Assembly: GCA_005879535.1 (NCBI GenBank)
Contig: VBKI01000051.1
Coordinates: forward strand, 3,817 to 67,816
DNA from: Deltaproteobacteria bacterium
Lineage (GTDB): Bacteria; Myxococcota; Myxococcia; Myxococcales; 40CM-4-68-19
Length of the DNA stretch: 64,000 bases
Reading direction: 5' to 3'
Below are positions 1-64,000 of this stretch, in pieces. Under the pieces are notes generated by a model. It was not told the origin of the DNA. It ran no database searches and saw only the letters and a list, made by a program, of their open reading frames with translations. How positions within the stretch are numbered: position 1 is the stretch's first letter; each line of letters opens with the position of its first letter. The position numbers and the translations under genes were made by a program.

Positions 1-879
1 CTGCGGGAGGGGTCCGATAGCGAAGTTCGCTGGCGCCGGCAGGGGCGCCGCCACGATGTCCGCCCGCACCTTCTCCAGGACTGCCGAGACGCTCATCGTC
101 GAAAAGACGCTCGCGATGGCGACATCGGCCGGCTGCTGACCTGCCCCAAGGCGCGCCGCAGTGAGCGCGAGGTGGAGCGCGCGTCGGTAAGCCAGCCGGG
201 CTGGGCTGAGAACGGCGCCTTCATTGCCATCGTCGCCGCGGAAGCGCTTGAAGTCCTTCGATTGCTCGATGCGGTCGCCGTGGGTATCGAGGATGCCGCG
301 GGTGACGATCAGCGCGTAGCGCGTGTGCTGCTCGAGGATCTCTTCGGCCTTCACGTAGAGGGTATTCGTGTCCCGGTCCCAAACGGCTCGGTCGATCCCG
401 ACTACCCAGCCGGCGTCGGCCGGGAGCCGCGACTCTTCTTCGTCGTCGGGAACGGGCGCGCCGTAATCGGGCGGGGATCCATTCACGAGTGTGTTCCCGA
501 GCTTGACGAGGAAGATGTTCGAGCTGTTCACGGTCGAAAGATCGATCGGTCCGCTGAACGCGATCGTCATCCTGGGCAGGACGTGGAACCCATCGAGCTG
601 GTTGAGCAGGACGTTTTCGACGCATTCCGTAGGAAGGGGCGGCAGGACTTCGCACCCGGACGTGCTCAGGTTGATGTGCAGGCCCGTGTTTTGCGACCGA
701 TCGGGAATCGTGAACAGGTCGGATGGAAATGGGCCGAGAGCCCAATCGTCGGCGGAGAACCGCGGCTGTACCCGATCTTTCGCTGCCGCGCTCTTACCCT
801 GTCCCGCGGCGGCGCGTGAGAGTGGAAGGTTCGAAGCTGCAAACAGGGCGCAAAGCGCCGTGCAAATCCTGGATGTCAT
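1..879 (-). CDS. Secreted Ig-like (Big_5/SbsA-type) protein, C-terminus off window
   Basis: The frame is open for 293 codons from ATG at 879 to base 1, so the protein is truncated by the window edge. GAGGGG lies about six bases before the ATG. Residues 1-25 read as a signal peptide. The segment PFPSDLFTIPD (50-60) followed by a domain at about 95-185 containing MTIAFSGPIDLSTV and YALIVTRGILD resembles the N-terminal region of bacterial virulence-factor lipases and SbsA-type Ig-like domains. A catalytic hydrolase domain would lie beyond the left edge, so activity cannot be judged. It is probably exported. Confidence 0.7.
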   Translation of the reverse strand, partial: MTSRICTALCALFAASNLPLSRAAAGQGKSAAAKDRVQPRFSADDWALGPFPSDLFTIPDRSQNTGLHINLSTSGCEVLPPLPTECVENVLLNQLDGFHVLPRMTIAFSGPIDLSTVNSSNIFLVKLGNTLVNGSPPDYGAPVPDDEEESRLPADAGWVVGIDRAVWDRDTNTLYVKAEEILEQHTRYALIVTRGILDTHGDRIEQSKDFKRFRGDDGNEGAVLSPARLAYRRALHLALTAARLGAGQQPADVAIASVFSTMSVSAVLEKVRADIVAAPLPAPANFAIGPLPQ

Positions 880-1531
880 GGCAACCCCTCGCCGCCGGAC
901 GGCAGCCGCGTTGCCACGCATCACACGAACGTCGGATGTCGATCACTGCGCGCTGCGTCAGCTCTTCGCCTGCTCCGCCTGCTGCTTCTTCGGGCGGGCG
1001 GACGCTGCCGCCTAGCGCCTCGCGGAGGTTGGTGAGCGCGCTCCAGCCAAGCGAGAGCACGAGCCCGTGAAGTCGAGTTGCGGCACTGCTGAAGCGTGGG
1101 GCCGATAACGCAAAGCGTGTCACGGTGCGGACACCACCCCTGCGATGCGCTGCTGCCTCTGCGTACCGCCGCGAAAGTTGCTACACCGGTGCTACACGAC
1201 TGCGGCCGCTGGCGTCGATCTGGCGCTGCCCGATGCGGACGCCCGAGCCGAAACCCCTCGGCGACACGCGGCTTGTCGAACGCGGTTGGACCGGCGTGGA
1301 CACGGCAGCAAAAATGGCATTGCGGAGGTCGCCGGTTCGATCCGGGCATGCTCCACCAATCTGACCGCTGGGTTGGCAGAGCCGTGGCAGAGTCGTCGAC
1401 TCCTTCAGCCGGTACGATTACAGCTGCTGGTGACAGACCCGGTCAGATACCGAGCCAGTCTCCGCGCGACCCGTTCAACGCGTCCGGGGCGAGCGGGACG
1501 GCGCGAACGCCGTCCCGCCGCGTCGCGCCGC
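880..1531. other. Intergenic stretch without a convincing gene
   Basis: About 650 bases separate two minus-strand reading frames. Open frames here are arginine-rich on both strands and lack recognisable domains, so I call none. The only structured element I see is a tRNA-like 3' end near 1325-1358, listed separately. Codon content is unlike the neighbouring genes. Confidence 0.5.
1325..1358 (+). other. tRNA/tmRNA 3'-end-like fragment, possible att scar
   Basis: The stretch contains GGTTCGATCC, like a T-loop, and ends in GCTCCACCA, like an acceptor strand plus CCA. A matching 5' half with a D-arm and a GGAGC-type acceptor strand is not visible in the preceding 80 bases, so this is not an intact tRNA. 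Such 3' ends are often left as attachment-site copies where elements integrate into tRNA or tmRNA genes. No integrase gene is visible in the window, so this reading is tentative. Confidence 0.35.
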
Positions 1532-2916
1532 CTACTGGCGGCAGATCCTCCAGATCACTCCGGTCCCGGGGATCTGCACGAGCGGACCGTTGTTGGCGCC
1601 CACGTACTTCGCGTCCGGATCGGACTGGCCGAAGTCGCGGACGGCGCCGTAATCGACAACCCAGGCACAGCCGTCCGGGCCCATCCGCACGTTGGTGGGA
1701 CGGTTGAACCCGCGCAGGCCGTCGACGAACGACTGCTCGAAGGTGGTGTTGTGGGCGAAGCGCAGGATCTTCAGCGCCAGCGGCTCGCCCGGCGCGCTGA
1801 AGTTGATGATCTTGATCTCGTGCCCGACCTCCGGAGCGGGCGAAGTGGCGTTCCCCTTCGAGAAGCCGAAGTCGCCCTCGAGCGCGTACAGCGCGGCGCC
1901 GGGCCGCATCGGCGGGGCCGCGAAGGAGTCCGGCACGAAGTCGATGGCGGTGAACGAGGAGTCGGCGGCGTCGATCGCCAGCGGCGAAGCGATCTGCTGG
2001 GGTGGGAAGGCGAGAACGTCCCGGATGGGGACATCCTCCTTGAGGATCAACGCGAGGCTCGCCGGCGTGCACATGCTCGGTGGATTCGACGGGTCGGGAA
2101 CGCAGAGATCGTCGCCGGGTCCGCCGATCGGGTTAAACACCGCCTGGTCCGAGGGCAGGAACCCGAAGCGGTCCGGCCAGCCGTGGTAGTCCGGCGTGCC
2201 ATCGGCGTTCTGGCGGGCCAGCTGCAGGCTGTCCGGCGCGTTGTTCGACGGCCGCGCGCCGCGCTCGTCGGGGCCGTCCTCACCGACGAGAAGTCCTCCG
2301 AGGAGCGCGTGCCGCTGCGGCGCGAACCGGAGGGCATATCCGTTCCGGTAGCCCCAGGAGAACGGCTCGATGTGCTCCTGCGGATGCGCGGCCGCGAGCG
2401 GCGCCCTGAGGATGGCGCCGTCGCAGACGCCTTGGTGGCTCGCGCTCTCGAACGCCTTCACCGTTGCGCCGGGGCGTCGCACGCCGAAGGCGGAATACCC
2501 GCTCGTCATCACTCCGCCACCCGAGTCGAAGACGTTCTGGCTGAGCACGATGTCCTGACAGGGAATGTCCTGCTGGTTCTCTCCGCCGCCGTTGTCTCGG
2601 GCGACGACGCCGCTGTTGGTCGTCGACCCCTGCGACCAGTAGATCCACCCGTCCTTGAAGGCGAGTTGCTCGGTCGGATGGTCGCCGGTCGGCAGCGAGG
2701 TGATGAACGGCGTGACCCTTCCGGTGAGCGGATCGACGGTGACGATGCGGGAGCTGTTGTTCTGCCCGTTGTGCGCGTGCGTCGCCTGATTCGAGTCGCT
2801 CGCGAAGAGCCGCCCACCAGCGAGGGCCGTCGTTTCGTTTCATCCAGCTGGGGCGACAGGCCGCGGATGAAGAGCGATCGAGTACGCGCAGGAGAGAGCC
2901 TGCCCCCGCAGTGCCG
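1532..2916 (-). pseudogene. Frameshifted glucose/sorbosone dehydrogenase-like beta-propeller
   Basis: A continuous minus-strand frame from about 2834 down to 1532 encodes a propeller protein with GYRNGYALRF, THAHNGQNNSS, WPDRFGF and WVVDYGAV, resembling PQQ-type glucose/sorbosone dehydrogenases. The frame is closed upstream by TGA next to a tandem CGTTT-CGTTT at 2831-2840. The homology-like text (IRGLSPQLDE) continues upstream in another frame until a stop at 2917-2919. Removing one CGTTT copy would join the two frames. No start codon or signal peptide precedes the upstream part, so the N-terminus is also lost. The first in-frame start in the main frame is GTG at 2548, deep inside the domain. 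A sequencing error could explain the frameshift but not the missing N-terminus. Confidence 0.7.
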
Positions 2917-3309
2917 CTAACTCCGCGCACGGGCGCAGTCAATGCACGATGGGGCAAATGAACGTAAAAGCCGAATCCGATTAAGCAATTGCACAATCGA
3001 TCCGCTTCCGACCGAAGACGGACCAGCTCCACGCGGTTCCGGCAGGGCTTCGTCGTTCAATCTTCCGTCGTGGACGGTTCCTGATCGATGGAAATTCCGG
3101 TTCGACTTGATCGACGCATTTCTTGCCGGTAATGCCGACTAAAGGCGTACCGGCCCAAGTTCAGTATCGAATGGAACCGATACTGGCAGACTCAGGTCCG
3201 ATTCCATCCCACGAACTTTGATCGAGGATGCGTCCTTGCGGGCACGGTAGCGCCCCCTGCCGGAGCGCCTCCGCCGCGCGGAACCCATTTCATCGAAAGG
3301 GAGGGCGTC
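2917..3309. other. Intergenic, likely promoter region of the propeller genes
   Basis: About 390 bases lie between the pseudogene's 5' end and the plus-strand propeller gene at 3310. The part at 2940-3130 is less GC-rich than its surroundings, as expected for a regulatory region, but I cannot pick a defined promoter. No credible coding frame is seen. Confidence 0.4.
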
Positions 3310-4515
3310 ATGCTTGCATTGCGCGAAGCCGCGCGCCTTGTGCACGGAAGAAACCGGTCGCTGGTGGTCGCATCGTTCGCAGGCTTCCTGCTCGCCGCCG
3401 CCGCGGTGCTGGCGGATGAGTCGGTGACGTTCACCGGAGAGACGATCGCCGTACCCGGCGCCCCCCTGCTGAGGTACGACATCAGCTTCGTCGACGAGGC
3501 GCTGGGCATCTACATCCTGGCGGATCGCTCGAATGCCGGCGTCGACGTGTTTTCCGTGGTGGGCAGGCAGTTCCTCTTCCGCGTGGGAGGCTTCGCGGGT
3601 TTCAACGGCAGCAACGACACCGCCGGTCCCAACGGATTGCTGACCGTGAACCACCGTCAGATCTGGGCGGGGGACGGAGTCAACGCGACCGATGGCACTC
3701 AGAGCTCGGTAAAAGTGATCGACCTGCTCACGCGGCAGATCGTCGACACCATCGTCATTCCCAACGGCCACGCCCGGGCCGACGAGATGGCGTTCGATCC
3801 CGTCGATCAAGTCCTGCTGGTCGCCAACGATGCCGACAGTCCCCCGTTCATCACGTTCATTTCCACGCGGCCGGGTCACAGGATCCTGAAGCAGATCTCA
3901 TTCCCCGAGGCGACCAACGGAATCGAGCAGTCGCAGTGGTCGCCGGAGACGGGGCTCTTCTACCTCAACCTGCCCGAGGTCGCGCCCAACGGTCCAGCCA
4001 CAGGCGAAGGTCAGGTCGTGGTGTTCGATCCGCGAAGACTGGCGATCGTGCGCCGGTTCGCCACCCACGACTGCGACGCGGCCGGGATGGCGCTGGGTCC
4101 CGATGAGCAGGCGCTGCTCGGCTGCCAGGGCGCGACCTCGACCGGCGTGGCGCTTCCGAACGAGTCGCAGATCATCAGCTTGCGCACCGGCCATGTGGTC
4201 GCCACGTTCCATCAGGTCGGCGGCAGCGACGAGGTCTGGTTCAATCCGGGCGACAATCACTACTATCTGGCCGCGCGCAACAATACGAGCGGACCGGTCC
4301 TCGGCGTCATCGATGCGGACGAACCCAGGTTCGACAACAACGCGCCGACGACGACGAACGCGCATTCGGTGGCCGCGGATCCCATCTTCAACAACGTCTT
4401 CGTCCCGCTGACGTCGGGCGCCACCAATGCGGTCTGTCCAAACGGCTGTATCGGGATCTATCGTGCGAGCCGACTGGACGGAGACGATCGCGGCGACGAG
4501 CGCAGGCGGCGTTAG
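3310..4515 (+). CDS. Secreted YVTN-type beta-propeller protein
   Basis: The product is 401 residues. The start at 3310 has AAAGGGAGG eight bases upstream. Residues 1-36 form a signal peptide with hydrophobic core SLVVASFAGFLLAAAAVL. The mature part repeats blade-like units (VKVIDLLTRQIVDTIVIPNG, VVVFDPRRLAIVRRF, SQIISLRTGHVVATF), as in surface-layer and YVTN beta-propeller proteins. No catalytic motif or heme site is visible. The gene lies 52 bases upstream of a second propeller gene, and the two are probably co-transcribed. Molecular function is unknown. Confidence 0.8.
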   Translation: MLALREAARLVHGRNRSLVVASFAGFLLAAAAVLADESVTFTGETIAVPGAPLLRYDISFVDEALGIYILADRSNAGVDVFSVVGRQFLFRVGGFAGFNGSNDTAGPNGLLTVNHRQIWAGDGVNATDGTQSSVKVIDLLTRQIVDTIVIPNGHARADEMAFDPVDQVLLVANDADSPPFITFISTRPGHRILKQISFPEATNGIEQSQWSPETGLFYLNLPEVAPNGPATGEGQVVVFDPRRLAIVRRFATHDCDAAGMALGPDEQALLGCQGATSTGVALPNESQIISLRTGHVVATFHQVGGSDEVWFNPGDNHYYLAARNNTSGPVLGVIDADEPRFDNNAPTTTNAHSVAADPIFNNVFVPLTSGATNAVCPNGCIGIYRASRLDGDDRGDERRRR

Positions 4516-4567
4516 CCGCGGCGGCCGTAGGACATTGAGCAGCTCCCGCCTCCAGAAAGGGGGACCG

Positions 4568-5980
4568 ATGCTTCCGGCGCAATGGATTCGGCTCGCCGTG
4601 TTCGGAGCGATCGTGTTGTCGGCGGATCTCGCCGAGGCAAAGCAGAGATGGGTATTGGCCACCGGCCGGAGAGACCCGCGGATCTACGCGATCGATCTGG
4701 AGCAGGCGCTCAGACCCGGGAACAACAACACGTCGAACGCGATCGTCAGCCGATCGCTGGTCAGTCCGAGGCGGCTCGACGGCGAGTTGCTGGGCGACCC
4801 CGCCAACATCGTCCTGAGCGAGGACCAGAAGACCGCCTTCGTGATGAATCATCACGGGGCCGTGGTGAACGCCGAGTTCCTGCAGCATGGCGGGCGCGCG
4901 AGCATCGCCGTCATGGATGTGCGCAAGATGCTCAGCCGGGAGCTCGACAATACCGACGCGGCGCTGGAGCACGATTTCGACGCCGGTTGGTTCGGTGGCG
5001 TGGGCCTGCTCGTCGTTCCGGGCTTGATCGTCGCCGGTTACTCGGAGAGCTGGTTGAGCGAGGACGGCTCGAACCGGATCGGGCTGATCGATCAGAGGAC
5101 CGGAGGGCTCCGCGGACAGATCGAGATGGCCCTGACGCCGCAGGCCGGTGTCCGGCGCCAGTTGAGAAGGGATTGCGCGTTCTTCCCGGTTCCTTTCGTC
5201 TCTCCCACGGAACCGGCGCAGATCCCCGCCGGCCAGGCCTTCCTTTCGGACATCGATCCGCAGGACTTCGGCTGCTGGCCCGATCCGGAGGGTCTCGCCT
5301 TCGCGCGGGGGAGCGATGGCAAGACGTACCTGGTCTCGGGCAACGCAGGAACGGAGGACGTCTCGATCATGGATTTCGGCGCGGCCCTCGCTGGAAGCCG
5401 CGTCGTCGAAGTCGCTCCGCGGATCCCCGTCCAGACCGGACCCTTCGGCATCCGCGCCAGCCCGAACGGCAAGTTCGTCGCCGTCACCGCTCGCGAGAGC
5501 AACATCACCGGCGCGGAAGGCAATACGATCTCGATCATCGAGATCGACCGCGCGCGCGCAGGGTTGCCCGGCGCGGAAGCAGCTCGAGTTCGAGTCGGCA
5601 CGGATGCCGTCCACGGCGCGGCTCGGCCCTTTACCGTTTCCTGGACGCCTGACGGCCGGCGCATCGTCGTTGCGAACTTCCGTACGAACAACGTCTCGGT
5701 CGTCGATCTGCGAAAAGCGCTCGACCACGTCGCGGGGGCCGAAGTCGCACGTATCTCGCTCACGCGCGTGGACGGAAACCCCGCGCGTCCGAAGGGTACC
5801 GCGGTGACGAGCGACGGGCGTTTCGCCGTGGTGACGGGGGGCGCGAACACCCTGCCGGATCGCACGCCGACGGGAACGGTGTTCCTCATCGACCTGAGCA
5901 CGAACGCTCAGGTCGCCACCGTCACCGGTGTCGGGATCGATCCGTACAACCTCGCCCTGGTCGAGGACGTCGACGGATGA
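4568..5980 (+). CDS. Secreted beta-propeller (YncE-like) protein
   Basis: The 470-residue product starts at ATG 4568, chosen because AGAAAGGGGG sits six bases before it and because a clean signal peptide (IRLAVFGAIVLSADLAEA) follows. The frame is open further upstream to 4427 but that part looks non-coding. The mature chain contains propeller-type phrases, including SIIEID, NNVSVVDLRKAL, TVFLIDLS and GPFGIRASPNGKFVAVTA. It lies directly downstream of another secreted propeller gene, suggesting a shared extracytoplasmic role. No enzyme residues can be identified. Confidence 0.8.
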   Translation: MLPAQWIRLAVFGAIVLSADLAEAKQRWVLATGRRDPRIYAIDLEQALRPGNNNTSNAIVSRSLVSPRRLDGELLGDPANIVLSEDQKTAFVMNHHGAVVNAEFLQHGGRASIAVMDVRKMLSRELDNTDAALEHDFDAGWFGGVGLLVVPGLIVAGYSESWLSEDGSNRIGLIDQRTGGLRGQIEMALTPQAGVRRQLRRDCAFFPVPFVSPTEPAQIPAGQAFLSDIDPQDFGCWPDPEGLAFARGSDGKTYLVSGNAGTEDVSIMDFGAALAGSRVVEVAPRIPVQTGPFGIRASPNGKFVAVTARESNITGAEGNTISIIEIDRARAGLPGAEAARVRVGTDAVHGAARPFTVSWTPDGRRIVVANFRTNNVSVVDLRKALDHVAGAEVARISLTRVDGNPARPKGTAVTSDGRFAVVTGGANTLPDRTPTGTVFLIDLSTNAQVATVTGVGIDPYNLALVEDVDG

Positions 5981-6076
5981 CGCATGTGCGTGTATCGGTA
6001 GACGTCGCCAGGACGACTGAGGAAGACGCTTCGCGACCGAGAGTCCAGTCATCTCGGCCGTATCCAAGCTGAAACG

Positions 6077-6503
6077 CTATCCCGAGCGTCGCGTCATGTG
6101 GTGCTCTTCCTCGAGCTTCCACGTTTTCCCTCCGTCACGGGATTTCTCTCCGCGCCAGACGAAGGAGTCGGGCTTCATCTCGTTGAAAGACCAACGGATC
6201 GGGAGGCCGTCGGAATCCGTGCCCTCGAGGACGATCCTGCTTGAGAGCCGTATCGAAGAACCGGAGCGACGTGCCGATCGTGCGATCCTTCTGGCCGTCC
6301 GCCGGGTACGTGATCCAGATGTCCTGCACCGCGCGACCATCCAGGATCCAGCCGAACAACAGTTCGCCCCTCTGGTGGCGAACGCTGCCGTCATCGAGGT
6401 GGAAGGAAAAATCGCAATCCCAGGTTCCCACGAAGCGATCGAAGGTCCTTGCTTCGTTCCCCATCGAAGGATTGGGATTCGTCGAAGCAAGGGCCGTGAT
6501 CAT
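6077..6503 (-). pseudogene. Broken DUF1579-like protein
   Basis: The 5' part (6503 to about 6255) encodes FDRFVGTWDCDFSFHLDDG and IWITYPADGQ in one frame. The 3' part (about 6240 to 6077) encodes IVLEGTDSDGLPIRWSF and SFVWRGEKSRDGGKTW in another. Intact relatives have roughly 25 further residues between these blocks (a WRV...W strand), so a short deletion plus frameshift has joined them. The upstream frame otherwise runs into unrelated arginine-rich text and stops at 6135. The family has no settled function. Confidence 0.65.
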
Positions 6504-6698
6504 TGCTCATTTTCCGCCGTCCGCGTCACCACCCGACAGCCGCAGGTCTTCATCCCGAACGACATCGCGCTGGGCGAAGAAGTCATCACATCCCTCGAGG
6601 CATCTCGGTCGCTTCGGGGCCCGCGCCCTTCCGACGGGAACCCGTTTTTCACGGCCGGGTCCGCCCGCGGCCGCAACGGGCCGAGCGCGCGCGTTATC

Positions 6699-8357
6699 AT
6701 GCGGCCCGTGAATTCAGCGTCGTGGCTCGAGGAGGTCAAGCGCCGCCGGGTCTTCCGCGCCATCGTCGCGTACGGCGTGGTCGCCTTCGCCGTCCTCCAG
6801 ATCATCGAGCCGGTGATGCACGGCCTCAGCCTGCCGGACTGGATCCTTCCCGCCACGCTCGCCGCCCTCGGCATCGGATTTCCCGTCACCCTGGTGCTCG
6901 CCTGGGCGCTCGATTTGAGAGGCGGCCGCATCGAGCGGACCGCCCCCGCGCCCAGCGGTCGGATGCTGCTCGTCCTGGTCGTCATCGGCCTCGCTCTCGC
7001 TGCTCCGGGACTGGGTTGGTACCTGTGGAAGACGCACCGGCCGGCCGCCGCCAGGACGGAGCTGAAGAGCATCGCCGTCCTGCCGTTCGCCGACCTGAGC
7101 CCCGCCAAGGATCAGGACTGGATGTGCGACGGAATCGCCGAAGAGATCATCGACGCCTTGTGCACGGTCACCGGCCTGCGCGTGGCCGCGCGAAGCTCCT
7201 CGTTTCAATTCAAGGGCAAGCCCGCCGACGTGCGCGTGATGACGCGCGCGCTCGGGGTCTCGACGCTGCTCGAGGGCAGCGTCCGCAAAGCGGAAAACCG
7301 CCTGCGCGTCAGCGCGCGTCTGGTGAGCAGCGAGGGATACGAGCTCTGGTCGGATAGATTCGACCGCGCCGAAGCGGACGCCTTCGCCATCCAGGAAGAG
7401 ATCGCGCGCGCCGTGGTCGCGGCGCTGCGCCTGCGGGTCTCCTCGGACGAGTCGGACCGGCTCCGCCGTTCGGGTACGGCCAATCCCCAGGCCTACGAGA
7501 TGTACTTGCGAGGGCGGCAACACTTCCGCTCCCTGGGAATGGAGAACATCGAGCTGGCACGGCAGATGTTCAAGCGCGCCATCGCGCTGGACCCGGCATT
7601 CGCGCAGGCCCGCGCGGGTCTCGCGGAGGCGGACATCAACCTGCTCCAGTGGCTGCTCGTCGCGAAGGACGAACAACCCGCGCTTCGCGCCGAGGCGCTG
7701 GGTGCGAGCGAGGAGGCGCTGCGGCTCAATTCCGAGCTGGCCGAGGCACACGTCGCGCGCGCGAACGTCCTGGCGCTGCTTGGTCGCACCGCCGAAGCTG
7801 ATGAGAGCTTCCGGCGTGCCACGGCGCTGGCCCCGGGCCTGCGCGACGCCTGGTACTCGTATGCGCGGTTTCTCTTCTCGGTCCAGCGGTACGCGGAGTC
7901 GGCGCACGCCTACGAGGAGTCGGCCCGGCGAAATCCGGACGACTACGATGCGTTGCTGCTCCTTGCCATGCCGTACCAGAGGATGGGTGACGACGCGAAG
8001 GCGCAAACGGCGCAGAAGCGCGCTCTCGAGGCGGCGGATCGCGTCCTGCGCAACGACCCCGATGACGTTCGCGCGCTCTATCTCTCGGGCGCCGCGCTGA
8101 TTTCGCTCGGCGAACGGCAGAAGGGTACCGACCGTCTGGAGCAGGCGATCGCGATCCGGCCGAACGATTTCGCGGTCCTCTACAACGCGGCCTGCAGCTT
8201 CGCCATCGCTGGCAACGCCAAAAGGGCCCTCGACATGCTCGACCGTGCCGTCGGCACCGGACGGGGGTTTCGCGCCTGGATCGAGAACGACCCCGATCTC
8301 GACAGCCTTCGCAAGCTGCCCCGCTTCCAGCAAATCGTCGCGCGCCTGCCGCCCTGA
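6699..8357 (+). CDS. Membrane-anchored TolB-like/TPR protein
   Basis: The product is about 552 residues. It begins WLEEVKRRRVFRAIVAYGVV, a conserved opening of this family, followed by three hydrophobic segments (about residues 20-40, 50-70 and 88-108). A TolB-like/FlgO-type domain follows (KSIAVLPFADLSPAKDQDW to about residue 255), then tetratricopeptide repeats to the C-terminus (for example AIALDPAFAQARAGLAEA). ATG 6699 was chosen; GTG 6708 is an equally good start, and the upstream open frame is antisense to the DUF1579 pseudogene. Relatives often carry an adenylate cyclase or DNA-binding domain instead of the membrane segment. The role is probably protein-protein scaffolding at the inner membrane. 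Confidence 0.85.
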   Translation: MRPVNSASWLEEVKRRRVFRAIVAYGVVAFAVLQIIEPVMHGLSLPDWILPATLAALGIGFPVTLVLAWALDLRGGRIERTAPAPSGRMLLVLVVIGLALAAPGLGWYLWKTHRPAAARTELKSIAVLPFADLSPAKDQDWMCDGIAEEIIDALCTVTGLRVAARSSSFQFKGKPADVRVMTRALGVSTLLEGSVRKAENRLRVSARLVSSEGYELWSDRFDRAEADAFAIQEEIARAVVAALRLRVSSDESDRLRRSGTANPQAYEMYLRGRQHFRSLGMENIELARQMFKRAIALDPAFAQARAGLAEADINLLQWLLVAKDEQPALRAEALGASEEALRLNSELAEAHVARANVLALLGRTAEADESFRRATALAPGLRDAWYSYARFLFSVQRYAESAHAYEESARRNPDDYDALLLLAMPYQRMGDDAKAQTAQKRALEAADRVLRNDPDDVRALYLSGAALISLGERQKGTDRLEQAIAIRPNDFAVLYNAACSFAIAGNAKRALDMLDRAVGTGRGFRAWIENDPDLDSLRKLPRFQQIVARLPP

Positions 8358-8366
8358 GCGACGCGC

Positions 8367-8678
8367 TTACTTGTCGACCTTCTTCTCCTCGCGGACCACG
8401 TCGCCCTGCGCGTCCTTCTCCTTGGTCTCTGTAGTCGTGGTCTTCGCAGCCGCGCTTGGACGCTTGTGTTCGACGGTAGTCTCGGTCTTGCTGACGGTGC
8501 CACCGCCGGCGCGGGCCCGGGCCTTCGAGCGCACCTTGGTCTTGTGGGTCGTCTTGCCGGCGGTCCGCTCCTTGTCGATGCTGACGTCGTTCTTGTCCTT
8601 CTTCACTTCGACCTTCTCGTCGCCGCGCGCAGCCGACGCGAGGACGAGGGCCGCAAGCGCAGATGAGATCGCCTTCAT
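8367..8678 (-). CDS. Small secreted, highly charged protein
   Basis: This 103-residue protein starts at ATG 8678, with AAAGGAG positioned optimally upstream. A signal peptide (MKAISSALAALVLASAARG) precedes a lysine, threonine and glutamate-rich, low-complexity mature chain (KVEVKKDKNDV, TETKEKDAQGD). No domain is recognised. It is convergent with the TPR gene, ending ten bases from it. It may be a periplasmic disordered protein. Confidence 0.7.
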   Translation of the reverse strand: MKAISSALAALVLASAARGDEKVEVKKDKNDVSIDKERTAGKTTHKTKVRSKARARAGGGTVSKTETTVEHKRPSAAAKTTTTETKEKDAQGDVVREEKKVDK

Positions 8679-8808
8679 GGGTGGCTCCTTTGCTGACCGA
8701 TCGGACAACCTGTAGACGGGTGGCCGGGCGTACAACGCTCGAGCGCCCGCCTGTCCGGGGGCCGCGGGCGGCGCCCTTGGCGGCGACCTGCTACGATCTC
8801 GCCCTGCC

Positions 8809-9423
8809 GTGAAAGCGCTCCTCCTCGTCGACATCCAAAACGACTTCCTGGCCGGCGGCGCGCTCGCTGTCCGCCGTGGCGACGAAGTGGTTCCCGTGGC
8901 CAACCGGGTGCAGGCGCGCTTCGATCTGGTCGTCGCGACGCAGGACTGGCATCCGTCGGGTCATGGCAGTTTCGCCTCGCGGTATCCCGGGCGGAAACCG
9001 GGCGAATTGTCCGAGCTGGGCGGCCTCCCGCAGGTCCTCTGGCCCGATCACTGCGTGCAAGGCTCACTGGGTGCCGCGTTCGCGCCGGGCCTGGCGATGA
9101 ACCGCGTGGAGACGATCTTCCGCAAGGGGACCGATCCAGGCATCGACAGCTACAGCGGCTTCTTCGACAACGGCCACCGCAAGTCGACCGGGCTCGGCGA
9201 CTACCTGAAAGGGCGCGGAGCCGCCGACGTCTACGTGCTCGGCCTCGCGACGGACTACTGCGTGAAGTTCACCGCGCTCGATGCACGCCAGCTCGGCTTC
9301 CGCACCTTCCTCGTCGAAGATGGCAGCCGCGGCGTCGAGCTCGCACCGGGCGACGTCGCGCGCGCCATCGCCGACATGCGGGCGGCCGGCGTGCAGGTGG
9401 TCCGCAGCAGCGACCTGCGGTGA
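8809..9423 (+). CDS. pncA: Nicotinamidase
   Basis: The enzyme hydrolyses nicotinamide to nicotinate and ammonia in NAD salvage. The 204-residue sequence has the isochorismatase-like fold with catalytic Asp8 (LVDIQNDF), Lys106 (FRKGTDP) and Cys151 (ATDYCVKFTA). The metal-binding motif DWHPSGHGSF is at 46-55 and the WPDHCVQG loop at 78-85. Length is normal for PncA. It starts at GTG 8809, where the conserved N-terminus begins. It stands alone, 62 bases upstream of a peroxiredoxin gene. Confidence 0.95.
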   Translation: MKALLLVDIQNDFLAGGALAVRRGDEVVPVANRVQARFDLVVATQDWHPSGHGSFASRYPGRKPGELSELGGLPQVLWPDHCVQGSLGAAFAPGLAMNRVETIFRKGTDPGIDSYSGFFDNGHRKSTGLGDYLKGRGAADVYVLGLATDYCVKFTALDARQLGFRTFLVEDGSRGVELAPGDVARAIADMRAAGVQVVRSSDLR

Positions 9424-9485
9424 CGGGTGGCGGAGTCGCACGCAAAGCGTTAGGGTTCCGGCCCTCCCGCGAAAGGAGGTCTGTG

Positions 9486-10145
9486 ATGACGTTGCGAATT
9501 GGTGATGAGGCGCCGAACTTCACGGCGCAGACGACCCAGGGCCCGATCGATTTTCACCAGTGGATCGGGAACCAATGGGCGATCCTCTTCTCCCACCCGA
9601 AGGACTTCACGCCGGTGTGCACCACCGAGCTCGGCTACATGGCGAAGATCAAGCCCGAGTTCGACAAGCGCAACACCAAGATCATCGGGCTCAGCGTGGA
9701 CTCGGTGGAAGACCACAAGCGCTGGGCGAATGACATCGAAGAGACGCAGGGCGCCGCGCCGAACTACCCGGTGATCGGCGACGCCGACTTCAAGGTGGCG
9801 AAGCTCTACGACATGCTGCCGGCATCCGTCTCCGGCGACGCGAAGGGACGCACTCCCGCGGACAACGCAACCGTGCGCTCGGTGTTCGTCGTCGGTCCCG
9901 ACAAGAAGATCAAGCTGATCCTCATGTACCCGATGACCACCGGGCGGAACTTCGACGAGGTCGTGCGAGTGATCGACTCCATCCAGCTCACGGCCAAGCA
10001 CAAGGTGGCCACGCCGGTGAACTGGAAGCAGGGTCAGGACGTGATCATCGCGGGCTCGGTCAGCGACGAGGACGCGAAGAAGCAGTTCCCGCAGGGGTGG
10101 AAGGCGCCGAAGCCTTACCTGCGAATTACACAGCAGCCGAAGTAG
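9486..10145 (+). CDS. 1-Cys peroxiredoxin (Prx6/AhpC-TSA family)
   Basis: This thiol peroxidase reduces peroxides. The start at ATG 9486 follows a perfect AAAGGAGGT. The 219 residues contain the peroxidatic motif FTPVCTTE with Cys45, and no other cysteine is present, so a resolving Cys is absent as in the Prx6 subgroup. The long C-terminal part (VATPVNWKQGQDVII, KPYLRITQQPK) is the dimerisation extension typical of this subgroup. It ends seven bases from the convergent phosphate transporter gene. Confidence 0.95.
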   Translation: MTLRIGDEAPNFTAQTTQGPIDFHQWIGNQWAILFSHPKDFTPVCTTELGYMAKIKPEFDKRNTKIIGLSVDSVEDHKRWANDIEETQGAAPNYPVIGDADFKVAKLYDMLPASVSGDAKGRTPADNATVRSVFVVGPDKKIKLILMYPMTTGRNFDEVVRVIDSIQLTAKHKVATPVNWKQGQDVIIAGSVSDEDAKKQFPQGWKAPKPYLRITQQPK

Positions 10146-10152
10146 GCCCGGC

Positions 10153-11172
10153 CTAGAACAGCGCGAGGATCGACTCGGTCGCGACGAAGACCGCGGCGGC
10201 GACTGCCGCCGCCGCGGGAATCGTCAGGATCCACGCCCAGAGGATCCGTCCCGCGACGCCCCAGCGCACCGCCCGCGTTCCCTTGGTGGCCCCCACGCCG
10301 ACGATCGCGCCCGTGATGGTGTGCGTGGTACTCACCGGGATGCCCAGCCTGGAGATGGCGAGGATGGTGACGCCGCCGCCTGTCTCGGCGGAGAAGCCGC
10401 CGATGGGCTGCAGCTTGGTCAGGTTGTGCCCCATGGTCCGCACGATGCGCCAGCCGCCGAAGGCGGTGCCGAGGCCGATGGCCGCATGGCAGATGAGGAT
10501 GACCCAGAAGGGGACGCCGAAAGGGCGATCGCTCCAGATGGTGCCGTAGAGGACCACGGCGATGATGCCCATCGTCTTCTGCGCGTCGTTGGTGCCGTGG
10601 CTGTAGGAGAAGATTCCGGAGGACAGCAACTGCAGCCTGCGAAACCACCGATCGACCTGCAGCGGCACGCGCCGGCGGACGATCCAGGTGGTCAGCACCA
10701 TCATGAAGCTGCCCAGCACCAACCCGAGCACGGGGGAGAGCACGATGAAGAGCGCGATCTTGGCGATGCCGTCGGCGACGAGCCCGCGCAGGCCCAGCGC
10801 GGGGAGGGTCCCACCGATCAGCCCGCCGGCCAAGGCGTGAGAAGAGGAGGACGGCAGTCCCCACCACCAGGTGAGCAGGTTCCAGAGGATGGCGCCGATC
10901 AGCGAGGCGAAGATCACGGTCAGCACCATCGCCGTTCCCTGCGCCTTGAGCATCTCGAACTGGATGACGCCCTTGCCCATCGTATTCGCGACCTTTACGC
11001 CCCCGCCGAACGCGGCGATGAAGTTGAAGAAGGCCGCCCAGACCACAGCGATGGCCGGCGAGAGGACGCGGGTCGATACGACGGTGGCGATGGAATTCGC
11101 GGCGTCGTGGAAACCGTTGATGAAGTCGAAGATGAGCGCCAGCGTGACCAGCAGGATCACGATGGAGAGCAT
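10153..11172 (-). CDS. pit: PiT-family inorganic phosphate transporter
   Basis: This low-affinity phosphate permease is 339 residues with about ten membrane segments. Both halves carry the signature regions of the family: FDFINGFHDAANSIATVVS near the N-terminus and SYSHGTNDAQKTMGI in the second half. GLPSSSSHAL and GIPVSTTHTITGAI are the other conserved pair. The ATG at 11172 overlaps the stop codon of the upstream DUF47 gene by one base, so the two are translationally coupled. Control by the PHO box at 11796-11813 is likely. Confidence 0.95.
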   Translation of the reverse strand: MLSIVILLVTLALIFDFINGFHDAANSIATVVSTRVLSPAIAVVWAAFFNFIAAFGGGVKVANTMGKGVIQFEMLKAQGTAMVLTVIFASLIGAILWNLLTWWWGLPSSSSHALAGGLIGGTLPALGLRGLVADGIAKIALFIVLSPVLGLVLGSFMMVLTTWIVRRRVPLQVDRWFRRLQLLSSGIFSYSHGTNDAQKTMGIIAVVLYGTIWSDRPFGVPFWVILICHAAIGLGTAFGGWRIVRTMGHNLTKLQPIGGFSAETGGGVTILAISRLGIPVSTTHTITGAIVGVGATKGTRAVRWGVAGRILWAWILTIPAAAAVAAAVFVATESILALF

Positions 11173-11774
11173 CAGGCGTGCTCCAGCACCACGCCCTCGA
11201 TGACGTTGGCCACGTCCTCGCACCGGTCCGTGGCCGTCTCCATCAGGTCGTAGATCTCCTTCCACTTCATGATCGAAAGCGCGTCGGCGCCGCTCTTGAA
11301 GAGCGCGGCGATGGCGGCCCGTCCGAGCGCGTCCGCGTCGCCCTCGAAGGTCTTGATGGCACGGCAGGCGGCGAGGATCTGGGCGGGGTTCTTGATCTCC
11401 CGCAGCAGCCGCACCGTCTCCTGCAGCTTCTCGGTGCACGGAAGCAGGATGCGCGCCAGGTCCTTCGCGGCCTGCAGCAGCTTCTCCGCCGTGGCGTCGG
11501 TGAGATCGAGAACGTCGTCGATGCGCGCGAGCAGCCGGTGGATCTCTGCCCGGTCGAAGGGGGTGATGAATTGCCGGTGGAGCCGCTCGAAGGCGCGGTG
11601 GGCGATGTTGTCGCCCTCGTGCTCCACCTCCTTGATCTCGGCGACCTTTCGCTCGATGTCGGTGAAGTCCTCGAACAGGGCCAGGAGCAGTCGGGCACCG
11701 CGGACGGTCGCCTCGGCCTGGGCGTCGAAGTCGTCGAAGAACTCGTCCGACTTCGGCATCAATTTTTCGAGCAT
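11172..11774 (-). CDS. DUF47 family (PhoU-like) Pit accessory protein
   Basis: The 200-residue all-helical protein belongs to the DUF47/PhoU-like family that commonly precedes pit genes and is thought to modulate Pit activity. Characteristic segments are FFDDFDAQAEATVRGARLL, IEHEGDNIAH-like (VEHEGDNIAHRAFERL), ITPFDRAEIHRLLARIDDV and WKEIYDLMETATDRCEDVA. ATG 11774 was chosen over an upstream in-frame start at 11813 because the latter lies in the PHO box. It is followed immediately by pit. Confidence 0.9.
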   Translation of the reverse strand: MLEKLMPKSDEFFDDFDAQAEATVRGARLLLALFEDFTDIERKVAEIKEVEHEGDNIAHRAFERLHRQFITPFDRAEIHRLLARIDDVLDLTDATAEKLLQAAKDLARILLPCTEKLQETVRLLREIKNPAQILAACRAIKTFEGDADALGRAAIAALFKSGADALSIMKWKEIYDLMETATDRCEDVANVIEGVVLEHA

Positions 11775-11795
11775 GCGGCCCTTTACACGGTCTTT

Positions 11796-11813
11796 GTGAC
11801 AACCGTGTGACAA
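11796..11813 (-). promoter_or_regulatory. PHO-box-like direct repeat before DUF47-pit
   Basis: On the minus strand two identical TTGTCAC heptamers are separated by four bases (ACGG), an 11-base period as in classical PHO boxes. The site lies 22 bases before the DUF47 start codon, in the 45-base gap after phoR. A TGTAAA sequence downstream could serve as the -10 element. PhoB, encoded just upstream, is the obvious candidate to bind it. Confidence 0.75.
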
Positions 11814-11819
11814 ACATGG

Positions 11820-12941
11820 TCAGCCGCTCGGCAGCCGCAGCCAGAAGCGGGATCCGTTCGCGGAGCTTTCAAGCCCCACCTCGCCGCCCATGGCGTGGGC
11901 CAGGTGCTTGACGATGGCGAGCCCCAGACCGGTCCCTCCCAGCTCGCGCGACCGTCCGGCATCGGCGCGATAGAAGCGCTCGAAGATGCGCGGCTGGTGC
12001 TCCGGCTCGATGCCCGGGCCGGTGTCGACAACGGAGAGCATCACCGCGGGTCCGAGGCCGTCGCCGAGTAGCGTCACGTGCCCGCCTTTCGGCGTGAACT
12101 TCACGGCGTTGTCGAGCAGATTGACGAGGATCTGCTCCAGGGCGCGCCGGTCGGCGTTCGCGCGCAGGCGCTCCGGGACATCCGCCGAAAGGACGATTTC
12201 CTTCTCCCCGGCGGCGTCGCGGAACAGCTCGAGCACGGCATCGGAAAGAGGCGCGAGCTGGACCGGTCCGGTCTGCGGCTTCCAGTCACCGGTTTCCAGC
12301 CGCGAGAGATCGAGCAGGTCGTCGGTCAGCCTCGACAACCGTGCCGCGTGCCGGGAGATCATGCGGACGAACTCGCGCGCCTGGTCGGGCAGCTCGAGCC
12401 CCCCGTCGAGCAGCGTCTCCGCGGCAGCCCGGATGGCCGTCACGGGAGTGCGCAGCTCGTGAGATGCGTTGGCGATGAAGTCGCGGCGCACGCGGTCGGC
12501 GCGGCGTTCGGCGGTGAGATCGCGCAGCACCAGCAGCGCCCGCGCGTGCGTGAGCGGCGCCACGTGGGCTTCCACCTGCAGGTCGAGCGCCGGCAGCGTC
12601 AGCTCGCGTCGCTGGGGCCACCCGGCGAGCCCGCGAGCGCAGACATCCTGCAGCTCGGAGCTGCGCGTCGCCTCCAGGACGGTCGCGGCCCGTCCCAGAA
12701 GGCGGGTCATTCCAGCGTTCCTCGCCACCATCCGCCCGCCCACCTCCAGCAGCGCCGCCGCGCCCGGCACCGCCTCCAGCATCTCCTGCAACCCGGGTGG
12801 CTCGCGGCCGCCGGACACGACCGGTTGGTCGCGCCGCCTCAGCTCTTCGATCACGTCGCCGGGAAGCGTTCCCGCGCGCAGCTCGGCGCGGATCCGGTCC
12901 ACGGCTTCTGCGAGCGTCAGCTTGCGTCCGAAGAGCGCCAT
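11820..12941 (-). CDS. phoR: PhoR-like sensor histidine kinase
   Basis: The 373-residue kinase has no predicted membrane segment. It has a PAS-like domain at about 50-145, the phospho-acceptor motif ASHELRTPV with His161, and a HATPase domain with NLLDNAVKFTP, VDTGPGIEPEH, RIFERFYR and GGTGLGLAIVKH. The gene lies back to back with phoB (phoB stop codon directly followed by its ATG) and upstream of DUF47-pit, which supports a phosphate-sensing role. The lack of a membrane anchor suggests input through a partner such as the PhoU-like protein. Confidence 0.88.
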   Translation of the reverse strand: MALFGRKLTLAEAVDRIRAELRAGTLPGDVIEELRRRDQPVVSGGREPPGLQEMLEAVPGAAALLEVGGRMVARNAGMTRLLGRAATVLEATRSSELQDVCARGLAGWPQRRELTLPALDLQVEAHVAPLTHARALLVLRDLTAERRADRVRRDFIANASHELRTPVTAIRAAAETLLDGGLELPDQAREFVRMISRHAARLSRLTDDLLDLSRLETGDWKPQTGPVQLAPLSDAVLELFRDAAGEKEIVLSADVPERLRANADRRALEQILVNLLDNAVKFTPKGGHVTLLGDGLGPAVMLSVVDTGPGIEPEHQPRIFERFYRADAGRSRELGGTGLGLAIVKHLAHAMGGEVGLESSANGSRFWLRLPSG

Positions 12942-13643
12942 CTACCTCTCCGCGGGATCGGACATCCGATAACCCAGCCCGCGCACCGTCTCGATCAGAT
13001 CGCGGCCGCTGCCCAGCTTTTCGCGCAGCCGCTTGACGTGCGTATCCACCGTTCGCGTCTGCAGCTCCCCCGTCATCTCCCAGACGTCGTGCAGCAGCTG
13101 CTCGCGCGTCTGTACCCGACCGATGCGCGCCATGAACGTCTCCAGCAGCCGGAACTCGAGGGCGGTGAGCTCCACTTCCTCGCCGTCGACGAACACGCGG
13201 TGCGCCTCGGTATCGAGACGCACCGGGCCCACTTCGGCCCGCGGCGGCGTTTCCCCGGGCGTCCCGCGCCGGAGGACGGCCTTGACGCGGAGCACGACCT
13301 CGCGCACCGAAAAGGGCTTGGTGATGTAGTCGTCCGCGCCCAGCTCGAAGCCCACCACGCGATCCACTTCGTCGCTGCGCGCGGTGAGCATGATGACCGG
13401 CACGGCGGCGGTGCGGGCGGTGCTCTTCAGCTGGCGGCAGATCTCGGTGCCGGAAAGATCCGGCAGCATCAGATCGAGGATCACCGCGTCCGGTGTCTTC
13501 TCTCGGACCCGCGCGAACGCTTCCGCGCCGTCGCGGGCAGAAACGGTGTCGAACCCGGCCTGGCGCAAGGCGTACTCCAGCACCTGGACGATGTCTTTCT
13601 CGTCCTCGACAATGAGGATGCGCGGGTGCACTTCGCGCGTCAT
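12942..13643 (-). CDS. phoB: PhoB-like OmpR-family response regulator
   Basis: The 233-residue regulator has a receiver domain with acidic residues in VEDEKD, phosphorylation site Asp57 (VILDLMLPD) and conserved Lys in YITKPFS. A winged-helix DNA-binding domain follows (LTALEFRLLETF, TVDTHVKRLREKLG, IETVRGLGYRM). The ATG at 13643 was chosen because the receiver domain begins eight residues later and a PHO-box-like repeat lies just upstream, implying autoregulation. It is immediately followed by phoR. Confidence 0.93.
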   Translation of the reverse strand: MTREVHPRILIVEDEKDIVQVLEYALRQAGFDTVSARDGAEAFARVREKTPDAVILDLMLPDLSGTEICRQLKSTARTAAVPVIMLTARSDEVDRVVGFELGADDYITKPFSVREVVLRVKAVLRRGTPGETPPRAEVGPVRLDTEAHRVFVDGEEVELTALEFRLLETFMARIGRVQTREQLLHDVWEMTGELQTRTVDTHVKRLREKLGSGRDLIETVRGLGYRMSDPAER

Positions 13644-13653
13644 ACCCCTGCAC

Positions 13654-13673
13654 TTGTGACGGGAGCGTGACAC
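13654..13673 (-). promoter_or_regulatory. PHO-box-like direct repeat before phoB
   Basis: On the minus strand TGTCACG and CGTCACA are spaced with an 11-base period (GTCAC to GTCAC), about ten bases before the phoB start codon. The geometry matches the site before DUF47-pit, though the sequence is less perfect. The close position suggests autoregulation, either activation from a near start site or repression. The same 205-base gap also serves the divergent gene at 13849. Confidence 0.6.
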
Positions 13674-13848
13674 GCGCGCAAGTTCGGCGTGAATTGACGG
13701 CGTTGCGTGCGCGCCCGATCGCGGTCGAATTTCTGACAGAGTTTTCGCAACGAAATCCGTCGGCACCGGCAGGCGACCGCTTGCCGGCCCGAAAGGGGCT
13801 CACTAGCTTTCGCTCGCCTGTAAGGGAAGGTGCGAGGAGGGTGTGGCG

Positions 13849-15570
13849 GTGGGGCCCCGAAGGGCGATGCGATGGATGGCCGCGGTCGCGGCCTTGGCGG
13901 CGGAAGCTTCACCCGCGCAGCTCCTGACGCAATCGAAGATCGCTCCCGTCGGCGGCGGGAACGCGCTGTCCACGCCCGCCGCACGCCACATCGTCCGCAT
14001 GGACTCGGGGACCTATCTGCTCGCGCTTCAGCGCGACGAGGCCGGCACGGCGCCACAGACGGGACTCGGCCTCTACCGGAGCGACGATGACGGCCAGTCC
14101 TGGTCGTTCTACGCGAGCATCAATCCTTCCCCCACCGATCGGCACACGGCGGACCTCGTCAAGCTCGGAAGCGACGTGGCGATGGTGGGGTCGTTCGACG
14201 CGCCGTCGATCCTCCCGGACACGAGACTCGATCCCGGCCGCAAGGTCTACTTCCAGCGCTGGCGCTCGAACGGCGCCTCGGACTTCATCCCCGACGCGCG
14301 AGTGGCCGTCTTCGCGCCATCCATTGCCGGAGTCGCATATCACCGCGGCGAGCTGGCCGTGGATTCGCTGGGCCGGATCTGGGTGCAGGCCTTCAAGCGC
14401 GGCAGCACCGCCTGCAACCCCGCGATCGATCCGCGCTGCTCACTCTGCGATACGCCGGGAAACGGCGACAACTACAAGAATGACGTCGTCGTCTCGATGA
14501 GCACCGATGGCGGACGGACGTTCTCCCGCGAGCAGGTCCTCGGATCGACGCTCTGCCGCGCCGGCGGACGCCTGATCAGCGCCGGATCCAAGCTCCTGCT
14601 GATCTGGAACGATTACTCCGGAAACGAGAACGGCACGCGGATCGTCACCCGCTTCGTCAAGCGCGATGCCGCGGATCCTACCGGCACCTGGAGCGCACCG
14701 CAGAACGCTTTCCCCGACGAACCTGTCGACGGCATCTACCATGGAGCCGCGCTGAGCGCGGTGGCCGACGGCGCCGGCGTGCACCTCGTCTACAAAGATC
14801 AGAACAAGATGCGGCTTTGGTATCGCCGCTTCGAGGTCGCTACCGGAGCGTTCGGATCGAAGGTGCAGGTGGACGACAGCGCGCAGGACTGGGCGCTACA
14901 GCCGGCCGCCACATTGCGCCAGGGCGAGCTCTCGATCCTCGCCAACCATCTGCTCGCGCCGGGTCGTTACGAGACGCGCATGTGGCGCCTCTCGACGGGT
15001 CTGGGGCCCGCGAACGCGACGTCCATCGCCACCGAAGACGCGTTCCACGGATATCCCGCGGTACCCGAGTCGCTCCCCGCCACCGCGCGCTCGCTGCCGT
15101 ACGTGTATTCGCGCGCGGCGACGTCCGACGGTGCCGCCGACGAGATAGTCCTGCGCGTGGCCGCCGATCCGCCTGCCGCCGTCCTTTCGCTGGAGGAGGG
15201 GCGTGCGGTGCTGCCGCAGGGCAGGACGATCGCCGTTCACGTCCAGACGACACCGGCATCGGTGCTCTCGGGGACCATCCAGTTCGAATTGACCGGCCAG
15301 CCTGCGGGGGTGCACGCCAGTTTCGATCCCCCACAGATCGAGACCGGTGCCGCCACGACGCTGACGCTCACGGCGGAGCAGGGCGTGCCGCCGGGATCGT
15401 CTTCCTGCGCGGTGGCAATGACGGCGGCGACGGGAAGAGTAGAGGTCCCTTTCAATCTCGAGGTGGTCCCTCCGTCTGGAGACGGCGGCGGTTGCGCATC
15501 GGCAGCCCCTCACCCCTTGATCGGGCTGGGCCTGGCGCTGCTGGCGATGCGCCGCAAGCGCCGGCCTTAG
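13849..15570 (+). CDS. Secreted sialidase-like (BNR) protein with MYXO-CTERM-like tail
   Basis: This 573-residue exported protein contains BNR/Asp-box-like stretches (YRSDDDGQSWSFYAS, SMSTDGGRTFSREQ) typical of six-bladed sialidase-like propellers, then a C-terminal Ig-like segment (TIQFELTGQPAGV, TLTAEQGVPPGS). The tail GDGGGCASA, a short hydrophobic helix (LIGLGLALLAM) and RRKRR match the architecture of MYXO-CTERM sorting signals, implying cell-surface anchoring through the Cys. GTG 13849 was chosen because AGGAGG lies eight bases upstream; GTG 13843 and ATG 13867 are alternatives. Enzymatic activity is not supported, because sialidase arginines cannot be assigned. Confidence 0.82.
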   Translation: MGPRRAMRWMAAVAALAAEASPAQLLTQSKIAPVGGGNALSTPAARHIVRMDSGTYLLALQRDEAGTAPQTGLGLYRSDDDGQSWSFYASINPSPTDRHTADLVKLGSDVAMVGSFDAPSILPDTRLDPGRKVYFQRWRSNGASDFIPDARVAVFAPSIAGVAYHRGELAVDSLGRIWVQAFKRGSTACNPAIDPRCSLCDTPGNGDNYKNDVVVSMSTDGGRTFSREQVLGSTLCRAGGRLISAGSKLLLIWNDYSGNENGTRIVTRFVKRDAADPTGTWSAPQNAFPDEPVDGIYHGAALSAVADGAGVHLVYKDQNKMRLWYRRFEVATGAFGSKVQVDDSAQDWALQPAATLRQGELSILANHLLAPGRYETRMWRLSTGLGPANATSIATEDAFHGYPAVPESLPATARSLPYVYSRAATSDGAADEIVLRVAADPPAAVLSLEEGRAVLPQGRTIAVHVQTTPASVLSGTIQFELTGQPAGVHASFDPPQIETGAATTLTLTAEQGVPPGSSSCAVAMTAATGRVEVPFNLEVVPPSGDGGGCASAAPHPLIGLGLALLAMRRKRRP

Positions 15571-15611
15571 TCCCGAGGCATCGCGCGGACCCCCGCGGCG
15601 CTGCGGGACAG

Positions 15612-15631
15612 CCGGCGCGACCCCGCGCCGG
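15612..15631. terminator. Bidirectional hairpin between convergent genes
   Basis: The arms CCGGCGCG (15612-15619) and CGCGCCGG (15624-15631) form a perfect eight-base-pair stem with a four-base loop. It lies between the stop codons of two convergent genes (15570 and 15633). There is no T-run, so if it terminates transcription it does so inefficiently or with help. Confidence 0.45.
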
Positions 15632-15632
15632 G

Positions 15633-16010
15633 CTAGTTCAGGCTTCCAGGCTGCGTAAGCGGGAACGCGGCGATCTCGGCGTCGAACTGTCGCCCGTCCT
15701 CGGTGACCATCCGGTAGGTGCCGCGCATCGATCCGTGCGGCGTCTGCAGCACCGCCCCGCTGGTGTACTCGAACTTCTCGCCGGGCCGCAGCACCGGCTG
15801 GTTGCCGACCACGCCGTCGCCTTTCACTTCCTCGCGCTTGCCATTCCCGTCCGTGATGATCCAGTGGCGGCTGCGGAGCTGGGCGGCGACGTTGCCCAGG
15901 TTCTCGATCCGCACCGTGTACGCGAACGCCCACCGTCCGGGCCCCGACTGCTCGGGCAAGTACCGGCTCTTCACGGTGACCCGGATGCCCTGGGTGACGG
16001 CGGTGGACAC
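15633..16010 (-). CDS. apaG: ApaG protein
   Basis: The 125-residue protein is a single ApaG domain (fibronectin-III-like beta sandwich). Diagnostic segments are FAYTVRIENLG, LRSRHWIITDGNGK, VKGDGVVGNQPVLRPGE and MRGTYRMVTEDG. The family occurs as a stand-alone protein linked to cation (Co2+/Mg2+) efflux phenotypes in enterics, but its biochemical role is unsettled. It is divergent from greB with 44 bases between the starts. Confidence 0.93.
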   Translation of the reverse strand: MSTAVTQGIRVTVKSRYLPEQSGPGRWAFAYTVRIENLGNVAAQLRSRHWIITDGNGKREEVKGDGVVGNQPVLRPGEKFEYTSGAVLQTPHGSMRGTYRMVTEDGRQFDAEIAAFPLTQPGSLN

Positions 16011-16054
16011 GCTGCAAAGTTGCCAGTACCGGCGGGTTCGGGCAACAGAAAGCC

Positions 16055-16531
16055 GTGAAGAAGTACATCACGCGAGCGGGCTTCGAGAAGCTGCGCGAAG
16101 AGCTCCGCCGCCTGCTCTATGACGATCGGCCGCGGGTCACCCAGGAAGTCACGGTGGCCGCCGCGCACGGCGATCGCAGCGAGAACTACGAATACAAGCT
16201 GGGCAAGAAGAAGCTGCGCGAGATCGACGCGCGCATCTACCGCCTGCAGAAGCAGCTCGAATCGTACGAGGTCGTCGATCCCGCCACGCGGCCGAAGACG
16301 GACCGCGTCTTCTTCGGGGCGACGGTCACCGTGGAGGACGAAGACGGCGGCAGGACGACCTATCAGATCGTCGGCGGAGAGGAGCTCGACGACGGGCTCG
16401 GCCCGGGACGGATCAGCTACGAGGCTCCGCTCGGGCGCGCACTTTTGGGCAGGCGCAAAGGCGACAGCGTCACTGTCCGCCGGCCTGCCGGCGAGGTCGA
16501 GCTGACGATCGTGAAGGTCGAATGGAAGTGA
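16055..16531 (+). CDS. greB: Transcription elongation factor GreB-like
   Basis: The protein rescues backtracked RNA polymerase by stimulating transcript cleavage through its secondary channel. The 158 residues include the N-terminal coiled coil with the acidic tip (HGDRSENYEYKLGKKKLREI) and the C-terminal FKBP-like domain (FFGATVTVEDEDG, YEAPLGRALLGRRKGDSV). The KLGKKKLREIDARI pattern fits GreB better than GreA. The GTG at 16055 is preceded by AGAAAG. Confidence 0.93.
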   Translation: MKKYITRAGFEKLREELRRLLYDDRPRVTQEVTVAAAHGDRSENYEYKLGKKKLREIDARIYRLQKQLESYEVVDPATRPKTDRVFFGATVTVEDEDGGRTTYQIVGGEELDDGLGPGRISYEAPLGRALLGRRKGDSVTVRRPAGEVELTIVKVEWK

Positions 16532-16535
16532 CCCG

Positions 16536-18497
16536 TCAGTCTCGATACATGAGCAGAACCAGGCCGACCTCTTCCGCGCGAGGTGCCTTGCGCCAGCGTG
16601 CCGCCACGGACACCGGCCCGATGTGCACCCTCGCTTCCATGCCCAGCTCGTAGGAAGTGCTGGGTGAGGCGAGCGGCAGCCATCGCCAGCTTCCGGTTCC
16701 GACCAGCGCGGCCCGCTCGCCCCCTAGCAGGCGCAACAGCAATCCCGGGCCGACACCGGCCCGCATTCCGCTGTCGGAGAGCCCGTGCAGGTCCGGCGCA
16801 GCCAGCAGCTCGGCGTCCGCCGTGAGCGCCGCCGAGAGCGCGCCGCCGGATGAAACGAGGCCAGGTCCGCCGCCCACGGCGAGGATACCGGCGACACACG
16901 CGTCGCACCCGCCGTCGACCACACGCGTTGCGCCGACGCGCATCTTCCAGGAAACGCGTCGCTCGAAGCGATCGATCGGGTTCAGGCTCGTCACCTCGAC
17001 GAGTGAAGCTTCCTCCAGCCGGAGAACGCGCCGGCGGTCCGCAACGCTCACTCGCAGCTTGAAGAACTCGATCTGGGTTCGCGGCGAGAAGCCGGCGGGC
17101 GGATCGGCCAGGTCGTGGAGGGCCAGGCGCCCTTCCGCCAGAAGAGACGATCCATCCTCGCGAGAAGTGATGGCGCCCAGTCCGAGTCGCATCGAGCCAT
17201 GCCCCCGTTCGGGCCCACCGGCCGACGGTGGAGGAATGACCAAAGGCTGGCTCGGCACCCCGATCGCGCTTCGCCTCTCTAGGAGCCTCTGACGCAGAAG
17301 ATCGGCCGCCGGGTCCGCGCCAGTAACGATGTCGCGACCGTGACGCACGTCCACGAGGTCGACGGCGGCGTCGATGACTCGCACGCGCTCGTCGGTGGAC
17401 ATCGCATCGAGCGCTGCGGAATCTCCTCCTTCCGAGAGCCGCTCGACGGCGTCGAGATCGGCTCCGGTGAGCCCTGCGGTCCGGGCTCCGAGCTGCGTCC
17501 GTCCCGAGGCACGGAAGCGGACTGCCCGGACCAGGCCAGGGTTCGCAAAGAGTGCTTTTACGCTGTCGGCAGGAAGCGTCGCCGGCCCGAGGTGCGAGAG
17601 GAGCTCGAGATCGGAATCAGCGGCCTCGAGTGCGCCGAGAACGTGGTACGAGCAGTTCTCGGTGACGTAGTAGTAGTCGAACCAGGTCTGCCCCAGCTCC
17701 CAGAGGTGGCCGACGAGCATGGCGACCTGCCGCTGGTCCAGAGAGAGCTCGTACTCCCACAAGTCGCGCGACTCATAGTCCGCGTACTCGCGCACCTTGT
17801 AGAAGTAGGGCCGCGCGCTGAACTCACCCCGGAAGAGCCCGAAGAGGCCGTCGAACGCATACACGATGGCGTTCGAGGTATCGGTGACCGCCGCGAAGTC
17901 GACCGCCTGGTCGATGAGGTCGAGGCGCTCGCCGCTGCTTGCCACTTCCTCCTTGCCGAGGCGCAGGAAGGTGTGGCCGAACGCGGAAGCGGGATTGTTG
18001 AGGTAGTAGGAGGAGAAGACCAGGGCCACGGATCTGGCGCTGACCCTTCTCCAGAAGGCGTCGAACCGCGGGCAAGATCGCGGCGGCAGCCGCGAGAAAT
18101 CGATGCGGAGGGCGGTTGCGAGCCAGGCGAATCGTGCCGGAAAGCGGCACTGAGGATGCTCGAGCGATGGATTGGCGAGCTTCGCACCTTCGGGCGCGCC
18201 ATCTCCTGGAGCGAAGAACCCGGTAAGCGTCGCCTCGAGCTCCGCCGCGGGATCGCGTTTTCCCTGGGACGAAAGAAACAGGCCAGGCCCATCCGCTTCG
18301 CTCTGCCAGCCGCCGAGGAGCCGTTTGCGCCAGTGCCCGAGGCGGAGCCATGAGCGTTCTTCTGATAGCGACCTGTTCCGGGCCGCGGTCAGCAGCTCGG
18401 GCAGATACGTGGGATCGGGCTCGACGCCTTCTCCGGCAAGGGCGAACCCGGGCGCGGAAACAGTGAGGGCGAGGAGGACGGCGTGGGCCGGGCGCAT
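16536..18497 (-). CDS. Exported Lnb-type N-terminal domain (DUF4105) protein
   Basis: The 653-residue protein begins with a signal peptide (AHAVLLALTVSAPGFALA). The Lnb/DUF4105 domain spans about 130-330, with VALVFSSYYLNNPASAFGH, the conserved His in SAFGHTFLR and the conserved Cys in VTENCSYHVL. That Cys/His pair is typical of Lnb lipoprotein N-acyltransferases of the Lit/Lnb type. A long C-terminal region (about 430-650) with alternating strands may be an outer-membrane barrel. ATG 18497 was preferred to GTG 18545 because it places the signal peptide at the N-terminus. A strong hairpin overlaps its leader. The gene follows a DUF3015 gene on the same strand. Confidence 0.85.
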   Translation of the reverse strand: MRPAHAVLLALTVSAPGFALAGEGVEPDPTYLPELLTAARNRSLSEERSWLRLGHWRKRLLGGWQSEADGPGLFLSSQGKRDPAAELEATLTGFFAPGDGAPEGAKLANPSLEHPQCRFPARFAWLATALRIDFSRLPPRSCPRFDAFWRRVSARSVALVFSSYYLNNPASAFGHTFLRLGKEEVASSGERLDLIDQAVDFAAVTDTSNAIVYAFDGLFGLFRGEFSARPYFYKVREYADYESRDLWEYELSLDQRQVAMLVGHLWELGQTWFDYYYVTENCSYHVLGALEAADSDLELLSHLGPATLPADSVKALFANPGLVRAVRFRASGRTQLGARTAGLTGADLDAVERLSEGGDSAALDAMSTDERVRVIDAAVDLVDVRHGRDIVTGADPAADLLRQRLLERRSAIGVPSQPLVIPPPSAGGPERGHGSMRLGLGAITSREDGSSLLAEGRLALHDLADPPAGFSPRTQIEFFKLRVSVADRRRVLRLEEASLVEVTSLNPIDRFERRVSWKMRVGATRVVDGGCDACVAGILAVGGGPGLVSSGGALSAALTADAELLAAPDLHGLSDSGMRAGVGPGLLLRLLGGERAALVGTGSWRWLPLASPSTSYELGMEARVHIGPVSVAARWRKAPRAEEVGLVLLMYRD

Positions 18498-18506
18498 GCA
18501 CGTAAA

Positions 18507-18536
18507 TCGAAGGGAGCCTTTACGGACTCCCTTCGA
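18507..18536 (-). promoter_or_regulatory. Perfect hairpin in the leader of the Lnb-domain gene
   Basis: TCGAAGGGAG (18507-18516) and CTCCCTTCGA (18527-18536) form a perfect ten-base-pair stem with a ten-base loop. It starts right after the DUF3015 gene and ends nine bases before the ATG at 18497. A purine-rich GGAG lies in each-strand context within the stem, so the structure could hide the ribosome binding site or act as a weak terminator; only TTTA follows it. Confidence 0.5.
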
Positions 18537-18549
18537 CCGCGACACGAAC

Positions 18550-19050
18550 CTAACCGATCTTCCGGCACCCGAGCGAACTGTCCGAGCGCAGCTCCTTGAT
18601 CACGTTCTTCGAGACCTGCTGGACGGGGGTCTTCTCGCCGGGGAAGAGCTGTGCGAAGCGCTTCTGCAGGGTGACGCCGACGGCCTTCGCATCCTTGCAG
18701 CCGGCCATCGCGCTCAACGTGGTGATGGTCTCACCGCTGCCACGCGCGGCGTCCTTCGCCAGCGCCTCGCGGTTGCCCTCAATGAAGGTCATGGCTCCTT
18801 GCGTACCAGCCGACTCTACGCAGTTCGACGTGCCGGAAGTGATCCCGAAGGTCTGAGTCCCGAACGTGTTGTTCGTGGTCGCGGCCAGGATCTGGATCAT
18901 CCCCTTCTGATCACCGAAGACCATCGAGCCGAGCCCACAGCCAGCCAATCCGTACGTCGACTTTCCGGTCGCAGCCGGATTCTCTGCGTCCGCGTACGCA
19001 ACCCCTGCGCTCAGGACGAAAGCAACCAGTACCCACCGTGCTCGACGCAT
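18550..19050 (-). CDS. DUF3015 family exported protein
   Basis: The 166-residue product has a signal peptide (RRARWVLVAFVLSAGVAYA) and the DUF3015 pattern: YGLAGCGLGSM near the mature start, QILAATTNNTFGTQTFGIT, then SNCV and a C-terminal SSLGCRKIG. Conserved cysteines may form a disulfide. Function is unknown. It is upstream of the Lnb-domain gene, separated by a hairpin, and is likely co-transcribed in part. Confidence 0.88.
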   Translation of the reverse strand: MRRARWVLVAFVLSAGVAYADAENPAATGKSTYGLAGCGLGSMVFGDQKGMIQILAATTNNTFGTQTFGITSGTSNCVESAGTQGAMTFIEGNREALAKDAARGSGETITTLSAMAGCKDAKAVGVTLQKRFAQLFPGEKTPVQQVSKNVIKELRSDSSLGCRKIG

Positions 19051-19218
19051 TCATCCCCTCCTTCATTTGGAAATCCCCCATCCTCCTGACGGGGACGCCA
19101 CGCTACACCAAAGCGTCCGTTGCCGTCATTCCGCGCGCAGGCTGCTCAAATCGATTCCGTTGAATCCGATACCCAGGCAGGCGGCACTCTCCGCCAGCAT
19201 GCGGCGGCTCCCAATCCC

Positions 19219-20346
19219 TCACTCCCGCGTCGGCGCCTCCACTCCGACCAGGTGAGGTTCCCGCACGGGCGGCCGATAGATGCGGTCGGAAGGCTCCGGC
19301 CGCCGCGCCCGCGGCGGCCAGGAGAGCGTGAGCGGCCGGTTCTCGCGCGCGCTCTTCAGCGCCGCGACGATGATGCGGACGTCGCGCAGGCCTTCCTCGC
19401 CGTCCGGCTCCACCGGCGTGTCGTCCAGGATCGCCTTGGAGAACGCGAGCAGCTCCGGAGCGAACTGGTCGGCGGGCTTGAACTTCCGCACGCGCTCCTT
19501 GCCGCCCACCGAGAGGCGCAGCTCGCGCGGTCCCGAGTACTCGTAGCCGTCGTGCAGCTCGACGTGTCCTTTGGTGCCGACCAGCCGGTAGTGGTCCTGC
19601 TCGTACGAACCGAAACTGACGGTGAACTGGGCAACGCGCCCGCCGGGAAACTTGAGCAGCACCGCCATGCCTTCGTGGACTTCCGCGAATCTGTCGTCGT
19701 CGCGCCGGTCCATCCGCAAGGCGAAGACCTCGATCGGGTCGGCCCGGAACAGGTAGCGCGCGGCATTGATGCAATACGTACCCAGGTCCCAGATGGCGCC
19801 GCCGCCGCGATCCGCCGAGGTGCGGATGTTTCCCGGCCGCACCTGGTAAGCGAACGCGCTGGTGAAGAACCGCGGTTCGCCGATCCGGCCTTGCTCGATC
19901 AGCCGGACCGCCTCGAGGTTCGACTCCTCGAAGTGCAGACGGTACGCGGTCATCAGCTTCACGCCTGCTTCCTTGCAGGCGTCGATCATGCGCCGGCACT
20001 CCTCCTCGCTGACCGCCAGCGGCTTCTCGCAGAGGACGTGCACGCCTTCCTTCGCGCAGCGCACCGCGAAGTCCACGTGCTTGTCGTTGGGCTCCGCGAT
20101 GTAGACGGCGTCCACGTCGGGCCGGTCCAGCACGTCGTCCAAAGCCCGGACGTCGTAGGCATCGCAGCGGTACTTGCGCGCCAGCTTCGCCCGCTTTTCC
20201 GCGTCGCCGGAAACCAGCGCGACCAGCTTCGAGTTCTTCGCATGAGCGAACGCAGGCAGCACGGCGGCCTGCGCGATGTGCCCCAGCCCGATCACCGCGT
20301 AACCGACCTGGCGGCTGCCTTTCTCCCTGCCGGTCTTCCTCGCCAT
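19219..20346 (-). CDS. Gfo/Idh/MocA family oxidoreductase
   Basis: This NAD(P)-dependent dehydrogenase of sugar-like substrates has 375 residues. The Rossmann motif is VIGLGHIAQAAVLPAF (18-33) and the catalytic EKP motif occurs in HVLCEKPLAVSEEE. The C-terminal substrate domain contains GGGAIWDLGTYCINAARYL, characteristic of glucose-fructose oxidoreductase-type enzymes. There is no N-terminal Tat signal, so it is probably cytoplasmic. It lies next to a minus-strand FHA gene with nine bases between them. The substrate cannot be assigned. Confidence 0.92.
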   Translation of the reverse strand: MARKTGREKGSRQVGYAVIGLGHIAQAAVLPAFAHAKNSKLVALVSGDAEKRAKLARKYRCDAYDVRALDDVLDRPDVDAVYIAEPNDKHVDFAVRCAKEGVHVLCEKPLAVSEEECRRMIDACKEAGVKLMTAYRLHFEESNLEAVRLIEQGRIGEPRFFTSAFAYQVRPGNIRTSADRGGGAIWDLGTYCINAARYLFRADPIEVFALRMDRRDDDRFAEVHEGMAVLLKFPGGRVAQFTVSFGSYEQDHYRLVGTKGHVELHDGYEYSGPRELRLSVGGKERVRKFKPADQFAPELLAFSKAILDDTPVEPDGEEGLRDVRIIVAALKSARENRPLTLSWPPRARRPEPSDRIYRPPVREPHLVGVEAPTRE

Positions 20347-20355
20347 GCGGGGAAG

Positions 20356-21279
20356 TTACGCACGCGCGGCATGGAGGGCGGGTGCCCAGCGCAGGCTGAG
20401 CGCATCGGCGAGGACGACGTGCGTCTCCCCCGACAGAAGGAGCTGCCGGAAGGGTGGGCCGTGCAGGATGCGCGATCCGTTGGTGCTCGCCGTGTCGATG
20501 GCCCAGACCTCGTCGTCGACGCTCAGCAACACGAGGTGGACGCGCGAGAGGTTGCCCTCGTCGACGCCGCCGTGGCTGCAGCGGTCGTCGCGGCCGACGA
20601 GGATCCCGCGCTCGAGCTGGTCGCTCCAGACCGCGTGCGTCGAGGTGAGATCGCCGGCCTGTGGGGAGCTGGACTGGATGGTGATGGTGGCGAGCTTGAG
20701 CGCGTTGGCTGACGGCGCCGCCCGCGACTTGAGCGGCTGCGGCGGCGGGAGGATCTCCTGGTTGCGCGGGGCGAAGCCGCGCCAGGTCTCGTCGGCATCG
20801 TGCGACCAGGGTTTCGCCGAGGGACCGGTGGGAAAGAGGAAGACCACGTAGCTTGCCACCCGCAGGAAGAGGGGCCCGCGGCTGGCGATCGCCTCGCAGC
20901 GCTTGCCGTCCTCCGAGAGCAGGCCGCAGCGGGAGCGCAGATCGATGGCGCGCAGATGGAGCTGTCCCGCAGCCCCGCGGGTGGCTCGCAGCAGCAGGTG
21001 TCGCAGCGAGACGTCCTGATCGCGCGAGAGCACCACGTCGCACCGCTCGTGCCGTCCGAGGATCAGATGAGCGATCCCGGAGGCGGGCAGGCGCAGGTGC
21101 GCATGGGCATCGAAGACTCCGTTGCCGTCGACCGCGGCGATCAGCACTCCTTCCGCGGGCTGCGCCTGGTGGGCAGTGCGCAGCGCGGCGAAGTGCTTGC
21201 GGAAGACAGCGGCGAACGGGTCGTCGGCGAGATCTGCGTGCCAGGTCTGGCGCGAGAGCGGCTCGTCTTCCGACGCCAT
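20356..21279 (-). CDS. Protein with two FHA domains
   Basis: The 307-residue protein probably binds phosphothreonine. The N-terminal FHA-like domain (about 60-150) contains LILGRHERCDVVLSRD and VSLRHLLLR. The C-terminal FHA domain (about 215-300) contains ILVGRDDRC, LSRVHLVLLSVDD and IDTASTNGSRI. The linker (about 150-210) is proline-rich. ATG 21279 begins the clear coding sequence; the frame upstream is antisense to the aromatic fusion gene. Both domains keep the GR, S-R-H and (in the second) N-G core residues. A partner Ser/Thr kinase is not in the window. Confidence 0.85.
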   Translation of the reverse strand: MASEDEPLSRQTWHADLADDPFAAVFRKHFAALRTAHQAQPAEGVLIAAVDGNGVFDAHAHLRLPASGIAHLILGRHERCDVVLSRDQDVSLRHLLLRATRGAAGQLHLRAIDLRSRCGLLSEDGKRCEAIASRGPLFLRVASYVVFLFPTGPSAKPWSHDADETWRGFAPRNQEILPPPQPLKSRAAPSANALKLATITIQSSSPQAGDLTSTHAVWSDQLERGILVGRDDRCSHGGVDEGNLSRVHLVLLSVDDEVWAIDTASTNGSRILHGPPFRQLLLSGETHVVLADALSLRWAPALHAARA

Positions 21280-21351
21280 CGGGCGAGAATAGCAGCATTT
21301 GATGGTGTCCCCGCTCCGGTTTGATACAACTACCGTTTTCGGAGGGCCGTC

Positions 21352-23268
21352 GTGCTGCGGGAAATCGCGGACCGGGAAGCTGCTGCGAAGGCGAAGGACA
21401 TCGACCTGAAGGTCGGATACCAGGGCGAGCCGGGCGCATACGGCGAAGTGGCCGCGGCGGCCCATGGCGGGATTCCGCGGGGATTTGCGAGCTTCGAAAA
21501 GCTGCTCGAGGCGTTGCGTGACGGCGAGATCGACGAAGCCGTCCTGCCGATGGAAAACGCGGTGGTCGGCGCGATCACCGAGGCGCTCGAGCCGTTCGCG
21601 GCCTTCGTCTCCGAGGGCCTGGAGCTCGTCGCCGTCGCCCTCACCAGCGTCCCGGTCCGCCTCTCGCTCGCGGCGCGGCCCGGTACGCCGCTCGCCGCGG
21701 TCAAGCGCGCCTGGTCGCACCCCGCCGCCCTTCGCCAATGCACCCGCCGCCTCGCGCAGATGGGGATCGAGCGCGTGGTCTGCTACGACACGGCGGGCGC
21801 GGCGCAGATCGTCGCGCACGACGCTTCGACGGATGCCGCGGTCTGCTCGCGCCGCGCCGCCGAGCGCTACGGGCTGGAGGTTCTGGTCGAGGACGTCTCC
21901 GACAAGGAGCAGAATGGCACCCGGTTCGTCCATCTGCGGATGGCGGATCACGCGCGCGCGCAGGTTTCGCTCGCCTTCTTGCGCACCAGCAGCATGACGG
22001 CAACGGGGCGGCTCGACGTCCTCACCGGCGCGACTCTTCTGCCGCTCGCGGGCAGCGCGGAGTTTCCGGTCCGGATGTGGGTGCTCGGCGCGGACGCCGC
22101 CCGGCTGCAGGCGCTTGCTCCGGCGCGCGACGTCCAGGTCATTTCGCTCGGGCAGCCCGCGGCGCACGCCGCGAAGATCACGCCGCCGAAGCAGGGAACG
22201 GAACCGGTGGTGAAGTCACTGCCGCACGCGACGGCGCGCAAGGCGCCCACCGTCGTCGAAGTCGGTCCGCTGCGCATCGGGGCAGGCGCCCGCGCGGTGA
22301 TCGCAGGGCCGTGCTCGGTGGAGAGCGCGGAGCAGGTGATGCGCATCGCGCGCGAGGTCGCCTCCTGCGGCGCCACCGCACTGCGCGGAGGGATCTTCAA
22401 GCCGCGCACCAACCCGTACGCCTTCCAGGGCCACGGCCTGGAAGCTCTCGACTGGCTCGTCGCGGCCGGCAAGTCGACCGGCCTGCCGGTGGTCACCGAA
22501 GTGATGGCCGTCGACCAGGTGAGACCGGTCGCGGAGAAAGCCGACGTGCTGCAGATCGGCGCTCGCAACATGCAGAACTTCGATCTGCTGCGCGCGGTCG
22601 GACGGGCCGGCCGTCCCGTCCTCCTCAAGCGCGGCGCGGGCTCCACGGTCGACGAATGGCTCGGAGCGGCCGAGTACGTGATGGCGGCCGGAGAGCTGCG
22701 CGTGATCCTCTGCGAGCGCGGCATCCGCACCTTCGAGACCGCCACGCGGAACACGCTGGACGTCGGCGGCATGCTGGCGGCGAGACCGCTGACGCACTTG
22801 CCGATCATCGCCGACCCCTCGCACGCAGCGGGCCGCGCCGACCTGGTGGAAGGCCTCGCACGCGCCGCCTGGTCCGCGGGGGCCGACGGCCTGATCGTGG
22901 AGGTGCACGACGACCCCGCGCGGGCCTTGTCCGATGCGGAGCAAGCGCTGGTCCCCGCCCGTTTCGCCGAGCTGGCGCGCAATCTCGCGCTGCATCCCGA
23001 CGCGCGCCTGCCCCTGGCCCAGCTCCGCGCCTGGGTCGACGCCATCGATCACGATCTCGGCGTCCTCGTGCAGCGCCGGCTGGAGGTGGCGAAAGTGATC
23101 GGCGATTCGAAGCGGCAGACGGGACGCGCGGTTCTCGATCCGCGGCGCGAGGCGGCGGTCCGGCGGACGTACCAGGAGGCGTTGCCGGGAAGCAAGCTGC
23201 TCGCCGACAAGCTCGTCGATCTGCTCCTCGAAGCAGCGAAGGCGCAGCAGAGCATCGACGAGGATTAG
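21352..23268 (+). CDS. Prephenate dehydratase-DAHP synthase-chorismate mutase fusion
   Basis: The 638-residue protein joins three aromatic-pathway activities. Residues about 20-200 are a prephenate dehydratase domain ([26 protein letters not shown], catalytic TRF in NGTRFVHL). Residues about 300-545 are a type I-beta DAHP synthase ([72 protein letters not shown]). Residues about 555-635 are an AroQ chorismate mutase ([26 protein letters not shown]). The stretch 205-280, where PheA proteins carry an ACT domain, is shortened and lacks recognisable ACT feedback motifs. It starts at GTG 21352. TyrA is separate at 27783. The protein may commit and direct flux to phenylalanine. Confidence 0.9.
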
Positions 23269-23274
23269 GGGCTC

Positions 23275-23291
23275 CCGCACCCGGGGTGCGG
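23275..23291. repeat. Palindromic repeat, copy A (degenerate)
   Basis: CCGCACC (23275-23281) and GGTGCGG (23285-23291) form a seven-base-pair stem just after the aromatic fusion gene. The core is shared with copies near 28709, 31155 and 61418, but the outer arms are degraded here. It may add to transcription termination. Confidence 0.5.
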
Positions 23292-23320
23292 TTATGCGCC
23301 TGCGCTTGTGACTGTGCCCA

Positions 23321-23360
23321 AGTACAGTTTTTCCAACATCATTCATTGACCAGTACAGTT
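23321..23360. promoter_or_regulatory. Direct repeat AGTACAGTT upstream of an EamA gene
   Basis: AGTACAGTT occurs at 23321-23329 and 23352-23360, 31 bases apart (about three helical turns). It lies 67-106 bases before the transporter start. It resembles the paired operators of MocR/GntR-type regulators that often control EamA exporters, but no such regulator is encoded nearby. Confidence 0.3.
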
Positions 23361-23426
23361 GCCCGGGGATTCGAGGTCCGCCTGTGGCTGGATCGGTCGG
23401 CGCCGTGCTGCATCTGATCGCCCATC

Positions 23427-24290
23427 ATGAAGACCGATCGCTCCCGCGTCCTGCTCGCTCTCGGATCGCTCTACGTGATCTGGGGGTCCACGTTCCTCGG
23501 GATCCGGATCGCGCTCGAGGGCTATCCGCCGCTGATGCTCGCCGGTCTTCGCTTCGCAATCGCGGGTGGCGTGACCTACGCCTGGGTGCGCGCCCGCGGC
23601 GTTCCGCCGCCGACGCGGACGCAATGGCGGTCCTCGTTGATCGTGGGAACGCTTCTGACGTGCGCGAATGCCTGCGTGGTGATCGCCGAGCAGTGGGTGA
23701 GCTCGGGCGTTGCCGCGGTGGCGATCGCGTCGGTGCCGCTCTGGGTGGCTCTCATCGCCGGCCTTTTTGGACGCTGGCCTTCGGGCGGCGAATGGCTCGG
23801 TCTCGCCGTCGGACTGGCCGGCGTGGCGATCCTGCAGACCGGCGGGGATCTCCGCGCGAGCCCGGCCGGTGCCGCGGTGCTCACGGTGAGCTGCGCGAGC
23901 TGGGCGCTCGGCTCGATCTGGAGCCGCCGACTGCCGCTGCCCACGGGATTGATGTCGAGCGCCGCGCAGATGCTCGCCGGAGGGTTCGTGCTACTCGTGT
24001 TCGCCGTGCTCCACGGCGAACGGATCACCGCCGTGCCTTCGCTGCGCGCGACCGCGGCGCTCGGATACCTGATCGTCGCCGGCTCGATCATCGGGTACAG
24101 CGCGTACCAGTTCCTGCTCTCCCGCGTGCGGCCCACGCTCGCCGCAAGCTACGCCTACGTCAATCCGGTGGTCGCGGTCGGCCTTGGCGCGGCGGTAGCC
24201 GGAGAGAGCGTCGCGCCGCGCGCGGTGGGAGCGCTCGCGCTGATTCTCGGTGGAGTCGCCATGCTGGCGATCCGTCGCCAGGCCGCGTAG
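23427..24290 (+). CDS. EamA/DMT-family exporter
   Basis: The 287-residue protein has about ten transmembrane helices in two EamA halves. The N-terminal half has YVIWGSTFLGIRIALEGYP and LRFAIAGGV, a typical EamA opening. The second half has ILTVSCASWALGS-like packing (AVLTVSCASWALGSIWSRR) and SYAYVNPVVAVGLGA near the end. These are drug/metabolite or amino acid exporters of the YedA type. It is followed 32 bases later by glycosyltransferase genes, probably on the same transcript. Confidence 0.92.
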   Translation: MKTDRSRVLLALGSLYVIWGSTFLGIRIALEGYPPLMLAGLRFAIAGGVTYAWVRARGVPPPTRTQWRSSLIVGTLLTCANACVVIAEQWVSSGVAAVAIASVPLWVALIAGLFGRWPSGGEWLGLAVGLAGVAILQTGGDLRASPAGAAVLTVSCASWALGSIWSRRLPLPTGLMSSAAQMLAGGFVLLVFAVLHGERITAVPSLRATAALGYLIVAGSIIGYSAYQFLLSRVRPTLAASYAYVNPVVAVGLGAAVAGESVAPRAVGALALILGGVAMLAIRRQAA

Positions 24291-24322
24291 CCGCCAGGAA
24301 GGGCCGTGCCTACCTTTGGGGC

Positions 24323-25411
24323 ATGAGCGTCCGCGTCGCCCACCTGATCTACGGGCTGTGGCTGGGCGGCCTGGAGCAGCTCGTGGTGCACCTCGCGGCG
24401 CGCAGCCGCGCCCGTGGCATCGACTCCTGCATCGTCGCGCTCGGAGAGGACGGACCGGTCCGGCCGCTCGCGCAGGAGCAGGGCATCGACGTCGAGGTGC
24501 TCCCCGTCGACGGCATGAGCGTCTCGGCGCTGCTCGGGATTCGCCGCGCGCTCGAGAAGCACGGCGCGACGGTGCTGCACGCGCACGATCTCGGCCCCTG
24601 GCTCAACGCCGTCGCGGTCCGCGCCTTGCGTCCGAGGACCCGCGTCATGGCGACCTTCCACGAACAGCGCACGCCACAGGGAAAGAAGCGGCACGCTGCG
24701 GTGCTGGCGGCGCACGCGACCGACGCTCTGGTCGCCTGCGGCGACAAGGTACGGCAGGACATCCTCGACTGGGCGCCGGCCGGCGCGCGCGTGCCGGTGA
24801 TCGCGAACGGCGTCCCGCTCGAGGCGAGCGCCTTCGCCGCGCGGGAGGCGGCGCGCGCCGAACTGTTCGTACCCGAAGACGCCGTGGCCATCGGCTACGC
24901 CGGGACGTTGCGCGAAATCAAGGGGCCGGATCGGCTGCTGCAGTCGTTTCTCGACAAGTTCGCGGACCGCGGCGACGTGCACCTGTACTTGATCGGCGCC
25001 GGCGTGATGGAAGATTCCCTGCGCGCTGCCGCGCGAGGGCACGGCAACGTCCATTTCACCGGGTTGATCCCGAACGCCTCGCGCCTTCTTCCAGCGCTCG
25101 ACGTCTACGCCCAGACCTCGTTGAGCGAAGGCAGATCGCTGAGCATGCTGGAAGCGATGGCCGTGGGCCTTCCCACGCTGGCGCACGACCTGCAGCCGGT
25201 TCGTGAGATCCACCGGCACGAGGAGACCGCGCTGCTCGTCCCGCTCGGCGATCGCGCCGGTCTCGGCTCGGCGCTGCAGCGGCTCGCCGGCGATCCGGTG
25301 CTCCGCGCCCGCCTCGGGGCGAATGCGCGGGAACAGGCGCGGCGCCATTCCATCGAGCCGATGGTCGACGCGTACGAGGCACTCTACCGCGAGCTCGCTG
25401 CCCGGTCGTGA
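24323..25411 (+). CDS. GT4-family glycosyltransferase
   Basis: The 362-residue protein has the GT-B fold. The N-terminal half has IYGLWLGGLEQLVVHLA and VLHAHDLGPWLNAVAVRAL. The C-terminal half has IGYAGTLREIKGPDRLLQ, the catalytic/sugar-binding EGRSLSMLEAMAVGLP and DYAQTSLSE-like YAQTSLSEGRSLS. The ATG at 24323 was chosen since the upstream frame is antisense-like. It overlaps the next glycosyltransferase by four bases. It probably adds sugars in surface polysaccharide or glycolipid synthesis. Confidence 0.9.
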   Translation: MSVRVAHLIYGLWLGGLEQLVVHLAARSRARGIDSCIVALGEDGPVRPLAQEQGIDVEVLPVDGMSVSALLGIRRALEKHGATVLHAHDLGPWLNAVAVRALRPRTRVMATFHEQRTPQGKKRHAAVLAAHATDALVACGDKVRQDILDWAPAGARVPVIANGVPLEASAFAAREAARAELFVPEDAVAIGYAGTLREIKGPDRLLQSFLDKFADRGDVHLYLIGAGVMEDSLRAAARGHGNVHFTGLIPNASRLLPALDVYAQTSLSEGRSLSMLEAMAVGLPTLAHDLQPVREIHRHEETALLVPLGDRAGLGSALQRLAGDPVLRARLGANAREQARRHSIEPMVDAYEALYRELAARS

Positions 25412-26496
25412 TTCCCGTCCTTCATCTCCGGCAAGGAACGGCCCTCTACGGTGCCGATCGCGCCGTGCTTGCGCTCTCGGCATCGATGCCGCGTCCCTAT
25501 CTGCCGATCGTCGGGGCCATCGGACGGCCGGGAACGCGGATCGCCCTGGCGGAGGAAGCCCGGCGCCGCGGTCTGGCGGCGGTGCGATTCGAGAGCACCT
25601 CCCGGTTCGATCTGCGCTGTGCGCGCGCGGTGGCCCGCGTGGCGCTCGAGCAGGGCGTCGGACTGCTGCACGCGCACGACTTCAAGGCGCTGTTCGTCGC
25701 CATCGTCGCCGGCGTCCTTGCGCGCGTACCCGTGGTGGCGACGTTCCACGGCGATACCCGGAGCACGCTCGCAGTCCGCGCCTACGAGATGGCCGCCCGC
25801 ATCCTGGGAAACTTCACCCGGGGAGTTGCGGCCGTCTCCCGCGCGCTGGAGCGCACGCTGCGGCGTTGGGTGCGCGCGGCACCCGTTGCCTTCGTCCCCA
25901 ATGGGCTTCCGCCCTGCGTGCCCGCCTCGGAGGCGGAGCGCGCCGCCGCGCGGGCGAGATTCGACGTCGCGGAGCAAGCTTATTGCATCGCAGTGATCGG
26001 CCGGCTGGCCGCGGAGAAGGGACACCGCGTGCTGCTCGAGGCCGTCCGCCAGGTGCGCGCGACGGTGCTCGTCGCCGGCGACGGACCTCTCGCGGACGAG
26101 CTCCGCGACGAGGCCCGCCTCCTCGACGTGCGCTTCCTCGGGTATCTCGACGACGCGCGCGACGTGTTCGCAGCCGCGGACGTCGTCGCCATACCATCCC
26201 TCACCGAAGGGCTTCCGCTCACCGCACTCGAGGCGATGGCGGCAGGCCGCTGCGTCGTGGCCAGCGCAGTCGGCGAGCTCCCCGAGCTTCTCGCTGGCGG
26301 CGCCGGCGTGCTGGTACCTGCGGGTGACGCCGCCGCGCTGTCGGATGCCCTCGCCGCGCTGCGACTCCCGGCGGCGCGCGAAAAGGTCGAGCAGAGCGCG
26401 CTGGAACGCGCTCGCGGCTACGGTGTCGCAGCGATGGCCCGCGCGTACGCCTCGCTGTACGGCCGCGCGCTCGCAGGCTCGAGAAGCTCGCGGTAA
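25408..26496 (+). CDS. GT4-family glycosyltransferase
   Basis: The 362-residue GT-B enzyme begins at GTG 25408, overlapping the stop of the upstream GT by four bases. It contains HAHDFKALFVAIVAGVL, AVIGRLAAEKGHRVLLEAV, SLTEGLPLTALEAMAAG and VASAVGELPELL, typical of group 1/4 glycosyltransferases. The last 79 bases overlap the convergent glycosyltransferase at 26418-27668. The sugar donor is unknown. Confidence 0.9.
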   Translation: MIPVLHLRQGTALYGADRAVLALSASMPRPYLPIVGAIGRPGTRIALAEEARRRGLAAVRFESTSRFDLRCARAVARVALEQGVGLLHAHDFKALFVAIVAGVLARVPVVATFHGDTRSTLAVRAYEMAARILGNFTRGVAAVSRALERTLRRWVRAAPVAFVPNGLPPCVPASEAERAAARARFDVAEQAYCIAVIGRLAAEKGHRVLLEAVRQVRATVLVAGDGPLADELRDEARLLDVRFLGYLDDARDVFAAADVVAIPSLTEGLPLTALEAMAAGRCVVASAVGELPELLAGGAGVLVPAGDAAALSDALAALRLPAAREKVEQSALERARGYGVAAMARAYASLYGRALAGSRSSR

Positions 26497-27668
26497 TCCC
26501 GCGCGACCGCCTCGGCGATTTTTTCCGCGGTGAAGGGTTCCACGGTGTGACGGCCCTCCCGCGCGAGATCGTCCGCGAGCTGCCGATCCCGCCAGAGCCG
26601 CACCAGCGCCCGCGCGAACTCCCCGGGCTCCTCGGCGAGGATCAAGTCCTTGCCGTCGCTGTAGGGCAGTCCTTCGGCGGCGATCCGGCTGGCGATGACC
26701 GGGACGCCGGCCGCCCACGCTTCGAGGATCTTGATCCTGGTGCCGGAGCCGGCCCGCAGCGGGACCGCGGTTGCAAACGCCCGATCGAGATAAGGACGCA
26801 CGGAAGGCACGCTGCCTTCGATGGAGACGTCGTGCGCCGCCAGCGCCTGCACGTGCAGCGGCGGGTTGCGGCCGACGATCACCAGCCGCGCGCAGGGGAG
26901 GAGCGCGCGGCAGCGCGGCCAGATCTCCTTGGCCAGCACGACCGCCGCGTCCGCGTTGGGCCGCCAGTCGAGGGATCCGACGAAGACGACGTCGTGGCGT
27001 TGCGCGACCAGGGGAGGGGCGAGCGGGGGGACGGTGTTGGGCATCACGCGGACCCGCTGCGCTCCCATCTCGCGAAACGCCTCGGCGTCCTTCTCGGAGC
27101 AGGTGAAGACGAGATCCACGTTGCGGGCGAGGTCGCGCTCGAGCTCGTGGATGCGCGCAGCCTGCCAGCGCAGGCCCTTGCGCTGCCACTTCGGGGCGGT
27201 CTCCGCGAGGCGCTCCATGATTTCCGCTTCGACGTTGTGAGCGTCGAGCACCAGCCGCGCTTCCGGCTGCAGGCGCTTGATCTGCGGCCAGGTCAACGCC
27301 GTGTGCGGGTGGTCGAAATGGATGAAATCGAACTTCTCCGCCTCGAGGAGGCGCTTGAGCACCGATGGAAACCATCCGTAGCGGCAATAGCCCGCGGGGC
27401 AACCGAGGACGAACCCCATCCCTTCTGCGAAGACCGCATCCAAGCGACCCATCCGGTCCGCGACGTGCACACGCCCCTCGAGCAAGCGATCGAGCGCATG
27501 TCGATCCTCACCGGCCCGCGCCCAGGCAAGGACGGTGGTCTCGAAAGCCTGGTCGAGGGCGCGCACCATCGTCAGCGCGCGCAGGGCACCGCCGGTGTTC
27601 GCGGGCAGAGGCACGCCGGGCAGCAGAGCGAGAACGCGGCGGCGGGTCGAGCTGGCAGTTGCGTTCAC
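26418..27668 (-). CDS. Glycosyltransferase (group 1, GT4-like)
   Basis: The 416-residue protein starts at GTG 27668, preceded by GGGAGGGACG at good distance; ATG 27713 is a longer alternative. Residues include PLPANTGGALRALTMVRAL, LVLDAHNVEAEIMERLAE, VVFVGSLDWRPNADAAVVL and AGSGTRIKILEAWAAGVPV, which match PEP-CTERM-associated and polysaccharide GT4 enzymes. Its 3' end overlaps the previous GT on the other strand by 79 bases, so the C-terminal residues are constrained by antisense coding. It is convergent with the two plus-strand GTs. Confidence 0.87.
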   Translation of the reverse strand: MNATASSTRRRVLALLPGVPLPANTGGALRALTMVRALDQAFETTVLAWARAGEDRHALDRLLEGRVHVADRMGRLDAVFAEGMGFVLGCPAGYCRYGWFPSVLKRLLEAEKFDFIHFDHPHTALTWPQIKRLQPEARLVLDAHNVEAEIMERLAETAPKWQRKGLRWQAARIHELERDLARNVDLVFTCSEKDAEAFREMGAQRVRVMPNTVPPLAPPLVAQRHDVVFVGSLDWRPNADAAVVLAKEIWPRCRALLPCARLVIVGRNPPLHVQALAAHDVSIEGSVPSVRPYLDRAFATAVPLRAGSGTRIKILEAWAAGVPVIASRIAAEGLPYSDGKDLILAEEPGEFARALVRLWRDRQLADDLAREGRHTVEPFTAEKIAEAVARDYRELLEPASARPYSEAYARAIAATP

Positions 27669-27782
27669 TCCGTCCCTCCCCGTGGAACGGTACGCATGCT
27701 CAGCGGTGAACACACCTCAGGGGCGCTCGGCTGGCCGTCAGTGGACCGCGGCGACGCGCGTCGCCGGCGCCCCGCGCGGGTC

Positions 27783-28682
27783 CTACCGCGGGAACGGCCG
27801 GCTAGGAAGCGGTGTAGCCAAGGGAGGAAGGCGCATCCGCCGCCGGTCGTCGGCCACGGCTGACAGCCGCCGAAGCGCCTCCTCGGGGCTGCGCTCGAGC
27901 GCGTCCGCGAGCGTGCGCAGACGATCCGCGAGCGCGCGCGCGGCGCCTGGCACGAACCGGTTGAGCGCCGCGGCGCCGCTCACCGTCCCGTCACCTGCGA
28001 GGCGGGTCGTGTCGCGAAACCCGCCGGCGGCCAGCTCCCGCGCCAGCGCGGCCTCGCCGCCGGACTCGATCAGCGCCTGCGCCACTGCGGCGGCGGCGAG
28101 ATACGGAAGGTGCGAAGCGACGGTGACCGCCCGATCGTGGTCGTCGGGCTCCACGTCGAGCAGCTTCTCCGCTCCCGACGCGGTCCATAGGTCGCGCACG
28201 CGCCGGATCGCGTCCCGCCGCGCCGTCTCGTCGCTGGCGCCGACAGGCGGGCAGAGCGCCACCGTGGATCCGAAGAACAGCGCAGGATGCGCAGCCACGA
28301 ATCCGCGGAATTCCGTCCCCGCCATCGGATGCCCGCCGATGAAGACGACGCGATCCTGTGTCGCGGCGGCCGCGCAGATCCGCTCCTTCGCTCCACAGAC
28401 GTCGGTGAGCAGCGCTCCCGGACGCATCCGGGCGGCGACGAGGGGAAGCATCTCGAGCAAGGGCTGTGCTGGCGTGCAGAGGACGACGGCGTCGCAGGTT
28501 TCGAGGGGAGCGAGATCGAGCGTGGTCGCGGCGTCCACGGCCCGCTCGTCGATCGCCAGGTCCCGGGTGCGCGCGTCGACGTCGACTCCGGCGATCCAGG
28601 TATCGGGTCGCGCACGCCGCAGCGCGAGCGCGAGCGAGCCGCCGATGAGGCCGAGGCCGACGATGACGATACGCTCGAGCAT
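27783..28682 (-). CDS. tyrA: Prephenate dehydrogenase
   Basis: The enzyme oxidatively decarboxylates prephenate to 4-hydroxyphenylpyruvate in tyrosine synthesis. The 299 residues have the NAD motif VGLGLIGGSLA (8-18), GAKERICAA, the conserved FIGGHPMAGTE and the helical domain (DDHDRAVTVASHLPYLAA, FRDTTRLA). There is no fused chorismate mutase, which fits a mutase carried by the fusion at 21352. It is followed by a palindromic repeat on the other side of its start. Confidence 0.93.
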   Translation of the reverse strand: MLERIVIVGLGLIGGSLALALRRARPDTWIAGVDVDARTRDLAIDERAVDAATTLDLAPLETCDAVVLCTPAQPLLEMLPLVAARMRPGALLTDVCGAKERICAAAATQDRVVFIGGHPMAGTEFRGFVAAHPALFFGSTVALCPPVGASDETARRDAIRRVRDLWTASGAEKLLDVEPDDHDRAVTVASHLPYLAAAAVAQALIESGGEAALARELAAGGFRDTTRLAGDGTVSGAAALNRFVPGAARALADRLRTLADALERSPEEALRRLSAVADDRRRMRLPPLATPLPSRPFPR

Positions 28683-28708
28683 TTCTCGAGTGTACAGGCT
28701 TCAGACAT

Positions 28709-28743
28709 GGCCGCATACCGCACCTTTCGGTGCGGGAGCGGCC
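28709..28743. repeat. Palindromic repeat, copy B
   Basis: Inner arms CCGCACC (28718-28724) and GGTGCGG (28729-28735) and outer arms GGCCGC (28709-28714) and GCGGCC (28738-28743) form a nested hairpin. It lies between the 5' end of tyrA and the 3' end of the TRL-like pair. The layout matches copies C and D. Confidence 0.7.
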
Positions 28744-28763
28744 GTCTGGAGTGTCACCACGTC

Positions 28764-29126
28764 CTATCTGGCCGCCGCGGTCACGACCAGGCATTCCTGC
28801 CGCCAGACGAGGATGTTGATGAAATGCACGTCGGCGCGCACGTCCGACAGCGTGCTGCCGGGCGCCTGCGACTGCGCTTTGGCGACGGCGTCGCGGTAGC
28901 CGGCATCGCCCCAGCCGGCCAGGTCGTATCCTCCCCACAACAAGAGAGGCAGGCCGACGGCGTTGCGGCAGGACTCGCCGCGGACTTCGCGCGGCGCCGA
29001 CCCGGTATCGGCGCGCCACTCCAGCGGGGCGGAGCTATCCTCGAAGATGAGCGCCACCGGAAGCGGCCGCAGCATGGACCCCGCGCATCCGCACACGATC
29101 AGCGCGGACAACAGGAGCGGTCTCAC
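28764..29126 (-). CDS. TRL-like family lipoprotein (second of a tandem pair)
   Basis: This 120-residue protein begins at GTG 29126, overlapping the stop of the upstream paralogue in a GTGA. It opens RPLLLSALIVCGCAG, a lipoprotein-type signal with a lipidatable Cys. The mature part has CRNAVGLPLLLWGGYDLAGWGDAGYRDAVAKA-type text: Cys, a GW-GDAGY motif, then LSDVRADVHFINILV and a final CLVV. The upstream paralogue has the same pattern. These match the TRL-like family, of unknown function. Confidence in the start is moderate. Confidence 0.72.
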   Translation of the reverse strand: MRPLLLSALIVCGCAGSMLRPLPVALIFEDSSAPLEWRADTGSAPREVRGESCRNAVGLPLLLWGGYDLAGWGDAGYRDAVAKAQSQAPGSTLSDVRADVHFINILVWRQECLVVTAAAR

Positions 29127-29446
29127 CGGACTGCCTTGGCAGTGACGCGGGTGCAAGCCTTGTCGTACAGGAAGAGGACGTTGAAGAACGTGGTGTCGGC
29201 GCGGACGTCGGCCAGCTGGGTGGCGCCGGATTTGGCCTTGGCGTCGGCCACCGCCGCCGCGTACCCCCCATCGCCCCAGGCCACGAGCCCGAGGATCGCC
29301 TGGTTGCAGGCGGTGCCCTCCACGTCGGCGGCCCCTCCCGCTTTCGCTTCCACCGCGGTCGGCGCGCGGTAGGCGAGCGGCGTCTTCACGTCGGCGTAAA
29401 TGCAGCCCGCGACCGCGCAGGCCATCACAGCGAGCATTCGTTTCAT
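29123..29446 (-). CDS. TRL-like family lipoprotein (first of a tandem pair)
   Basis: The 107-residue protein starts at ATG 29446, with GAGGGGC upstream. The signal MKRMLAVMACAVAGCIYA ends in a lipobox (VAGC). The mature chain has CNQAILGLVAWGDGGYAAAV, then LADVRADTTFFNVLFLYDKAC and TRVTAKAVR, matching the TRL-like family consensus (Cys, G-L-V-x-G-D, VDxx-like VRAD, second Cys). It is followed by a diverged paralogue. Confidence 0.78.
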   Translation of the reverse strand: MKRMLAVMACAVAGCIYADVKTPLAYRAPTAVEAKAGGAADVEGTACNQAILGLVAWGDGGYAAAVADAKAKSGATQLADVRADTTFFNVLFLYDKACTRVTAKAVR

Positions 29447-29510
29447 GTGCGCCCCTCCGTTCGGGGCGCACTCTAGCCGAAACGGGGCCTGCTCTGCCGC
29501 GCGGCCAGCC

Positions 29511-31100
29511 TCACCGGGCGTCGATGAAGCCGCCGTGCTTTTCGAGGAACGTCTCGTAGTCGCCGGCAAAGTCCTCCAGCCCTCCGTGGTGGAAGGCGAG
29601 GATGCGGGTCGCCGCCGTGTCGATCAAATCCCGGTCGTGCGCGACGAAGACCGCCGTGCCGGGATAGTTCGCCAAGCCTTCTCCGAGCGCGGAGATCGCC
29701 TCGAGATCGAGGTGGTTCGTCGGCTCGTCGAGCACCAGCACGTTGGGCTTCGTCAGCATCAGCTTGCAGAACAGCAGGCGCACCGCCTCGCCGCCGCTCA
29801 GGGCCTTGGTCGGCTTCATCCCTTCGTCGCCGCGGAAGAGCATGCGCCCGAGCAGGCCGCGGATCTCCTCGTTCCCCGCGCTGGGATCGATGTCGTGCAG
29901 GTAGTCGAAACAGGTGGTGTTGGTGGGGATGATCGGCTTCACGTCCTGCGGCATGTACCCCACCTGCGCCTCGTGGCCCCAGCTGATCTTCCCGGCACCG
30001 GGCTCCAATTCGCCGATCAGGGTGCGCAGGAGCGTCGTCTTTCCCACTCCGTTGCGGCCGACGACGGCCACCTTCTCCCCCTTGGTGACCAGCGCCGAAA
30101 AGTTCTCGAAGAGGGTGCGGTCGAAACCCTTGGTGAGGCCATCGATGGTCAGCGTCTGCTTCCCGCTCGGCCGCTTCTGCTCGAACTTGATGAACGGGCG
30201 GGCGATGTTCGACTTCTTCACATCCGCCACCGACAGCTTCTCGAGCTGCTTGATGCGGCTTTGCACCTGGGAAGCGCGGGTGCCCGCGGAAAAGCGCGCG
30301 ACGAACTCCTGCAGCTGCGCGCGCTTCTTCATCTTGTCGGCGTTCTCCGCCTCGATGCGGCTGCGCACCTGCGCCTTGGCGCGCACCATGTCGTCATAGT
30401 TGCCGACGTAGGTGATGATCGTCTCGTAATCGATGTCCGCGATGTGGGTGCAGATGGCGTTGAGGAAGTGCCGGTCGTGCGAGATCACCACCAGCGTACC
30501 CTCGTACTGGAGGAGGAAGTCCTCCAGCCAGTGGATGGAGTCGAGGTCGAGCGAGTTGGTGGGCTCGTCGAGGAGCAACGCCGTCGGTTTCCCGAACAGC
30601 GCCTGCGCGAGCAGCACGCGCACCTTGTTGCCGCCGGTGACCTCCTTCATCCGGCGGCCCTGATCCTCCTCGTACACTCCGAGACCTTCCAGCAACGTGG
30701 CCGCCTGCGCTTCCGCCGAGTACCCGTCCTCTTCGGCGATGACGCCTTCGAGCTCGCCGAGGCGCGCGCCGTCCTCGTCGCTGAGATGGGCCTGCGCGAG
30801 CAGGCGCTCCTTCTCCTGCATGGCTTCCCAGAGCGTTGCGTTGCCCATGAGCACGACGTCGAGGACTTTCTTGTCCTCGAATGCGTATTGGTCCTGCTTG
30901 AGCACGGAGAAGCGCCTCGGCCTCGACACCGTACCGGTGTCGGGCTCGAGATCGCCGGCGAGGATCTTCATGAACGTGGTCTTGCCCGCGCCATTCGGCC
31001 CCGTGAGCCCGTAGCGCCGGCCCGGCGGGAACGCCGTGCCGACGTTCTCGAACAGCTTCCTGCCTGCAAATGCCTTGGTGACGTCCTGGACCTGAATCAT
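29511..31100 (-). CDS. ABC-F family ATPase (YbiT-like)
   Basis: The 529-residue soluble protein has two ABC domains and no membrane segment, so it is a ribosome-associated ABC-F factor rather than a transporter part. Domain 1: Walker A GPNGAGKTTF, Walker B LLLDEPTNSLD. Domain 2: Walker A GRNGVGKTTL, signature ALSGGEAVRLLF, Walker B VLVLDEPTNHLD. The first-domain signature is the atypical VTGGNKVRVLL. A charged inter-domain linker (about 245-300) corresponds to the P-site tRNA-interaction motif. ATG 31100 matches the first conserved strand (MIQVQDVTKAF). Confidence 0.93.
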   Translation of the reverse strand: MIQVQDVTKAFAGRKLFENVGTAFPPGRRYGLTGPNGAGKTTFMKILAGDLEPDTGTVSRPRRFSVLKQDQYAFEDKKVLDVVLMGNATLWEAMQEKERLLAQAHLSDEDGARLGELEGVIAEEDGYSAEAQAATLLEGLGVYEEDQGRRMKEVTGGNKVRVLLAQALFGKPTALLLDEPTNSLDLDSIHWLEDFLLQYEGTLVVISHDRHFLNAICTHIADIDYETIITYVGNYDDMVRAKAQVRSRIEAENADKMKKRAQLQEFVARFSAGTRASQVQSRIKQLEKLSVADVKKSNIARPFIKFEQKRPSGKQTLTIDGLTKGFDRTLFENFSALVTKGEKVAVVGRNGVGKTTLLRTLIGELEPGAGKISWGHEAQVGYMPQDVKPIIPTNTTCFDYLHDIDPSAGNEEIRGLLGRMLFRGDEGMKPTKALSGGEAVRLLFCKLMLTKPNVLVLDEPTNHLDLEAISALGEGLANYPGTAVFVAHDRDLIDTAATRILAFHHGGLEDFAGDYETFLEKHGGFIDAR

Positions 31101-31154
31101 CGAGGCGCGGGGGATAACACGCAAAACCGGGTATGGGTACAGATCTAGAAACCA

Positions 31155-31191
31155 TAGCCGCAAAGCCGCACCTCCGGTGCGGCAGCGGCTA
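31155..31191. repeat. Palindromic repeat, copy C
   Basis: Outer arms TAGCCGC (31155-31161) and GCGGCTA (31185-31191) flank inner arms GCCGCACC (31165-31172) and GGTGCGGC (31176-31183), all perfect. It sits between the 5' end of the ABC-F gene and the 3' end of the response regulator gene. The unequal spacers (3 and 1 bases) give it an orientation. Confidence 0.8.
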
Positions 31192-31199
31192 CGTGGGAT

Positions 31200-31712
31200 T
31201 CACGCCTTGGGCGGATGCTTCTGCAGCTTTCGCTGCAACGTCCGTCGGTGCATCTTCAGCCGGCGCGCGGCCTCGGAGATGTTGCCGTTGCAGTCGGCGA
31301 GGATCCGGTTGAGGTACTCCCATTCCTGGCGATCGAGGGAAGGCACGTCGCCGGGCGGCGGTGGACTCTTTCCCTGGAGCGCTGCCTCGATCTCGTCGGC
31401 GTCGGCCGGCTTGTTCAGGTAGTTGATGGCGCCGAGGCGGATCGCCTCCACGGCGGTCCCGATGGTTCCATAGCCGGTGAGGACCACTACCTGCGGCGGC
31501 TTCGCCAGGCCCCGGAGCGCGCGTACGACGTCGAGCCCCGATCCTCCCGGCATCCTCAGGTCCACGACCGCGTACTGCGGCGGATGATCGCGGACGGTCG
31601 CGTCCGCCTCCGCCGGCGACCCGGCCAGCAGCACCTCATACCCGCGGCGCGCGAACGCGTTGCGCAACGCAAGGCGAAAAGGCTCGTCGTCGTCGACGAT
31701 GAGGATGCGCAT
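31200..31712 (-). CDS. regA: RegA/PrrA-type response regulator
   Basis: The 170-residue regulator has a receiver domain with VDDDEP, phosphorylation site Asp51 (AVVDLRMPGGSG) and the conserved Lys in NYLNKPAD. A proline-rich linker (KSPPPPGDVPS) leads to a Fis-type helix-turn-helix, NISEAARRLKMHRRTLQRKL, which is close to that of alphaproteobacterial RegA/PrrA. It lies downstream of its likely kinase gene. It is probably a redox-responsive DNA-binding regulator of respiratory or sulfur-related genes. Confidence 0.9.
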   Translation of the reverse strand: MRILIVDDDEPFRLALRNAFARRGYEVLLAGSPAEADATVRDHPPQYAVVDLRMPGGSGLDVVRALRGLAKPPQVVVLTGYGTIGTAVEAIRLGAINYLNKPADADEIEAALQGKSPPPPGDVPSLDRQEWEYLNRILADCNGNISEAARRLKMHRRTLQRKLQKHPPKA

Positions 31713-31731
31713 GCGGGCGTTGTAGCATGGG

Positions 31732-33006
31732 TCAGACCTCGGGCATGGTCAGGGTCACGCTCGTGCCGCGACCCTCCGCGGAGTCGACGCGCATCTCTCC
31801 GCCCTGCCGCTCCACCACGTGGCGTGCGAGATAAAGCCCGAGCCCCGTGCCGCGCCCCGGCTCCTTGGTGGTGAAGAACGGCTCACCGATGCGTCGCAGG
31901 AGCGGCTCGGGAACACCCACGCCGTTGTCCACGACGGTGAGCTGCAGCTCCTCGCGGACCCGCTGCAGCGAGACGCGCACCTCGCGCGCGGCCCGGCCTT
32001 CGGTCGCCTCGGCGGCGTTGTCGAGTAGATTCGCGATCGCCTGCTCGAAGGCGCGCACGGGAAGCCGCGCGCGCGCGCGGACCGCCGCCGGATCCACGGA
32101 CAGCTCCGGGCGCGGTCCCGGCCGGCCCTCCTGCCACCGGCGCACCGCCGCCTGCAGGACCGGCGCCACTTCGAACTCCTTCGGCTCCTCCAGGTCGACA
32201 CCACCGCGCGGCGCCAACATGTTGCTGATGATCTCCTTGCACCGCTTCACCTGCCGGCGGACCTCTTCCGCCTCGCTGTGCCGGTCTCCTTCGAGCTGCG
32301 CCGCCAACTCGCCGGCGAGGATCTGGATCGTGCCGAGCGGCGTGTTCAGCTCGTGCGCGGTGCCGGCGGCCAGCGTCCCCAGCGCCGCCAGTCGTTCGGC
32401 GGCCTCCGCATCCGAGCGCGCCCGGTCGAGCTCCTCTCCGCGCCTGCGCAGCGATTCGCTCATCCGCAGAGAGAACGTGGAGATGAACGCCGCGGCAACT
32501 ACGAAGGCGATCCAGCGGCCGCGCAGGTGCAGGAGCGGCGCTTCGGCCTCGAGGGCGATCTCGTGAGAGGGAATGATCTGCAAGGCGCTGAAGGCGATCA
32601 CGCTGGCGAGGGCGAGGCCGATGCTCCAGCGCGCCGGCAGGATCACGGCGGCGATGGTGATGTGGACCAGATAGAGCACGGAAAAAGGATTTTCCCTGCC
32701 GCCCGAAAGGGCCAGAAGCGCGGTCAGCGCGGCGATGTCGGCGAGCAGGTTCAAGGCGCAGGCGCGGTCGGTCGGTCTGCCGCCGCGATCGAGCCAGATC
32801 TGCACGCCCAGATTGGCGAGGGCCAGCGCGCCGCAGACCGCCAGGAGGGCCGCGATCGGCAGCGCCATGCTCACCAGCCGGCGCGCGATCAGGATCGCCA
32901 TCACCTGGCCCGCCACCGCTCCCCAGCGCAAGCGCACGATCCAGCGCAGGTTGATCCGCGCGGCGGATTCGACGCTGGTCAGGGGGGCCATCTGCCGGAC
33001 CGCCAT
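31732..33006 (-). CDS. regB: RegB/PrrB-type redox sensor histidine kinase
   Basis: About 424 residues. The N-terminal half has about six membrane segments with the quinone-binding GGxxNPF motif (SGGRENPFSVLY). The H-box is GTAHELNTPLGTI and the RegB-type redox Cys lies in VKRCKEIISNML. The ATPase domain has NLLDNAAEATE, VVDNGVGVPEP and GRGTGLGLYLARH. ATG 33006 was chosen; 33015 and 32991 are in-frame alternatives. It is divergent from the YcaO gene with only 26 bases between starts. It should respond to quinone redox state. Confidence 0.9.
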   Translation of the reverse strand: MAVRQMAPLTSVESAARINLRWIVRLRWGAVAGQVMAILIARRLVSMALPIAALLAVCGALALANLGVQIWLDRGGRPTDRACALNLLADIAALTALLALSGGRENPFSVLYLVHITIAAVILPARWSIGLALASVIAFSALQIIPSHEIALEAEAPLLHLRGRWIAFVVAAAFISTFSLRMSESLRRRGEELDRARSDAEAAERLAALGTLAAGTAHELNTPLGTIQILAGELAAQLEGDRHSEAEEVRRQVKRCKEIISNMLAPRGGVDLEEPKEFEVAPVLQAAVRRWQEGRPGPRPELSVDPAAVRARARLPVRAFEQAIANLLDNAAEATEGRAAREVRVSLQRVREELQLTVVDNGVGVPEPLLRRIGEPFFTTKEPGRGTGLGLYLARHVVERQGGEMRVDSAEGRGTSVTLTMPEV

Positions 33007-33032
33007 GTCGCACATGCTACGTTGCTGCGCCG

Positions 33033-34028
33033 GTGGATGCACTGCAGAGCGCCCTCGGCGTGACGCGCGTCGCGCGCGTGACGGGCCTCGACCGCTCCGG
33101 CGTCGAGGTCGCGTGCGCGGTGCGTCCGCTCGGCCACGTCCTGCAGGTTTGCAACGGCAAGGGTGAGACGTGGGAAGAGGCGCGGGCTTCCGCGCTGTCC
33201 GAAGCGGCGGAGCTTTGGGCGGCGGAACGTCCGCGCGACCTGATCTACGCAGCCGCGCGCGATCTGCCGGACGCATGGGAGCCGGAGGACTTCGTCGCGC
33301 CGCGGCTCTGGTCCGCCGCGACGCGCATCGCCTGGCGATCCGCGCGCGATCTCTTCACCGGACGCCGGGTCCTCGTCCCGGCGCAGGCCGTCTATTGTCC
33401 GCCGCGCGGGGCTCCGCCGCTGGGCCCGGCGGCGATCCGCTGGAGCACGAACGGCATGGGCGCCCATCCGGTGCGGTCTGCGGCGCTGCGCCACGCGCTG
33501 CTGGAGTCGATCGAGCGCGACCAGCTCGCGCGCGCGCTGCCGCGCGGCTGGACGGCGCAGGCCGTCGCGCGCCGGAAGCTCGACGTCCGAGGCATGCCGC
33601 TCTGGCAGCGGCTTCGCGATGCGAAGCTCGAGGCGCACGTCTTCGATCTCTCGAGCGTCCTTCCGGTGGCGGGCGCCATCCTCGTCGATCTCGACGAAGG
33701 GCCCCTCCCGGTGACGGCAGGGTACGCCTGCGCTCTGCGGCCGCTGGATGCCGTGCGCGGCGCGATGCTGGAGGCTGCGCAGTCGCGCCTCACCGATGTG
33801 CATGGCGCTCGCGAAGACGTCACGCCAGCGGATCGCCCTTCGATGCGGGCGCTGCGCCGGGCGTGTGAGCGTGCCCGGCCGCGGCGCTCGCTCCGTTCGA
33901 TGCCGTCGGCGCGCGACGCACGCGAGGGTCTGCGCGGCCGGCGCGTCGCGGTGGTCGAGCTCGCGCGGGAGCCGCTTCACGTGATCAAGGTGTTTGCGCC
34001 CGGTCTGCAGCTGTCGGGGCTGCTGTGA
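33033..34028 (+). CDS. YcaO-domain protein, TfuA-associated
   Basis: YcaO enzymes use ATP to activate peptide amides. The 331-residue protein keeps the ATP/Mg site residues: E57 and E60 in SALSEAAE, E158, E161 and D163 in LLESIERD, and E247, Q250 and R252 in LEAAQSRL. STNGMGAHP (138-146) is also conserved. It lacks the C-terminal proline-rich (PxPxP) tail of azoline-forming cyclodehydratases and ends at VIKVFAPGLQL. The GTG start at 33033 opens at the first conserved helix. Its last four bases overlap tfuA. The predicted role is thioamide formation with TfuA; the substrate is unknown. Confidence 0.9.
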   Translation: MDALQSALGVTRVARVTGLDRSGVEVACAVRPLGHVLQVCNGKGETWEEARASALSEAAELWAAERPRDLIYAAARDLPDAWEPEDFVAPRLWSAATRIAWRSARDLFTGRRVLVPAQAVYCPPRGAPPLGPAAIRWSTNGMGAHPVRSAALRHALLESIERDQLARALPRGWTAQAVARRKLDVRGMPLWQRLRDAKLEAHVFDLSSVLPVAGAILVDLDEGPLPVTAGYACALRPLDAVRGAMLEAAQSRLTDVHGAREDVTPADRPSMRALRRACERARPRRSLRSMPSARDAREGLRGRRVAVVELAREPLHVIKVFAPGLQLSGLL

Positions 34029-34972
34029 TCGTCGCCTTCCTCGGGCCCTCGCTTCCCGCGCGCGAAGCGAAAGGATTTCATCTGCTCCCGCCGGCGCGGC
34101 AGGGCGACGTCTGGCGCGCGCTCGGCCTCCGCCCGCGCGCGATCGCGCTGATCGACGGCGTGTTCGAAGCCCAGCCCAGCGTCTGGCACCGCGAGATTCT
34201 CGACGCGCTCGATGCCGGCGTTCCCGTGGTGGGCGGCGCGAGCATGGGGGCGCTGCGGGCCGCGGAGCTCCGCACCCTGGGTATGACGGGGGTGGGGCGG
34301 ATCTTCCGCTGGTACCGCGACGGGACCGTGATCGACGACGCGGAGGTCGCGCTACTGCATGCGGACGCGGAGCACGGGTACCGCGCGCTGACCGTTCCAC
34401 TCGTCAACGTCCGCTGGTCCGCACAGCGCTGCCTTCCGCCACGCGCGGCGAAACGGATGATCGAGGCGTCGTCGCGCCTTTTCTACCAGGAGCGGACGGA
34501 AGGCGCGGTGCTCGATCTGGTGCCGGCCCGTTTTCGCGGCCGGTTCAGGCTGATCGACCTCAAGGCGGAGGACGCGCGCCAGGTTCTTCGAGCTACCCGC
34601 GCCGCGCGCCCTCGTCCCGTCCGGCCCCGCGAGCCAGCGCCGTCCTCGCTGGTACGCCGGCGCAGGTTGCTGGCAACGGCGCAGGCAGATGGCGCAGGCG
34701 AGATGGCCCGCGCCGGACTCCGACGCGCCCTCCTCGCTGGCTGGGCGCGCGAGCTCGGACTGCGCCCGGCGGCGCGCGAGCTCGAGAGGGCGCGAGCGCA
34801 GCTCGCCGGGAACGCTGCGCCGGACGACCTGGAGCGCCTCGCCGAGGAGATCGCGCTCGAGGAGCTGGTCCTCGCCCACGCGCCGCGGATGCTGAACGAC
34901 GGTCCGTCGCCGGAAGAGGCGCTCGCCGCCGAGCTGCGCACGCGCGTCGGGCATCGAGGACCGCGCTCGTAA
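34025..34972 (+). CDS. tfuA: TfuA-domain protein
   Basis: The 315-residue protein carries the full TfuA core: VAFLGPSLP (3-11), LPPARQGDVWRAL (21-33), IALIDGVFEAQPSVWHREIL (40-59), GASMGALRAAELRTLGM (71-87), GVGRIFRWYRDG and DDAEVALLHA. The C-terminal third (about 190-315) is arginine-rich and variable. It is translationally coupled to YcaO by a four-base overlap. TfuA proteins partner YcaO in thioamidation, probably by delivering sulfide. GTG or ATG use at 34025 follows the overlapping-start convention here. Confidence 0.9.
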   Translation: MIVAFLGPSLPAREAKGFHLLPPARQGDVWRALGLRPRAIALIDGVFEAQPSVWHREILDALDAGVPVVGGASMGALRAAELRTLGMTGVGRIFRWYRDGTVIDDAEVALLHADAEHGYRALTVPLVNVRWSAQRCLPPRAAKRMIEASSRLFYQERTEGAVLDLVPARFRGRFRLIDLKAEDARQVLRATRAARPRPVRPREPAPSSLVRRRRLLATAQADGAGEMARAGLRRALLAGWARELGLRPAARELERARAQLAGNAAPDDLERLAEEIALEELVLAHAPRMLNDGPSPEEALAAELRTRVGHRGPRS

Positions 34973-35009
34973 CTCTTGCGGCGGCGCCGGGCGCGGCTTA
35001 AAGAGCCGC

Positions 35010-36917
35010 ATGACCGCCGCCGCCCTGCTTTCCGGATCGCCGGATGCTTTCCTGCGTGGGTCCAGCGACGACCTGCAGCGCGCCCGCGCCGCGGTCTCCC
35101 GTCTGAAGGCCCTCGACCCTTCGCTGCAGACCTTGCGCGCCTGGGACGAGGCGACCGGCGCGATCTCCGACGCGAGCGCACGCGCCTCGCTGCTCCGCTC
35201 GGTGCATCCCGATCCTGCCATGCGCGATGCCGGCGAACGCTGCGAGCAGGAAGCGGAGGCGCTCGCCACCGCCCTGGCGCTCGACCCGGAGGTGTACGGG
35301 CCGCTCTCCCGCATCGACGCCTCGGGGGAGGACGAGACGACGCGCTGGTACCTGTTCCGCGTGCTTCGCGATTTCCGCCGGGCGGGCGTCGACAAGGACG
35401 AGCCCACGCGAGCGCGGGTGCGTGCTCTGAACGAGGAGTTGGTCCGCATCGGCCAGGAATTCCAGCGCAACATCCGCGACGACGTGCGGAGCATCCAGGT
35501 CGGTCCTGACGGGCTCGAGGGTCTTCCGCCGGACTACGTGCGCGCCCATGCGTCGGGCACCATCACGACCGATTCTCCCGATTACATCCCGTTCATGACG
35601 TATTCGCGCAGCAGCTCCGCGCGCGAGCAACTCTGGAAGGTCTACCGCCAACGCGCGCATCCGCGAAACCTGGAGGTGCTCGACCGGATGCTCGCCCGCC
35701 GCCACGAGATGGCGAGGCTGCTCCGCTACGAGAGCTGGGCGGCGTACGTGACGGAGGACAAGATGATCGGCAGCGCCGCGGCGGCGAACGACTTCATCGA
35801 GCGGATCGCCTCGGCGGCGGAGGCCAGGGCCCGGAAGGATTACGAAACGCTCCTGGCGCGGAAGCGGCGCGACGATCCGGCCGCCGAAGGCATCGACGCC
35901 TGGGATTCCGAAGCGCTCAAGGAGCGCGTGCGCGCCGAGCAGCTCGGGTTCGACTCGCAGTCCGTGCGTCCCTTTTTCGAGGTCCGCCGCGTGATGGACG
36001 GCGTCCTCGACGCCACCGCACGCATGTTCGGCGTCGAGTACCGGCGCTTGCCGGATGCTGCCGTCTGGCACGACGACGTCACCGCCTGGGAAGTGGTGGA
36101 GCGCGGGACCGCGATCGGTCGCTTTTTCCTCGACCTGTTCCCGCGCGAGGGGAAGTACAAGCACGCGGCGCAGTTCACGCTGGCCTCGGGCGTGCGCGAT
36201 GGGACGCTTCCCGAGGCTGCGCTGGTCTGCAATTTCCCCCGCCCCTCGCGCGAGGCCGCGCTGCTCGACCATGGCGAAGTGGTGACGTTCTTCCACGAGT
36301 TCGGACACCTGTTGCACCATCTGCTCGGCGGCCACACCCGCTGGAGGGGGATCTCCGGCGTGCGGACCGAATGGGACTTCGTGGAGGCGCCTTCGCAGAT
36401 GCTGGAGGAATGGTGCTGGGACGCCTCGGTCCTGCGGCGTTTCGCGCGCCACGTCGAGACCGGCGAGTCGATCCCGGCGGCGCTGGTCGATCGCATGCGC
36501 GGGGCCGACGAGTTTGGCAAGGGGCTGCGCGTCCGGCAGCAGATGTTCTACGCTGCCACTTCGCTCCGTCTTCACGACCGCGATCCCAAGGGGCTGGATA
36601 CGACGGCGCTCTCCGCGGAGCAGCAGGAGCGCTATACGCCGTTCCGCCACGTTCCCGGAACGTACTTCCACGAGAGCTTCGGCCATCTCGAGGGCTACTC
36701 GGCGATCTACTACACGTACATGTGGTCGCTGGTGATTGCGAAGGACCTGTTCGGCGTCTTTCGCCGGGAGGGCCTGCTCAACCCCGCGGCGGCGGCGCGC
36801 TACCGGCGCGCCGTCCTCGAGCCCGGCGGCGGTCGCCCGGCGGCGCGGCTGGTCGAGGACTTCCTCGGGCGCGAGACTTCCTTCGACGCGTTCGCCGAGT
36901 GGCTCAACGCGGCGTGA
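35010..36917 (+). CDS. M3-family metallopeptidase (oligopeptidase-like)
   Basis: The 635-residue enzyme is a thimet-oligopeptidase-type zinc peptidase. It has the zinc site HEFGH at 429-433 with a further Glu downstream in the GVRTEWDFVEAPSQMLEEW stretch, plus the M3 hallmarks FVEAPSQMLEEW and the substrate-binding HESFGHLEGYSAIYYTYMW. No signal peptide is present. It starts 37 bases after tfuA on the same strand, so it is probably in the operon and could process the modified peptide, but housekeeping peptide turnover is equally possible. Confidence 0.92.
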   Translation: MTAAALLSGSPDAFLRGSSDDLQRARAAVSRLKALDPSLQTLRAWDEATGAISDASARASLLRSVHPDPAMRDAGERCEQEAEALATALALDPEVYGPLSRIDASGEDETTRWYLFRVLRDFRRAGVDKDEPTRARVRALNEELVRIGQEFQRNIRDDVRSIQVGPDGLEGLPPDYVRAHASGTITTDSPDYIPFMTYSRSSSAREQLWKVYRQRAHPRNLEVLDRMLARRHEMARLLRYESWAAYVTEDKMIGSAAAANDFIERIASAAEARARKDYETLLARKRRDDPAAEGIDAWDSEALKERVRAEQLGFDSQSVRPFFEVRRVMDGVLDATARMFGVEYRRLPDAAVWHDDVTAWEVVERGTAIGRFFLDLFPREGKYKHAAQFTLASGVRDGTLPEAALVCNFPRPSREAALLDHGEVVTFFHEFGHLLHHLLGGHTRWRGISGVRTEWDFVEAPSQMLEEWCWDASVLRRFARHVETGESIPAALVDRMRGADEFGKGLRVRQQMFYAATSLRLHDRDPKGLDTTALSAEQQERYTPFRHVPGTYFHESFGHLEGYSAIYYTYMWSLVIAKDLFGVFRREGLLNPAAAARYRRAVLEPGGGRPAARLVEDFLGRETSFDAFAEWLNAA

Positions 36918-38424
36918 ACCGGCGCGCGCCGGGCGGCGGATCCGGCTCCCACTGCTCCGCGAGAAAGCGGACGGCGCCGCGGTCGTCGCCCGGGGGCGCC
37001 GCCCACTGCGCGGTGACGACCAGCGCCGCGATGGCGAGGGCCACTCCACTGCGGCCGACCAGGAGCGCGGTGGCGACAGCGATGGCAGCGAAGTAGGGCA
37101 GCGCGCTCCAGAGTCCGGGCACGCCCAGAAGCTGCAGTGGATTGCGCGGCACGTAACCGTGCGCGAGCAGGGGCCCGACGACCTCGCGCAACGGATTGAC
37201 GACCTCCAGCGGAAAACCCTGACAGACGGCGGACGCGAGGCCGGTCGCCACCACGCCGGATGCGCCGAGCCCGCGCAAGACGGGGAGAAGCCGCGGCGAC
37301 TCGCGAACGGCGAGGGCGAGGGCCATCGCCGCGAACGGCGCCAATGGGGTGATGTAGCGCGGGCCGACGGTCCACCCGCTCCGCCAGAGCGCGTGCGTCA
37401 CCTGGAACAGAAGATAGTAGGCGATCACGGCCACCGGAACGAGATCGAACCGCCGCAGCCAGCGCGGGGCGAGCAGGGCGAGCGCCGTCCACGGCGCCCA
37501 GAAGAACAAGCCCAGCCGGGCCGAGAACAGCGAGCCATACAGGCGTTCCCACGACGGGGCGGAGATCCCCATCAACCCCGGCGCGATGTCGCGGACGAAG
37601 GCGGCGTTCTCCAGGTGCGCATAGGGAGTCGACCAAGGCGCGCCAAATGCGCTCCAGTGGAACTGAGCGAGCACCGCGACCCATGGAAACGCTCCCAGCG
37701 CGATCCAGAGCGCACCGCGCCGGTGCCGCAAGAGCGCGGCGGAGGCGAGGATGACGGCCGCCGGCGCGGACGGATACTCGAGCGCAACGGCCAGCGCACA
37801 GAAGAATCCCAGCCAGAAGGGGCGGAAGGCGCGCCAGAACGCCGAGAGGAACGCGGCTCCAAGGGCGAGGGCCGCCATCTGGTGTCCGGCGAACATCTGC
37901 CCGTACGTCAGGGAAAGCGATCCGAGGGAGCCCGCGAGCGTGCTCAGCAGCGCGGCCGGTTCCGGGACGCCGGAGTCGAGCATCCACCGGCGCAGGAGGA
38001 TCCAGAAGGCGATCGACGGCACGATCACGCAGATCCAGCGGAGGGCGAAGACCGCCGCCGTCTTCGTCAACGGTCCGAAGAGCCGCAGAACCGCCAGCAC
38101 CGGCGCGCCGATCAACGAGGCCCCGGGCGCTTTCGCGGCGAAGAGGCGGCCCGTACAACGCGGGGGCCGCTCGTCGGGCCGATCGCAGGAAAGCGCCTTG
38201 TCGTTGACGTATCCCCACTCGGCTTCCAGTCCGACGTCGACGAAGTAGCCCGGGGCCAGCTCCCGTCGGCCGATGGCCCAGGTGTGCTGCTCGCTCAGCG
38301 CGCGCGCCGCGTAGACGCGGACGAGCTCGTTGGGATTGTTGACGCGCTCGAAGAAGACGAACAGCCATCCGTACGCCAGGACCAACAGGACGAGCAGGCG
38401 TCCTTCACCGCGGCGCAAGCGCAC
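36904..38424 (-). CDS. Polytopic membrane protein, GT39-like
   Basis: The 506-residue protein has about ten hydrophobic segments (for example LLVLLVLAYGWLFVFF, FWLGFFCALAVALEYPSA, LALAIAALVVTAQ). An Asn/Glu/Arg-containing first loop and GWTVGPRYITPLAPF are reminiscent of glycosyltransferase family 39/RgtA-type polyprenyl-sugar transferases, but catalytic acidic residues cannot be assigned with confidence. Its end overlaps the M3 peptidase stop by 14 bases. The two genes are convergent. Confidence 0.8.
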   Translation of the reverse strand: MRLRRGEGRLLVLLVLAYGWLFVFFERVNNPNELVRVYAARALSEQHTWAIGRRELAPGYFVDVGLEAEWGYVNDKALSCDRPDERPPRCTGRLFAAKAPGASLIGAPVLAVLRLFGPLTKTAAVFALRWICVIVPSIAFWILLRRWMLDSGVPEPAALLSTLAGSLGSLSLTYGQMFAGHQMAALALGAAFLSAFWRAFRPFWLGFFCALAVALEYPSAPAAVILASAALLRHRRGALWIALGAFPWVAVLAQFHWSAFGAPWSTPYAHLENAAFVRDIAPGLMGISAPSWERLYGSLFSARLGLFFWAPWTALALLAPRWLRRFDLVPVAVIAYYLLFQVTHALWRSGWTVGPRYITPLAPFAAMALALAVRESPRLLPVLRGLGASGVVATGLASAVCQGFPLEVVNPLREVVGPLLAHGYVPRNPLQLLGVPGLWSALPYFAAIAVATALLVGRSGVALAIAALVVTAQWAAPPGDDRGAVRFLAEQWEPDPPPGARRFTPR

Positions 38425-38517
38425 GCGCCCATGCTACTCCACGCCCGACGGACAGGCAGGCGGTCTTCTCTCGTCTCCCCGGTTGCGCGTGCGCAAGGTT
38501 CCAGCGGAGGGTTTGAA

Positions 38518-38847
38518 ATGCAACGCTTCGTTCTTTGGACATTCGTGCTCGGCGCGGCGTGCGCCGGCTCTCCGGCCTTGGACAACGGGAGCGCTCCTCA
38601 AGCTGCGACGGAGGCGAGAATTTCCCTCACGATCGCTGGACCGGGTGCGGTCTTCGTTCCCGCGCTTCATTCCAGCTGCCATGGGAACTGCTCGTTCACG
38701 GCAGCACCCGGAACCTCCGTCCACCTCGAGGTGTCGGGGGATTTGCAGGCGGGCTTCGCCGGCTGGTCTGGCGCCTGCGTCGGCAACGGTGGATGCGACG
38801 TCGTCGCCGGCGACGACGTGGCGATCGGAGCGACGTTCTACCCGTAG
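38518..38847 (+). CDS. Small secreted protein with one InlB-B-type repeat
   Basis: The 109-residue protein starts at ATG 38518 after AGCGGAGGG. Residues 1-20 are a signal sequence (LWTFVLGAACAGS). The mature part is a single repeat of about 75 residues: ISLTIAGPGAVFVP, CHGNCSFTAAPGTSVHLEVS, FAGWSGACVGNGGCDV, GATFYP. The same repeat occurs several times in the next gene, so the two are paralogous fragments. It may be a surface or adhesion module. Confidence 0.8.
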   Translation: MQRFVLWTFVLGAACAGSPALDNGSAPQAATEARISLTIAGPGAVFVPALHSSCHGNCSFTAAPGTSVHLEVSGDLQAGFAGWSGACVGNGGCDVVAGDDVAIGATFYP

Positions 38848-38927
38848 CCCGGGCAGACAACCAGGCAGGCGCCCTTCTCTCGCCCCTGCCGTAGTCCGTG
38901 CGCAAGCTCCCTCGCGGGGGGAGCCGT

Positions 38928-40850
38928 ATGCACAGGTATTTGTTAGCCATCGCCGCCGGTGCGATGGCGTGTGGGCGCTACCCCGCGGGGCAGGCGACGG
39001 TCACGATCGCTGTCAGCGGGCCTGGAGCGGTGCGGACATCGAATCTGAACGGCGATTGCCGGGCGACGTGCTGGTTTTCCGTCGACCGCGAAGTGCCCGT
39101 GCACCTCGAGCCTATTCCCGGCAGCCAGGCTGTCTTCGCAGGATGGACGGGAGGCTGCCACGGAACGGGAACCTGCGACCTCAAGCCGGCCCTCGACGTC
39201 TCCGTCGCCGCCACCTTCATGCCTGCCACGCCGCGCCGGCTGCAAGTCTCGCTGAACGGAGCGGGCGAGGTCCGCAGCGATCCGCCCGGCATCGATTGCC
39301 CGCAGAGCTGCGCGGCGAACTTTCCCGAGGGGACCTCCGTGACCCTCTATCCGTCCGCCGCCGCCGGCTGGGGCTTTACCGGCTTCGGCGGCGCCTGCGC
39401 CGGCCCCGCTTGCACCATCACGCTCGCCGCGGACGCGGCCGCGGTTGCGACCTTCATCCTCAATCCTGTCGAGCTCGCGCTGCAGGTGACCGGCGGAGGT
39501 TCGGTCGTCTCGACCCCTGCTGCCATCGACTGCCCCGGCGTGTGCTCCGCCATCTTCGCGCCCGGGACCGCGGTCACCTTGACCGCCTCGGCAACAGTGG
39601 GTTCGACGTTCGCGGGTTTCTCCGGTGGGTGCACGGGTCCGTCATGCTCGCTGCGCCTGACCGCCCCGGCGTCGGTCTCGGCAGCGTTCGCGCTGATTCC
39701 CACGTTCAAGGTCACGGTCGTGACCGCAGGCAACGGAGTGGGCCGCGTCACCTCGAGCCCGGCCGGCATCGATTGCCCGGGCACCTGCGGGACGATCTTC
39801 CCGGTGGACACGGCCGTCACCCTGTCCGCAGCGGCCGACGCGCTCTCGAAGTTCGCGGGATTCGACGGCACCTGTTCCGGGGCGGCGTGCACTCTCAGGG
39901 TCGCCGCGGACGCCGCCGTGGTCGCGAAGTTCGACCCACGCCGTTACGCCGCGCGGGACCTGAGCGTTCCGGGCGGCGGGTGGTGGACCGCGCCGACCGG
40001 AATCAGCCGCACGGGCACCCTGGTCGCGGGCACCTGGGGCGGCAGCGCGCAGCAGATGTTCGTCTGGGACGGCGCGATCCACGACTCGGGTATTTTCACG
40101 CCGTGGGTCGGCGGCGTGAACGAATATGGCGTCGTGGTCGGTTCGATCAACGCTGAAAGCGGCTGGCACGCGTTCCGCTGGAAAGCAGGCCTCGTCACCG
40201 ACCTGGGAACTCTCGGCGGCCCGAGCAGCAATGCCCTCGGCGTCAACGGCGACGGAATCGTCGCCGGATGGTCGATGCGCGCAGACGGCGTGCAGCGCGC
40301 GGTCGCCTGGACTGCACAGGGGATCGTCGACCTGGGCTCGCTGGTGGACGGCGGCTGCTCCTACGCGAACGGCATCAACTCAGCCGGAGTCATCGTCGGC
40401 TCCACCTGTACCGCCGCTGCTGGCGTGCGCGCTGCCCGCTTCCGCGGCCCGGGCCTCATCGACGATCTCGGGTCGTTCGGAGGCACCACGATCGCTCTGG
40501 CAATCAATGACTCGGGGTTGATCGTCGGATATTCGTATCTGCCGAACGGCACCTTTCACGGGTTCGTCTACAGCGACGGCAAGATGATCGATGCCGGCAC
40601 GCTGCCCGGAATGCCGTACACCCAGCTTGCGGCGGTGAACGGGGACGGCCTCGCCGTCGGCCACGCCACGGACGGCATGGTCATCTCCCATGCTGTCCTC
40701 TACGGCGGCGGCCGCATGGTGGACCTGAACTCCGTGGTCGACGAGACGCCGTACACGCTCGGTTCGGCGAGCGGGATCGACGAGGCGGGAAACATCGTCG
40801 TCACGACCACGAACGGGCCGATGCGCGCGCTGCTGCTCTGCCCGCAGTAA
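38928..40850 (+). CDS. Lipoprotein-like protein with InlB-type and HAF repeats
   Basis: The 640-residue protein begins at ATG 38928 (GGGGGAG upstream). A signal MHRYLLAIAAGAMACGRYP could be a lipobox. Four divergent InlB-B-type repeats follow (about 20-330; each has CP..C, GT.VTL, FAGFSG.C, then an AAF or ATF end). Residues about 345-640 carry HAF-family extracellular repeats (DLGTLGGPSSNALGVNGDGIVAG-like, with G-x-VVG-x-HAF.W). Conserved cysteines suggest disulfides. It is probably exposed on the outer surface. Function is unknown. Confidence 0.85.
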   Translation: MHRYLLAIAAGAMACGRYPAGQATVTIAVSGPGAVRTSNLNGDCRATCWFSVDREVPVHLEPIPGSQAVFAGWTGGCHGTGTCDLKPALDVSVAATFMPATPRRLQVSLNGAGEVRSDPPGIDCPQSCAANFPEGTSVTLYPSAAAGWGFTGFGGACAGPACTITLAADAAAVATFILNPVELALQVTGGGSVVSTPAAIDCPGVCSAIFAPGTAVTLTASATVGSTFAGFSGGCTGPSCSLRLTAPASVSAAFALIPTFKVTVVTAGNGVGRVTSSPAGIDCPGTCGTIFPVDTAVTLSAAADALSKFAGFDGTCSGAACTLRVAADAAVVAKFDPRRYAARDLSVPGGGWWTAPTGISRTGTLVAGTWGGSAQQMFVWDGAIHDSGIFTPWVGGVNEYGVVVGSINAESGWHAFRWKAGLVTDLGTLGGPSSNALGVNGDGIVAGWSMRADGVQRAVAWTAQGIVDLGSLVDGGCSYANGINSAGVIVGSTCTAAAGVRAARFRGPGLIDDLGSFGGTTIALAINDSGLIVGYSYLPNGTFHGFVYSDGKMIDAGTLPGMPYTQLAAVNGDGLAVGHATDGMVISHAVLYGGGRMVDLNSVVDETPYTLGSASGIDEAGNIVVTTTNGPMRALLLCPQ

Positions 40851-40851
40851 C

Positions 40852-41418
40852 CTAAAGCCCGATCTCGCCCGCGATCGGCTTCAGCGCCTCGATCAGGAAC
40901 GCGACATGCTCGACCAGCGGCCGCCCCAGTGCCTCGGCGCCGCCGTAGACGTAGCTCCGGTCGACGCTGCGCGCGAACGCCTTGTCTTTCAGCTTCTTCA
41001 ACACGGACTCCGGAGGAAGATCCGCGATCCTTTTCGTCGGCCGCACCTTCGCGCAGGCGCCGATGAAGCCGACTGCTTCGTCGCACGCGTAGATGGCCTT
41101 CTTCAGGGGCGTGTCCCGCGGAATCTTCATGTAGTCCGCGTGCGAAGCGACGGCTTCGACGATCTCCTCCGGCCAGCCCCGTTCGCGCATCACGCGAGTC
41201 CCGACGTGCAAATGCGTCTCTTCGGTCGGGTTCTGCTCGTAATCGAAATCGTGCAGGAGGCCGACCATGCCCCACTTCTCGATCTCCGCCGGATCCGTGA
41301 CGCCGAACCAGCGCGCGTAGGCGCGCATGGCCTCCTCCACCCCGAGGGCGTGCTTGCGCAGGGCGTCCGACTGCGTGAACTCGTGCAGCAGCGCCAGCGC
41401 TTCGGCACGAGTCTTCAT
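40852..41418 (-). CDS. HD-domain phosphohydrolase
   Basis: The 188-residue protein carries an HD domain: LRKHALGVEEAM (first His), LLHDFDYEQNP (the HD pair) and SHADYM, with DEAVGF later. Such proteins hydrolyse nucleotides or other phosphates, but the substrate is not predictable. The ATG at 41418 overlaps the upstream permease stop by four bases, making it the last gene of the export operon. Its stop is two bases from the convergent HAF-repeat gene. Confidence 0.88.
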   Translation of the reverse strand: MKTRAEALALLHEFTQSDALRKHALGVEEAMRAYARWFGVTDPAEIEKWGMVGLLHDFDYEQNPTEETHLHVGTRVMRERGWPEEIVEAVASHADYMKIPRDTPLKKAIYACDEAVGFIGACAKVRPTKRIADLPPESVLKKLKDKAFARSVDRSYVYGGAEALGRPLVEHVAFLIEALKPIAGEIGL

Positions 41419-42578
41419 CCCTTCGTCGCCTCCGCGATCTGGAGGCGCGCGGCGCGCGCGGCTGGCAGCAGCCCACCCAGCAGGCCCATCAGCACGGCGA
41501 AGACAGTGGCCTGCACGGCAATCCCCGGCGAGAAGTGGAAGCGGAACTTGATCTCGGTGAACGACGACCAGTTCGTGGTGGTGAAGCTGGCGGCGGCAAG
41601 GAAGGATGCGAACACGCAGCCTGCCACCGCTCCCAGCAGCGAGAGGATCAGGCTCTCCACCAGGAAGCTGCCCAGCACCGATCGCCGCCGGAAGCCCAGC
41701 GCCCGCAGCGTTCCCACCTCCCGCACGCGCGAGGCCACCTGTGCGTACATCGTGATCATCGCCCCCAGCGTCGCGCCGAAGGAGAAGAAGATGGAGATGG
41801 CCGTGCCGAGCACGCGGATGAAGCCCGCCAGCTGGCCCGAGGCCTCCTCGTAGAAACGATCCTCGCGCTTCGCTTCCAGGTTCCAGCGCGGATCGGCATC
41901 CACCGTCGCGTGCAGGCTCTCGAACTCGCTGGGGCTCTTCAGGCGGACGGTCATGGTCGAGTAGCCGGTCCGGCGCGCGGCGTCCGCGATCTGGTCGGCG
42001 TCCGCCCAGATCTCGCTGTCGAAAGCGGCGCCGCCGGCATCGAAGATCCCCACCACCTGCCACTGCCGGCGCGCGATGGTGATGCTCTGCCCGATCTCCG
42101 CCCCCAGATATCGCCCGCGGGCCGCTCGCCCGATCATGATCTCGCTCGTGGCCCACTGGGGCGGCCGCCCCTCGACGAGCTTGATGCTCCTGGAGCGAAG
42201 CAGATCCCAGCCAGCCTTCGTCACGCCGCGAATCCCTACGTTGGCGGTGCCGCTCTTGTCGACGCGCTGGAGCTGGAAGATGACGAACAACTCCGGCGAA
42301 GCGACCTGCTTGCCGCCTTCGACAGCGACGGCTGGGTCGGCGGCGAACGTCTTCGCCGCCTCGCGGGGCAAGAAGCTGGTCAACTCGGAAGTGGACCCCT
42401 TGCGCAGCAGGATGGCGTTCTCGCGTACGCCGGTGGACTTGAGGGTTTCCTCTACCCCGTGGGCGAGCATCAGCACCGCGGCGAACACGAATACGACCAG
42501 TCCCAGCCCGATGGCGGTGGCGAAGGCGGAGAAGCGCCGCCGCAGGATGGAGCGGATGTTGTACGAGAGCGGGATCAT
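41415..42578 (-). CDS. ABC transporter permease (FtsX/MacB type)
   Basis: The 387-residue permease has one N-terminal membrane segment (AIGLGLVVFVFAAVLML), a periplasmic MacB-like domain (about 55-250) and three C-terminal segments. The FtsX core is VREVGTLRALGFRRRSVLGSFL. It overlaps the preceding permease and the following HD gene by four bases each. With the ATPase (43726) and adaptor (44427) it forms a MacAB-like tripartite exporter or lipoprotein-type extractor. Confidence 0.9.
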   Translation of the reverse strand: MIPLSYNIRSILRRRFSAFATAIGLGLVVFVFAAVLMLAHGVEETLKSTGVRENAILLRKGSTSELTSFLPREAAKTFAADPAVAVEGGKQVASPELFVIFQLQRVDKSGTANVGIRGVTKAGWDLLRSRSIKLVEGRPPQWATSEIMIGRAARGRYLGAEIGQSITIARRQWQVVGIFDAGGAAFDSEIWADADQIADAARRTGYSTMTVRLKSPSEFESLHATVDADPRWNLEAKREDRFYEEASGQLAGFIRVLGTAISIFFSFGATLGAMITMYAQVASRVREVGTLRALGFRRRSVLGSFLVESLILSLLGAVAGCVFASFLAAASFTTTNWSSFTEIKFRFHFSPGIAVQATVFAVLMGLLGGLLPAARAARLQIAEATKG

Positions 42579-43725
42579 TCCTGTCTCCGCAGCGCGTCGA
42601 CGATGGCCAGCCTCGCCGCCTGCACGGCGGGAAACGAGCTTGCCGCCACGCCGATGGCCGCCGCCACCAGCACGGTTGCGATGCCCGTGGAGAGCTTGAA
42701 GCCCACGTTGCTCAGGAAGCCGAATTGCGCCATTGCGCGTCCGAAACCGCCGAGGATCGGCCGGGCTAGGATCACGCCGATCAGCCCGCCCACCGCCCCG
42801 AGCAGCGCGCCCTCGCCCATCGCGAGGTTGCGCACGTGCCTGGGGAGAAAGCCGATGGCCCGCATCACGCCCACCTCGGGCGTGCGCTCGCGCAGGCCCA
42901 TCGCCAGCGTATTGCCCAGGATCAGCGCCATGATGATCAGGATGACGCCGCTCGCGGTCTCCAAGGCGGAGAGGATGGCGCCGGAGCCGACGACGAAGGA
43001 GAGCCGGAAGGCTTTCTCCGTCTCCGTGTGCGTCTCGTTGTCGCTGTTGGCGAAAAGCGCATCGATGTCGCGGATCACGCGCGGCGATTCGGCGGCGTTG
43101 GCGACGGTGGCCGTGAACAGCCCCACCGTGTCCTTCCGGTTCGGCGGAAGCCTCTCGTTCAGGCGTGCCCAGTGGAAGTACATGACGTTGGCGACGCTCT
43201 GGTCGTCGGTGCCCTCGATGATCGCCGCCACGCGGAACTTCCAGTCGCCGGGATAGATCTCGCTGAACAGCGGGATGGTGTCGCCGATCTTCCAGCCGTA
43301 CTTTTCCGCCAGCCCCTTGCCCACGACGCAGGAGTTGCGGTCGGAGAGGAAGTCCTGCTTCGAGCCCTGCAGGAAGCGAAGGCTGAAAACCTCCAGGGCG
43401 CTGGGGCCGTCGATGGCGAACTGGGCGAAGAAGTTCTTCCGGTCCTTGTAGATGCCGCCGAACCAGTTGCTCCAGGTCACCTTGGTGACGCCGGGCACCT
43501 GTGCGATGCGCGCCGCGTAGCTGAGCGGCAAGGGATTGATCAGCGAGACGGCGTTGCGGGTGACGACCCGGTCGGCGCTGGACGCTTCCGCGCTCGCATA
43601 CCAGGCGGTGAGGATCGTGCGCAGGAAGAGGAACGCCACCGCCGAGAGCACCACGCCGAGGATGGTGAGGAACGAGCGCGTCTTGTTGCGCAGGAAGGCG
43701 TTGCGCAGCGTCAGCCCGGGGAGCG

Positions 43726-43729
<4 letters not shown>
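42575..43729 (-). CDS. ABC transporter permease (FtsX/MacB type)
   Basis: The 384-residue permease has the same architecture as its neighbour: N-terminal segment (FLTILGVVLSAVAFLFL), periplasmic domain and FtsX core RERTPEVGVMRAIGFLPRHV. Having two permeases with one ATPase suggests a heterodimer. It overlaps the ATPase stop by four bases at its start. The substrate is unknown. Confidence 0.9.
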
Positions 43730-44426
<697 letters not shown>

Positions 44427-44427
<1 letters not shown>

Positions 44428-45668
44428 CACTGCTTCTCCTTCACGCGCATGCCGTCCTTCAGGTCCGCGGGTGGGGATCGCACCACGCGGGTTCCGGGCG
44501 GCGGGCCCTCGCGAAGCGAGAGCAGATTTCCCAGCGGCGGTCCGGTGACCACCGGAACGCTCTTCACGGTCTCGTTCTGCTGCACCACGAACACGGCTTT
44601 CGTCTCGCCGCGATCCACCACCGCGTCCGGCGCGATCGCCGGGGTGGGCGAGGCCTTCTGCGCCGCCTCGTCGAGCTGCCGGTTGAGGAACGTCACTTTC
44701 GCTCCCATGTCGGGAAGGACGTCCTTGGCTTCGTCGACGAAGGCGACCTTGACAGTGACGGTCGCTTTCGCCCGATCGACGCGCGGCCGCACCTCGCCGA
44801 CCTTGCCGCGGTACCGGCGATCGGGAAATGCATCGAGCACGATCTCGGCGGGCGTTCCGATGGCCAGCTTCGCCACCTGCGACTCGGAGACATCCGCCTC
44901 CACCTGGAGGCTGTCGAAATCCGCCAGCGAGGCGATGCCGCCGTTTCCCGCGTTGCCCGCGCTCGTGAAGCCGAAGACGATTTCGCCCACGTCGGTGAGC
45001 TTTTGTGTGATCCGGCCGGAGAACGGCGCGCGGACATAACAGTTGTCGAGGTTCACCCGCGCCACTTCCACGCGCGCCTTCGCCGCCGCGACGTCCGCTT
45101 CGCCCGCAGCCAGCGCCGCTTTCGCGCTGCCCAGCCGTGCCGTCGCCGTGTCGAGAGCGGCGGGCGTTGAGACGCCCTTGCGCTGCAGGATCTGCTCGCG
45201 CTCGTACTGCCGCTGCGCGTCCTGCAGGTCGACCTCGGTGCGCTTCTCGCGCGCCTGCGCCGACTTGAAGTCCGCGTGCGCCTGGGCGAGCTGGGCGCGG
45301 TAGTCGGCGTCCTCCAGCACCGCGATCACCTGTCCCGCCTTCACCACCGTGCCGTCCTCGACGAAGATCTTCGCCACCCGCCCGCCGATGCGCGGCGAGA
45401 TGTTCGCCTTGCGCTGCGGAACCACGTAGCCGGTCGCGACCAGGAGCTGCGCGCCCTGCGCGGGACTGATCAACGCGATGGTCGCCGTGTCCACCTCGGG
45501 GGCGAACACGCGCCCGCTGAGCAGCTTCCAGCCGGCGAAGGCCAACGCCGCCAGCACCGCGATCCCCGCAGCGGCGGGCACCCAGCGGGGCAGCGCGCGC
45601 TTCTCCGGAGCGCGATCGATGCTGAGACTCTTCAGCTCGTCCGCGAGCGACGGCGGAGGGATCGCCAT
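44427..45668 (-). CDS. Periplasmic adaptor (MacA/RND-MFP type)
   Basis: The 413-residue membrane-fusion protein has an N-terminal anchor (VPAAAGIAVLAALAFAGWKLL), a lipoyl/barrel-sandwich split motif (GGRVAKIFVEDGTVVKAGQVI and LDNCYVRAPFSGRITQKL), a coiled-coil hairpin (about 130-215) and a beta-barrel domain. It lies first in the operon and links the inner-membrane exporter to an outer-membrane channel, which is not encoded here. ATG 45668 is the first start in the real coding region. Confidence 0.93.
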
Positions 45669-45777
45669 GATGGCGCGCTCTCTATCACAAGGGGGAAAGC
45701 CGGCGGGAGCGGACCGCCTTCCGTCGCCTTGACCGGCGCGCGGCCGTTCTGGTAGCGCCCCGCGGCAGGAGGCTGCC

Positions 45778-47076
45778 CTGCCCTCAGAAGCCCAGACGTC
45801 GCTCGCCCCGCGCAACGGCAAGCCCGCGCGCGAAGGCACGTTCGTCTTCCTCTCCGATCTCCTCGGACGGCCGGCGCTGCTCGAGAGCGGCGAGCGGGTG
45901 GGGACCGTCGTCGACTTCCTCGCCGACGCCGGCGATCCCGCCTACCCGCGTATCACCGCGCTCCGCGTCCGCAGCGGCCACGCCGAGGTCCGCCGCCTCG
46001 ATTGGGACGACGTGGCCGCTTGCGACGAAACCGGTACGCGCTTGCGCAGGGGCGTCGAAGCGCTCCAGCCCCTCCGGCTCTTCACCAACGAGATCGCGTT
46101 GGCGCAGGACGTCCTCGACAGGCAGATCGTCGATACCGACGATGCCAAGGTCGAGCGGGTCAACGATCTGCACCTGCTGCGCGCGAGAGGGGAGCTGCGC
46201 GTGGCTCACGTGGACGTCGGCTTCCGCGGGCTCGTGCGGCGGATGGGCTGGCAACCCGCGGTGGACGCCTTGATCCGGCGGGTGCGCCCACGGAGCCGCT
46301 ATCTCGTCGCCGACAAGTTCCTTCCCTGGAAGCACGTGCAGGCGTTTTCCTCCGGCTCCCCGCGCGTGCGCCTTGCCCTGGCGCGGGGCGCGCTCGGGCA
46401 GGTGCACCCGAGCGATCTCGCGGAGATCCTGGAGGACCTCGACCGCCGCGAGCGCGCAGTGCTCTTCCGCGATCTTCCCGTGGAGTTCGCCGCCGATGCT
46501 CTCGAGGAATCCGAGCCGGGTCTCCAGCGCGAGCTGCTCCGCATGCTGGAGCCGGAGAAGGCCGCCGACATCGTCGAGGAGATGCAGCCCGACGCGGCAG
46601 CGGACCTCCTCGCCGAGCTGCCCAGGGAGGAGTCGGAAGAGATCCTCGCCAAGATGGAGGCGCCGGAGGCGCGCGAGGTCGAGCAGCTCCTCCATTACGA
46701 CGAGAACAGCGCCGGCGGCATGATGAACACCGAGTACCTCCGCCTCTCCCCGGCCATGAACGCCGCAGCGGCGCTTGATTCGGTGCGCGAGCAGGCGAAG
46801 GAGATCGCGCAGGTCCACGACTGCTTCGTCGTGCAGCGCGACCAGAAGCTGGTCGGAGTCCTGTCGCTTCGCGACCTGCTGCTCGCGACGCCGGAGATTC
46901 CCGTCGACGAGATCATGCACGAGCACCCGGCGCCGCTTGCGCCCGAGGACCCGCCTGCGAAGGTGGCGGAGCTCGCCGCCAAGTACAACCTGTTTTCCCT
47001 GCCGGTGGAGCGCGACGGCAGGCTGTTGGGGATCGTCACGGTCGACGACGTCCTGGAGAAGGTCCTGCATGGCTGA
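45778..47076 (+). CDS. MgtE-like N/CBS domain protein lacking a membrane domain
   Basis: The predicted protein is about 432 residues. A PRC-barrel-like part (FVFLSDLLGRPALL, GTVVDFLAD) is followed by a MgtE N domain (HPSDLAEILEDLDRRERAVLF, EKAADIVEEMQPDAAADLL, EAREVEQLLHYDENSAGGMM) and two CBS motifs (VVQRDQKLVGVLSLRDLL, LPVERDGRLLGIVTVDDVL). The MgtE channel segments are absent. Between the stop at 45730 and GTG 45898 the only usable start is CTG at 45778, which has a perfect AGGAGG five bases upstream and retains the PRC part; GTG 45898 would cut into it. It overlaps the NRAMP gene by eight bases. Confidence 0.8.
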   Translation: MPSEAQTSLAPRNGKPAREGTFVFLSDLLGRPALLESGERVGTVVDFLADAGDPAYPRITALRVRSGHAEVRRLDWDDVAACDETGTRLRRGVEALQPLRLFTNEIALAQDVLDRQIVDTDDAKVERVNDLHLLRARGELRVAHVDVGFRGLVRRMGWQPAVDALIRRVRPRSRYLVADKFLPWKHVQAFSSGSPRVRLALARGALGQVHPSDLAEILEDLDRRERAVLFRDLPVEFAADALEESEPGLQRELLRMLEPEKAADIVEEMQPDAAADLLAELPREESEEILAKMEAPEAREVEQLLHYDENSAGGMMNTEYLRLSPAMNAAAALDSVREQAKEIAQVHDCFVVQRDQKLVGVLSLRDLLLATPEIPVDEIMHEHPAPLAPEDPPAKVAELAAKYNLFSLPVERDGRLLGIVTVDDVLEKVLHG

Positions 47077-48337
47077 TCCGGCCACCCCGGCCGGAGGGGT
47101 CAGAGCAGTGCGCTCCCGATGGGCGCGGCTCCTCGCCGTCGTGGCGGTGATCGGCCCGGGAATCATCACGGCCAACGTCGACAACGACGCCGGCGGCATC
47201 GCCACCTATTCGCAGGCCGGCGCAGCCTTCGGCTACTCGCTGCTCTGGACGCTGATCCCGATCACGGTCGCGCTGATCGTCGTCCAGGAGATGTGCGCGC
47301 GAATGGGAGTGGTGACGGGAAAAGGTCTCTCCGACCTCATCCGCGAGCGATTCGGCGTCAAGGCGACCTTCTACGTGATGCTGGCGCTGGTGATCGCGAA
47401 TCTCGGCAACACCATGGCCGAGTTCGCGGGCGTCGCCGAGGCGCTGGAGATCTTCGGCGTCTCGCGCTACCTGTCCGTGCCGCTCGTGGCGTTCACCGTC
47501 TGGCTGCTGGTCCTCAAGGGCAGCGCGAGAGTGGTCGAGCGCATCTTCCTCGCCGCCTGCATCTTCTACGTGGCGTACGTGATCGCCGGCTTCCTCGCCC
47601 GGCCAGACTGGGGAAACGTCGCGCTCGGCACCTTCAAGCCGACCCTGACCGTCGACGGGCCGGCGCTGACGATGGTGGTCACGCTGGTCGGAACCACCAT
47701 CGCCCCCTGGATGCAGTTCTATCTGCAGAGCGCGATCGTCGAGAAAGGGGTCCAGGTCGAGGACTACCCGCTCTCGCGGCTGGACGTGATCGTCGGGTGC
47801 ATCGTCACCGACGTCGTCGCCTTCTTCATCGTCCTCGCCTGCGGCGCGACCATCTTCAAGGCCAGCGGCAGGATCGAGACGGCGGGGGACGCCGCCGTGG
47901 CGCTGAAGCCTCTGGCGGGAAGGTGGGCGAGCGCCCTCTTCGCCTTCGGCCTCTTCAACGCCTCGCTCTTCGCCGCCAGTGTGCTCCCACTCTCGACCAG
48001 CTACTACGTCTGCGAAGCGTTCGGCTGGGAGAGCGGCATCGATCGCCGCCGCGAGGACGCTCCGCAGTTCTATTTCCTCTACGAGACGATGATCGTGCTC
48101 GGCGCCGGGCTCGTCCTTCTTCCCGGCCTGCCGCTCTTGCGGATCATGCTCCTGTCGCAGACGGCCAATGGCGTCCTCTTGCCCTTCATCCTCATCTTCA
48201 TGCTGCTGCTCGCCGGCGACGAGCGGCTGATGGGCAGGTACCGCAACGGCCGCGCGCTCACCGCATTTGCCTGGGCGACGGCCGCGGTGCTGATCGTGCT
48301 GACCGCGATGATGCTCTGGTTCACCCTGCGTCCGTGA
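47069..48337 (+). CDS. NRAMP-family (NRMT-like) divalent metal transporter
   Basis: The 422-residue carrier has 11 or so membrane segments with the family outline (VVAVIGPGIITANVDNDAGG, TIAPWMQFYLQSAIV). The canonical metal-binding motif of helix 1 (DPGN) reads DAGG at 40-43, and helix 6 reads IAPWM where classical Nramps have IMPHN, so the ligand Met and His are missing. Loss of the Met is a feature of Mg2+-transporting NRAMP relatives (NRMTs). The ATG at 47069 overlaps the MgtE-like gene, which would provide a Mg2+-sensing domain. Confidence 0.87.
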   Translation: MADPATPAGGVRAVRSRWARLLAVVAVIGPGIITANVDNDAGGIATYSQAGAAFGYSLLWTLIPITVALIVVQEMCARMGVVTGKGLSDLIRERFGVKATFYVMLALVIANLGNTMAEFAGVAEALEIFGVSRYLSVPLVAFTVWLLVLKGSARVVERIFLAACIFYVAYVIAGFLARPDWGNVALGTFKPTLTVDGPALTMVVTLVGTTIAPWMQFYLQSAIVEKGVQVEDYPLSRLDVIVGCIVTDVVAFFIVLACGATIFKASGRIETAGDAAVALKPLAGRWASALFAFGLFNASLFAASVLPLSTSYYVCEAFGWESGIDRRREDAPQFYFLYETMIVLGAGLVLLPGLPLLRIMLLSQTANGVLLPFILIFMLLLAGDERLMGRYRNGRALTAFAWATAAVLIVLTAMMLWFTLRP

Positions 48338-50408
48338 GCCGCGGCGTCCCCGGCAGCGGGAACGCCTTGCGCGCCTCGAGCAGCTCGAGGAACGCCTTGG
48401 CGTCCAGCGCGCGCGAGAACCAGTAGCCCTGGGCGGAGTGCACCTCGAGCGCCTGGAGCTGCTTCAGCTGGCTGGCGTTCTCGACGCCTTCCGCGACGAC
48501 GTCCATCTGAAGGGCCCGGGCGAGGCTCACGATCGTGCGCACGATCTCCGCCTCCTTCCCCGCCTGCTCGAGTCGCGCCACGAAGCTGCGGTCGATCTTG
48601 AGAGTGTCGAAGCGGAAGTTGTGCAGGTAGCTGAGCGAGGAATATCCGGTGCCGAAGTCGTCCAGCAAGAGGCCCACCGTGAGCGCCTTGAGCTGGTTGA
48701 GGAGCAGCGCCGCCGAACCGGCGTGCTCCATGATCGCGCTCTCCGTCACCTCCAGCTTGAGGCGGCGCGCTTCCAGGCCGCTGCCGAGCAGGGCACCGCG
48801 GACGTCCTCGAGGAGCTCGGCGCGGACGAGCTGGCGGGCCGAGAGATTCACGCTGACGAAGATCGCCGAATCCCGCGGGCGCGCCTCGTTCCACGCCTTC
48901 GCGTCGATGCAGGCCTGGAGCAACGCCCAGCGGCCGATGGGAACGATCAGCCCGGTCTCCTCGGCGGTGGGAATGAAGTCGCCCGGCGGGATGGTGCCGC
49001 GGGTCGGGTGCTCCCAGACGATCAGCGCCTCGCACCCGACGATCTGCCCGGAGCGGAGCGAGACCACGGGCTGGTAGCGCAGGCGCAGCTCCTCGCGCTC
49101 GATGGCGCGCCTCAGGTCGGTGTCGAGCTGCAGCTGGGCGCGCGCGAGCGCGTGCATCGCTGGATCGAACACGGCATGGCGCGCCCGCCCCAGGTCCTTC
49201 GCCCGATACATCGCGGTGTCCGCGTCGCGCAGCAGCTCTTCCGGATGGGCGTAGGCGCGCGAACCGACGGCGACGCCGATGGAAGCGGTGGCGAAGACCT
49301 CCGTCCCGTCCAGATCGTACGGCGCCGCGAGCACCTCCTGCACGCGGCCCGCGGTGTGCACGGGCTCCTCCGGATCGGTGAAGTCGCCGAGCAGCAGGGC
49401 GAACTCGTCGCCCCCGAGGCGCGCCACGGTGTCGCCGGGCCGGACGACCTCGCGCAACCGCTGCGCGATCTGGACCAGCAGCACGTCGCCCCGGGTGTGG
49501 CCGAGGCTCTCGTTGACGGTCTTGAAGCGATCGATGTCGAGGAACAGCACCGCGAACCGGTAGTCTTCGCGGCGACGCTGGAACGCGAGCGCCTGTCCGA
49601 GGCGGTCGATGAAGAGCGACCGGTTCGGTAGCCCTGTCAGCCCATCGTGGAGCGCGTCGTGGAGCAGCTTTTCTTCCGTCTGCTTGCGGGCAGTGATGTC
49701 CGTCTGCGATCCGGCCACGCGGTACGCCTTGCCGGCGGCATCCCGCACCGCCGCGCCGCGGACCAGCATCCAGCGCCAGCTCCCGTCCAGATGGCGGACG
49801 CGGTGCTCCACCTCCAGGTGCGGCGCCCGGCCTTCGAGGTGGAGCGAGAGGTCGCCGAGCAGGTGCTCGCGGTCGTCGGGATGGACGCGCTTGAACCAGT
49901 CGTCGGGATCGTCGCCGACCTCCGAGTCCCTGGCGCCTATCTGCTCCTTCCAGCGCCCGGAGAAGAAGATCCGGTTGCTGCGCAGGTTCCAGTCCCAGAG
50001 CCCGTCGTTGCTGCCCAGCGCGGCGAGCGCGTACCTCTCCTCGCTCTCCCGCATCGCCTCGGCCGCGCGGCGGCGGTCGGTGATGTCGCGGGCGATACCC
50101 TGGACCCCGACCGGCATCTGCCCGCGGTAGACGAGCCGGCTCTTCAGCTCCAGCGGGATGCGCCGGCCGTCCTTCGCCAGCACTTCCACTTCGAAGGTCT
50201 GCATCTCGCCGGAGAGGTCCTTCTCCATGACGGTGCGGTATTCGGGGACGACCAGGTCCCAGATCCTCAGCCGCAGCGTCTCCTCGCGCGTGTACCCGGT
50301 GACGCGCTCGCAGGCGCGGTTCACCCACGTGAACCGCCCCTCCAGATCGTGCGCGTAGATGATGTCGCTGGCGTTCTCGACCAGGTCCCGGTAGGTCGCC
50401 TCTTCCAC
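48321..50408 (-). CDS. PAS-PAS-GGDEF-EAL bifunctional c-di-GMP protein
   Basis: The roughly 695-residue cytoplasmic protein has two PAS domains (about 10-120 and 135-260; DIIYAHDLEGRFTWVNRAC, DGLWDWNLRSNRIFFSG). The GGDEF domain has an intact active site LGGDEFALLL and the inhibitory RxxD (RPGD) five residues upstream. The EAL domain has CEALIVWEHP, VTESAIME, LDDFGTGYSSLSYL and KIDRSFV, so both cyclase and phosphodiesterase look functional. GTG 50408 was chosen; GTG 50459 is an alternative that would overlap the divergent marC leader. It is convergent with the NRAMP gene by 17 bases. Confidence 0.92.
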   Translation of the reverse strand: MEEATYRDLVENASDIIYAHDLEGRFTWVNRACERVTGYTREETLRLRIWDLVVPEYRTVMEKDLSGEMQTFEVEVLAKDGRRIPLELKSRLVYRGQMPVGVQGIARDITDRRRAAEAMRESEERYALAALGSNDGLWDWNLRSNRIFFSGRWKEQIGARDSEVGDDPDDWFKRVHPDDREHLLGDLSLHLEGRAPHLEVEHRVRHLDGSWRWMLVRGAAVRDAAGKAYRVAGSQTDITARKQTEEKLLHDALHDGLTGLPNRSLFIDRLGQALAFQRRREDYRFAVLFLDIDRFKTVNESLGHTRGDVLLVQIAQRLREVVRPGDTVARLGGDEFALLLGDFTDPEEPVHTAGRVQEVLAAPYDLDGTEVFATASIGVAVGSRAYAHPEELLRDADTAMYRAKDLGRARHAVFDPAMHALARAQLQLDTDLRRAIEREELRLRYQPVVSLRSGQIVGCEALIVWEHPTRGTIPPGDFIPTAEETGLIVPIGRWALLQACIDAKAWNEARPRDSAIFVSVNLSARQLVRAELLEDVRGALLGSGLEARRLKLEVTESAIMEHAGSAALLLNQLKALTVGLLLDDFGTGYSSLSYLHNFRFDTLKIDRSFVARLEQAGKEAEIVRTIVSLARALQMDVVAEGVENASQLKQLQALEVHSAQGYWFSRALDAKAFLELLEARKAFPLPGTPRLTDAG

Positions 50409-50492
50409 CGCCCGATGGTATCTGCCGCGGTGCGCGCCGGAAAGCAAACGATGGTACACACCGCTGAACGTGAACAGCCGGTGGCGGTTGCA

Positions 50493-51134
50493 ATGATCCA
50501 GGAGTGGCTCAGCTTCAGCCTGCTCTCGCTCTCCGCGATCTTCTTCGTCGTGGACCCGATGGGAGCCATCCCCATCTTCATTGCCATGACGCGGAACGAT
50601 CCACCCGAGAAGCGGCGGGACATGGCGCGCCGCGCCGCCATCGCCGCCTTCTTCGTCCTCACCACTTTCGCAGTCGCGGGAACGCTGATTTTCAAGGTGT
50701 TCGGCGTCACGTTGGGCGCATTCAAGGTGGCCGGCGGCGTGCTCCTCCTGCTCACCTCGATCGAGATGTTGCGTGCCCAGCCGCAGCGCACGCGCGTCAC
50801 CCCCGAGGAGGCGCAGGAGGGCCTCGAGAAGGAGGACGTGGCGATCTTCCCGCTCGCCATCCCGCTGCTCGCCGGTCCTGGCTCGATCGCCACGGTGACC
50901 GCGCTGATGGGCCGCGCCGGCCGCAAGCTCTTCGCCGTGCCGGTGATCGCTTCCATCGCGCTGACCTGTATCGCGAGCTACCTGATGCTGGTGGCCGCGG
51001 ATCGCATCTCGCGGTTCCTCGGCGTGACCGGTTTGAACGTCATGAACCGTGTCATCGGCCTGATCATCGGGGCGCTGGCCGTACAGTTCATGTTCGACGG
51101 GGTGCGCGATACGTTCCCGGGGCTCGGCGATTGA
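50493..51134 (+). CDS. MarC family membrane protein
   Basis: The 213-residue protein has about six membrane segments and the MarC/UPF0056 features: LSAIFFVVDPMGAIPIFIAM, LGAFKVAGGVLLLLTSIEML, IFPLAIPLLAGPGSIATVTAL and MNRVIGLIIGALAVQFM. Its role is unclear; a link to multiple antibiotic resistance has not held up. ATG 50493 starts at the conserved IQEWLSF; ATG 50451 is an alternative. It is translationally coupled to the next gene (TTGA). Confidence 0.9.
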   Translation: MIQEWLSFSLLSLSAIFFVVDPMGAIPIFIAMTRNDPPEKRRDMARRAAIAAFFVLTTFAVAGTLIFKVFGVTLGAFKVAGGVLLLLTSIEMLRAQPQRTRVTPEEAQEGLEKEDVAIFPLAIPLLAGPGSIATVTALMGRAGRKLFAVPVIASIALTCIASYLMLVAADRISRFLGVTGLNVMNRVIGLIIGALAVQFMFDGVRDTFPGLGD

Positions 51135-51916
51135 GAGGGGCGCTGGCGGCGCTGTTGTGCTCGGCGTGCGCGCTGCCCGTGGTGAGCGCGGGCACCTTCC
51201 TGCCGGCGGGCGATCTGGAATCGGGTGACGTCCACGCCAGCATCTCGCTGGAGACCGGGCGCGTACTCGCGGGGCCGAGCGACATCCACGATCTGCCGGC
51301 GACTCCGGCGGAGGCGGAGCAGTACGAAGTCTCCACCTGGGTAGCCTCCGACGTCTCGCTGCGGTGGCAGGTCGCCCCGCGAATCACGCTCGAGGGCCAG
51401 ATCAAGCTCACCAACCCTGTCGTTCCGTTCACGCCGACCCTCGCCGGCGGCGCCGTGGGCGTCCGCGTGCGGCTGCGGCAACGGCCGCCCGAGGGAGGGG
51501 TTTCGCTGGAGATCGGTGCGCGGGTTGTGGGCGTCGGCGCGGAGCAGCGCATCGAGCGCAGCGCGAGCGGGCGTTCGCAGATCGACGTCTGGAACTACCG
51601 CTCGCTGGGGATCGAGCTTCCTGCCGTGGCCAGCTACCGGGTCAATCCGCTCTTCGCGGTGACCGCGGCGCCCTTCTTGCGGGCATACTGGATTCGCGCC
51701 TGGCACGACGAGATCGTGGGACTGATCACGTCGCGGGCGGGGACGTTGCAGTGGTCGCCCGTTCTCTCGGCGGGGTTTGGCGCCGCCGCCGCCTTCGATC
51801 TCGGTCCCGTCCAGCTTTCCCCTGGCGCGGCAATCGAGCTGGCGACGAAACCGGGCCCCAACGCCGCCACCCATTTCCTCTTCGAGCCGGGCGTTTCGGT
51901 GGGGACGCGCTTTTGA
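51131..51916 (+). CDS. Probable outer-membrane beta-barrel protein
   Basis: The 261-residue protein starts at TTG 51131, overlapping the marC stop. It has a signal peptide (ALAALLCSACALPVVSAG). The rest alternates hydrophobic and polar residues and ends in Phe (VSVGTRF), as in outer-membrane barrels. No named family is recognised. It overlaps waaA by four bases, so it is in the LPS operon and may serve envelope assembly. Confidence 0.75.
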   Translation: MRGALAALLCSACALPVVSAGTFLPAGDLESGDVHASISLETGRVLAGPSDIHDLPATPAEAEQYEVSTWVASDVSLRWQVAPRITLEGQIKLTNPVVPFTPTLAGGAVGVRVRLRQRPPEGGVSLEIGARVVGVGAEQRIERSASGRSQIDVWNYRSLGIELPAVASYRVNPLFAVTAAPFLRAYWIRAWHDEIVGLITSRAGTLQWSPVLSAGFGAAAAFDLGPVQLSPGAAIELATKPGPNAATHFLFEPGVSVGTRF

Positions 51917-53172
51917 ACTGGGCAGCGGTCGCCGCCGAGTACGTCGTCTTCTGGCTGATCCTGCCGCTGCTGCTGCTGCATCCGCGGGTGCGGCAGGGCA
52001 TCCGGGTTCGTTTCGGCTTCTACGACCCCGCGCCGTCGCTCCGCGAGGGCCCGCGCATCTGGCTGCACGGTGCATCCGCAGGAGACGTGCTCGGGCTCGT
52101 GCCCATCGTGAAGGAGCTCAAGGCGCTGCGGCCGGACGCCCGCATCATCGTCTCCGCGATCACGGATTCTGGGGCGTCGATGGCCCGTCAGCGGCTCGTC
52201 GCCCAGGGGCTCGCGGATCTGGCGACGTTCCTCCCTTACGATCTCCCCGGCGCCTGCCGCCGCGCGATTGCGGCGCTGCGCCCCGACGTGCTGGTGCTCG
52301 AGTACACCGAGCTATGGCCGCAGCTGATCGCCGCGGCGTCCGAAGCGCAGGTGAGGCTCGCGCTCACCAACGGCCGGCTGCGCCCGCGCAACGTCCCGCG
52401 CTACCGCATCCTCTTCCGGCTGGCGGGCAATCTCCTGGAGAGGTTCGACGTCCTGATGATGCGCGCCGAAGACGAGGCCGAGCGCGCGCTGCTGCTCGGT
52501 GCCCCGCGAGAACGGGTGCACGTCACGGGGAATACCAAGTTCGACGCGCTCGCCGTCAGCGTGCCCGAGCAGGAGGATGCGTCGCTGAGGCAGGCGCTCG
52601 CGCTGGGCCCGGAGCGGCTCTGGGTCTGCGGATCGACGCACGAAGGCGAGGAAAGCGGCCTCCTGCGCGTCTTCGCGGTCCTCCAGAAGGAGCATCCCGA
52701 CCTGCGCCTGTTGATCGCGCCGCGGTACATCGAGCGGGCGCAGCGGGTGCTCGGCCTGGCGCGCTCCCTGGGACTGCGCGCGCGCCTGCGTTCGGAGCCC
52801 GGCGGGCCGGAGCCGGTGATCGTGCTCGACACCATTGGAGAGCTGGTTCGCGCCTACCAGCTCGCCACGGTGGTGTTCGTCGGTGGAAGCTTCGGCCGCC
52901 GCGGGGGCCAGAACATCCTCGAGCCGGCGGCTTGCGGGAAGCCGGTGCTGTTCGGACCGCGGATGGAGAATTTCCAGGACAGCGTGCAGGTGCTCGTCGG
53001 GCGCGGCGGCCTTCAGGTCAAGGACCCGGTCGCGCTGCTCCGCCTGATGCGCGATCTGCTGGCGCGGCCCGAGGAGATTCGCAAGCTCGGAGAGCTGGCG
53101 CGCGAGGCGGTCTCTTCCGTGCGCGGCGCCTCCGCCCGCGACGCCCGCCTGATCGCGGAGCTCTTGCCGTGA
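51913..53172 (+). CDS. waaA: Kdo transferase
   Basis: The enzyme transfers Kdo from CMP-Kdo to lipid A precursor. The 419 residues have one N-terminal membrane anchor (EYVVFWLILPLLLL), then the GT30 GT-B fold: HGASAGDVLGLVP at 52-64, VLEYTELWPQLIAAA, LTNGRLRP, GNTKFDAL, STHEGEE, APRYIER, GGSFGRRGGQN and EPAACGKPVLFGP. The usual catalytic Glu in the SVGE motif is Asp58 here. It starts at TTG 51913 in a TTGA overlap. Kdo number cannot be predicted. Confidence 0.95.
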   Translation: MNWAAVAAEYVVFWLILPLLLLHPRVRQGIRVRFGFYDPAPSLREGPRIWLHGASAGDVLGLVPIVKELKALRPDARIIVSAITDSGASMARQRLVAQGLADLATFLPYDLPGACRRAIAALRPDVLVLEYTELWPQLIAAASEAQVRLALTNGRLRPRNVPRYRILFRLAGNLLERFDVLMMRAEDEAERALLLGAPRERVHVTGNTKFDALAVSVPEQEDASLRQALALGPERLWVCGSTHEGEESGLLRVFAVLQKEHPDLRLLIAPRYIERAQRVLGLARSLGLRARLRSEPGGPEPVIVLDTIGELVRAYQLATVVFVGGSFGRRGGQNILEPAACGKPVLFGPRMENFQDSVQVLVGRGGLQVKDPVALLRLMRDLLARPEEIRKLGELAREAVSSVRGASARDARLIAELLP

Positions 53173-54119
53173 ACTTCTGGTGGCGGTCCGATCCGCCTGC
53201 CTGGTCCGCGCCGTTGCAGGCGCTGTCGCCCCTCTATGCGGCCGGCGCCGCCGTCCATCGCGCGATCTCGCGCCCGGTCCAGGCCTGCGTTCCGGTGATC
53301 TCGGTCGGCAACCTCACGGTGGGAGGCGCGGGAAAGACGCCGGTGACGCTCTGTCTCGCGCAGCGGCTCGCCGCACGCGGCCGCAAGCCGGCAGTGCTCA
53401 GCCGCGGTTACGGCCGGCGTTCGCGCGAGCCGCTCGAAGTGACCGTGGATGCGGCAGTCGAGGCAGCCGGCGACGAGCCGCTGCTGCTGGCCCGCCGCGG
53501 GTGCAGGGTATTCGTCGGCCCGCGGCGAGCAGCTCTCGCGCAGCTTGCCGTCCAGCGCGGCGCCGACGTGCTGCTGCTCGACGACGGTCTGCAGCACCAC
53601 GCCCTCGCCCGCGACCTCGACGTGATCGTCGCCGACGCTTCCAATCCGTTCGGCAATGGCCGAGTGCTGCCGGCGGGGCCGCTGCGGGAGCCCGTTTCCG
53701 CGCTTCGCCGCGTCCGGCACGGCCTCGTCTGGCTGACCCGCTGCGAGCTTCCGCGCGATCCACGCACCGCCGAGCTGCGCGCCTTTCCCGCCGTCGAGAG
53801 CACGTACGACGCCAATGCCGATTTGCGCGGCAAGCGCGTCTTCCTCTTCGCCGGGATTGCCCGACCGGAGCGCCTGCTGCAGACGGTGCGCGCGCTGGGC
53901 GGCGAGATCACCGGCGTGCGGTGGTTTCGCGACCATTACCCGTTCACTCCCGAAGATCTCGCAGCCCTCCGCCGGCTCGCCGGCGGAGCCCTGCCGGTGA
54001 CGACCGAGAAGGATCTGGTCCGGATCGCGGATCCCGCCGGCATCGTCGCCGTGCGCGTCGACGTCCGCATCCTGCGCGGCGAAGATGTTCTCGACAGTGC
54101 TCTCGAGGAGGTGCTTTGA
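53169..54119 (+). CDS. lpxK: Tetraacyldisaccharide 4'-kinase
   Basis: The enzyme phosphorylates the 4' position of the lipid A disaccharide. The 316-residue sequence has the P-loop GGAGKTP at 52-58, the metal-binding LLLDDGLQHHAL, and PAGPLREP. It starts with GTG 53169 overlapping the waaA stop. It is followed by a TTG-start acyltransferase gene. Confidence 0.95.
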   Translation: MNFWWRSDPPAWSAPLQALSPLYAAGAAVHRAISRPVQACVPVISVGNLTVGGAGKTPVTLCLAQRLAARGRKPAVLSRGYGRRSREPLEVTVDAAVEAAGDEPLLLARRGCRVFVGPRRAALAQLAVQRGADVLLLDDGLQHHALARDLDVIVADASNPFGNGRVLPAGPLREPVSALRRVRHGLVWLTRCELPRDPRTAELRAFPAVESTYDANADLRGKRVFLFAGIARPERLLQTVRALGGEITGVRWFRDHYPFTPEDLAALRRLAGGALPVTTEKDLVRIADPAGIVAVRVDVRILRGEDVLDSALEEVL

Positions 54120-54934
54120 GGCAGGCGTTCTTGCGGCTTGGGGAGTGGCTCGGAGTGCTGGCGTGGGTCCTGCGCATCCGGCGCGCGGTCGCTCTCGACG
54201 GCCTCCGCCGCGCATTTCCCGCGCTCAGCGAAAGGAAGCGGGAGAAGATTGGCCGCGCCAGCTACGTTCAGCTCGGCCGGAGCCTCGCCGAGATCCTGCT
54301 GCCGGTGCGGGACGAGGAGCTCGCGCGCTCCGTCCGCTTCGACCCGTGGGAGTTGCTGCACCCGGGACCCGGGCCGGAAGGCGTGGTAGCAGCCGTCGCT
54401 CATTTCGGAAATTTCGAGCTGGAGGCACGGGCCGCGGCCCGTCGTGGCCTGAAGCTCACCATCATTGCGCGCACCCTGCGGGACGTGTTCGGCCGTTGGC
54501 TGGTGGCGGATCGCGCGCGCACCGGCGTCGGTCAGATCGCCGACAGCGGATCCACCGGGGCCGCGTTGGCGGTCCTGCGCCGCGGAGAGGTGCTCGGCGT
54601 CGCCATCGATCAGAACATGCGGGCAAGCCGGGGCATCTTCGTGGACTTCTTCGGTGACAAGGCCTGCACCACGCCCGCCGCGGCCATTCTGGCGTTGCGG
54701 ACCGGCGCGCGCCTGGTTGCGGTGTTCCCCGTCCGCCAGCCGGACGGCACGTTCGTGGTGAAGGTGCGGGGCCCGTTCACCACGCGCCTCTCCGGCCACG
54801 CGGCGGTCGTCGACCTGACGGAGCAGCTGACGCGGACGGTGGAAGAGGAGATCCGCCTCCATCCGGACCATTGGTTCTGGGTCCACCGTCGGTGGAAGAC
54901 GCGTCCCGAAGTGGCACCAGCGAGTGAAGTGTGA
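54116..54934 (+). CDS. lpxL: Lipid A acyltransferase (LpxL/HtrB family)
   Basis: This late acyltransferase adds a secondary acyl chain to Kdo-lipid A. The 272 residues contain the HX4E active site in AHFGNFELEA with His96 and Glu101, and IDQNMRASRGIFVDFFG. The end HPDHWFWVHRRWKTRP is typical of the family. It starts at TTG 54116, overlapping lpxK. The acyl donor specificity is not known. Confidence 0.93.
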   Translation: MRQAFLRLGEWLGVLAWVLRIRRAVALDGLRRAFPALSERKREKIGRASYVQLGRSLAEILLPVRDEELARSVRFDPWELLHPGPGPEGVVAAVAHFGNFELEARAAARRGLKLTIIARTLRDVFGRWLVADRARTGVGQIADSGSTGAALAVLRRGEVLGVAIDQNMRASRGIFVDFFGDKACTTPAAAILALRTGARLVAVFPVRQPDGTFVVKVRGPFTTRLSGHAAVVDLTEQLTRTVEEEIRLHPDHWFWVHRRWKTRPEVAPASEV

Positions 54935-54947
54935 GAGGAAGCGCCGC

Positions 54948-55994
54948 ATGAACGCGGACCTCGCGCAGCTTCTGGAAAGATTTCCCCGCGCGCGAATCGC
55001 AGCCATCGGCGATCTGGTCGCCGACGAGTTCGTCTACGGCGAGACCGACCGCATCAGTCGCGAAGCGCCGGTGCTGATCGTCCGCTACGAGTCTGCCGAG
55101 CTGAAGCCCGGCTGCGCGGCCAACGCGATCATGAACCTCTGCGCCCTGGGGGCGCGCGTGCAGGCCATCGGGCTGATCGGCGACGACGAGATCGGCCGGA
55201 GGCTTCGGGCGCTGCTGCGCGAGGGCGGCGCCGACGATTCCGCGGTCCTCGCCGTCGACGGCCCGACCTCCACCAAGACTCGCGTCCTCGCGGGCGGGAA
55301 GAACACCCGCCGCCAGCAGATGCTCCGCATCGACCGGGACGGCCCGCGCCCTCCCGGAGCGACGCTGTCGCAGAAGTTGATCAGGGCGCTCGCCCAGGCG
55401 GCGGCGAAGTGCGACGCGGTCCTCGTCTCGGACTACGGGCTCGGTCTCTTCACGCCGGCGGTGGTGGACGCCGTCCGTTCCGTCGCGGCGCAGGGCCGCA
55501 CCGTGTGCGTCGACGCGCGCTCCGGAATCGCGCGGTACCGCGGCGTCGCCGTGGCGAAACCCAACGAGGTCGAGCTGGAGCAGGCCGTCGGGCGCGCCAT
55601 CGGCGACGACCCCGGCGCGCTGGAGGAAGCCGGACGCGAGCTCTTGAAGACCCTCCGCGCCGAGGCGCTCCTGGTCACCCGCGGCCGCAACGGCATGGCC
55701 TTGCTGCGGCCCGGTTCTCCTACCGCTCTCGTCCCGGTGCACGGGTCCGCCGACGCCGTGGACGTGACGGGCGCGGGGGATACGGTCATTGCCGCGGCGA
55801 CTGCCGCGGTCGCGGCGGGAGGAGATCCGGTGCAGGCGATGCGCATCGCAAACGTCGCCGGCGCCCTCAAGGTGCTGAAGCCGGGGACCGTCCCGGTCTC
55901 CGCCGCAGAGCTGCGCGCGGAGCTGAAGCGCGCCGAGGTCGCGCAGCCCACCGTCGTCGTAGCGCCGCGCGCGGCCTCCCGGGGGCGAAGGTGA
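54948..55994 (+). CDS. hldE1: D-glycero-D-manno-heptose-7-phosphate kinase domain protein
   Basis: The 348-residue protein is a PfkB-family kinase (HldE domain 1) producing heptose-1,7-bisphosphate for core LPS. It has IGDLVADEFVYGETDRISREAP, the GCAANAIMNLCALGA sugar-binding loop and VDVTGAGDTVIAA with the catalytic Asp. GAGGAA lies just upstream of ATG 54948. The adenylyltransferase domain follows as a separate, overlapping gene. Confidence 0.93.
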   Translation: MNADLAQLLERFPRARIAAIGDLVADEFVYGETDRISREAPVLIVRYESAELKPGCAANAIMNLCALGARVQAIGLIGDDEIGRRLRALLREGGADDSAVLAVDGPTSTKTRVLAGGKNTRRQQMLRIDRDGPRPPGATLSQKLIRALAQAAAKCDAVLVSDYGLGLFTPAVVDAVRSVAAQGRTVCVDARSGIARYRGVAVAKPNEVELEQAVGRAIGDDPGALEEAGRELLKTLRAEALLVTRGRNGMALLRPGSPTALVPVHGSADAVDVTGAGDTVIAAATAAVAAGGDPVQAMRIANVAGALKVLKPGTVPVSAAELRAELKRAEVAQPTVVVAPRAASRGRR

Positions 55995-56470
55995 TCTGCA
56001 CGCTGGCAGAGGCGCAGTCGTTTCGAGAGGACGCCCGCAAGCGCAGCGCCGTCGTCGCCGTGGCAAACGGCGCGTTCGATCTGCTGCACGTCGGCCACGT
56101 CCGCTACCTGGAAGCGGCGAAGCGCGCCACGAAGGGCGGATTCCTCATCGTCGGAGTGAACACCGACGATTCCGTCCGGGCGGCGAAAGGGAAGGGGCGG
56201 CCGGTCGTCCCGGAGCGCGAGCGCGCCGAGATCGTGGACGCGCTCCGCTGCGTCGATCGGGTGGTGCTCTTCGCAGAGCCCACCGCCGCGGAGCTGCTGA
56301 TGGCGCTGCGGCCGGATCTGCACGTCAAGGGAACGGATTACACACCGCAGACCGTGCCGGAGCGGGAGCTGGTGGCGAGCTTCGGAGGTCGCACCCTGGT
56401 CGCCGGAGACCCCAAGGACCATTCCAGCACCGACCTGATCGCGCGTCTGAAGACGCTGCCCCGGACGTGA
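55991..56470 (+). CDS. hldE2: D-beta-heptose-1-phosphate adenylyltransferase domain protein
   Basis: The 159-residue nucleotidyltransferase has the HxGH motif LLHVGHVRYL (33-36) with NGAFD before it, plus GVNTDDSVRAAKGKGRPVV and KGTDYTP. It makes ADP-heptose from heptose-1-phosphate. GTG 55991 overlaps the kinase stop in GTGA. Together the two genes replace the fused HldE. Confidence 0.93.
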   Translation: MICTLAEAQSFREDARKRSAVVAVANGAFDLLHVGHVRYLEAAKRATKGGFLIVGVNTDDSVRAAKGKGRPVVPERERAEIVDALRCVDRVVLFAEPTAAELLMALRPDLHVKGTDYTPQTVPERELVASFGGRTLVAGDPKDHSSTDLIARLKTLPRT

Positions 56471-57204
56471 CGCGGCTTTCCGCAACCATCATCGCGCAGG
56501 ACGAAGAGCGGGACGTCCCCGGCTGCATCGAATCCTTGCAGGGCTTCTGCGACGAGATCCTGGTCGTCGACGGGGGCTCGCGCGATCATACCCGCGAGCT
56601 TGCCGCACGGCTCGGCGCCCGCGTCCTCGAGCGGCCCTTCGACGATTTCGCCCGCCAGCACGAGTTCGCGCGCACGGAGGCGCGCGGAGAATGGGTGCTC
56701 TCCATCGACGCGGACGAGCGGGCCTCACCGGAGTTGCGCACCGCGGCGTTCGGCGCGGCAGCAGCGTACGCGTTGCCGTTCAAGAACCATTTCCGCGGCG
56801 TGTGGCTCCGCCACGGCGGGTTCTGGCCCGACCGGCACGTCCGTCTCTTCCGCCGCGACGCTTGCCGGTACGATCCCCGGCGCACCGTGCACGAGAAGCT
56901 GATCGTCACCGGGCCGATCGCTCGACTCGACGCTCCGATCCTCCACTACACCTACGATTCGCTCGCCGACTGCCTCGCCAAGATGGAGCGCTACGGCGAG
57001 CAGGCGGCGCGGATGCTCCACGCGCAGGGAGCTCGGGCGGGTGCGTGGGACGTCGCCTTCCGCCCGCTCTGGCGGTTCGTGCGCGGATACCTGCTGCGGC
57101 TCGGCTTCCTCGACGGCGCCCCCGGCGCCGCGATGGCGTGGGCGCGGGCGTACGAGGCGTTCCGCCGTTACGCTCTGCTCTGGGAGCTGTCGCGTTTTTC
57201 GTGA
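56467..57204 (+). CDS. GT2-family glycosyltransferase
   Basis: The 245-residue GT-A enzyme has the N-terminal SATIIAQDEERDVPGCIESL, the donor-site EILVVDGGSRDHT and the DXD motif in LSIDADERA (Asp-Ala-Asp). FKNHFRGVWLRHGGFWPDRHV is typical of WaaE/KdtX-like core transferases. It starts at GTG 56467, overlapping hldE2. It probably adds a hexose to the LPS inner core. Confidence 0.92.
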   Translation: MTRLSATIIAQDEERDVPGCIESLQGFCDEILVVDGGSRDHTRELAARLGARVLERPFDDFARQHEFARTEARGEWVLSIDADERASPELRTAAFGAAAAYALPFKNHFRGVWLRHGGFWPDRHVRLFRRDACRYDPRRTVHEKLIVTGPIARLDAPILHYTYDSLADCLAKMERYGEQAARMLHAQGARAGAWDVAFRPLWRFVRGYLLRLGFLDGAPGAAMAWARAYEAFRRYALLWELSRFS

Positions 57205-57216
57205 TATCTCGCGTCC

Positions 57217-57390
57217 ATGCCGGTGGCGCCGGAGCTCAAGGAGATCCTCGCCTGCCCCAAGTGCAAGGGCGAGCTGGAGTTCCGCGAGGAGAAGAAGGAG
57301 ATCGTCTGCAAGGCGTGCAAGCTGGTGTACCGCATCGAGGACGACATCCCCGTCATGCTCGTGGACGAGGCGAAGCCGCTGCAGACGTGA
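57217..57390 (+). CDS. Trm112 family zinc-ribbon protein
   Basis: This 57-residue protein (ATG 57217) has two Cys pairs: C13 and C16 in [11 protein letters not shown] and C31 and C34 in [11 protein letters not shown], then EDDIPVML. This is the Trm112/YcaR family, which often sits beside lpxK or other lipid A genes. It may act as a zinc-binding cofactor for a methyltransferase. The stop overlaps the next start (GTGA). Confidence 0.88.
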
Positions 57391-58403
57391 CGCTCGCGGA
57401 GAAGCTCGCCGCCCGCCCGCCACCTCGCGTCCTGGTGGTCCAGACCGCATTCCTCGGCGACACGGTCTTCACGTCCGCGCTCTTCAACGCGCTGGCCAGG
57501 CGGTTTCCCGACGCCGCCATTGACGTCTGCGTCGCGCCTCGGGGAAGCGACGTGGCCCTGGCCTTTCCCGGAGTCAACCACGTTCACGTGTACGACAAGC
57601 GCGGCGCGGATTCCGGGATCGGCGGGCTGCGGCGGATTGCGCGCCGCCTCGCCACCCGGCAGTACCCCCTTGCCGTGCTTCCGCACCGGTCGATGCGCAC
57701 GGCGCTGCTCGCCCGGCTCGCCGGGATCCCCGAGCGCATCGGGTTCGCCGGCAGCCCGGCTTCGCTGCTGTACACGGTCCGGATCGGCAGTACCGAGACG
57801 GCCTTCCTCCGGCGCGAGGCGGATCTCGCGCGCGCCCTGGGCGCGTCTCCGGGCCAGATGCGTCTCGCTGCGCGGACGGAGTGGCTGCGGTCGGCGCGCG
57901 CCGCTCTTGGCGAGGCCGCGGGAAAGCCGATTGCGGCGATCTGCCTGGGCTCCGAATGGGCGACGAAGATCTGGCCCGCCCGCCACGTCGCCGATCTGGC
58001 CCGCAGGCTCGCGGCAGCAGGCCTGCGACCAGTGCTCCTCGGCGGTCCCCGGGAGCGCGGTCTGGCGCGCGAGATCGCCACTGCCGCGCAGTGCGTCGAC
58101 ACCACCGGAAACTCCATCGGCGAAGCGCTCGCCATTCTCTCGCTTTCCGCGCTCGCCGTCGGCGGCGATACGGGACTGGTCCACGCCGCTCGCGCACTGG
58201 GAATCCCGACCGTCGCCGTCTTCGGACCCACCCCCTCGGGCGTCCATGCCTTCGGTGCGCGAGAGCGCGCGGTGTCGCTCGGCCTGTCCTGTTCGCCGTG
58301 CAGCGTTCACGGGTCGGCTCGTTGCCCCCTCGGACATCACCGTTGTCTGGACGATCTGCACGCTGCGCAGGTCGCGCTCGCCTGTCAGGAAGTGCTCGCC
58401 TGA
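57387..58403 (+). CDS. LPS heptosyltransferase (GT9)
   Basis: The 338-residue GT9 enzyme has [20 protein letters not shown] at the start, and [46 protein letters not shown] in the second half. It probably adds the first or second L-glycero-D-manno-heptose to the inner core. It starts at GTG 57387, overlapping the Trm112-like gene. It lies upstream of a second GT9. Confidence 0.92.
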
Positions 58404-59464
58404 TGGACGCGCGCCTGGATCCGCCGCCGGGAGGCGGCGTGCGCCTGATCGCGCGGCTCGCCCATCGTATCCTTCCACTTCCGGAATCGGCGCCTGCCCC
58501 CGACGAGATCCGCAGCGTGCTGGTCGTGCGCACCGACGATCGCGTCGGAAACGTCCTCTTGACGTTGCCGCTCGTCCGCGCCCTGCAGCGCGCGCTCCCG
58601 CGTGCGCGGGTGGACTTCCTGATCGCGGCGCGAAAAACGTACGTGGTCGAAGGCTTGAGGGACCTCCACCTCGTACGGTTCGAAAGGCGCGCCGGGCCGT
58701 TCGCCTGGTTCCGGTTCCTGCGGGGACTGCGCGGACGGTACGACGTCGCGATCGACGCCGCACACTGGCACGCGTTCTCCCTCACCTCGGCGTTCCTCTC
58801 GCGTTGGGCGGCGAGCCGCTGGGTGGTGGGCTCCGATCGCGGTCCGGCTCGCCTCTTCTATGGAGGAATCGCGTCGTTGCCGCCGCCCGGAGCGACCGAC
58901 GTGTCGGCAAAGCTGCTGCTGGGTTCGCCGCTGGGGCTCAGCCTGTTGCCGTCTCCGCTCGAGACTGCGCTCGGCCGCGGACCGTCGCCCGTTCCGGGCA
59001 GGTACGCCGCGCTCAATCCGGGCGCGCGCAAGCACGACCACCGATGGCGGGCCGGTGGATTCGCGGCCCTCGCGAAGGGGCTCGAGCAAGCGCATGGGAT
59101 CCGATCGGTCGTCTTCTGGGGCCCCGGCGAAGGCCCGGTCGCGCAGCAGGTCGTCGCGGAAGCGAACGGATCGGCGGAGCTGGCGCCGCCGACCGACCTC
59201 GACCAGCTCGCCGCGGCGTTTCGCGCGGCCGCGCTGGTGGTGACGAACGACACCGGGCCCATGCACCTCGCCGTGGCCTGCGGTGCGCCGGTGGTCGCCG
59301 TGTTCCTCCATGCAGACGGATTGCGCTGGGCGCATCCGGGGCCACGCTTCGAAGCGGTCGTCGCGCCCGCCGACGAGATGCCGCTGCTCGCGGCGGCCGG
59401 ACGTCTCCTTGACAGGGCGCGTCGCCCGGCACAACCTGCCCATTCTCTGGAGGAGCCCCGTTGA
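58403..59464 (+). CDS. LPS heptosyltransferase-like protein (GT9)
   Basis: The 353-residue protein has SVLVVRTDDRVGNVLLTLPL, YAALNPGARKHDHRWRAGGF and VVTNDTGPMHLAVACGAPVVAV, which places it in GT9. Its ATG overlaps the stop of the first heptosyltransferase (TGATG). It overlaps yicC by four bases. It diverges from the first GT9, so it probably adds a later heptose. Confidence 0.9.
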   Translation: MDARLDPPPGGGVRLIARLAHRILPLPESAPAPDEIRSVLVVRTDDRVGNVLLTLPLVRALQRALPRARVDFLIAARKTYVVEGLRDLHLVRFERRAGPFAWFRFLRGLRGRYDVAIDAAHWHAFSLTSAFLSRWAASRWVVGSDRGPARLFYGGIASLPPPGATDVSAKLLLGSPLGLSLLPSPLETALGRGPSPVPGRYAALNPGARKHDHRWRAGGFAALAKGLEQAHGIRSVVFWGPGEGPVAQQVVAEANGSAELAPPTDLDQLAAAFRAAALVVTNDTGPMHLAVACGAPVVAVFLHADGLRWAHPGPRFEAVVAPADEMPLLAAAGRLLDRARRPAQPAHSLEEPR

Positions 59465-60339
59465 TCCGCTCGATGACCGGCTTCGGCGCGGGACGCGGCG
59501 AGGCCGGCGGCGAGACGGTCTCGGTGGAGTTGCGCGCGGTCAACGCCAAGTTCTGCGAGGTGAAAGCGCGCCTGCCGCGGGAGTTGGCCGCGCTCGAGCC
59601 TGAGCTGGTGAAGAGCATCAAGTCCCGGATCAGCCGGGGCGCAGTGGACGTCTTCGTGCGTCGGGAAACCACCGCAGCGCGCGGGCCCGCTCCGCGCGCG
59701 GACCTGGCGCTGGCCGCCGCCTATGCAAAGGCGTTTCGCGACCTGAAGGATTCACTCGGGTTGGCCGGCGAGCCCAGCGTGCAGGATCTCGCGGCGATGG
59801 ACGGGGTGATCTCGCTCGGGGAGGCCGCGCCGGATCTGGAGTCCGCCGCTGCCGCGCTGCAGCACGGGCTCGCGGCAGCCATCGAGGCGCTCGACGTGAT
59901 GCGCCGGCGCGAAGGGGAAGCGCTGGCGCGGGATCTCTCCGCGCGGCTCGACAACGTCGAGAAGGGTGCGCGCGAGGTGTCCCGGCTCGCCCCGCTCCAG
60001 ATCCAGGCGGTCCGCGAACGCCTGTCGACGCGCATCGCCGAGTTGACGCAAGGCGTCCCGCTCGATCCGGCGCGGCTGGCCCAGGAAGTGGCGCTGTTCG
60101 CCGACCGCACCGACGTGGCCGAGGAGCTGACGCGCCTTGGCAGCCACATCAGCCAGGCGCGGGGGCTCATCCGGTCGGAAGCGCCGGCAGGGCGGAAGCT
60201 GGAGTTCCTGGTCCAGGAGCTGAACCGGGAGATCAACACCATCGGCTCCAAGTCGCAGCAGGCGGCGATCGCGGCCGTCGTGGTGGAGCTGAAGTCGGAG
60301 CTCGAGCGGGTCCGCGAACAGGTCCAGAACGTCGAATGA
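59461..60339 (+). CDS. yicC: YicC family endoribonuclease-like protein
   Basis: The 292-residue protein starts at TTG 59461 with IRSMTGFGAGRGE, the conserved opening. SVELRAVNAKFCEVKARLP, RRREGEALARDL and LEFLVQELNREINTIGSKSQ are family features. YicC proteins are stress-linked endoribonucleases acting on RNA. It is coupled to gmk by a four-base overlap, a common pairing. Confidence 0.93.
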   Translation: MIRSMTGFGAGRGEAGGETVSVELRAVNAKFCEVKARLPRELAALEPELVKSIKSRISRGAVDVFVRRETTAARGPAPRADLALAAAYAKAFRDLKDSLGLAGEPSVQDLAAMDGVISLGEAAPDLESAAAALQHGLAAAIEALDVMRRREGEALARDLSARLDNVEKGAREVSRLAPLQIQAVRERLSTRIAELTQGVPLDPARLAQEVALFADRTDVAEELTRLGSHISQARGLIRSEAPAGRKLEFLVQELNREINTIGSKSQQAAIAAVVVELKSELERVREQVQNVE

Positions 60340-60929
60340 CGCCTCTGCTGCTCATCCTCAGCGCGCCATCGGGGACGGGGAAGACGACGCTCGCGCGCCG
60401 GCTGGTGGCGGCGCATCCAGGAGCCGTGTTTTCGGTCAGCTACACGACGCGGCCGCCGCGCGGGGACGAGAAGGACGCGGTCGATTACCACTTCGTCGGC
60501 AAAGACCGCTTCCAGAAGATGATCGCCGAGGGCGCGTTCGTGGAATGGGCGCATGTTCACGGCCACGACTACGGTACGCCGCGGACGTCCATCGCCGCGG
60601 CCAAGGGCCTGGTCGTGTTCGACATCGACGTGCAAGGGGGCCAGAACATCAAGAAGCAGCATCCCGAGGCGGTGCGGGCACTGATCCTTCCGCCAAGCCT
60701 CGCGGAACTGGAGCGCAGGCTGCGCGCCCGCTCGACCGACGATGAGGCCGCAGTGCGGCGCAGGCTGCACGCTGCGCGCGTCGAGATCGGTCTCGCCATC
60801 TCCGCCGGATACGAATACTGGGTCGTGAACGAGGACCTGGAGCGCGCGTACCAGGATCTGGAAGCCATCGTACGCGCGGAGGAGTGCCGGGCCGGAAGGC
60901 GGCCGCTGGCGGCCGATTTGACGCGTTGA
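60336..60929 (+). CDS. gmk: Guanylate kinase
   Basis: The enzyme phosphorylates GMP to GDP. The 197-residue sequence has the P-loop SAPSGTGKTTL (9-19), the GMP-binding SYTTRPPRGDEKDAVDYHFV and the lid DDEAAVRRRL. Length is normal. The ATG at 60336 overlaps yicC. The usual rpoZ partner is not next to it; a cytochrome remnant follows directly. Confidence 0.95.
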   Translation: MTPLLLILSAPSGTGKTTLARRLVAAHPGAVFSVSYTTRPPRGDEKDAVDYHFVGKDRFQKMIAEGAFVEWAHVHGHDYGTPRTSIAAAKGLVVFDIDVQGGQNIKKQHPEAVRALILPPSLAELERRLRARSTDDEAAVRRRLHAARVEIGLAISAGYEYWVVNEDLERAYQDLEAIVRAEECRAGRRPLAADLTR

Positions 60930-61420
60930 GACGACTGCGTTTGCAAAATTTTCCGTCGACGCTCAACGACGATGGCGAAGGGGTGGAAAAGCTCGCCGAC
61001 TTCATGACCTTCCTCGCCCCGCCTCCGCGGGGAGCGCAGAGCTTCGTCACCGACCACGGCAACCGCGTGGCAGCGGCCATCGGATGTCTCGATTGCCACA
61101 CGCAGACGCTGCGCACAGGGCCGAACGCGGTGAAGGCGCTGAACGAAGTTCTCTACCACCCGTTCTCCGACTTCCTCCTCCACGACATGGGCTCCCTCGG
61201 CGATGGGATCACCCAGAATCGCGCGACCGGAAGGCTGATGCGGACGCAGCCGCTCTGGGGCCTGCGCTCGCAGACGCAACTCCTCCACGACGGTCGCGCG
61301 CACACCGTCGCCCAGGCGATTCGCGGCCATGACGGGCAGGCGAGGGCGGCTCGACTGAAATTCGAGCGCTTGTCCGCCTTCGACCGGCGCGCGCTGCTGG
61401 CCTTCCTTGAATCCCTCTAG
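60930..61420 (+). pseudogene. C-terminal remnant of a di-heme oxidoreductase (DUF1111)
   Basis: About 160 residues match the C-terminal third of the di-heme thiol-oxidoreductase family: NDDGEGVEKLADFMTFLAPP, the heme motif CLDCH, FSDFLLHDMGSLGDGIT, TQPLWGLRSQTQLLHDGRA, HDGQARA. Whole proteins are about 450-550 residues with a second heme motif and an export signal, neither of which is present. The frame is open only from GTG 60884 inside gmk, and the similarity starts directly after the gmk stop. The remnant may therefore be untranslated. Confidence 0.75.
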
Positions 61421-61455
61421 CCGCTGCCGCACCGCAAGGTGCGGCTGTGCGGCTA
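61418..61455. repeat. Palindromic repeat, copy D
   Basis: Outer arms TAGCCGC (61418-61424) and GCGGCTA (61449-61455) and inner arms GCCGCACC (61426-61433) and GGTGCGGC (61438-61445) are all perfect. Spacers of 1 and 3 bases make it the reverse-complement orientation of copy C. The TAG stop of the oxidoreductase remnant lies in the first arm. It separates convergent genes. Confidence 0.8.
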
Positions 61456-61471
61456 TTGCTTGAGGCTGTGC

Positions 61472-62485
61472 CTAAGGTCGCTGCCCCGAGCGCTGGAGCA
61501 GCTCGGCGAGATGGTCCTTCCAGGCAGCCGCGTTGGTGTGCGTGCCGTGGCCCCGGGTCTGCGGCCCGATCGGCAACACGATCGCCTTGCCTCGACGCAC
61601 GCGCCGGATCTCCCGCTCCAGGATGCCCAGCTCCGGTGGATTCACCTCGTCGTCGGCCGAGTTGATGGCCGTCACCGCCGTATCGATCCTTTCCAGGCCC
61701 GCCGACGGGTCGTAATCGCGCGACGCTTCGAAGGCGTAGAGGAAGTCGTTTGCGTCGGTGGTCGCCAGCCGCTTCGCCATCCATTCGTCGGCGAATCTGT
61801 CCGCCGCGTCGCGCGAAGCAGCCTGCGACTGGAGCGGAACCGCAGCGCTTCCCATGAAGAAGAGGACCTCGAGGGCGCCGCGCAGGCCCGCCAGCGGCTG
61901 CTGCCGATACTCGCCGCCGTTCCAGGCGGGATCCTGCCGGATCGCGTCCGCCGCCAGCTTCCGCAGCACGCGATTGCGCCCGGCGATCTGCACCGGCAGG
62001 CACGCCAGCGCGAGCGCAGCGTCCATGAACTTCGGCTGGGTTTCCGCCCAGAGCCACGAATGCATGCAGCCCATCGACGTGCCGACGATCAGCCGCAGAT
62101 GGCTGACGCCCAGCTTCTCCACCAGCAGGCGGCGCTGCGCCTCCACCATGTCGGCATAGCCGTAGTGTGGAAAGCGCGCGCGCAGCGCGTCGCTCGGCTT
62201 CGACGACCCTCCGTGGCCGATACCATCCGGAAGGATGATGAAGTGCTTTGCCGCGTCCAGCAGTTGGCCGGGCCCGAAGAGCGCGCCGGCGAAGGAGTCT
62301 CCGAGGAACTGGGCGCCGCTGCCGGTCGTCCCGTGCAGGACGAGCACCGCCGGCGAGCCCGGCGTCCCCAGGGTGCGGTAGTGTAGCCGCAGCTCCGGGA
62401 GCGTCTCTCCAGAGGCGAAGTGGAACTCCCGCACGACGAAGTCACCCTCGCTGACCGCGAGTGCCACCGCCAGCAACGCAAGCAT
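61472..62485 (-). CDS. Secreted MetX-like alpha/beta hydrolase
   Basis: The 337-residue protein resembles homoserine O-acetyltransferase-family hydrolases. The nucleophile elbow is GTSMGCMHSW with Ser137, the acid is in INSADDEVNPPE and the His in RGHGTHTNAA. HFASGETLPELRLHYRTLG and HGTTGSGAQF are family features. A short N-terminal hydrophobic sequence (MLALLAVALAV) suggests export, so a methionine-pathway role is doubtful. ATG 62485 was chosen because upstream codons are antisense to mutL. Confidence 0.88.
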   Translation of the reverse strand: MLALLAVALAVSEGDFVVREFHFASGETLPELRLHYRTLGTPGSPAVLVLHGTTGSGAQFLGDSFAGALFGPGQLLDAAKHFIILPDGIGHGGSSKPSDALRARFPHYGYADMVEAQRRLLVEKLGVSHLRLIVGTSMGCMHSWLWAETQPKFMDAALALACLPVQIAGRNRVLRKLAADAIRQDPAWNGGEYRQQPLAGLRGALEVLFFMGSAAVPLQSQAASRDAADRFADEWMAKRLATTDANDFLYAFEASRDYDPSAGLERIDTAVTAINSADDEVNPPELGILEREIRRVRRGKAIVLPIGPQTRGHGTHTNAAAWKDHLAELLQRSGQRP

Positions 62486-62521
62486 GGGCGCAGCCTGCCA
62501 CGCCCTGTTACTGTGCGCACC

Positions 62522-64000
62522 GTGCCGCGCATCCACCTGCTCGATGCCAACCTCGCGAACCAGATCGCCGCCGGCGAGGTGATCGAGCGTCCGGCGGCAG
62601 TCGTAAAGGAACTGGTGGAGAATGCACTCGATGCGGGCGCCAGCCGGATCGAGGTCGACCTCCAGGATGGCGGGCGGCGCCTGATCCGGGTGCGCGACGA
62701 CGGCTCCGGGATGGGCCGCGAAGACGCCGCCTTGAGCCTGCAACGCCACGCGACCAGCAAGCTGCGCAGCAAGGACGATCTGTTCGCCATCGCCAGCTAC
62801 GGTTTTCGCGGGGAAGCGCTCCCGAGCATGGCCGCGGTGAGCCGGTTCTCGCTGCTCACTTGCGAGCCCGGCGCGCTGAGGGGAACTCGCATCGAGGTGG
62901 ACGGCGGCTCGGATCCCAGCGTGTCCGACGCGGGCGCGCCCGCGGGGACCACGGTGGAAGTGAGGGACCTCTTCTGGAACGTGCCCGCGCGCCGCAAGTT
63001 CCTGAAGAAAGCGCCTGCGGAGCAGGCGCAGTGCGTCGACGCCGTCCTCCGGCTTGCCCTGCCCAGACCCGCCGTGACGTTTTTCGTCCGCGAGGGCGAC
63101 CGCGGTCTCGCGCAGCTTTACGCCGGCGCCGATGTGCTCGCGGCGCGCGCGGAGGAGGCGCTCGGGCGCGAAGTGCGGGACCGGCTCGTTCCCTTCACCG
63201 GACAAGCGCGCACGATCCGGGCGCAGGGTCTCGCGGTCTCCCCCGCGGTCGAGTACGGCAGTGCGCGAAACGTCTGGCTGTTCGTGAACGGGCGCGCCGT
63301 CCGCGATCGCTCGCTGACCCACGCGGTGCTGCGGGCGTACGGCGAGCTGATGCCCCATGGCCGCTACCCTGGCGCCATCGTCTTTCTCGAGGTGCCGCCG
63401 GCGGAGGTGGACGTCAACGTCCATCCGGCGAAGGCAGAGGTGCGCCTCGCCGACGCGAAGGCGGCCTGGGAGGCGATCTACGAAGGGCTGACCGGAATCC
63501 TGGCGCGCGGTGACTGGATGCCGCGCCGCCAAGGCACCGCGGCGGCAATTGCGCCGGCGCGGGTCTACCCGTTGGGCCATCCGGCCGACCGCGTCGCCGA
63601 AGCGATGGAGCGGTACGGCGCCCGGATGCCGGCGACGTGGTGGATGCCTCCTTCGCAGGCGGCCGCGCCGGTAGCCGGAGGCGAGCGGCACCCCGAGCTC
63701 GTCACCCGGCCGCGGTACTTCGGCGGGCTCCGCTATCTGGGCCAGCTCCACCGCACCTACCTGGTCTGCGAGGGTCCGCAGGGGTTGGTGCTCATCGATC
63801 AGCACGCCGCGCACGAGCGGATGAATTACCAGCGCCTGCGCGGCGGAGCTGCAAGGGCTGCGCTGCAGCCGCTGCTCGTGCCGCAAGTGGTAGAGCTGAC
63901 CGCGTCGGCAGCGGCCCGCGTCGCGGAAGCAGTCGAGATGCTCGCCTCGATCGGCGTCGAGCTGGAGCCCTTCGGCGGGACCAGTGCGGTGGTGAAGACG
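62522..64000 (+). CDS. mutL: DNA mismatch repair protein MutL, 3' end off window
   Basis: The visible 493 residues start at GTG 62522. The GHKL ATPase N-terminus is complete: IAAGEVIERPAAVVKELVEN, DDGSGMGREDA, HATSKL and YGFRGEAL. The middle region VNVHPAKAEVR is also present. The C-terminal part contains IDQHAAHERMNYQRL, the metal-binding endonuclease-type motif DQHAx2Ex4E, but with Gln where the second Glu should be. The C-terminal tail (CPHGRP-type) is beyond the window. It is divergent from the hydrolase gene with 36 bases between starts. Confidence 0.94.
   Translation, partial: MPRIHLLDANLANQIAAGEVIERPAAVVKELVENALDAGASRIEVDLQDGGRRLIRVRDDGSGMGREDAALSLQRHATSKLRSKDDLFAIASYGFRGEALPSMAAVSRFSLLTCEPGALRGTRIEVDGGSDPSVSDAGAPAGTTVEVRDLFWNVPARRKFLKKAPAEQAQCVDAVLRLALPRPAVTFFVREGDRGLAQLYAGADVLAARAEEALGREVRDRLVPFTGQARTIRAQGLAVSPAVEYGSARNVWLFVNGRAVRDRSLTHAVLRAYGELMPHGRYPGAIVFLEVPPAEVDVNVHPAKAEVRLADAKAAWEAIYEGLTGILARGDWMPRRQGTAAAIAPARVYPLGHPADRVAEAMERYGARMPATWWMPPSQAAAPVAGGERHPELVTRPRYFGGLRYLGQLHRTYLVCEGPQGLVLIDQHAAHERMNYQRLRGGAARAALQPLLVPQVVELTASAAARVAEAVEMLASIGVELEPFGGTSAVVKT

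Follow-up and report, generated by a model that had tools for sequence, protein, structure and literature searches.

What do the adjacent YcaO and TfuA proteins encoded in this window (the whole 64,000-nucleotide stretch of DNA analysed here) modify, when no gene for a precursor peptide is visible beside them, and does the M3 metallopeptidase gene that follows them take part? The open reading frames and their Pfam families confirm the arrangement described in an earlier note on this DNA (Table 1): ycaO and tfuA overlap by 4 bases (GTGA), the M3 gene, whose product carries the motif HEFGH (36294–36308), lies 37 bases beyond tfuA, and all three genes are on the same strand. The genes that precede ycaO are, moving away from it, a divergent RegB/ActS-like kinase gene, a RegA/ActR-like regulator gene and then an ABC-F ATPase gene. 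The divergent RegB and YcaO starts are only ~17 bases apart (33015–33033, taking the RegB ATG at 33015), and there is no obvious ribosome-binding site for YcaO.

Table 1. Features of the YcaO–TfuA locus in window coordinates; for the Exo_endo_phos genes of other genomes, the locus number precedes the coordinates.
Feature	Coordinates	Strand	Details
ycaO	33033–34028	+	GTG start, 331 aa; PF02624 E 2e-43
tfuA	34025–34972	+	GTG start, 315 aa; PF07812 E 2.7e-40
M3 oligopeptidase-like metallopeptidase	35010–36917	+	ATG start, 635 aa; PF01432 E 4.3e-102
RegB/ActS/PrrB-like redox histidine kinase, divergent neighbour	31735–33015	−	NF033792 E 1.4e-71, below cut-off
RegA/ActR/PrrA-like response regulator, neighbour	31200–31712	−	NF033791 E 6.9e-58, below cut-off
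Recast ATP-site motif II of YcaO, WSTNGMGAHPVRSAALRHALLESIERD	33441–33521	+	Alignments with EcYcaO and core clade
YcaO His codon at EcYcaO Gly186 position	33465–33467	+	Alignment
YcaO Ala codon at EcYcaO Glu191 position	33480–33482	+	Alignment
TfuA Ser in GGASMGALRAAE, probably catalytic	34241–34243	+	S72, invariant in clade; conserved in 6xp8
TfuA Lys in DLKAEDAR, candidate catalytic Lys	34562–34564	+	Invariant in clade; present in RiPP-type TfuAs
C-terminal helical extension of TfuA	34517–34972	+	Kept within order; no Pfam match
Exo_endo_phos protein	L131 733–1653		
Exo_endo_phos protein	L132 548–1480		
Exo_endo_phos protein	L133 4308–5231		
Exo_endo_phos protein	L134 4392–5318		
Exo_endo_phos protein	L135 4380–5306		
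Exo_endo_phos protein	L139 277–1218		
Exo_endo_phos protein	L128 733–1659		
Exo_endo_phos protein	L040 10829–11755		

The earlier note suggested that the peptidase could trim the product of the pair, which would make YcaO, TfuA and M3 a single operon. The short gap and shared strand in the window are what such an operon would have, and the RegA-RegB-YcaO-TfuA-M3 order is kept in the window's own family, where five loci have M3 at most a few kb further on; outside this family, however, the adjacency is not conserved, and even within it other genes intervene, namely a ~350 aa gene between TfuA and M3 in L052, L053, L054 and L058 (that of L053, the one scanned, has TrkA domains) and a DUF885 gene in L056. 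Of 60 genomes from the order, 53 have an orthologue of the M3 peptidase, usually far from YcaO-TfuA (on single-contig chromosomes M3 and the pair lie at 0.48 and 1.03 Mb in G022, 4.90 and 1.04 Mb in G033, and 7.05 and 2.79 Mb in G038, respectively), and among them are TfuA-negative genomes such as G010, G012, G027 and G041. In two genomes of the window's genus, G005 and G006 (loci L077 and L078), RegB lies directly beside M3 and YcaO-TfuA is absent. L078 retains a stretch like the first ycaO bases (GTGGATGCA) and then resumes upstream of the M3 start, and the flanking alignment at this empty site is continuous through the start codon; the site can be read as a deletion of YcaO-TfuA that left a scar, although the last few bases may match by coincidence. 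Because M3 is found at unrelated positions, in genomes that lack TfuA, and at two sites where the pair is missing, the single operon with a trimming peptidase is very improbable. The unit consists of two genes, ycaO and tfuA, and stands alone; the M3 peptidase gene next to it is unrelated.

The window YcaO is closest among the NCBIfam profiles to TIGR03266, the YcaO of McrA-glycine thioamidation, at 125.4 bits (below its cut-off of 365), and it scores 81.9 bits against the azoline-type SagD/TOMM profile TIGR03604 (cut-off 219). Its AlphaFold2 model (pLDDT 88.4) has M. jannaschii and M. kandleri YcaO as best PDB matches. The protein shares the YcaO fold with the azoline cyclodehydratases but, as the earlier note had observed, has no PxPxP tail and terminates in KVFAPGLQLSGLL, and it is partnered by TfuA in place of a C protein. 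The window TfuA reaches 150.3 bits against NF033432, below the cut-off of 235.2, and matches PDB entry 6xp8 both by sequence (E 4.5e-28) and by fold (E 4.4e-13); its model has a pLDDT of 83 and a pTM of 0.62, and M. acetivorans TfuA is its sole significant structural match. Both proteins thus have characterised thioamide formers as their closest relatives by profile and structure, which upholds the thioamide link first suggested for them; the thioamide chemistry of the pair itself is inferred from this homology, and TfuA is the presumed sulfur-transfer partner of YcaO. TfuA keeps the Ser of GASMGALRA and one Lys, both invariant in the clade, and we take a Ser-Lys pair to be catalytic in this family, so that this Ser is probably the catalytic one and the Lys a candidate. 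The C-terminal extension of TfuA has PSSLVRRR-like and DGPS motifs and no known domain.

The ATP site of YcaO is less conventional. Alignment with E. coli YcaO (EcYcaO), at positions that we take from the E. coli YcaO structure to be ATP- and magnesium-binding residues, bears out only in part the earlier statement that the ATP-site Glu residues are kept: those at the Glu75, Glu199, Glu202 and Glu290 positions (and, by eye, Glu78) are retained, but Glu191 is replaced by Ala, and Gly186, Asn187 and Arg286 are replaced by His, Pro and Gly, respectively. Across the core clade formed by the window YcaO and its orthologues, Glu75, Glu199, Glu202, Arg203, Glu290 and Gln293 are invariant; EcYcaO Glu78 sits in an alignment gap, and the second Glu of the same helix (E59) is invariant. 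The Gly186 position is His in all 65 readable core rows (in which some genomes are counted twice), position 191 is non-acidic in the same rows, and Asn187 is Pro in most. Eleven further core loci (L129–L139) also have His at the Gly186 position wherever motif II is readable (it is not cleanly so in L136, nor in the further locus L128), and two of the eleven, the deep members L129 and L130, combine this His with a Glu at position 191. The loss of Glu191 in the core clade is therefore nearly, not fully, universal, and the His and Glu191 changes are separable; the loss of Glu191 may be a later step than the gain of His.

M. jannaschii and M. kandleri YcaO retain Glu191. With this residue lost in nearly all members and His in place of Gly186, the ATP-site loop of the clade is unlike that of the characterised thioamide formers, and its activity or chemistry could differ from theirs. 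The pair might perform some other amide-derived modification or an ATP-dependent peptide cleavage of the YcaO type, or might be a non-catalytic regulator. The retention of the canonical loop (GLASGN..EA) in all eight RiPP-type Myxococcota YcaOs examined gives this idea some weight, as does the presence among the fold matches of 7u58, a YcaO with ATP-dependent peptidase activity. Set against it are the six invariant ATP-site residues (above), the Ser and Lys kept by TfuA, the continued pairing of YcaO with TfuA (they adjoin in nearly all loci inspected), and L129 and L130, according to which the Glu loss may be secondary. We judge a different chemistry, or none, to be unlikely, though it deserves to be kept in mind.

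The distribution of the pair bears on the kind of substrate that might be expected. In a search of 190 genomes of the phylum with a profile of the window's YcaO type, 103 (tallied by hand from the results table) reach 300 bits or more with a single match and none with two; all 103 belong to the window's order. This restriction was assessed within the phylum and on plasmids, and the plasmid YcaO matches listed are below 40% identity. The other YcaOs listed score at most 203 bits, except for a G153 fragment that reaches 215; RiPP-type YcaOs stay within the 203 bits and number zero to four copies per genome. The window's own genome has one YcaO and one TfuA. The pair has scattered absences (for example in G005/G006, G010, G011, genus g18 and G024, and four g24 genomes show only a RiPP-type match) in a survey that includes some incomplete genomes, so any modification it makes must be dispensable. 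In the YcaO and TfuA trees alike, support of 100/100 separates the core clade from two RiPP-type pairs, L055 and L034. The window falls among the members of its family, and the trees recover most of the groups within families, although strict monophyly does not hold for families f4 and f6 and the positions of several long branches are unstable. Such trees are compatible with mainly vertical descent but are not proof of it. Some genomes have RiPP-type YcaO-TfuA pairs (L055 in G007, L034 and L035 in G046, and L121–L127) alongside the core pair, and the two that were measured, L055 and L034, have pI values of 5.4 to 5.8, compared with 10.4 and 11.0 for the window YcaO and TfuA.

The genes beside the pair differ from lineage to lineage: RegB with M3, TrkA or DUF885 in f1 (RegB adjacency to ycaO is syntenic only in the window's family), a protein kinase and an ECF sigma factor in f4, Exo_endo_phos and EamA in deep f4, an M20 peptidase in f6 and an alpha/beta hydrolase in f9. 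The strongly conserved Exo_endo_phos protein (~309 aa), encoded closely 3′ of TfuA in deep f4 genomes, was considered as a partner and rejected, since its orthologue lies elsewhere in most genomes (in the window's genome at G000:C85:8974-9894), is found where TfuA is absent and is lacking from several genomes that have TfuA. When short ORFs near the pair were compared across families, all matches were low-complexity or antisense shadows of ycaO, and no conserved precursor emerged. An equivalent search beside the RiPP-type pairs likewise gave no convincing precursor and hence no usable positive control, so that this negative result has limited sensitivity and is weak on its own; the lack of space is the stronger argument, all gaps around the pair being shorter than 40 bases in two loci of different families, the window and L134. 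The variable neighbours and the lack of a conserved precursor nearby indicate, in agreement with the earlier note, that the target is encoded elsewhere. On a Rhizobium plasmid (L146), unlike in the window, a short ORF (2158–2421) that is a possible RiPP precursor directly precedes ycaO-tfuA.

A target encoded elsewhere could itself be a short precursor peptide, which the pair would thioamidate in trans as a RiPP system. Genome mining has treated bacterial TfuA-YcaO pairs as RiPP clusters (PMC8120280, PMC6511847), and the RiPP-type pairs of the same order share with the window, and with thioamitide systems, the side-by-side placement of YcaO and TfuA. Unlike the window pair, however, they keep the canonical loop, form a separate clade and vary in copy number, whereas the core pair is present once per genome across several families and groups by family in the trees; moreover, no transporter or tailoring gene is kept beside it across the loci inspected. 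We regard a RiPP precursor in trans as improbable.

The explanation toward which we lean, with modest confidence, is that YcaO-TfuA is a trans-acting backbone-thioamidation pair, probably protein-directed, with its substrate encoded elsewhere in the genome. With ATP bound, YcaO would activate an amide in the backbone of its protein substrate; TfuA would supply YcaO with sulfide drawn from a ThiS-type carrier in thiocarboxylated form, and the exchange of oxygen for sulfur (+16 Da) would give a backbone thioamide. We infer both the protein nature of the substrate and the ThiS donor; the window's own genome encodes five ThiS-like carriers. The most likely substrate would be a cellular protein that the order shares, in the way that methanogens share McrA, and not a RiPP precursor.

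McrA and ribosomal protein uL16 are known to carry thioamides in their backbones (PMC5589413, PMC13063428). The pair resembles the methanogen McrA pair (PMC5589413) in its adjacent ycaO and tfuA with overlapping stop and start, in having no precursor peptide, and in the nearest profile and structural matches of both proteins; it differs in falling below the TIGR03266 and NF033432 equivalog cut-offs, in the YcaO without Glu191 and in the additional C-terminal region of TfuA. McrA was rejected as the target, since a PF02249 search of the window's own genome gave no mcrA match. E. coli YcaO, which belongs to an acidic group and modifies uL16 without TfuA (PMC13063428), is like the window YcaO in being a single YcaO with no local precursor, but it has a pI of 4.4, a length of 586 aa and no TfuA, against 10.4, 331 aa and a TfuA partner here. 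These differences between the enzymes in pI, size and partner make uL16 an unlikely target of the pair. The pair may provide a third example of a backbone thioamide on a cellular protein, here a protein conserved in the window's order and modified by a YcaO clade whose ATP site functions although Glu191 is gone and the His is invariant; we offer this more specific suggestion only tentatively. Among the open-licence papers searched, no title or abstract describes an orphan myxobacterial pair of this kind, and the clusters named in the passages retrieved are all predicted thioamitide or TfuA-related ones.

A single-copy orphan pair spread through an order that has culturable species would make the targets of orphan TfuA-associated YcaOs directly testable, and the altered ATP site of the clade provides a test of which YcaO active-site residues are needed. 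Farther downstream in the window, positions 38898–40850 encode a large protein of internally repeated segments with CPGxC motifs, which has multiple matches at the loci of two relatives.
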